From a virus, in IMG/VR virus record IMGVR_UViG_3300037189_017361, positions 1 to 22,452 of that record: a DNA stretch of 22,452 nt; one strand, given 5' to 3'. The translations under genes and the position numbers were made by a program. The notes beneath the pieces were generated by a model. The model worked only from the letters and a program-made list of their open reading frames with translations, was not told the origin of the DNA and did not search any database. This document shows, piece after piece, positions 1 to 22,452 of the stretch (the stretch's first letter is position 1; each line of letters starts with the position of its first letter).

Positions 1-279
1 TCTTAGTTCTGCTCTTTGTTTAATATCTTCTTCTACTTCTAGTTTACCATTAAGAATTTTTTCTGCATTGTAAGCAAAATAATTCCACGAAGGTTCTTGG
101 GCAATAGAAAAATAATATTCTAAAAGATCATAGCATTGAGAAATTCCATAAGACTCAACCAATGCGTCTGCAGCCCATTGTTCAACGTTTAGGTTAATGT
201 TAGACTTACGCTCATACCGTTGCGTATAAAACTTATTGTAGCGACTGAGCAAAGCCATTCTGTCTTTGCGCTCAGCCAT
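1..279 (-). CDS. Hypothetical phage protein, C-terminus cut by window edge
   Basis: The reading frame is open from an ATG at 279 (complement) to the window edge, giving 93 residues that begin MAERKDRMALLSRYNKFY and end in a charged helix. The start overlaps the stop of the upstream 68-residue gene in a TAATG junction, so the two are translationally coupled. The sequence looks fully helical, rich in aromatic residues (W at about 35, then YYF, and W-N-Y-F-A-Y at about 67-72) and basic at the N-terminus. The W/F-rich helical layout loosely recalls C-terminal regions of phage replication organisers or helicase loaders, but this is only an impression. No signal peptide or membrane segment is visible. 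Its place after the helix-turn-helix gene suggests the end of the structural module. Function unknown. Confidence 0.75.
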   Translation of the reverse strand, partial: MAERKDRMALLSRYNKFYTQRYERKSNINLNVEQWAADALVESYGISQCYDLLEYYFSIAQEPSWNYFAYNAEKILNGKLEVEEDIKQRAELR

Positions 280-485
280 TACTCTTCTAGTTCTACCTTA
301 GCCTCATTAATTTTTTCTGTTAGTTTATCTTCAACAAACTTGTAGACTCTTTCAAAAGCCTCATTTGTTGTTTCACCATCACGCTTACTATCAACTACGC
401 CAAGATCAAGTCTAAGCGATTGAAAGTTACCTAGATTAAGTGTATAGCCTAGTGTTACGTTTACTTTTGTTGAATCGTTTTCCAT
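279..485 (-). CDS. Small conserved-looking phage protein of unknown function
   Basis: This is a 68-residue acidic protein. The first half reads as beta strands (VNVTLGYTLNLGNFQSLRLD) and the second half as an amphipathic helix rich in E and K that ends ELEE. A beta part built around G-Y-T-x-N-L-G-N-F followed by one long charged helix resembles small proteins of unknown function common in phages, though I cannot name a family. Its ATG at 485 follows a good ribosome-binding site (AGGTGGG), and its stop overlaps the next start in TAATG. It sits 19 bases behind the helix-turn-helix gene and is probably in the same operon. The protein is soluble, with no cysteines. Confidence 0.75.
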   Translation of the reverse strand: MENDSTKVNVTLGYTLNLGNFQSLRLDLGVVDSKRDGETTNEAFERVYKFVEDKLTEKINEAKVELEE

Positions 486-504
486 TACCCACCTATTTTC
501 ATTG

Positions 505-1047
505 TTAAATACTTTCCGACCATACTGGAATAAATCTGCCGTCTTCTGTCTTTGTATATGTAAGTATACCGTCTCCCATGCGTCTTGTCAACTCTTGTGT
601 TGTAGGAGTCATATTATTTGTTATTAATCCATCTTTTCTTGGTTGTCCAATATGTATACTTGCAAGTATAGCACGGATCTCTTTTACTTGAGATTCAGAG
701 TAATATGCTCTTACTTGCCAACCAGTTTTACCGCCAACTCTTGATCCAGTTGGAGGAGGTATTGTTCCTGATTTAATTAATCTTGGTAAATATTTTCTAT
801 GCCTATTGACAAGAATAGCAGTTTCTGATATAGTATACGCTCTTTCTCTATTTCTTCTAAAGTCAGTACGCAAGCAAGTTTCAATTCTATCTTTTGTAAT
901 ATTGTAAAAAGAAACCATTCCAGTTGATCTAGAACTATGATGAATTCTAACTAAGTCATTATTCAAAAACCAAATTTTTTGGTTTCCCTTGATTACAGTG
1001 GACTTATTGTACTCTTCGCTCTGTATTTTTCGTTTAGCAGTAGCCAT
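505..1047 (-). CDS. Helix-turn-helix DNA-binding protein, MerR/excisionase-like
   Basis: This 180-residue basic protein most likely binds DNA as a phage regulator. Residues about 69-92 (from AYTISETAILV) match the shape of a MerR/excisionase winged helix: a T-x-x-E-x-A first helix, then a recognition helix with N-R-H-R-K-Y. A wing follows with IPPPTG, basic residues and the G-W-Q-V-R-A-Y-Y strand, then a second helix (SESQVKEIRAIL). The N-terminal 65 residues hold a separate mixed alpha/beta segment (KIWFLNNDLVRIHHS) that could serve oligomerisation or ligand binding. The ATG at 1047 has a strong ribosome-binding site (AAGGAGGG) located inside the 3' end of the upstream zinc-ribbon gene, which it overlaps by 55 bases. 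A role in late-gene or lysogeny control is inferred. No integrase or repressor is visible nearby. Confidence 0.8.
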   Translation of the reverse strand: MATAKRKIQSEEYNKSTVIKGNQKIWFLNNDLVRIHHSSRSTGMVSFYNITKDRIETCLRTDFRRNRERAYTISETAILVNRHRKYLPRLIKSGTIPPPTGSRVGGKTGWQVRAYYSESQVKEIRAILASIHIGQPRKDGLITNNMTPTTQELTRRMGDGILTYTKTEDGRFIPVWSESI

Positions 1048-1184
1048 CTGCCCTCCTTGCTGTCCTGTGGGGGATGATAAAACTTTCTTTCACCACAACG
1101 AACACAATAAGTTTCAACATGCATTTGAGAAGTATATTGTCTATCAATAAAAATTCTTCCATTGCATTTTTTGCAAAAAATCAT
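993..1184 (-). CDS. Small zinc-ribbon protein
   Basis: This 63-residue protein has two CxxC knuckles, C4-x-x-C7 and C27-x-x-C30, spaced 19 residues apart, which is a typical treble-clef or zinc-ribbon layout for one zinc ion. H22 lies between the knuckles and is probably not a ligand. The C-terminus (about from W47) is basic and lies in DNA shared with the next gene: the last 55 bases overlap the start of the helix-turn-helix gene in another frame. The ATG at 1184 is preceded by GGGTAGAG, an acceptable ribosome-binding site. Small zinc ribbons in phages often bind nucleic acid or act as protein adaptors, and pairing with the helix-turn-helix gene suggests a regulatory role. The exact function is unknown. 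Confidence 0.75.
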   Translation of the reverse strand: MIFCKKCNGRIFIDRQYTSQMHVETYCVRCGERKFYHPPQDSKEGRWLLLNEKYRAKSTISPL

Positions 1185-1202
1185 CTCTACCCTTTACTTT
1201 TC

Positions 1203-1643
1203 TTAGTTTGGTATACCAATAATAATTAGGTGAACTGCCAAAGATAAATCTCCAGAAGCACCAAACCTAACAACACCCTCAACCTTGCTTGTTGTAATTG
1301 TTTTTAAAATTACGGAAACATTTTGACCAGCAGGTGTATTTCCAATGTTGTATGGTGTTGCTGACACAATTGGAGAATATTTAAAGTCATCAAAAGTATA
1401 AGAAAAAGAAACTTCAGATGCCGCTGTCACTGTAGCGTTATTTGCAACCTGAACATATCCACCGATCATTTTTGTTTCTGAAGTCTTAATGCTTTGTGCT
1501 CCAGAAACCCCATTATTGATTGTTGTATAGTTATAGGTTGCTGAAGAAACTTGCGTTGCAAGTTCATTTACTGTTTCAGCAAGTTGATAGATGTATGTTA
1601 CATCTAGTGGTTGCCCTCTTTCGGGTAGCGGTACTTTAGCCAT
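1203..1643 (-). CDS. Small tail fibre-like / minor tail protein
   Basis: This 146-residue protein begins MAKVPLPERGQPLDVTYIYQ, followed by a short heptad-like helix (QLAETVNELATQVSS, about 20-35). The rest is almost entirely beta, rich in T, V, S and N, and ends in a hydrophobic strand (AVHLIIIGIPN). A short coiled coil leading into a compact beta C-terminal domain is the usual plan of trimeric phage fibre tips and small receptor-binding proteins. This one lies directly behind the tail-tip genes. It has a GGAGAG ribosome-binding site, and a perfect extended -10 promoter (TGATATAAT) ends only 10 bases before the ATG. It can therefore be read both from upstream read-through and from a start site about 3 bases before the ATG. 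The fibre role is inferred from architecture and position. Confidence 0.7.
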   Translation of the reverse strand: MAKVPLPERGQPLDVTYIYQLAETVNELATQVSSATYNYTTINNGVSGAQSIKTSETKMIGGYVQVANNATVTAASEVSFSYTFDDFKYSPIVSATPYNIGNTPAGQNVSVILKTITTSKVEGVVRFGASGDLSLAVHLIIIGIPN

Positions 1644-1652
1644 TATCTCTCC

Positions 1653-1661
1653 ATTATATCA
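1653..1661 (-). promoter_or_regulatory. Extended -10 promoter before small fibre gene
   Basis: TGATATAAT on the minus strand is a perfect extended -10. It lies in the 18-base gap just after the TAG stop of the upstream gene. Transcription would begin near 1646, leaving a leader of about 3 bases before the ATG at 1643. I see no good -35. It is one of five such sites in the window, all at gene junctions. Confidence 0.5.
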
Positions 1662-2162
1662 CTAAATCGTGTGTGGTCCATCTTCATAAACCAGCAATGT
1701 ATCAAAATCTCTTGTTATTTTATTTCCTTTTAAGTATACCTCTAGTGATACCTTGTTGGGTTGACTTAATTGCTCAATTCCGTTAATTGAATAAGTTGAT
1801 GGAATTGGAAAAGATATACCTGTTCCATCTATTCTTTGCTTATATATCCAGTCCCCGCCATCATTTCTATCCCATTTTACCCAAACATCATATTCATGAG
1901 CCCGTCTTATATATTTAGAATTTTTATTAATTGTCACAACATCCCATGAAAATACTGCAATTGATCCATTTTTATTAAAATTAATTAATCCTGGCTCATA
2001 AGTAAATCCAGAATCTACAACAAAAGATGGCGACCAATGAGATGCTCTGTTTTTATCTTCAGAAACAACCCTATATCTTACCTCATACCCATTAGTTTCT
2101 GGATTAATTGCTGGCAATTCATTGTTTAAAATAATTGCTTTTTTGATACCAGCATCTGTCAT
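1662..2162 (-). CDS. Minor tail protein with fibronectin type III-like fold
   Basis: This is a 166-residue, mostly beta protein. Residues about 24-50 (NGYEVRYRVVSEDKNRASHW) show the Y-x-V-R-Y-R strand and the W-S-P turn typical of fibronectin type III or Ig-like domains attached to phage tail-tip proteins. A second strand set (HEYDVWVKWDRN, about 89-100) could complete one or two beta sandwiches. The ATG at 2162 overlaps the stop of the 446-residue collar-like gene (TAATG) and has an AGGTG ribosome-binding site, so the two are coupled. Such proteins decorate the tail tip or hold fibres and may bind surface polysaccharides weakly. I see no enzymatic motif. Fold assignment is by pattern only. 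Confidence 0.7.
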   Translation of the reverse strand: MTDAGIKKAIILNNELPAINPETNGYEVRYRVVSEDKNRASHWSPSFVVDSGFTYEPGLINFNKNGSIAVFSWDVVTINKNSKYIRRAHEYDVWVKWDRNDGGDWIYKQRIDGTGISFPIPSTYSINGIEQLSQPNKVSLEVYLKGNKITRDFDTLLVYEDGPHTI

Positions 2163-3502
2163 TATGAAACACCTATTGAAAATCTAAACTCAACAAAACT
2201 TGTTGTGTTTGGTGACTTTATGATGGTTGTTGAGTCTGTATTTTTTATCACTGAATATCCTGTTAGTCCATATAAAGGATTAGTTGTAGCAACATTCTCT
2301 AATCTCATGGCATCAAGTGCAATATAAAAATCATCTGAAATAGTATTGCTAACAAAAGTAGAAGCATAAACCTTAATTACAGAAACAGAGTTCCAAGTAA
2401 AGTTAGGGCTTGTGTATAATTCTTGTAATTGTTTTGTAACTAAACAATAACGATTATTATTTAAGTCATACTGCCCTTCTCCAGTTCCCTTTACTATGTC
2501 TGCTTCAAACCTAGCATACTCACCATCTATTTGGTCTGAAGATGCAAACTCAACAAGAACTCTTGCATTATCTGGAGATGCACTAGAAGTACCATCTTTA
2601 TTAATAATAGAAAATGCTAACTTTAATTCATCAATTGGAGAGTTTTTATCAAAATCAAGTAATGTGCCAGCGAGGTGGATATGGTTTGATCCATTTTCAA
2701 TATAAAAATGTTTAACTGTGGTTGATCCACCAGAAACATAACTTCCTATTTGATTACTTAAAAGCGTAAAAGTTGTTGGTGACGGAACAGTTGAAACAGA
2801 ACCAGATATATTGTAGTTTACTGGATTTACTCCAGTTACTGTTACAGTATCGCCAATTGAAAGATTGTGATCCTTTAATGTTGTATAAGTAATTAATGTT
2901 CCATTACCAGAAACATTTGTTAGTGAAACGCTCTTTGTTAGGTTTGCATCTGAGCCATTAATGACAATAACATTATTTAAAAATCTACATCTTTCATATC
3001 TTTCAGCACGAGTGGTTTTATAAAAAATACTATTGTCTGCATTTGTTTGAAAAACAATATTTTCTGTTGCAATAATATTGTCATCATTTGGCGAGTCTAA
3101 TGCTTCAGTTATCGTATTTATAGCAGTTGTTGCTAAATTTGTATGATGTTGCCAATTCTCTGTTTGTGTAAAGGCAAGTACTGTTTTGCTATCGTATGCT
3201 CCTGCTGCCGAATTTGATCCCGCAGAAAAAATACCAATCTCTGAAATTTCATATCTTTCTTCGCTTGGAAGTTCTGCTGTTAAAACTAACTTTGAAACCC
3301 CATCCTCATTAACAAACCCTCTAGAAGAAATTGGCACTCTTAACATCTCAAAATCCAGGCTTGTCTTGTTTGAGTAGTCTCCATATGGGGTACCAGTTAA
3401 AAGTGGCTTAGAACCGCATCCAAGGGCTATATAGGACGCAAAAGCGGGTGCTTGTCCAAGCAAATATTTTCCTATAATATTTTTACCAGTATTAGTTATC
3501 AT
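2162..3502 (-). CDS. Minor tail / collar-fibre-like protein
   Basis: This 446-residue structural protein has three visible parts. Residues 1 to about 120 resemble the N-terminal attachment domain of phage tail-collar and fibre proteins, including an early G-K-x-x-I-x-x-Y-L-L-G segment, a P-I-S-S-R-G strand and the E-R-Y-E-I-S-E-I-G-I-F signature. Residues about 190-265 form an inserted beta module with the pattern H-N-L-S-I-G-D-T-V-T-V-T-G-V, then Y-N-I-S-G and T-T-F-T-L, a unit I know from many aquatic phage structural proteins. Residues about 268-446 form a further beta domain that could be carbohydrate-binding. The start overlaps the preceding stop (TAATG) behind GACGGAG. It is likely part of the adhesion apparatus. 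A catalytic function is not apparent. Confidence 0.75.
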   Translation of the reverse strand: MITNTGKNIIGKYLLGQAPAFASYIALGCGSKPLLTGTPYGDYSNKTSLDFEMLRVPISSRGFVNEDGVSKLVLTAELPSEERYEISEIGIFSAGSNSAAGAYDSKTVLAFTQTENWQHHTNLATTAINTITEALDSPNDDNIIATENIVFQTNADNSIFYKTTRAERYERCRFLNNVIVINGSDANLTKSVSLTNVSGNGTLITYTTLKDHNLSIGDTVTVTGVNPVNYNISGSVSTVPSPTTFTLLSNQIGSYVSGGSTTVKHFYIENGSNHIHLAGTLLDFDKNSPIDELKLAFSIINKDGTSSASPDNARVLVEFASSDQIDGEYARFEADIVKGTGEGQYDLNNNRYCLVTKQLQELYTSPNFTWNSVSVIKVYASTFVSNTISDDFYIALDAMRLENVATTNPLYGLTGYSVIKNTDSTTIIKSPNTTSFVEFRFSIGVS

Positions 3503-4266
3503 TATATCTCCGTCTCATATATTGTACCACTTAACGCTATTTCAATTTCAATTTGTTCATCACTGTTTAAATTAATACTCTCAATAACTAAATTTCCTTC
3601 AGGATTAATGTACACTGGATTGTTGTCAGAAGAAGTGCTTTCTGTTGGAGTTCTATTTTCAAGTTTAATGGCAAAGCCAGAAAAAAACTTATCAGATGTT
3701 TTCTGTAGGCCAACAATGTTGTTTGGATTATATTCTTGATTAATTGATACCAAGTTTTTAATTGGCTGGTATGATATTTTTTGTCCATTAATTGTATCTG
3801 TTCTTGCAATACTAATTAATTCTTGTCCGCCAATATTTTCAAATATTAAATCTGCCATAATTTCTATTGGTATTGAAGAATCATCAAATAAAACAATATC
3901 TGGAGTTGCAGTTTTTATTGGATTTGTTATTGTTTTTATAACAGATGATGTAGCAGTTATTGTTGGGGTTGGAGGAGTTGCAGCAACTGGAGTAGGTGCT
4001 GGTTGATTTTGTGGAACAATATTTTGCACTGGTGCAGGAGATTGAGAATAACTTTGTGGTATAACGGCTGTGCTTGATCCCTGTGCTTGGTTAATTATTT
4101 CTAATGCTTTTTCTATTCCAGTATCTGCTTGAACTGCAGCAAGAGCATTTCTAACATCCTGTTCTTCTTTAGATATTAAACCAGCCCTTCTAAGCATTCT
4201 TGTATCAGATTCATCGTATCCCCCGCCATCATGCATGGGTCCATAATATCTCACATTACACCTCAC
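3502..4266 (-). CDS. Minor tail protein with Pro/Thr-rich linker
   Basis: This 254-residue protein has three regions. The N-terminal 65 residues are hydrophilic and helical (SDTRMLRRAGLISKEEQDVR, then a helix to NQAQ). Residues about 66-120 are a low-complexity linker dominated by P, T, A, Q and S. Residues about 120-254 form an acidic beta domain with strands such as IPIEIMADLIFENIG and, at the end, EQIEIEIALSGTIYE. A stiff helix, a flexible linker and a beta domain suggest a tether joining the tail tip to a fibre. The ATG at 4266 lies 11 bases inside the end of the 1450-residue tip gene, and GAGTGAGG serves as ribosome-binding site. I do not recognise a named family. Minor tail protein is inferred from position and composition. 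Confidence 0.65.
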   Translation of the reverse strand: MRCNVRYYGPMHDGGGYDESDTRMLRRAGLISKEEQDVRNALAAVQADTGIEKALEIINQAQGSSTAVIPQSYSQSPAPVQNIVPQNQPAPTPVAATPPTPTITATSSVIKTITNPIKTATPDIVLFDDSSIPIEIMADLIFENIGGQELISIARTDTINGQKISYQPIKNLVSINQEYNPNNIVGLQKTSDKFFSGFAIKLENRTPTESTSSDNNPVYINPEGNLVIESINLNSDEQIEIEIALSGTIYETEI

Positions 4267-7200
4267 TCAAATACAAAGCCATAGAAGGACCTTCTGAACT
4301 TCTTGAATACTCAATATTATATATTATAAATCTTGAAGATGTTGAAGAAATCATATTTACATTATTATTATCTTTATAATCAACTGTAATAATATCTCCA
4401 AGTTGTAAAGTTGGATTTGCAAAAACATTTAGTCCAATATTTTTTTTAGGAATCATCAACTTTTCGGTAATCCAACCCATTAATGCGTTAGCGTCATCTT
4501 CTGTTTGTATGTATGGCGTATCAATACTAAAATCATTTTTACCATAAGTAAGCCTGCTTAACTTAATATTGTCATATTTTTGTTGTTCAATTAATGGAGA
4601 ATATACAACAGATGTTCCTTTTAGTTCTGGATCAGACAAGTTACTTCGTTTACTGTAATATTCGTCAACGCTTAATGTATGTGTAGTATCTTGAGTAAAT
4701 GTAATGCCCTGAATTCTTAAATAGTTTCCACTTGTTTCATCAAGAACAAGTGATTTATCAGTTGAATTAAATATTAAAAATTCTGCCCCATATGAATCTG
4801 CGTAAAAACCAGAAACAACGTAGCCTTTAATTCTGTTAAAGGTTGGAGAAAGTTTTGCATAAAGTGCTGGATATGCACGATCATATTTGATATTAAAGTA
4901 TGAACACTCTCTCATTATTGATCCAAATTCTTCAAAGTACATATTATACTTTGGAGGTTGTTGGGCACTTATACCAGATAAATAAGTGGATTGAACAACT
5001 CCACTCATTGCATATTTTCTAAATGACTCATTAAGGTTTATTTCGTTATCGCCAAATAATCCAGTTTCTTTAACGTATGCAGAAGAATTTTCTGTTTGAC
5101 CAAAAACTCTTTGTATTGCTGGAGATATGGTTGATATTGTATTTTGAGAATAATTTTTTGATATCGCATAAATATTTTCAAACATACATCTTGATGAACC
5201 ACGAACAAATAAAGCCATGTTGTTGTATACTGGAAGTGGATCATTATCATCAACTACCTTAATTAGTTTATTGTTAATATATAAATAAAATCTTCTTTTA
5301 GTTCCGATATTTTCATATTCTATTGATAGGTCATAAACTGTTGGATTCTCTTCGCCAGTCATTCTATACTGTCCAGTGAAGTTTCCATCATCTACTAAAA
5401 TACTTGATAAGCCACCCCAAAGTTTAACTGGTATTGCCTTAGAACTTCCAGACTCTTTCTTAATCTTATAGAATATAATATTATGAATTTGTATTTCACT
5501 TTGTCCCTGAGAATTAATATTTAAATAAGATTCAACGTTATTTTCAGTTAATGCAACTATTTCAAAATAATACCCGTTGTTTGTTTCTGGATTAATCATT
5601 ACTGCTAATCCACCAGATCCGCCTCCAATTGTTACGCTTTGGCTTGGATTTGATCCATTAACTTGATAGTATGAGGTTGAACCAAAAGGAGTTTGAAAAC
5701 GTTGTAAATTATTTTCAACTTTTCCAACAATACGCATTCTTGTTCCAAAATGTCTATAGGCATTATCAAGATTTTTGTAAACATAAGAAACATAATTTAA
5801 TGGAACCTCTGTAGTTTTAAAAGAAGGGCCATTCATTACTAAAGCAGAAGACTGTATTGTTCCAGACTGAGTTGACTGAAAGGAGTTAACGGTTGTTTCT
5901 GTTTTATTAGAAACTGCCATAAAATTTTTAATAACACCATTTCTGGTTGTTTGTTTTGATATAGTGTTATTTACTCCAGCAGATCCTACTTCTGTTGATG
6001 GTAATGTTGGATCAATCTCTGTTGTAAATAAATAATTTGAACTCATTTCGCATGCTCTTACATAGTCATTATTTGACCAGTACGACGGTAATCCAGATGA
6101 ATGATTGCTTATTGTTGTTCCAAACTGTGCTCTTCCGTGGGATTCAACTTCACCATTTTTTAGTCTTGTTGTGCCGTTTGCTGTTTCATAATAAGGCTTT
6201 GAATAAATTCTAACAAGTCCCGTAGGGTAGATCTTTCCATTAAACGCAAGTGAAGAAAAATATTTTTGATACTCTTGATTACTAGAGATCCAAACATTTC
6301 CTATACCAGTGATATTAAATTCTGCTGCATCATATTTAATTATTTCTCCGTTAGAGTAAAAATATCCTTGATACCTTGTAAGCCAATAAACGTTTTCTCC
6401 AAGATCTATAACGTTATTAGTTAAAATATTATTTACAACTGTTGGCGCTACATTTGGTATATCTGAATTAATTGGCATTGCGCCTAATACATAGTTGCCC
6501 TGTCTAGACGCTAACTCATTAATAGTTTTAGTGTTTTCTGTTCCTGCAACTTCCCACAAAAGAACTGGCTTATATATCCATGTTTTTTCTTTATCAATTA
6601 AACTAGATTGTCTTACTGAACCGTATGATCTTTGAATATATCTTGTAGTATAGTTAATTTTTCCATCATTATAGATTTTTTTATCCTTAGAAGAAATCTG
6701 TAAAATGTTTGGTAAATTTCCAGAGGATTGATTCTCAATGACTCCTTCATCAGACTGATTATTATTACCAATTAAAACAAAGTCAGTACTTCTGTCTGTT
6801 TCTGAAGGCATTATATAATTTTTACTCATAACTATAAAATTATTATATTCGTCAAAAAACATTGCGCTTTGTGTTGATATTGCAAGTTGATTAAGAACTT
6901 CAGCAACATTTTGGTCTGGTGCTATAAAAAAATATGGAATTATTGGGTCATTATCTGACTCTGTTCTTTTAAAAGAATAGTTGGTGAATCCAATAGAATC
7001 AAGCAAAACGCTTACTGCATAACTTAAAGATACATTAGTTAAAAGAATTCTTGGCGCTGTCATTGATTCAAAGTAAAAATAAAAATCACGTAAACTAAGA
7101 TTTAAAGTTGATGCAGTTACATCTGCCTGTGGCATTCCATCAGAATACAAAGTCTTAATTGGAACATAATAGTTAAAACCTTCAACATTTAGAATATTTT

Positions 7201-8608
7201 CATAAAAGTTAAACTTAATATTTTTTCTTATGTACTTATTGATAATGCTTGAAGTGTTTTCATAATTAAAGGATTGGTCTTCGTCAAAAATATTAACTTC
7301 GCCAGTTGATGCCAAAAGTTGTCCAACTGGTAAAGATGTATTTCCTATGTCAGATAAAACTTTTGTAATTCTATAGTCAATTACTTTATTTGATATATTT
7401 GCCACAAGTCTTGGGGACATCTCAATAAGATCAAAGGTGCAGTCAAACTTGTTCATTGTTTCAGCAACAATTCTTAATCCTTTTATATATATAAATTCTC
7501 TATAAAGGGTTGAATTATTTTCATAATCAACATAAGTTGATGGAGAAGTAAAGTCTGTTACAAAATCTGTATTATTGTTTATTGCTTCAGATCCAAGTTT
7601 CCATCCGTATACTACTGGAAAATTTTTATACTCAGAGCCGTTCCATATATAAAATGTTCCAGCATCTCCTTCATTTTCAATAACATGATAAGTATAGCCA
7701 ATAATAGACTCTGATGGCAAAAGTGTAACACTTGAAATAGTTTGTGCATGAAAAAATATACCTTGGTATTCTTCTGGAATAACTGCGCCAAACTCTAATT
7801 CAATATATCCATCTGATTTAATTGCAGGTGTTCCATCATCTCTTAATGTATTTTGATCAAAATAATAAGCATCAACCCAGTTGTTGTTTTTTAAATATTG
7901 TATTTTCCATTTTACTGGTACTGTTTTGTTTTGATCTCCATATAGAGGATCATCAATGCTTTCGGTTGATGTTTGAAATGGACCTAAATCAATATCACCA
8001 ACATTTGTTTGCATTTTTACAACAATTCGGTTGGTTGGAACCTCTTCCTTATAAACAACAAATGGTGCAGCATCAGAAATATAATATTCGTCTTCCACTC
8101 TAGTATTTGATATTCCATATTCTTTATTTGATTCTGTTCTGTAAGAAGTCCAATACTTAAACTGATCATATCTAGATGGCATGTAGTATCTTGGTCTTTC
8201 TGCCATATTTGCTCCAGAGTTTGCCAAATACCTTCCAGAAAAATAAAGTGGTTTGTTAATTCCAGATCGTGGTCTAAATGGAGCCAGACAATCCTGTAAC
8301 GAGTAAAAAAGTTTTTCTTTTTCTTTTACTGATAAAAACATTTGAGGAATATCTTCATCTGTATATCCATTTTCAACTATAATATTAGACTCAGTTGCTC
8401 CAGTATAATAGTTTCCAGAATCAGTTGCATCAAAACTTTGAATCAATGTAAAATATTCGCTACCTAATTCTTGTGGGCGATACCTATAATTACCAACCTT
8501 GAATATGTTATCTGGCATATTCATGTTCCACTCTACAAGAACAAGAGAGTTTAAACTTATTGTTGAAGAAGTTTCAAAATGATTTTTTAATGTTTCATCA
8601 ACAAACAT
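4256..8608 (-). CDS. Tail-tip (tail-associated) protein with lectin-like insert
   Basis: This 1450-residue protein fills the position of the tail-tip hub or tail-associated protein, just after the distal-tail-position gene. The C-terminal segment (about 1370-1450) has a signature common in such proteins: a D-D-A-N-A-L-M-G-W helix, then N-P-T-L-Q-L-G-D-I-I-T-V-D-Y and a closing beta strand pair. Residues about 927-1150 look like a concanavalin/LamG-type jelly roll, ending with Y-x-L-S-I-E-Y, R-R-F-Y-L-Y-I-N-N-K-L-I and M-A-L-F-V-R-G-S strands, which suggests glycan binding. The remainder is beta-rich with a hub-like alpha/beta middle. No lysozyme, peptidase or pectate-lyase motif is evident. 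It begins MFVDETLKNHF at an ATG after GAGG, one base from the previous stop. It likely recognises the host surface and plugs the tube. Confidence 0.8.
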   Translation of the reverse strand: MFVDETLKNHFETSSTISLNSLVLVEWNMNMPDNIFKVGNYRYRPQELGSEYFTLIQSFDATDSGNYYTGATESNIIVENGYTDEDIPQMFLSVKEKEKLFYSLQDCLAPFRPRSGINKPLYFSGRYLANSGANMAERPRYYMPSRYDQFKYWTSYRTESNKEYGISNTRVEDEYYISDAAPFVVYKEEVPTNRIVVKMQTNVGDIDLGPFQTSTESIDDPLYGDQNKTVPVKWKIQYLKNNNWVDAYYFDQNTLRDDGTPAIKSDGYIELEFGAVIPEEYQGIFFHAQTISSVTLLPSESIIGYTYHVIENEGDAGTFYIWNGSEYKNFPVVYGWKLGSEAINNNTDFVTDFTSPSTYVDYENNSTLYREFIYIKGLRIVAETMNKFDCTFDLIEMSPRLVANISNKVIDYRITKVLSDIGNTSLPVGQLLASTGEVNIFDEDQSFNYENTSSIINKYIRKNIKFNFYENILNVEGFNYYVPIKTLYSDGMPQADVTASTLNLSLRDFYFYFESMTAPRILLTNVSLSYAVSVLLDSIGFTNYSFKRTESDNDPIIPYFFIAPDQNVAEVLNQLAISTQSAMFFDEYNNFIVMSKNYIMPSETDRSTDFVLIGNNNQSDEGVIENQSSGNLPNILQISSKDKKIYNDGKINYTTRYIQRSYGSVRQSSLIDKEKTWIYKPVLLWEVAGTENTKTINELASRQGNYVLGAMPINSDIPNVAPTVVNNILTNNVIDLGENVYWLTRYQGYFYSNGEIIKYDAAEFNITGIGNVWISSNQEYQKYFSSLAFNGKIYPTGLVRIYSKPYYETANGTTRLKNGEVESHGRAQFGTTISNHSSGLPSYWSNNDYVRACEMSSNYLFTTEIDPTLPSTEVGSAGVNNTISKQTTRNGVIKNFMAVSNKTETTVNSFQSTQSGTIQSSALVMNGPSFKTTEVPLNYVSYVYKNLDNAYRHFGTRMRIVGKVENNLQRFQTPFGSTSYYQVNGSNPSQSVTIGGGSGGLAVMINPETNNGYYFEIVALTENNVESYLNINSQGQSEIQIHNIIFYKIKKESGSSKAIPVKLWGGLSSILVDDGNFTGQYRMTGEENPTVYDLSIEYENIGTKRRFYLYINNKLIKVVDDNDPLPVYNNMALFVRGSSRCMFENIYAISKNYSQNTISTISPAIQRVFGQTENSSAYVKETGLFGDNEINLNESFRKYAMSGVVQSTYLSGISAQQPPKYNMYFEEFGSIMRECSYFNIKYDRAYPALYAKLSPTFNRIKGYVVSGFYADSYGAEFLIFNSTDKSLVLDETSGNYLRIQGITFTQDTTHTLSVDEYYSKRSNLSDPELKGTSVVYSPLIEQQKYDNIKLSRLTYGKNDFSIDTPYIQTEDDANALMGWITEKLMIPKKNIGLNVFANPTLQLGDIITVDYKDNNNVNMISSTSSRFIIYNIEYSRSSEGPSMALYLSEV

Positions 8609-8609
8609 T

Positions 8610-9236
8610 TTATGCCTCTTCTAAACTAAGTGTTACATTCCAAAGATCATGATTGCTTCCACCTCGGCGAACAACAGAGTAATTAAAACTTGAAAAATAA
8701 ACTTCAATGACCTGGTTATATTGATTTAAATGTAAATATGGGTTATCAGTGTTTTCAAAATTTTTATATTTGTCATATGCTAAAAACATCCAAAATGAGC
8801 CTTTGTGGTTTTCATACCAATCAAGAAGTTCTGATCCGCCTGCTCCTCCATCAGCGGTATACGGGGCTGCATCAGTTATTGAATTTTGAAAAGAAAAATT
8901 AGGGTCAGAGTCATGTGATCTTGATGGCAAGTTAGTCCATGAAACAGACATTTGTAGTTTATCTGCAATGTGATATGATCTCATTCTTCCATTAATTGTT
9001 CTTTGACGTTGTTCAATTCTTTGTGAAGTAAAATCCATTTCATTACGATTATGGTCAGATAAAACTAAGAACTGATCAATTAGATTTGGGTTAGCATCTT
9101 CTGGGTAGTTTCCACCAACCTCATACCCAGTTGGAACATACAAACCGTCAACCAGTGTTCCAGGATTCTCAGACCACAAAATACCTTGAGGTCTTTGATA
9201 TTTCCTTCTTTGAGTCATGTATGCTACTGTTGCCAT
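8610..9236 (-). CDS. Minor tail protein in distal-tail (Dit) position
   Basis: This 208-residue protein lies between the tape measure and the tip protein, where siphoviruses encode the distal tail protein that joins the tube to the tip. The N-terminus is basic (MTQRRKYQRPQGILW). The centre has a strand with M-S-V-S-W-T-N-L-P and the motif AAPYTADGGAGGSELLDWY, followed by G-S-F-W-M-F-L-A-Y and two beta strands at the C-terminus (IEVYFSSFNYSVV, LWNVTLSLEEA). This beta/W-rich pattern is familiar from minor tail proteins of actinobacterial and aquatic phages, and a tube-like fold is plausible. The ATG at 9236 overlaps the tape measure stop (TAATG) with AGAGGAC upstream. Assignment as Dit rests mainly on position. 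Confidence 0.7.
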   Translation of the reverse strand: MATVAYMTQRRKYQRPQGILWSENPGTLVDGLYVPTGYEVGGNYPEDANPNLIDQFLVLSDHNRNEMDFTSQRIEQRQRTINGRMRSYHIADKLQMSVSWTNLPSRSHDSDPNFSFQNSITDAAPYTADGGAGGSELLDWYENHKGSFWMFLAYDKYKNFENTDNPYLHLNQYNQVIEVYFSSFNYSVVRRGGSNHDLWNVTLSLEEA

Positions 9237-12200
9237 TACCTTTGTCCTCTAATTCTTTGGTTATCAATGTTTCTAATCTGAGTAATAACTGCCCTTGCAA
9301 TATCATCTGTACTTGCATTAGTATTAGAAACGTTAACGTTTATACCATAATTATACACTGAGTTGGAGTTGTTATTTACTGATGCCACTGTTGACTTTCC
9401 AGACTGATAGGTTCCATCATTAATTGCCCTGAGATTATCAACACCAAACTTTTTTACGGCAAAGCGCTTGACAACAAATTCTCCTGGGGTAAGCATAGAT
9501 GGCACTGTGTCAGTTCCACGAGAATATCCTCCATCTGCAAAATATTTTGGAACTATTCCACCAGAAGCAAGATATTTAGGAACTAGACCTCCAGAAGATA
9601 AGAAATACATTCCCTTTAACATACCGCCAGCACGAGGGCTAAGATTTCTTGCCATTTGATCTGAATAGTACATTTCTGCTTTACCACGATCTCCGCCAAA
9701 ATTTTCATTTAATTGTTTAGTTGTTAATCCAGAAACAACACGGTCTACTTCTTTTACTGCTGAATCAACTTCTTTAGTAACATTTCCCATTGTTAGAGAA
9801 GGATTAGAAGTATCTTCTTTTTTAGGTGTAGGAGTTGGTATTGTAGCATTAGTAGTTGCGGTACCTGCAACAACCTTTGCTGATGCAGAAGCAACCTTTA
9901 ACCATGCTGCTTCAATTCCACCTACAGCAGAAATTATTTCATTAATATCTAAAACTTGTTGGTCAAGTGCATTATTAACAGTATCAACAGCAGTTTTAAT
10001 TGCTTCATATTCTGCCTGAGTATATCCATTAATCTCAAACAATGCTTGTGCTTTTGCAATTTGTTGATCATGCGCTTCAACAATTTTATTTCTTGCATTA
10101 ATTTCATCAGTCAATGCTTTTATTTGATTTTCTTCAATTGATGCAATTTTGTCAACTAATTGCTGCCTTGTATATGTAATGCCGTTAATTGTAGTTGTAA
10201 GTGCTGCAATATCTTTAAGTTTTTGTTTTTCAAGAATATCTTTTCTTGTATTTAAAGCATCAATAGCCGATGATTCAGATGCTCTTGCTCTATTTGAACG
10301 ATACTGTTGTGCTGCCATGGCTGCTGCTGCAATGTCTCCAGAGGTAATTGCGCCTGCCAAATCAAGTTGATCTCTTTGCTGATTTGCAATTTCTTCATTG
10401 ATTTGAGAAACCTTTTGTAATGCAGATATTTGCTCATCAATAAGAGTATTCTTTTGTATATAAGAATCATTGATTGAACTTTCAAGTTTGTCCAACACAG
10501 TAAATCCATTATTTAATACGTCAACCTGCTCTTGCAATGCCTGCTTTGCATTTTCTCTTTCTTGAGTAATAACTTGATATTGCTCAACCGACATTCCATT
10601 TGCTTTTCTAAAACTAGCCATTCCCTTAGCAATAATTTTTGCATTTTCAGCAGCAAACTTTTGTCCCATTTTATCTGATTCAGATTCTTGCAACTGCTGT
10701 AGTTCAAACAATAAATCCTTATATTCTTTTGCAGACTTAATCATATTAGGAAATTCATCTTGTATCTTTCCAGTTGCGTCTAGTACATTTGCTGCCCAGT
10801 CTGACTTTCCAATAATCTGCAAAATTGTTTCAAATTCAATTCCAGAATCTTTTAACTTTTTAAATGCATCTATTTGCATTTTAATTTGAGAGTTTTCTTG
10901 GAATTGTTTTGCGGTAGTTTCTCTATTTAGTAAATCTCTTCTTTCTTTATTTATTGCAACAAGAGATTCAAGTTCTTCTTTTGAGTAAATAACTCCATTG
11001 GCAATATCTCCTACTAAAGATTGATTCTTTAATAAGTCAAGTGTTTCTGCTGCAGTAAATTTATATTGCTTAGCAACATCAGTTAATTTCCAATATGCAT
11101 TAACACGATCTCTGATTTCATCATTTGATTTCTTTTCATCTTCAATATATTGCCCAATAGTATTAGTTTTAAATGCGCTATTGATATCAATAAAGTCTTG
11201 CTTGAGTCCAGTTATTCTTCCTTCTTTGCCAACAGTAAATAATGTTTTTGCCCAAATATTAAACTGTTCTGGGTCCATATTCATTAAAATTTCACGGAAG
11301 TCATCAGATAAACCACCAACATTACCAGCAAGGGCAAGTTCATCAATTTGTTTAATTGCACCTAGTTGTTTGTCAAGAGACTTATTGCTTTTTACGCTTC
11401 CCCCGCCTTGTCCAGAAATATCTCCGCTAAGGAATTTTTGGATTGACTTTAATGGATTTAAAGCATCTATTGATGAATCTTTTACAAGTTTAAGTTTTTG
11501 TGCAAGGTCAACTAGCCAGGAGTTATCTTTCTTGGTTCCTTCACCACCTGTTGCTCCCCCACCTGACTTAGATGTGCTTGGTATAGAAGTTCCAAATATT
11601 TCAGTCATTGCAATTTCTTCTGCTTTTGTTCTTATCTGTGGATTATTTTTTGCAAAAGCGTCAAGTGCAGACTTAGTAATTTTTCTTGCTTTTGGATTTG
11701 CTTTTCTATATGCAGCAAGAACTTCTCTATTTACGATAGTATCAAAAGAGTCTGACTTATTCAATGCTCCCAAAGTTATCATTGCTTGGAATTGTAACTC
11801 TTTAGGAAGTTTAGAAAGAGTTGTCCAACTTTCAATTGCTTTATCAAGAGTTAGATTATTTCCTGGTCCACCAGACTTTTGTTGTAAATCTACTAAAGCC
11901 TTAAGGTCAATTTTTCCATTAGGAAAAGCCTTCTTTAAAGAACCAACTTCTTTTCCAAGTCTCTTTAATGTAGGAATATCATCTTTCTGTGTTTCAAGAT
12001 CTATTTCAATTCCTATGTAATCTGGAATCTTTATAAGTTCTTCAAGTCCAGAATATATATCGTTGGCAGATGCTTCATCTAAATTCTTAATTGCAAAAAG
12101 AATATTTTTTTGATTATTTACATTTGGAATAAATTCCAAAATACTTGCAAGTCTTCCTAAGCCTTCTGTTCCTTGAACATTTAGTATTGTATTAATTGTT

Positions 12201-15200
12201 CTATCAATATTTTTTTCACCTGTAGCAAGAAGTGTTGTTGTTAATGCTTTTGCCTGAGTCACTGTCATTTGATCAGAATTAACCAAAGTCATTATTTCAA
12301 TTTGTGCTTTTGCAGTTGTTCCTTCTAATTGTTTTGTAAGTGATTCTGCTTGAGCCTTTTGGTATGGATCATCCTTAAACTTATTCAACAGTTGCTGTTT
12401 AAATGCTCCAGCATATTTATTTTTGCCTTCTTGTGTTCCTATTTGGTCAATATAGTCTGCAGCAGTTTTTGCTTGTGCTGCTTGGCTTGCTCTTAGTGTT
12501 GCAAGCGCTGAAGCCTTTTTGCCTTCAATTCTTGTAATTTCTACTTCAACTGCTGCTCTTTCTGCTTCTGTTTTTGCAAGTTTTTTCTTTACTTCAAGAT
12601 TTGCAAGGGCAACATCATATTCTTTTGTTACTGCATCAATTCCTTGCTGTCCAGCCAATATATTTTGGGTTACTATTCCAGCAAGAGTTCCTGCATTCTT
12701 TGCAATAAACTTCTTTTCTTCTCCCTGTTGCCACTTTCTTAATAGCCACTCTGCTGTGCTTGTTATGGCAAGTGATCCTGCTGCTGCGATCAGTGCAGGT
12801 GATGCTGCTCCTGCTGTTCCTGCGGTTGCTGCTGCTGTTCCAGCAGTTGCTGCAGCAGTTGCTGCTCTTGCAGTTCTAACTGTATTCAAAATCTTTATAA
12901 AACTTGCACTTCCAACAGTTGCTGCCAAACCTTGCATTTGTGCAGTTTCGCTCCAGTTTATTGGATTACCAAGTATTGCACCGCCTGGTTGTTCATTAGC
13001 ACGATTTCCTCCAACACCCTTTAACGGATTCAGTTTAATGTCTGGGCCAATTCCCTTATTTACATCTGTAATTGCTTTTTGATAATTTAAGAATATTGCT
13101 TCTTGTAAAGTTTTTCCTTCTGAAATAAGTTTTACCTGAACAGACAATGGATCTGTTACTAGGTTTTCTCCATTAGGTCCTAAAATTTCTGTTAATTTGC
13201 CACGCACATTCATTTCTAATCTTGCATCTTTTAGATCTCTTGTTAGTTTAATTGCAATTGATTGAGCCTGTTCTGGGGTTATTACGCCCTGTTGTACTGC
13301 CGTTGCTAATTGTGAGGCTACTATGCTTGCTGCTTGAGCAGTTCCAGATTCTCCAAGAGTTTTTATTGTGCTATCAAAATTTGCCTTAAATTGTTTTCCT
13401 GCTTCAGAGTTTAAGAAATTAGTTCCATAGTCCATTGAGACTGGGGTAATTTCTTTTGTTCTTCCTTCTCTTTGTGCTGCTGCTACTTGTCCCACAGAAA
13501 CCTTTTGAGTATATCGTCCTAAAGCCTCAAGATTTTCTGTAGTCATTACCATTGCTTTTGCTTGTTTTTCACCATCAACTAACGACTGTTTAATTTGACT
13601 TGATTGCATTTTAAATACTGCTGAAAGGCCAATCAACGATGTTGCTAAAATTTTAATAGGGCTATTAATTAATGGAAGAAGCATAGGAAGCATAGAAAGC
13701 ATCATTATCTTATCCATGTTTTGTGCAACACCACTATCTGGATTCTTTGCTGCATATGCTCCTGCTACCATAGGAACCATCATGGCTGCCATACCGACAC
13801 CCATCATTCTTTGACTTCGCTCCATACGCATTGCCTGTCTTGCATTTGTTCTTTGTGCTGCAGTTAATCTAGATCCAGTTTCATCTACTTGAGGTACCCT
13901 AGAATACCCAGTCATAAATCCTCTAAAACCTCTTGTTTTGTCTGTGCCAAAATCTTGTGTTGTTTGTGATGCTGTTGTTCCAAGCAAAGAAACTCTTGGT
14001 GTTGTTTTTCCTATTTCTTTTCCAAAACTATCAAGTCTTTCTGCAATTTTTTTAAATCTTGGTCTAGAGAATAGTTTATCAATTCCCTTTTCAATTCTTT
14101 CTTGTCCCCTTGTACCTTGTGATGGTGAAGAATCCCAAGGATCATCATATTTTCCGCCTGGTCTTAATGATGCTGGAACACCAAATCCAGGACCATTTTC
14201 AAAACCAGGTATTTGGTTTGACATAATTCCAGATATAAGACCGCTATATTTTTTACTTTGCTTTGCAGGAATTACCGCTTCACCAGGAGCAAGCATTGCA
14301 GGTTGAATGTCTCCCGCTCCCTTTGGACCAGGAACTGACAAAATTCCATTAGAAAGCATAAGCAATTCATCTTGTCTTGTCTTATACTTTTCATAAAAAC
14401 CATCTCTAATTCTTTTTTCTAAAGCAAGCATTCCATACTTATCAAAAGAATTTGGATTCTTTTTTGATCTTAATTCTTGAAGAAATGACTCTGCTTCTCT
14501 TCTAGTAGAGATGTGTGTTCTATTTCCATTATAAAGATACACAAGATTCATTTGGTTTGTATCTTCAAAAAGATTAGATGCTACATCTTGATCTGCACTT
14601 CTTTTATTAGTTTTTGCTGCTTCTCCATGGCTTAGTGCTGGAGAAAGTCTAAACATTCCTCTATCTTGTTTTTCTGCAAGAATATCTTTAAGTCTTCTTC
14701 CTTCAATTTTTGCAGCAGGAGCAGTAAGTTTAACTAAATCATCCATAGTCATTGATGGATTATTTCTAATATACTCTTCTTCTTCCTTAAAGTATTTCTG
14801 TAATGCTAAAAATTCTTTCTTTTGAATATATCGTGTTCTGCGTGATTTTGCTGCTGAAGAAACAGCACTAGTTCTTTTTCCACCAAGAGTTGAACTAAAA
14901 ATTTTACTTGCTGTTAGATCTTGTGCATTTTTTCTTGAAAGTAAGTCTCTTATATTTCTTAGCAAAATTTCATCACTATTATTTGTGTTCTTTGCTTTGA
15001 ACCTACCATAGTTTTCATTATATTTTGCTTGGTCTTTTACAGAATTAAATTTTCTGGTAAACAACAAATCCCCATTAAAGAAAACATCAGTTAACTTTGG
15101 ATCTTTTGCATTTGGTCTAAAGAAAAACGGTGTCATTGACGAAACATTTGATCTTGGCAAAACCTGTGGAACATCTCCACCAGGAAGAGGCTTAAATCTA

Positions 15201-17485
15201 GTAACTCCTAATGCTCTTACGGAACCTGGAGAAGTTAAGTCTATTTTTGGCTCAAAAACTTTTGCTGCTGGACCAAATATTGCAGAACCAGTTACTTTTG
15301 GTGGTGTCCAGAATCCTGGGCCACTTGCAAATCCTGGAACATTATCACTAATAATTTGAGAAATAAAACCACCGTATTTAGCAGTTTGTTTTGCTGGAAT
15401 AACTGACTCTCCAGGAGACAACATTGCTGGAACAATATCTCCTGCCCCCTTTGGTCCTGGAACACTTTCTGTTCCTTTTGCAAATCGTTTTGGAGCAATT
15501 CCTCTTGGAACAAATAGCCCACTGTTGTTTGCTGCAAATGAACTCATTGATGTATTTGCTTGACGATATACTGACATCAATGCACCAAGTGACTGTGCCT
15601 CTAATCTATATGCTGCAGATAGTGCTTCATGCTTTGTATAAAGTGCATTTGTTATAGATGCATTTTCTAGTTCTTCTTGTGATAAGTATTGTGTTTTTAG
15701 TGCAACATCCTGTGATCCATATGCAAGTTGCTGATAACCCTTACGCATTAAGTTAAACAGTTTTAGCATATTGGCAATACCGTTGGCAACAAGACCTACA
15801 GTCATCAATAGAACTGGGCCAATTCCACCTATTGCAGTGATCATTAGCCCTGCAAACTTTTTAACACCTTCTGGCAAAGTAGAAAATCTATCAAGAATTT
15901 TTTGGAAAAACTCTGCAATAGGAATTACCATCTTTGCAAACATTTCTCCTATTGGAGCCATGGCAACCTTAAGTCTTTCAGCAGCCTGTGCAAGTTTATT
16001 CATTGCAGAATCTGCTTGGGTTTTCTTTTCACGTTCTGTAAGTATTGCCAGTTCTTCTGCGCTGGCTGTTGTTAGTTGCAAAACTCTGGCTGCCTGAGAT
16101 CCTTCTTTTGTAAGGTTATTAAGAAGTGTACTCATTCTTGCAAATTGATACTTACCAAAAACTTTTTCAACTACTTGTGCTCTCTGCAAGTCTGTAAGTG
16201 GCTTTAATGCATTTGCAAAACCAACTACAGTATTTCTTAGATTACCCTGATTGGCTTCAACTATTCCCTTGATGCTTATTCCATATTGTCCTGCTGCTTT
16301 GCTTGCTGCTTTTGTTGGGTTAATTAAAGATGCAAGACCTGACTTAAGTGCGTTAGCACCTTGTTCTGCAGAAATTCCACCTTCTTTCATTGCAGTCATA
16401 AAATATGTTAAGTCTTTAACATCTCCACCAAGCGCTTTTACGATTGGAGCAACTCTTGGGATTGCTTCTGAAATATCTTCCAAACTTAATACAGTTTGGT
16501 TTTCTGTAGCATTCAAGAAGTCAATTGTTTTTTTAAGTTCTGACCCTCTAATATCAAAAGCATTTTGCAAAGATATTGTTGTATTGAGTGCTTGCTCCTG
16601 TGTAATACCACCAAGAACTGCTAAATCTGTAGTCTGCCTTACAATATTTTTAAGATTTTCTCCAGTGTTACCCATTGCTGCTGCATCAGCAGCCATTTTA
16701 ATTGTATCTGAAACTTTAACTCCATAAGCAGTATATTCATTTGCAAGTGCACGAATATCTTTTAGTGCTTTTGCAGACTCACCACTCTCTGTGTATATAT
16801 CTCCATATACCTTTTTAAATCTAATAACCTGTGTTTCAAGTTCTTTAAATGTTTTTATTGCTGATCCAGCAAACATGGCTAATGGTATTGTGAAACCAAC
16901 CATCAACTGACGACCAGCCCACTGTGTATTCTTACCAAAGTTTAATAGTTTTGTTGAGCCATCATCAATAAGTTTATTTAGTACTTGGTGACGTTGAGTA
17001 GCCAACATTAAACTAGTAGTTAAATCATTATAATTTAATGTTTTTGGTCTAAACCTCATTGAGTTCATTGCTCCCTGAGCGTCACGACCCAACTGAACAT
17101 ATTGCTGCTGAAGTGTTTTTACACGATTATCTATTAACTTACTTACAGTGCTAAATTCGCTACCAAAAAACTTACCGAAAGTTTTTGTAGAAGCCATTCC
17201 ATATCTGTAATATTCTTTAAGAGATAACTTTCCCTTATCAAGACTATTAGCAAACTGTTCTGTAGCACTGCTCATCTTCATTGTTGATGCAGTCCAGAGT
17301 CCAGTTGCATTAACGTTGTGCATTAATGACTGGGCATATCTGCCTTGCTCACGAGCAGCAGTTGAGGTGCCAGTAATCATGGCACGGTTAAGGGCAGTTA
17401 ACTCTTTTTCTAAGGCACGAAGTTGTGCCATGGCTTGAGTTGTATCAATACCTATAAAAATATTGGTATTAGTATCTCCTGCCAT
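9236..17485 (-). CDS. Tail tape measure protein (TP901-type core), 2749 residues
   Basis: This protein sets tail length and is ejected ahead of the DNA. Residues about 205-480 match the TP901-type tape-measure core: F-K-E-L-E-T-Q-V-I-R-F-K-K-V-Y-G, A-A-D-A-A-A-M-G-N-T-G, and G-G-I-S-A-E-Q-G-A-N-A-L-K-S-G. Hydrophobic stretches lie near 543-580, 1226-1290 (rich in M, A, G) and 1535-1585 (a run of A, T and G), and could insert in the membrane during ejection. Residues about 2250-2500 look coiled-coil. A 53-residue G/P-rich unit occurs at 674-726 and 1050-1102, with a diverged copy of its core near 2654-2693, and a 10-residue tandem repeat sits at 2632-2651. The ATG at 17485 follows AGGAGG. No peptidoglycan-hydrolase motif was seen. 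At about 1.5 angstrom per residue the tail would be about 410 nm. Confidence 0.92.
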   Translation of the reverse strand: MAGDTNTNIFIGIDTTQAMAQLRALEKELTALNRAMITGTSTAAREQGRYAQSLMHNVNATGLWTASTMKMSSATEQFANSLDKGKLSLKEYYRYGMASTKTFGKFFGSEFSTVSKLIDNRVKTLQQQYVQLGRDAQGAMNSMRFRPKTLNYNDLTTSLMLATQRHQVLNKLIDDGSTKLLNFGKNTQWAGRQLMVGFTIPLAMFAGSAIKTFKELETQVIRFKKVYGDIYTESGESAKALKDIRALANEYTAYGVKVSDTIKMAADAAAMGNTGENLKNIVRQTTDLAVLGGITQEQALNTTISLQNAFDIRGSELKKTIDFLNATENQTVLSLEDISEAIPRVAPIVKALGGDVKDLTYFMTAMKEGGISAEQGANALKSGLASLINPTKAASKAAGQYGISIKGIVEANQGNLRNTVVGFANALKPLTDLQRAQVVEKVFGKYQFARMSTLLNNLTKEGSQAARVLQLTTASAEELAILTEREKKTQADSAMNKLAQAAERLKVAMAPIGEMFAKMVIPIAEFFQKILDRFSTLPEGVKKFAGLMITAIGGIGPVLLMTVGLVANGIANMLKLFNLMRKGYQQLAYGSQDVALKTQYLSQEELENASITNALYTKHEALSAAYRLEAQSLGALMSVYRQANTSMSSFAANNSGLFVPRGIAPKRFAKGTESVPGPKGAGDIVPAMLSPGESVIPAKQTAKYGGFISQIISDNVPGFASGPGFWTPPKVTGSAIFGPAAKVFEPKIDLTSPGSVRALGVTRFKPLPGGDVPQVLPRSNVSSMTPFFFRPNAKDPKLTDVFFNGDLLFTRKFNSVKDQAKYNENYGRFKAKNTNNSDEILLRNIRDLLSRKNAQDLTASKIFSSTLGGKRTSAVSSAAKSRRTRYIQKKEFLALQKYFKEEEEYIRNNPSMTMDDLVKLTAPAAKIEGRRLKDILAEKQDRGMFRLSPALSHGEAAKTNKRSADQDVASNLFEDTNQMNLVYLYNGNRTHISTRREAESFLQELRSKKNPNSFDKYGMLALEKRIRDGFYEKYKTRQDELLMLSNGILSVPGPKGAGDIQPAMLAPGEAVIPAKQSKKYSGLISGIMSNQIPGFENGPGFGVPASLRPGGKYDDPWDSSPSQGTRGQERIEKGIDKLFSRPRFKKIAERLDSFGKEIGKTTPRVSLLGTTASQTTQDFGTDKTRGFRGFMTGYSRVPQVDETGSRLTAAQRTNARQAMRMERSQRMMGVGMAAMMVPMVAGAYAAKNPDSGVAQNMDKIMMLSMLPMLLPLINSPIKILATSLIGLSAVFKMQSSQIKQSLVDGEKQAKAMVMTTENLEALGRYTQKVSVGQVAAAQREGRTKEITPVSMDYGTNFLNSEAGKQFKANFDSTIKTLGESGTAQAASIVASQLATAVQQGVITPEQAQSIAIKLTRDLKDARLEMNVRGKLTEILGPNGENLVTDPLSVQVKLISEGKTLQEAIFLNYQKAITDVNKGIGPDIKLNPLKGVGGNRANEQPGGAILGNPINWSETAQMQGLAATVGSASFIKILNTVRTARAATAAATAGTAAATAGTAGAASPALIAAAGSLAITSTAEWLLRKWQQGEEKKFIAKNAGTLAGIVTQNILAGQQGIDAVTKEYDVALANLEVKKKLAKTEAERAAVEVEITRIEGKKASALATLRASQAAQAKTAADYIDQIGTQEGKNKYAGAFKQQLLNKFKDDPYQKAQAESLTKQLEGTTAKAQIEIMTLVNSDQMTVTQAKALTTTLLATGEKNIDRTINTILNVQGTEGLGRLASILEFIPNVNNQKNILFAIKNLDEASANDIYSGLEELIKIPDYIGIEIDLETQKDDIPTLKRLGKEVGSLKKAFPNGKIDLKALVDLQQKSGGPGNNLTLDKAIESWTTLSKLPKELQFQAMITLGALNKSDSFDTIVNREVLAAYRKANPKARKITKSALDAFAKNNPQIRTKAEEIAMTEIFGTSIPSTSKSGGGATGGEGTKKDNSWLVDLAQKLKLVKDSSIDALNPLKSIQKFLSGDISGQGGGSVKSNKSLDKQLGAIKQIDELALAGNVGGLSDDFREILMNMDPEQFNIWAKTLFTVGKEGRITGLKQDFIDINSAFKTNTIGQYIEDEKKSNDEIRDRVNAYWKLTDVAKQYKFTAAETLDLLKNQSLVGDIANGVIYSKEELESLVAINKERRDLLNRETTAKQFQENSQIKMQIDAFKKLKDSGIEFETILQIIGKSDWAANVLDATGKIQDEFPNMIKSAKEYKDLLFELQQLQESESDKMGQKFAAENAKIIAKGMASFRKANGMSVEQYQVITQERENAKQALQEQVDVLNNGFTVLDKLESSINDSYIQKNTLIDEQISALQKVSQINEEIANQQRDQLDLAGAITSGDIAAAAMAAQQYRSNRARASESSAIDALNTRKDILEKQKLKDIAALTTTINGITYTRQQLVDKIASIEENQIKALTDEINARNKIVEAHDQQIAKAQALFEINGYTQAEYEAIKTAVDTVNNALDQQVLDINEIISAVGGIEAAWLKVASASAKVVAGTATTNATIPTPTPKKEDTSNPSLTMGNVTKEVDSAVKEVDRVVSGLTTKQLNENFGGDRGKAEMYYSDQMARNLSPRAGGMLKGMYFLSSGGLVPKYLASGGIVPKYFADGGYSRGTDTVPSMLTPGEFVVKRFAVKKFGVDNLRAINDGTYQSGKSTVASVNNNSNSVYNYGINVNVSNTNASTDDIARAVITQIRNIDNQRIRGQR
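9407..9526 (-). repeat. Tape measure unit, diverged third copy near C-terminus
   Basis: Residues about 2654-2693 contain YSRGTDTVPSMLTPGEFVVK, the same D-x-V/Q-P-x-M-L-x-P-G-E-x-V core as the two internal units, followed by a K-K-F-G-V-D-N-L helix. Only the core half is shared. This form of the motif is familiar from the ends of many tape measure proteins. Confidence 0.7.
9533..9592 (-). repeat. Two tandem 10-residue repeats in tape measure C-terminus
   Basis: Residues 2632-2651 are GGLVPKYLAS followed by GGIVPKYFAD, with a further G-G starting a third unit. They lead straight into the diverged P-G-E unit. Confidence 0.8.
14180..14338 (-). repeat. Tape measure 53-residue unit, copy 2
   Basis: Residues 1050-1102 of the tape measure begin SVPGPKGAGDIQPAMLAPGE, with the same length and the same G-P-G-F ending as copy 1. 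The DNA has drifted at third positions, which argues for an old duplication kept by selection on the protein. Confidence 0.85.
15308..15466 (-). repeat. Tape measure 53-residue unit, copy 1
   Basis: Residues 674-726 of the tape measure begin SVPGPKGAGDIVPAMLSPGE and end in a V-P-G-F-x-x-G-P-G-F strand. They align without gaps to copy 2 at 14180-14338, with about 34 of 53 residues identical by eye. The two copies are separated by 323 residues of unrelated sequence. Confidence 0.85.
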
Positions 17486-17507
17486 TAACCGTAAGCCTCC
17501 TATTTAA

Positions 17508-17840
17508 TTATTCGTTTTGCGCTGATGAAAGTGCAATTAGTGCAGACTCAGTTAGATTAATTCCTGATGCTGCTTCAATGATTTGATATACGGTTGGAAG
17601 ATCAATAATGTCCTCAAGTTTTGCAATGTCCCCCGCCACCTCTGGTGCATACTGCTTCATAGCAATTTGTACACACTCAATAAGAAGTGTCATTGACTTA
17701 TCATTGTTATCTTGTACCTTTGCCAGACCTTCAAACTTCTTCATAAATTCACGAAGAAGAGAAATTTTTAATGGTCTGATATTAACCTTAGTACCGTCAA
17801 TCAAAACGATTGTTTTTTCTTCATTTACGGTAGTGCTCAT
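17508..17840 (-). CDS. Tail assembly chaperone, short form (paralogue of the next upstream gene)
   Basis: This 110-residue protein probably coats and protects the tape measure before tube assembly, like the G-type chaperone of lambda-like phages. Residues about 9-95 are clearly homologous to the first domain of the gene just upstream. Both share P-L-K-I-x-x-L-R-x-F-M, L-I/V-E-C-V-x-I-A-M-x-Q-Y-x-P-E and D-L-P-T-V-Y, then an A-x-G-I end. It stops after ALSSAQNE, with no room for a frameshift extension because the tape measure starts 22 bases later. The ATG at 17840 has a strong ribosome-binding site (TAGGAGGGG), and its own extended -10 box ends 31 bases upstream. The chaperone role follows from position before the tape measure and is well supported. 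Confidence 0.82.
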   Translation of the reverse strand: MSTTVNEEKTIVLIDGTKVNIRPLKISLLREFMKKFEGLAKVQDNNDKSMTLLIECVQIAMKQYAPEVAGDIAKLEDIIDLPTVYQIIEAASGINLTESALIALSSAQNE

Positions 17841-17870
17841 CTATTTTACCCCTCCTATAAGGTTAAGTTA

Positions 17871-17879
17871 ATTATAGCA
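17871..17879 (-). promoter_or_regulatory. Extended -10 promoter before short chaperone and tape measure
   Basis: TGCTATAAT on the minus strand overlaps the TAA stop of the long chaperone gene. A start near 17864 would give a leader of about 24 bases holding the TAGGAGGGG ribosome-binding site. It would drive the short chaperone, the tape measure and the tip genes. Part of the box is fixed by coding and stop codons, so chance is harder to exclude here than at the other sites. Confidence 0.45.
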
Positions 17880-18588
17880 TAACAGAAGGGTCTTTTAGAT
17901 CTTCATAATCTAGGCCTAAGCCAATACCAAATCCAGCCTTTTGTGCATTAACTCCCTGCAGTGCTAAAACATCATTGGAATCATCTGTAGCGCCTTTAGA
18001 AAATACTCTTGCTTTTAGGTCATCCCATTCTTTTTGTCCCTTTGTTTCTCCAGCCTGGGAATCAATATCTACTCCTTGAATTGCTGCCATAAACTTTTTT
18101 TCTTGATAACTTAATTCTCTAATTGCAGACATTGTTGCTACTAGTTCAGGCATTGATAAATTTCTTTCTAATTGGTCATAATCTTTCCAAATTCCCAACG
18201 TAAAAATTTCAGCCTCAAGTTTAGCAAGATCTAGGTCTTTCCATGATGTTTTTTCATCTGACTTTATTGCCTGATCTTTTACATTTTCTTCTGAATTACT
18301 ACTTACTTCTATTCCACCAGCAATATCTAAAACTTTATATACAGTTGGAAGGTCCATGTTGTCTTCAATAAGTTCTATTGATGTTGATATTTCTGGGCAA
18401 TACTGCTCCATTGCTATTCTTACGCATTCAACCAAAATAGATATGGCTTCATCTTCTGTACTTGATTCATTAACTTTATGGAAACAATCCATAAAATCTC
18501 TTAGGTATTTTATCTTTAATGGACCAAGTTCAAGTTCTCTGCCATTAATTAACTTTATTTTTTGTACATTATATATTCTAGTAGCCAT
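17872..18588 (-). CDS. Tail assembly chaperone, long two-domain form
   Basis: This is a 238-residue protein from the ATG at 18588 (MATRIYNVQK). A GTG at 18618 would add 10 residues, but it lies inside the terminator hairpin and is unlikely. Residues about 7-91 are paralogous to the whole folded part of the short chaperone downstream. After an acidic linker (SSNSEENVKDQ) comes a second, helical domain (about 112-185, WKDLDLAKLEAEIFTLGIWK, then ELVATMSAIRELSYQEKKFM) and a charged tail. This matches a fused G+T type chaperone, the product other phages make by frameshifting. There is no Shine-Dalgarno sequence in front, and the -10 box upstream places the predicted transcript start exactly on this ATG. 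The long form presumably binds the tape measure and recruits tube subunits. Confidence 0.82.
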   Translation of the reverse strand: MATRIYNVQKIKLINGRELELGPLKIKYLRDFMDCFHKVNESSTEDEAISILVECVRIAMEQYCPEISTSIELIEDNMDLPTVYKVLDIAGGIEVSSNSEENVKDQAIKSDEKTSWKDLDLAKLEAEIFTLGIWKDYDQLERNLSMPELVATMSAIRELSYQEKKFMAAIQGVDIDSQAGETKGQKEWDDLKARVFSKGATDDSNDVLALQGVNAQKAGFGIGLGLDYEDLKDPSVML

Positions 18589-18594
18589 TATTTC

Positions 18595-18603
18595 ATTATA
18601 CCA
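18595..18603 (-). promoter_or_regulatory. Extended -10 promoter giving a leaderless chaperone mRNA
   Basis: TGGTATAAT on the minus strand ends six bases before the ATG at 18588, so the standard start point (seven bases past the last T) is the A of the ATG. The region where a -35 would lie is inside the terminator hairpin and has no -35 match. The downstream gene lacks a ribosome-binding site, which agrees with leaderless translation. Confidence 0.6.
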
Positions 18604-18636
18604 AACAACAAAGCCCACCTCCGAAGAGATGGGCCT
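18604..18636 (-). terminator. Intrinsic terminator after major tail protein gene
   Basis: On the minus strand, 19 bases past the tail-tube stop, GCCCATCTC pairs with GAGGTGGGC (one G-U pair) around a TTCG loop closed by C-G, the extra-stable cUUCGg tetraloop. The stem can extend by G-U and A-U to 11 pairs. TTTGTTGTTTGG follows as an interrupted U tract. The form is that of a factor-independent terminator. Confidence 0.82.
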
Positions 18637-18654
18637 GTCGTATAATCTATTAAA

Positions 18655-19293
18655 TTATGAAGCAGGTGTCCAGGTACGATCTACGATCTTACCATATGAA
18701 CCTGATGTGTCTTCTGGAAGAAGACGGAATGAAACCTCAAACATAGATGCTTCGTCACGCTTTGCTGATACTGTAACATTTTCAATAGAAAGTGCACGGT
18801 ATGCTGTGTAAACACGCTCTACGTAAGAAGAATCTACGCAGTCTCCTGTTCCTGGGCCTACTGCAACGATAGCACGTTCAACTGGACATTCGCCGATATC
18901 TCCTGCGGAAAGATTCAATGCTCTTCCGTTTGAAGTTGACTTTGTTCCTGAAAGTTCGTCATCGTTATAAGCCAAAGAAAGAAGAAGGTTTTCTAGTGTT
19001 GCTTCAGCAAAAGCAGTAGCAAGGTTTACCTGCATACCCTGCTTGTAAAGTTTAGCAACGTCAAGAATCTGGTCAACTCTAACTTCACCGAAGTCAGGTT
19101 GGAACTGCAGTTCAAGACCATTCATTGTGTAACCAACATTGGTATAATCAGCATCATTTGTAAGTGTATCTCTGAAAGTCTTTGAAGACTCAAAAGCAGT
19201 TACATCTGCTGGTGTTAGTGTTGTGTCAGCAATAAATACTGCTGCTGCACCAACGATAATGTTAGTTGATGTACCACGACTATAGTTAGCCAT
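18655..19293 (-). CDS. Major tail (tube) protein
   Basis: This 212-residue protein lies between the tail-terminator-type gene and the chaperones, the standard place of the tube subunit. It begins MANYSRGTSTNIIVGAAAVF, then shows alternating strands and short helices, and contains Y-T-M-N-G-L-E-L-Q-F-Q-P-D-F-G-E-V-R-V-D-Q, a motif of the type seen in tube proteins of aquatic and actinobacterial siphoviruses. The C-terminal part has E-V-S-F-R-L-L-P strands. Its G+C content and use of CGT arginine codons look higher than in neighbouring genes, as expected for the most abundant tail protein. It has its own extended -10 promoter, a long leader with AGAGGTG, and a strong terminator behind, so it forms a single-gene transcription unit. 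Confidence 0.87.
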   Translation of the reverse strand: MANYSRGTSTNIIVGAAAVFIADTTLTPADVTAFESSKTFRDTLTNDADYTNVGYTMNGLELQFQPDFGEVRVDQILDVAKLYKQGMQVNLATAFAEATLENLLLSLAYNDDELSGTKSTSNGRALNLSAGDIGECPVERAIVAVGPGTGDCVDSSYVERVYTAYRALSIENVTVSAKRDEASMFEVSFRLLPEDTSGSYGKIVDRTWTPAS

Positions 19294-19355
19294 ATTTTCA
19301 CCTCTTTTTCCTAAATAGGGTTATTAAGTTGTTTGGCGCTGTTTCCTCAAGTTTA

Positions 19356-19364
19356 ATTATAACA
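19356..19364 (-). promoter_or_regulatory. Extended -10 promoter of the major tail protein gene
   Basis: TGTTATAAT on the minus strand sits in the 76-base gap before the tube gene, just behind the preceding TAA stop. The start would fall near 19349, giving a leader of about 56 bases with AGAGGTG close to the ATG. No convincing -35 is visible. The gap holds nothing else that I recognise. Confidence 0.55.
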
Positions 19365-19369
19365 GCCTT

Positions 19370-19978
19370 TTAAATTGTTATTTTTTGTGCTGGTGGAGTT
19401 TCTGGCTTCCAGCCAGGGTTAGAAATATCACCTATGCTATGGTAGTCAAATTCAATAATAATTTTATTTCCGCCATAAGTACGAGCAGTTCCAAAATCAA
19501 TAATATCCCTTACCTCTTCAAGTTGGTATACCTTAAAATTATGGAAGTAGAACTGGCAGTCTATAAGATCCTCCACAGTGGTTGTACCAAGGTTTACCTG
19601 GCGATTAGAGCACCAATCATTGACCTCCTGTGCTGATTCATCCATTCTGTCTAAAAGTCTTAAAACGGCCTCCTGTACCTGCACCATTTTTTCGGTTACT
19701 CCATCTGTTGTTCCATAAAAATAATACATTAATTGCTCACACTTAATATGGGGAAAACCTTTTTTATTCATTCTAAATAATCTATCCCAGGTTGCCATAA
19801 CCCCAGAGTATCCATATCTTTGGTCATCAACAACAATCCACTGCTCTGTAAGATCATCAATTGTACTTGGAGTTGTAGGGAAAAATGGTACGCCAATGCC
19901 TGTTAAATTAGTTAATTTAGATTGAAGATATTTATTTACCCATAGCGTTGGTGTATTTAATAAAGAGTTATTAGCCAT
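19370..19978 (-). CDS. Tail terminator-type / minor tail protein
   Basis: This 202-residue protein sits directly before the major tail protein, where long-tailed phages encode the tail terminator that caps the tube and joins it to the neck. The sequence shows E-Q-W-I-V-V-D-D-Q-R-Y-G-Y-S-G, a K-C-E-Q-L-M-Y-Y-F-Y-G strand, and the helix MVQVQEAVLRLLDRMDESAQ followed by V-N-D-W-C. The C-terminal strands include F-Y-F-H-N-F-K-V-Y-Q-L-E-E and I-I-I-E-F-D-Y-H. A helix packed on a beta sheet that measures and holds the tube end is typical of this family. The ATG at 19978 lies 8 bases inside the preceding gene. Function rests on order plus this alpha/beta pattern. Confidence 0.72.
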   Translation of the reverse strand: MANNSLLNTPTLWVNKYLQSKLTNLTGIGVPFFPTTPSTIDDLTEQWIVVDDQRYGYSGVMATWDRLFRMNKKGFPHIKCEQLMYYFYGTTDGVTEKMVQVQEAVLRLLDRMDESAQEVNDWCSNRQVNLGTTTVEDLIDCQFYFHNFKVYQLEEVRDIIDFGTARTYGGNKIIIEFDYHSIGDISNPGWKPETPPAQKITI

Positions 19979-20651
19979 TTAGTGTTCCCGCATTTCCTAT
20001 CCAACTATATCCAACCTGTAATCCAAGTTGTCTTCCACGATTTTTTCCTTTTGAAAAATTTGTTTTGTACAAAACTGGATTTTCTAAATAATCAATTATA
20101 CCGCTTGTCTTTAAAAATGCTTGGCTAAAATATTTTGTAAAAAATTCAGAATATACTTTTTCAAATGATCCTTTAACTAAATCTCCTCCAGGATTATTAA
20201 CTGTAACTTCATTTCTAGTAAATACTTCTTCTCCGTTATAATCAAAAGCAAGAACGTCTGATCTTATGGGAGCAATAGTAACTGGGATTCCCTGTTCCAT
20301 AATTCTTGCCTTGTCATAGAATGGTTGGTTTGATCCATTTTTAATTGTTGATGATTGAGAGAATGTATAATTAAAAGATAGTCCATAGTCATTAACAAAA
20401 TAATTAAGATTAAATAATCTTGCATTTGGGCTTCCAGTTTGCTGCCACTCATAAACATGGTGAAGCATTGAAGGGTTAAGTCTTGCGCTAGAATCAACAA
20501 ATTGTTTTGCTGACTCTACAAGCATTTTTCCAAGATTTCCAAAAAATCTTTTTTTACCCTTTTGCACACCTTCTAAAAAACCTTCTGAATAATCAATAAT
20601 ATTTTTAATATCTTTAGTTAATTGTTTAGTGTTTATTATTAGTTTTGTCAT
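19971..20651 (-). CDS. HK97 gp10-like neck / tail completion protein
   Basis: This 226-residue protein resembles the gp10-type neck proteins that sit between head closure and tail terminator. The N-terminus is a long basic helix region (LTKDIKNIIDYSEGFLEGVQ, then K-R-F-F-G-N-L-G-K-M-L-V-E-S-A-K-Q-F-V). The middle carries the family-like A-R-I-M-E-Q-G-I-P strand followed by I-A-P-I-R-S-D-V-L-A-F-D-Y-N-G-E-E-V-F-T-R and a P-G-G turn. The C-terminal helix is amphipathic (FEKVYSEFFTKYFSQAFLKT). The start at 20651 overlaps the previous stop as ATGA, so the two are translationally coupled. In related phages this subunit helps attach the tail to the filled head. The match is good in pattern, but sequence identity cannot be tested here. 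Confidence 0.75.
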   Translation of the reverse strand: MTKLIINTKQLTKDIKNIIDYSEGFLEGVQKGKKRFFGNLGKMLVESAKQFVDSSARLNPSMLHHVYEWQQTGSPNARLFNLNYFVNDYGLSFNYTFSQSSTIKNGSNQPFYDKARIMEQGIPVTIAPIRSDVLAFDYNGEEVFTRNEVTVNNPGGDLVKGSFEKVYSEFFTKYFSQAFLKTSGIIDYLENPVLYKTNFSKGKNRGRQLGLQVGYSWIGNAGTLNG

Positions 20652-21103
20652 ATATCTGTTGCCTGATTTTCGGAACGTCTTAAAATTACCTTGTAGTATT
20701 CTATTTTATTTAAAAATCCTATAATTGGTTCTATAGATGCTATTTCATATATTGTTGAATGTCCTGATCTTGGTCCTGAAGTTTCTAAATATATAGTAGG
20801 CTCATCGTGTGTCTTAATGTTTGTTACAACTATATTGGTTAATGAGTTCATTTGTTTTTGACTAGAAACTCTAATGTCCGTTTTTGATCTTCCTATTAGA
20901 ATACTTTCTTTTGTTATATTTACATTTGGCTTAACTTCTTCATCAGAAGATGCGGTTCCTTTTATAGCAAAATTACATGCAAATTGTCTATCAAGAATCC
21001 ATTGCTTTTTTACATTTCCATATGCGCCTTGGTCAACTATTGGGTAATAAACATCCGCAAGCATGGGAAACATGAAGTCGGTATTTTCACATACCTTACT
21101 CAT
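20648..21103 (-). CDS. Head closure (stopper)-type connector protein
   Basis: This 151-residue beta-rich protein sits between the head-tail adaptor and the gp10-like gene, matching the stopper or head closure position. It has a strand with A-D-V-Y-Y-P-I-V-D-Q-G-A-Y-G-N-V-K-K-Q-W, typical of small proteins that begin with a tyrosine-rich description of the connector plug, then basic strands (LIGRSKTDIRVSS), T-I-Y-E-I-A-S-I-E-P-I-I-G-F and a C-terminal K-V-I-L-R-R. Three cysteines or fewer are present, with no zinc motif. The ATG at 21103 overlaps the adaptor stop as TAATG, with only a weak ribosome-binding site (CAGGGAT), so coupling to upstream translation is likely. Function is by position and size. 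Confidence 0.7.
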   Translation of the reverse strand: MSKVCENTDFMFPMLADVYYPIVDQGAYGNVKKQWILDRQFACNFAIKGTASSDEEVKPNVNITKESILIGRSKTDIRVSSQKQMNSLTNIVVTNIKTHDEPTIYLETSGPRSGHSTIYEIASIEPIIGFLNKIEYYKVILRRSENQATDI

Positions 21104-22083
21104 TACAATATCCCTGGCGTACGAAGATCTGTTATATATTTATCTAAAATGGTGTCAACTAAAATATTTCCAGTACCTGAAAACTTTGAAGAATTATATT
21201 TTAAACTAAACTGATCTGTTTTATAGTCTGAAACGTAAGCCTTATAGTGATCCATTTTGCCACAAGCAATATCATCAATTAACATTAATGTTGCTTCACG
21301 TATATCATTAGGAATTACTTTATACCCTGCCTCATATACAAAAATATAATCATATCCTTCTGGAAAACTTACTGAAGGATTTTTTGTGTTCGTCCATAGA
21401 TTGTCAAAATTTTCATATGGAGCATATGCATAAAATGAGTCTGAGCCTGCATCTCTATATTTTAATGGTTTTCTTTCTGCACGATTAAAAGAGTCTGACG
21501 ATGAAGAGTCTGTAGCAACTTTTACTATTGCTGTAGTATCTTTTGTTATTAAATAATTGTATCCATCAAGTGCTGGAATATTTTCAGATATATCAAAAAC
21601 TAATTTTCCATTTTCATATACTTGATTAATTTTATATGCAGAGTTCCATAGTGGCATGTAGTCTGTTCCTTGTCCTACAGTTTCAAGTATTTTTTTCTCA
21701 AATGTAAATCTAGTTCCAACCACAGAGTCAATAATTGCTCTGGCAATTCTTTCATTATATGAAGCATTTGCAATTTCTGTAGCAGTTGTGCCTAGTGTAT
21801 TAGGATTGACATATGGCCTAACTACAGTTAATATGTCTTCAACTACAAGATTTCCTGGCTCTTCATCAACTGACTCATATATTGTTACATTGTAATCGTT
21901 GTCATATTTTACAAAGTCTCCAGTTAAAGTATAAGTAATTTGAGAGTTTGAATTTGATGTTAGCGTGTTTGATCCAGACACTGTTTCATCATCGTTTTCA
22001 ATATATAAAAAATATTCTGTATTTGCCTCTGGCACATCATACTTTACTTCTAGTGGAAATGGTGGGAGTCTTAGAACTATCAT
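21103..22083 (-). CDS. Head-tail adaptor (gp6-like) with extra N-terminal beta domain
   Basis: In this 326-residue protein, the part from about residue 98 on fits the gp6-like head-tail connector. One helix is N-E-R-I-A-R-A-I-I-D-S-V-V-G; a beta segment from about 140 to 245 includes Y-K-I-N-Q-V-Y-E-N-G-K; and the conserved-looking helix I-P-N-D-I-R-E-A-T-L-M-L-I-D-D-I is followed by K-T-D-Q-F-S-L-K-Y. The first 90 residues are a separate beta sandwich of the kind seen in Ig-like capsid decorations (YFLYIENDDETVSGS, then Q-I-T-Y-T-L-T-G-D-F and Y-N-V-T-I-Y-E-S). Plain gp6-type adaptors are about 100 residues, so this one is about three times as long. The ATG at 22083 follows the previous stop by two bases and has no clear Shine-Dalgarno, suggesting reinitiation. 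Confidence 0.78.
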   Translation of the reverse strand: MIVLRLPPFPLEVKYDVPEANTEYFLYIENDDETVSGSNTLTSNSNSQITYTLTGDFVKYDNDYNVTIYESVDEEPGNLVVEDILTVVRPYVNPNTLGTTATEIANASYNERIARAIIDSVVGTRFTFEKKILETVGQGTDYMPLWNSAYKINQVYENGKLVFDISENIPALDGYNYLITKDTTAIVKVATDSSSSDSFNRAERKPLKYRDAGSDSFYAYAPYENFDNLWTNTKNPSVSFPEGYDYIFVYEAGYKVIPNDIREATLMLIDDIACGKMDHYKAYVSDYKTDQFSLKYNSSKFSGTGNILVDTILDKYITDLRTPGIL

Positions 22084-22085
22084 TA

Positions 22086-22427
22086 TTATTTACCGTAGTG
22101 TTTTGCTACTTCTTGTGGGGTCGCAATGCGAACCGACTTATGAGTTAGCCACTTTTCGGAAACCTCCTTGCTTACAATATTATAGCCTTTTACGACTTCT
22201 CCAACACCATTCCAGAATACGTTTCTTTCTGAAAATATTGCTACCTTCTCTGGTGCTGTTTCTTTTATTTTTGCTGGTTTTTCTATTTCTTCTTTTGGTG
22301 TCCAACTAGCAATAACTTCAAGCATGTGAGCCTTTGTGCTTACCCCGAATAGGTCAATATTGTTCTTCTTTGCATAAGACTTTATTTCCATAACAGTCTT
22401 TTTAGACAAATCTTCAATAATAGACAT
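22086..22427 (-). CDS. Small SAP/HeH-like protein of the head-neck operon
   Basis: In this 113-residue protein, residues about 9-42 (KKTVMEIKSYAKKNNIDLFG, then S-T-K-A-H-M-L-E-V-I) look like a SAP or HeH helix-extended-helix motif, usually a nucleic-acid or protein contact. A P/K/E-rich linker (about 44-62) joins it to a compact beta C-terminus with N-V-F-W-N-G-V-G-E-V-V-K-G-Y-N-I-V and E-E/Q-V-A-K-H-Y-G. Small proteins of this type occur between the major capsid gene and the connector genes in many siphoviruses, with no assigned function. The ATG at 22427 has a strong ribosome-binding site (TAGGAGG) just downstream of an extended -10 promoter, so it is probably the first gene of the neck operon. 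Confidence 0.72.
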   Translation of the reverse strand: MSIIEDLSKKTVMEIKSYAKKNNIDLFGVSTKAHMLEVIASWTPKEEIEKPAKIKETAPEKVAIFSERNVFWNGVGEVVKGYNIVSKEVSEKWLTHKSVRIATPQEVAKHYGK

Positions 22428-22443
22428 TAGTTCCTCCTATGTC

Positions 22444-22452
22444 ATTATACCA
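22444..22452 (-). promoter_or_regulatory. Extended -10 promoter at the head of the neck operon
   Basis: TGGTATAAT on the minus strand ends 17 bases before the ATG at 22427. A start near 22437 would leave a very short leader of about 10 bases containing AGGAGG. The sequence upstream lies outside the window, so the -35 cannot be judged. Confidence 0.5.

Follow-up and report, generated by a model that had tools for sequence, protein, structure and literature searches.

Nearly all long-tailed phages make both of their tail assembly chaperones by ribosome slippage. The window (the whole 22,452-bp stretch that was analysed, from an uncultured virus of 34% GC) raises the question of whether two tandem sister genes can take the place of such a frameshifting gene and, if so, of how the ratio of the two products would be set. 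The analysis indicates that a large group of phages, mostly environmental and uncultured, appears to use two sister genes, not ribosome slippage, for the two chaperones.

Tandem and frameshifting forms of the chaperone locus

The recognisable genes of the window all lie on the minus strand, where the major tail protein (MTP) gene is followed by genes for a 238-aa protein (LONG) and a 110-aa protein (SHORT) and then by the tape measure protein (TMP) gene. The MTP gene (18655..19293) was identified by phrog_2175 (E 2e-34) and by a place and length matching those of annotated Streptomyces phage MTP genes, and the TMP gene (9236..17485, 2749 aa) by phrog_10030 (E 1.6e-84) and the Pfam family PhageMin_Tail (E 3e-29); LONG and SHORT were assigned from their ORFs, homology and predicted folds. 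SHORT occupies 17508..17840, and the TMP gene, which has its own Shine-Dalgarno sequence and no promoter, starts 22 nt past its end. This is the spacing given in the initial annotation, which had also described LONG as a plain single ORF; both points were confirmed, with LONG running through 17872..18588 from a conserved ATG at 18588. An in-frame GTG at 18618 was rejected as the LONG start, as it falls in the terminator/promoter region and is not a conserved start.

Homology between SHORT and the first part of LONG had been proposed from the motifs P-L-K-I, L-x-E-C-V and D-L-P-T-V-Y, and PLKI, LVECVRIAMEQYCPE/LIECVQIAMKQYAPE and DLPTVY are indeed common to both proteins. The two N-domains share 41 of 102 residues (40%; BLASTP, E 1e-25), and a profile-profile comparison of 45 LONG with 52 SHORT or G proteins gave a match of 99.9% probability (E 6e-37) that was confined to the N-domain, so that a failure of the N-domains to match as profiles, which would have refuted the proposal, was not seen. 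Both N-domains match phrog_10504 (E 2e-20 and 9e-21, the latter for LONG residues 1-100, 18289..18588), and the LONG N-domain is a homologue of Streptomyces phage G as well as of SHORT. The second domain, present only in LONG (residues 115-238, 17875..18246), matches phrog_10474 (E 7e-14) and is a separate -1 frame in relatives.

The nature of the second domain was addressed by comparison with 132 phage records that gave tblastn matches. In Streptomyces phages of the Stanwilliamsviridae, LONG matched one place per record in two pieces, namely a G gene, for which the annotation is tail assembly chaperone, and a -1-frame T ORF, with the TMP gene next; the Yaboi and Stigma records were deposited with a joined CDS, the length of which fits a -1 shift. 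Because the Streptomyces phage T ORFs align across the whole LONG C-domain, with the motifs LExExFxLGIWK and KKFxA in common, LONG corresponds to a G fused in frame with T, and SHORT to G alone. The earlier suggestion that the second domain is T-like is thus upheld, since it matches the T part of frameshifting relatives and not, as would have refuted it, something else. The best explanation, for which the genetic support is good, is that SHORT would be G and LONG a permanent in-frame G-T fusion. Both phrog_10504 and phrog_10474 are listed as being of unknown function in PHROGs; their position, frame and relatives identify them as the two parts, G and T, of a tail assembly chaperone.

Five scans of viral contigs yielded more than 350 loci, which were sorted by profile and frame. 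A fused N and T, followed by N and then TMP, was present in 260, and in the other 93, which have no second N, N and T lie in separate frames ahead of TMP. The tandem order is represented by 182 distinct environmental sequences, and the recurrence of the same pair, spacing and order in all of them argues that it is not due to chance. The single-copy form is represented by 65 distinct sequences, and in all of them the end of G is overlapped by a T that lies in the -1 frame; many of these phages are environmental contigs with a G near SHORT (e.g. L198, L175 and L164).

The sister loci mostly keep a canonical slippery site. An in-frame canonical heptamer stands at one place in the G/T overlap of 50 of the 65 distinct single-copy loci (GGGAAAC in 33, CCCAAAT in 13, CCCAAAC in three and GGGAAAT in one), and the remaining 15, all Streptomyces-like, have CCCGGAA at the same place. 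In these phages of Boydwoodruffvirinae type (L001, L002, L054 and 12 similar loci) CCCGGAA is invariant and the overlap contains no X XXY YYZ string; CCCGGAA is possibly a non-canonical slip site. No conserved heptamer was found in the tandem genes: of the 182 distinct loci, 155 lack any heptamer at the LONG junction and 163 lack one in the SHORT tail, and in none of the 182 does a T-like frame come after SHORT. Even SHORT of L234, which still reads GGGAAAC, is not followed by a T frame.

The programmed G-T frameshift is therefore present in the single-copy relatives and absent from the tandem loci, where T is in frame with the N-domain of LONG. The initial annotation had held that SHORT has no T-like frame to shift into, which is true of the window and of all tandem loci, and had raised the possibility of a duplication with loss of the slippery site among related phages, which the survey bears out: the sisters keep the -1 frameshift and the tandem loci do not. 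For the loss of the slippery site this rests on sequence only. As judged from these loci, members of this chaperone family (phrog_10504 and phrog_10474) have either the frameshift or the tandem genes and never both, and the comparison provides good support for replacement of an ancestral frameshift by the tandem genes.

Two further loci from the scans are of separate interest. A scan of bacterial genomes for hosts gave a single match, to a contig of an uncultured cyanobacterium MAG (L390) carrying the single-copy frameshift form with T in another frame, and this contig probably comes from a phage and was placed with the MAG in binning. In the 7.5-kb contig L050, a near-exact 34-bp tandem repeat (3331-3460) interrupts LONG by a frame change and stop, with SHORT intact. 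This locus was considered as a frameshifting intermediate and rejected, as the repeat brings an in-frame stop; it was regarded as a product of misassembly or as a defective variant.

Origin of the second copy

The same two-gene layout could have arisen without tandem duplication, if a G from a frameshifting relative had been captured beside a fused G-T. We regard such an acquisition as possible, although we do not favour it. In the N-domain tree the 32 LONG rows fall together in a single clade (100/99); a second clade (97/91) unites SHORT with the environmental single-copy G, and the Streptomyces G lie outside both. Taken at face value, this tree would mean that LONG branched off first, ahead of the divergence between SHORT and single-copy G, and thus either that the duplication is older or that SHORT was captured. 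However, LONG evolves faster than the other proteins and is pulled toward the Streptomyces outgroup, and a tree holding LONG and SHORT together was not rejected (AU p 0.26). For these two reasons the choice between duplication and acquisition remains unresolved.

Acquisition also draws support from a conflict between the chaperone and TMP trees, which suggests that recombination happens at this boundary. In the TMP trees the frameshifting L341, L345 and L360 nest among the tandem phages, beside the lineage of the window (100/99). Their T domains are closest to those of frameshifting phages, as are the MTPs of the two that hold one. The AU test rejected the tandem TMPs as one clade in an alignment of 714 columns with fewer rows (p 0.0003), for a group named after the first tree had been seen, and did not reject it with 420 TMP columns (p 0.11). 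The T tree is itself unresolved, and the fused T as one clade was not rejected. The conflict points to recombination between the chaperone and TMP genes in L341, L345 and L360, as far as can be inferred from trees, and suggests that one TMP lineage can work with either of the chaperone arrangements.

Starts of the two genes and the ratio of their products

The two genes of the window carry different putative start signals. In the MTP/LONG interval, an intrinsic-terminator-like hairpin (18611..18636, minus strand), of the same kind as in related LONG upstreams, is followed by an extended -10 promoter, TGGTATAAT (18595..18603, minus strand), with 6 nt from its end to the LONG ATG and no Shine-Dalgarno sequence. 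The extended -10 promoter of SHORT, TGCTATAAT (17871..17879, minus strand), overlaps the LONG stop codon and precedes a Shine-Dalgarno sequence, AGGAGG (17851..17856, minus strand).

This layout is conserved. Among 135 distinct relatives, the LONG upstream has a -10 ending 5-14 nt before the ATG in 128 (8 expected from shuffles), a terminator-like hairpin in 133 (1 when shuffled) and a Shine-Dalgarno sequence in none (26 expected from shuffles). Among 154 distinct relatives, the SHORT upstream has a -10 at 20-38 nt, typically about 26 nt, in 152 and a Shine-Dalgarno sequence in all 154, and no terminator-like hairpin was found in the 60 nt upstream in these 154 cases. The single-copy frameshifting G has a Shine-Dalgarno sequence in 53 of 53 cases and a -10 at 20-38 nt in 49, and the TMP upstreams, examined as a control, gave no promoter signal. 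In three related phages, TGNTATAAT was enriched over a reversed control (79 versus 20 in total, both strands).

Because the extended -10 ends 6 nt before the ATG and there is no Shine-Dalgarno sequence, the LONG mRNA is predicted to be leaderless; it looks so from these signals, an inference made with transcript starts unmeasured. A start of this kind unique to LONG was ruled out, since each of two related phages has it at about ten further genes. On contigs L379-L384 (108 kb) and L385-L389 (92 kb), some ten genes in each phage lack a Shine-Dalgarno sequence and are preceded by an extended -10 that ends 6-9 nt before the ATG, so that their transcripts are likely to be leaderless. In the window itself, TGATATAAT at 1653-1661 (minus strand) stands 9 nt ahead of the ATG of the gene at 1203-1643, a possible very-short-leader or leaderless start. 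The leaderless-like start would be a general habit of these phages, and the specific point is its presence in the fused copy and its consistent absence from the short one.

In phage lambda, G coats the TMP, T recruits the MTP, and a ratio near 30 gpG to 1 gpGT is crucial (PMC5009743); in TP901-1, the particles formed when a permanent G-T fusion takes the place of the frameshift have tails but are not infectious (PMC4493119). From lambda's need for excess G and the failure of the TP901-1 fusion, it follows that a fused G-T alone should fail and that a fused G-T with a separate G should work. We consider it probable that SHORT is G, that LONG is a G-T fusion that replaced the frameshift, and that the ratio now comes from two transcription and translation starts, although the part concerning the ratio is inferred.

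The ancestor would have had one frameshifting gene, with G GGA AAC or a similar heptamer and T in the -1 frame. Two genes would have replaced it, the slippery site disappearing, the upstream copy becoming fused to T and the downstream copy remaining without T. SHORT may then be the abundant G that coats the TMP and LONG the scarce G-T whose T domain recruits the MTP. LONG would be expressed as a leaderless mRNA from the extended -10 promoter right after the MTP terminator, and SHORT from the second extended -10 promoter with its strong Shine-Dalgarno sequence and perhaps also from the upstream promoter, there being no stop to the LONG transcript reading on into SHORT. The G to G-T ratio, formerly set by slippage, would be set by promoter strength and initiation mode. 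Homology, fusion, loss of the slippery site, the conserved promoter and Shine-Dalgarno layout and the existence of frameshifting relatives can be read from the DNA itself; a greater amount of SHORT than of LONG, and promoters as what sets the ratio, are inferred on indirect support, with no expression data and the host unknown.

The initial annotation had attributed the ratio to two promoters. Two are indeed present, but promoters alone probably do not set the ratio, because the initiation modes differ, leaderless for LONG and by a Shine-Dalgarno sequence for SHORT. A tentative alternative nevertheless places control mainly at transcription, through a weak LONG promoter, read-through and synthesis of SHORT from both promoters, with leaderless initiation incidental. 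It is consistent with the commonness of leaderless starts in these phages and with the occurrence of a perfect TATAAT as the -10 in 33 of 135 LONG but 149 of 154 SHORT upstreams, and the absence of a terminator-like hairpin upstream of SHORT implies that SHORT would be transcribed from both promoters. It does not account for the lack of a Shine-Dalgarno sequence from every LONG upstream when single-copy G always has one, which suggests that losing the leader either was selected for or became fixed along with the switch. In M. smegmatis, reporters without a leader yielded less protein than those with one (PMC7148126); a leaderless mRNA does not have to give little protein, however, because M. 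tuberculosis translates such mRNAs robustly (PMC8485053).

Possible residual slippage, chaperone identity and known systems

We think it improbable that cryptic recoding in LONG still yields the short form, with SHORT an extra paralogue in another role. A-rich or other X XXY YYZ strings do occur in 27 of 182 LONG junctions, and T TTT TTA in EVFL codons is found in many members of one LONG subclade. Neither string is conserved, however; the junction of the window has neither (T TTT TTA is missing from others also), and the other 155 junctions have none. A hidden frameshift in LONG or SHORT was also rejected on in-frame X XXY YYZ scans, which gave no conserved string, and SHORT has exactly the extent of G and is placed where a G product is needed.

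The chaperone function of the two proteins (TMP and MTP binding, with G in excess) is inferred from homology, position and a weak fold match. LONG and SHORT sit between MTP and TMP, as the G and G-T chaperones of siphophages do, and at the gene level, the proteins not having been observed, two products share an N-domain that in one is extended by a T domain. The AlphaFold models are of middling confidence (mean pLDDT 68 for LONG, about 84 in its N-domain, and 76.5 for SHORT). Chains of 2OB9, a tail assembly chaperone of HK97, were the top two PDB matches of the SHORT model, both of them weak (E 0.27, TM 0.43), and its best named match among predicted viral proteins was a tail assembly chaperone (E 5.8e-7). 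The LONG model matched predicted chaperones, namely a tail assembly chaperone (E 1.1e-4), a tail tape measure chaperone frameshift protein and GT of phage N15 (E about 0.01). These model-based matches agree with the chaperone assignment and would not carry it alone. PDB profile searches with LONG and SHORT gave nothing credible, prion chains among the matches being rejected as chance helix matches, and Pfam gave nothing above its cut-offs. That LONG and SHORT are some other small proteins between MTP and TMP, as the missing PHROGs function and Pfam match would allow, is very unlikely, since relatives in the same place bear the annotation tail assembly chaperone, with a -1 joined CDS in two cases, and the predicted folds match tail chaperones first.

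We therefore return to the reading of SHORT as G and LONG as a G-T fusion, which makes the function ordinary, that of tail chaperones, and the gene arrangement unusual. The conserved -1 frameshift of long-tailed phages was described by Xu, Hendrix and Duda (2004), as cited in PMC5009743. Like lambda gpG/gpGT, the tandem genes lie between MTP and TMP and encode a short G and a longer form in which an N-domain of the same kind is followed by a second domain; unlike lambda, these phages have two genes, a fused ORF, separate promoters and no slippery site. They share phrog_10504 and phrog_10474, gene order and a promoter after a terminator with the Stanwilliamsviridae (Coruscant, Samisti12, Yaboi and Stigma), which differ in having a single G with a Shine-Dalgarno sequence, T in the -1 frame and no paralogue. 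The TP901-1 gpG-T mutant likewise has a fixed in-frame G-T fusion gene, but there the fusion is laboratory-made and takes the place of the frameshifting gene, whereas the natural fusion of the tandem phages has a separate G beside it. Another published pair of chaperone ORFs likewise has no evident frameshift and is said to be separately expressed, and the passage on that pair does not describe a paralogous G with a fused G-T. Searches of the open-licence literature gave no description of tandem paralogues that encode G and a fused G-T.

We give about even chances to the wider proposal that a whole lineage replaced its frameshift by duplication and subfunctionalisation, that contrasting initiation modes supply the ratio, and that the two solutions are exchangeable beside one TMP lineage. 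For annotators, the tandem phages need no frameshift join. The locus also illustrates how a recoded gene can become two ordinary ones. With a large clade lacking the frameshift and sisters retaining their canonical slippery sites, nature has set up an experiment that asks whether the frameshift as such matters, or merely the proportion of the two proteins.
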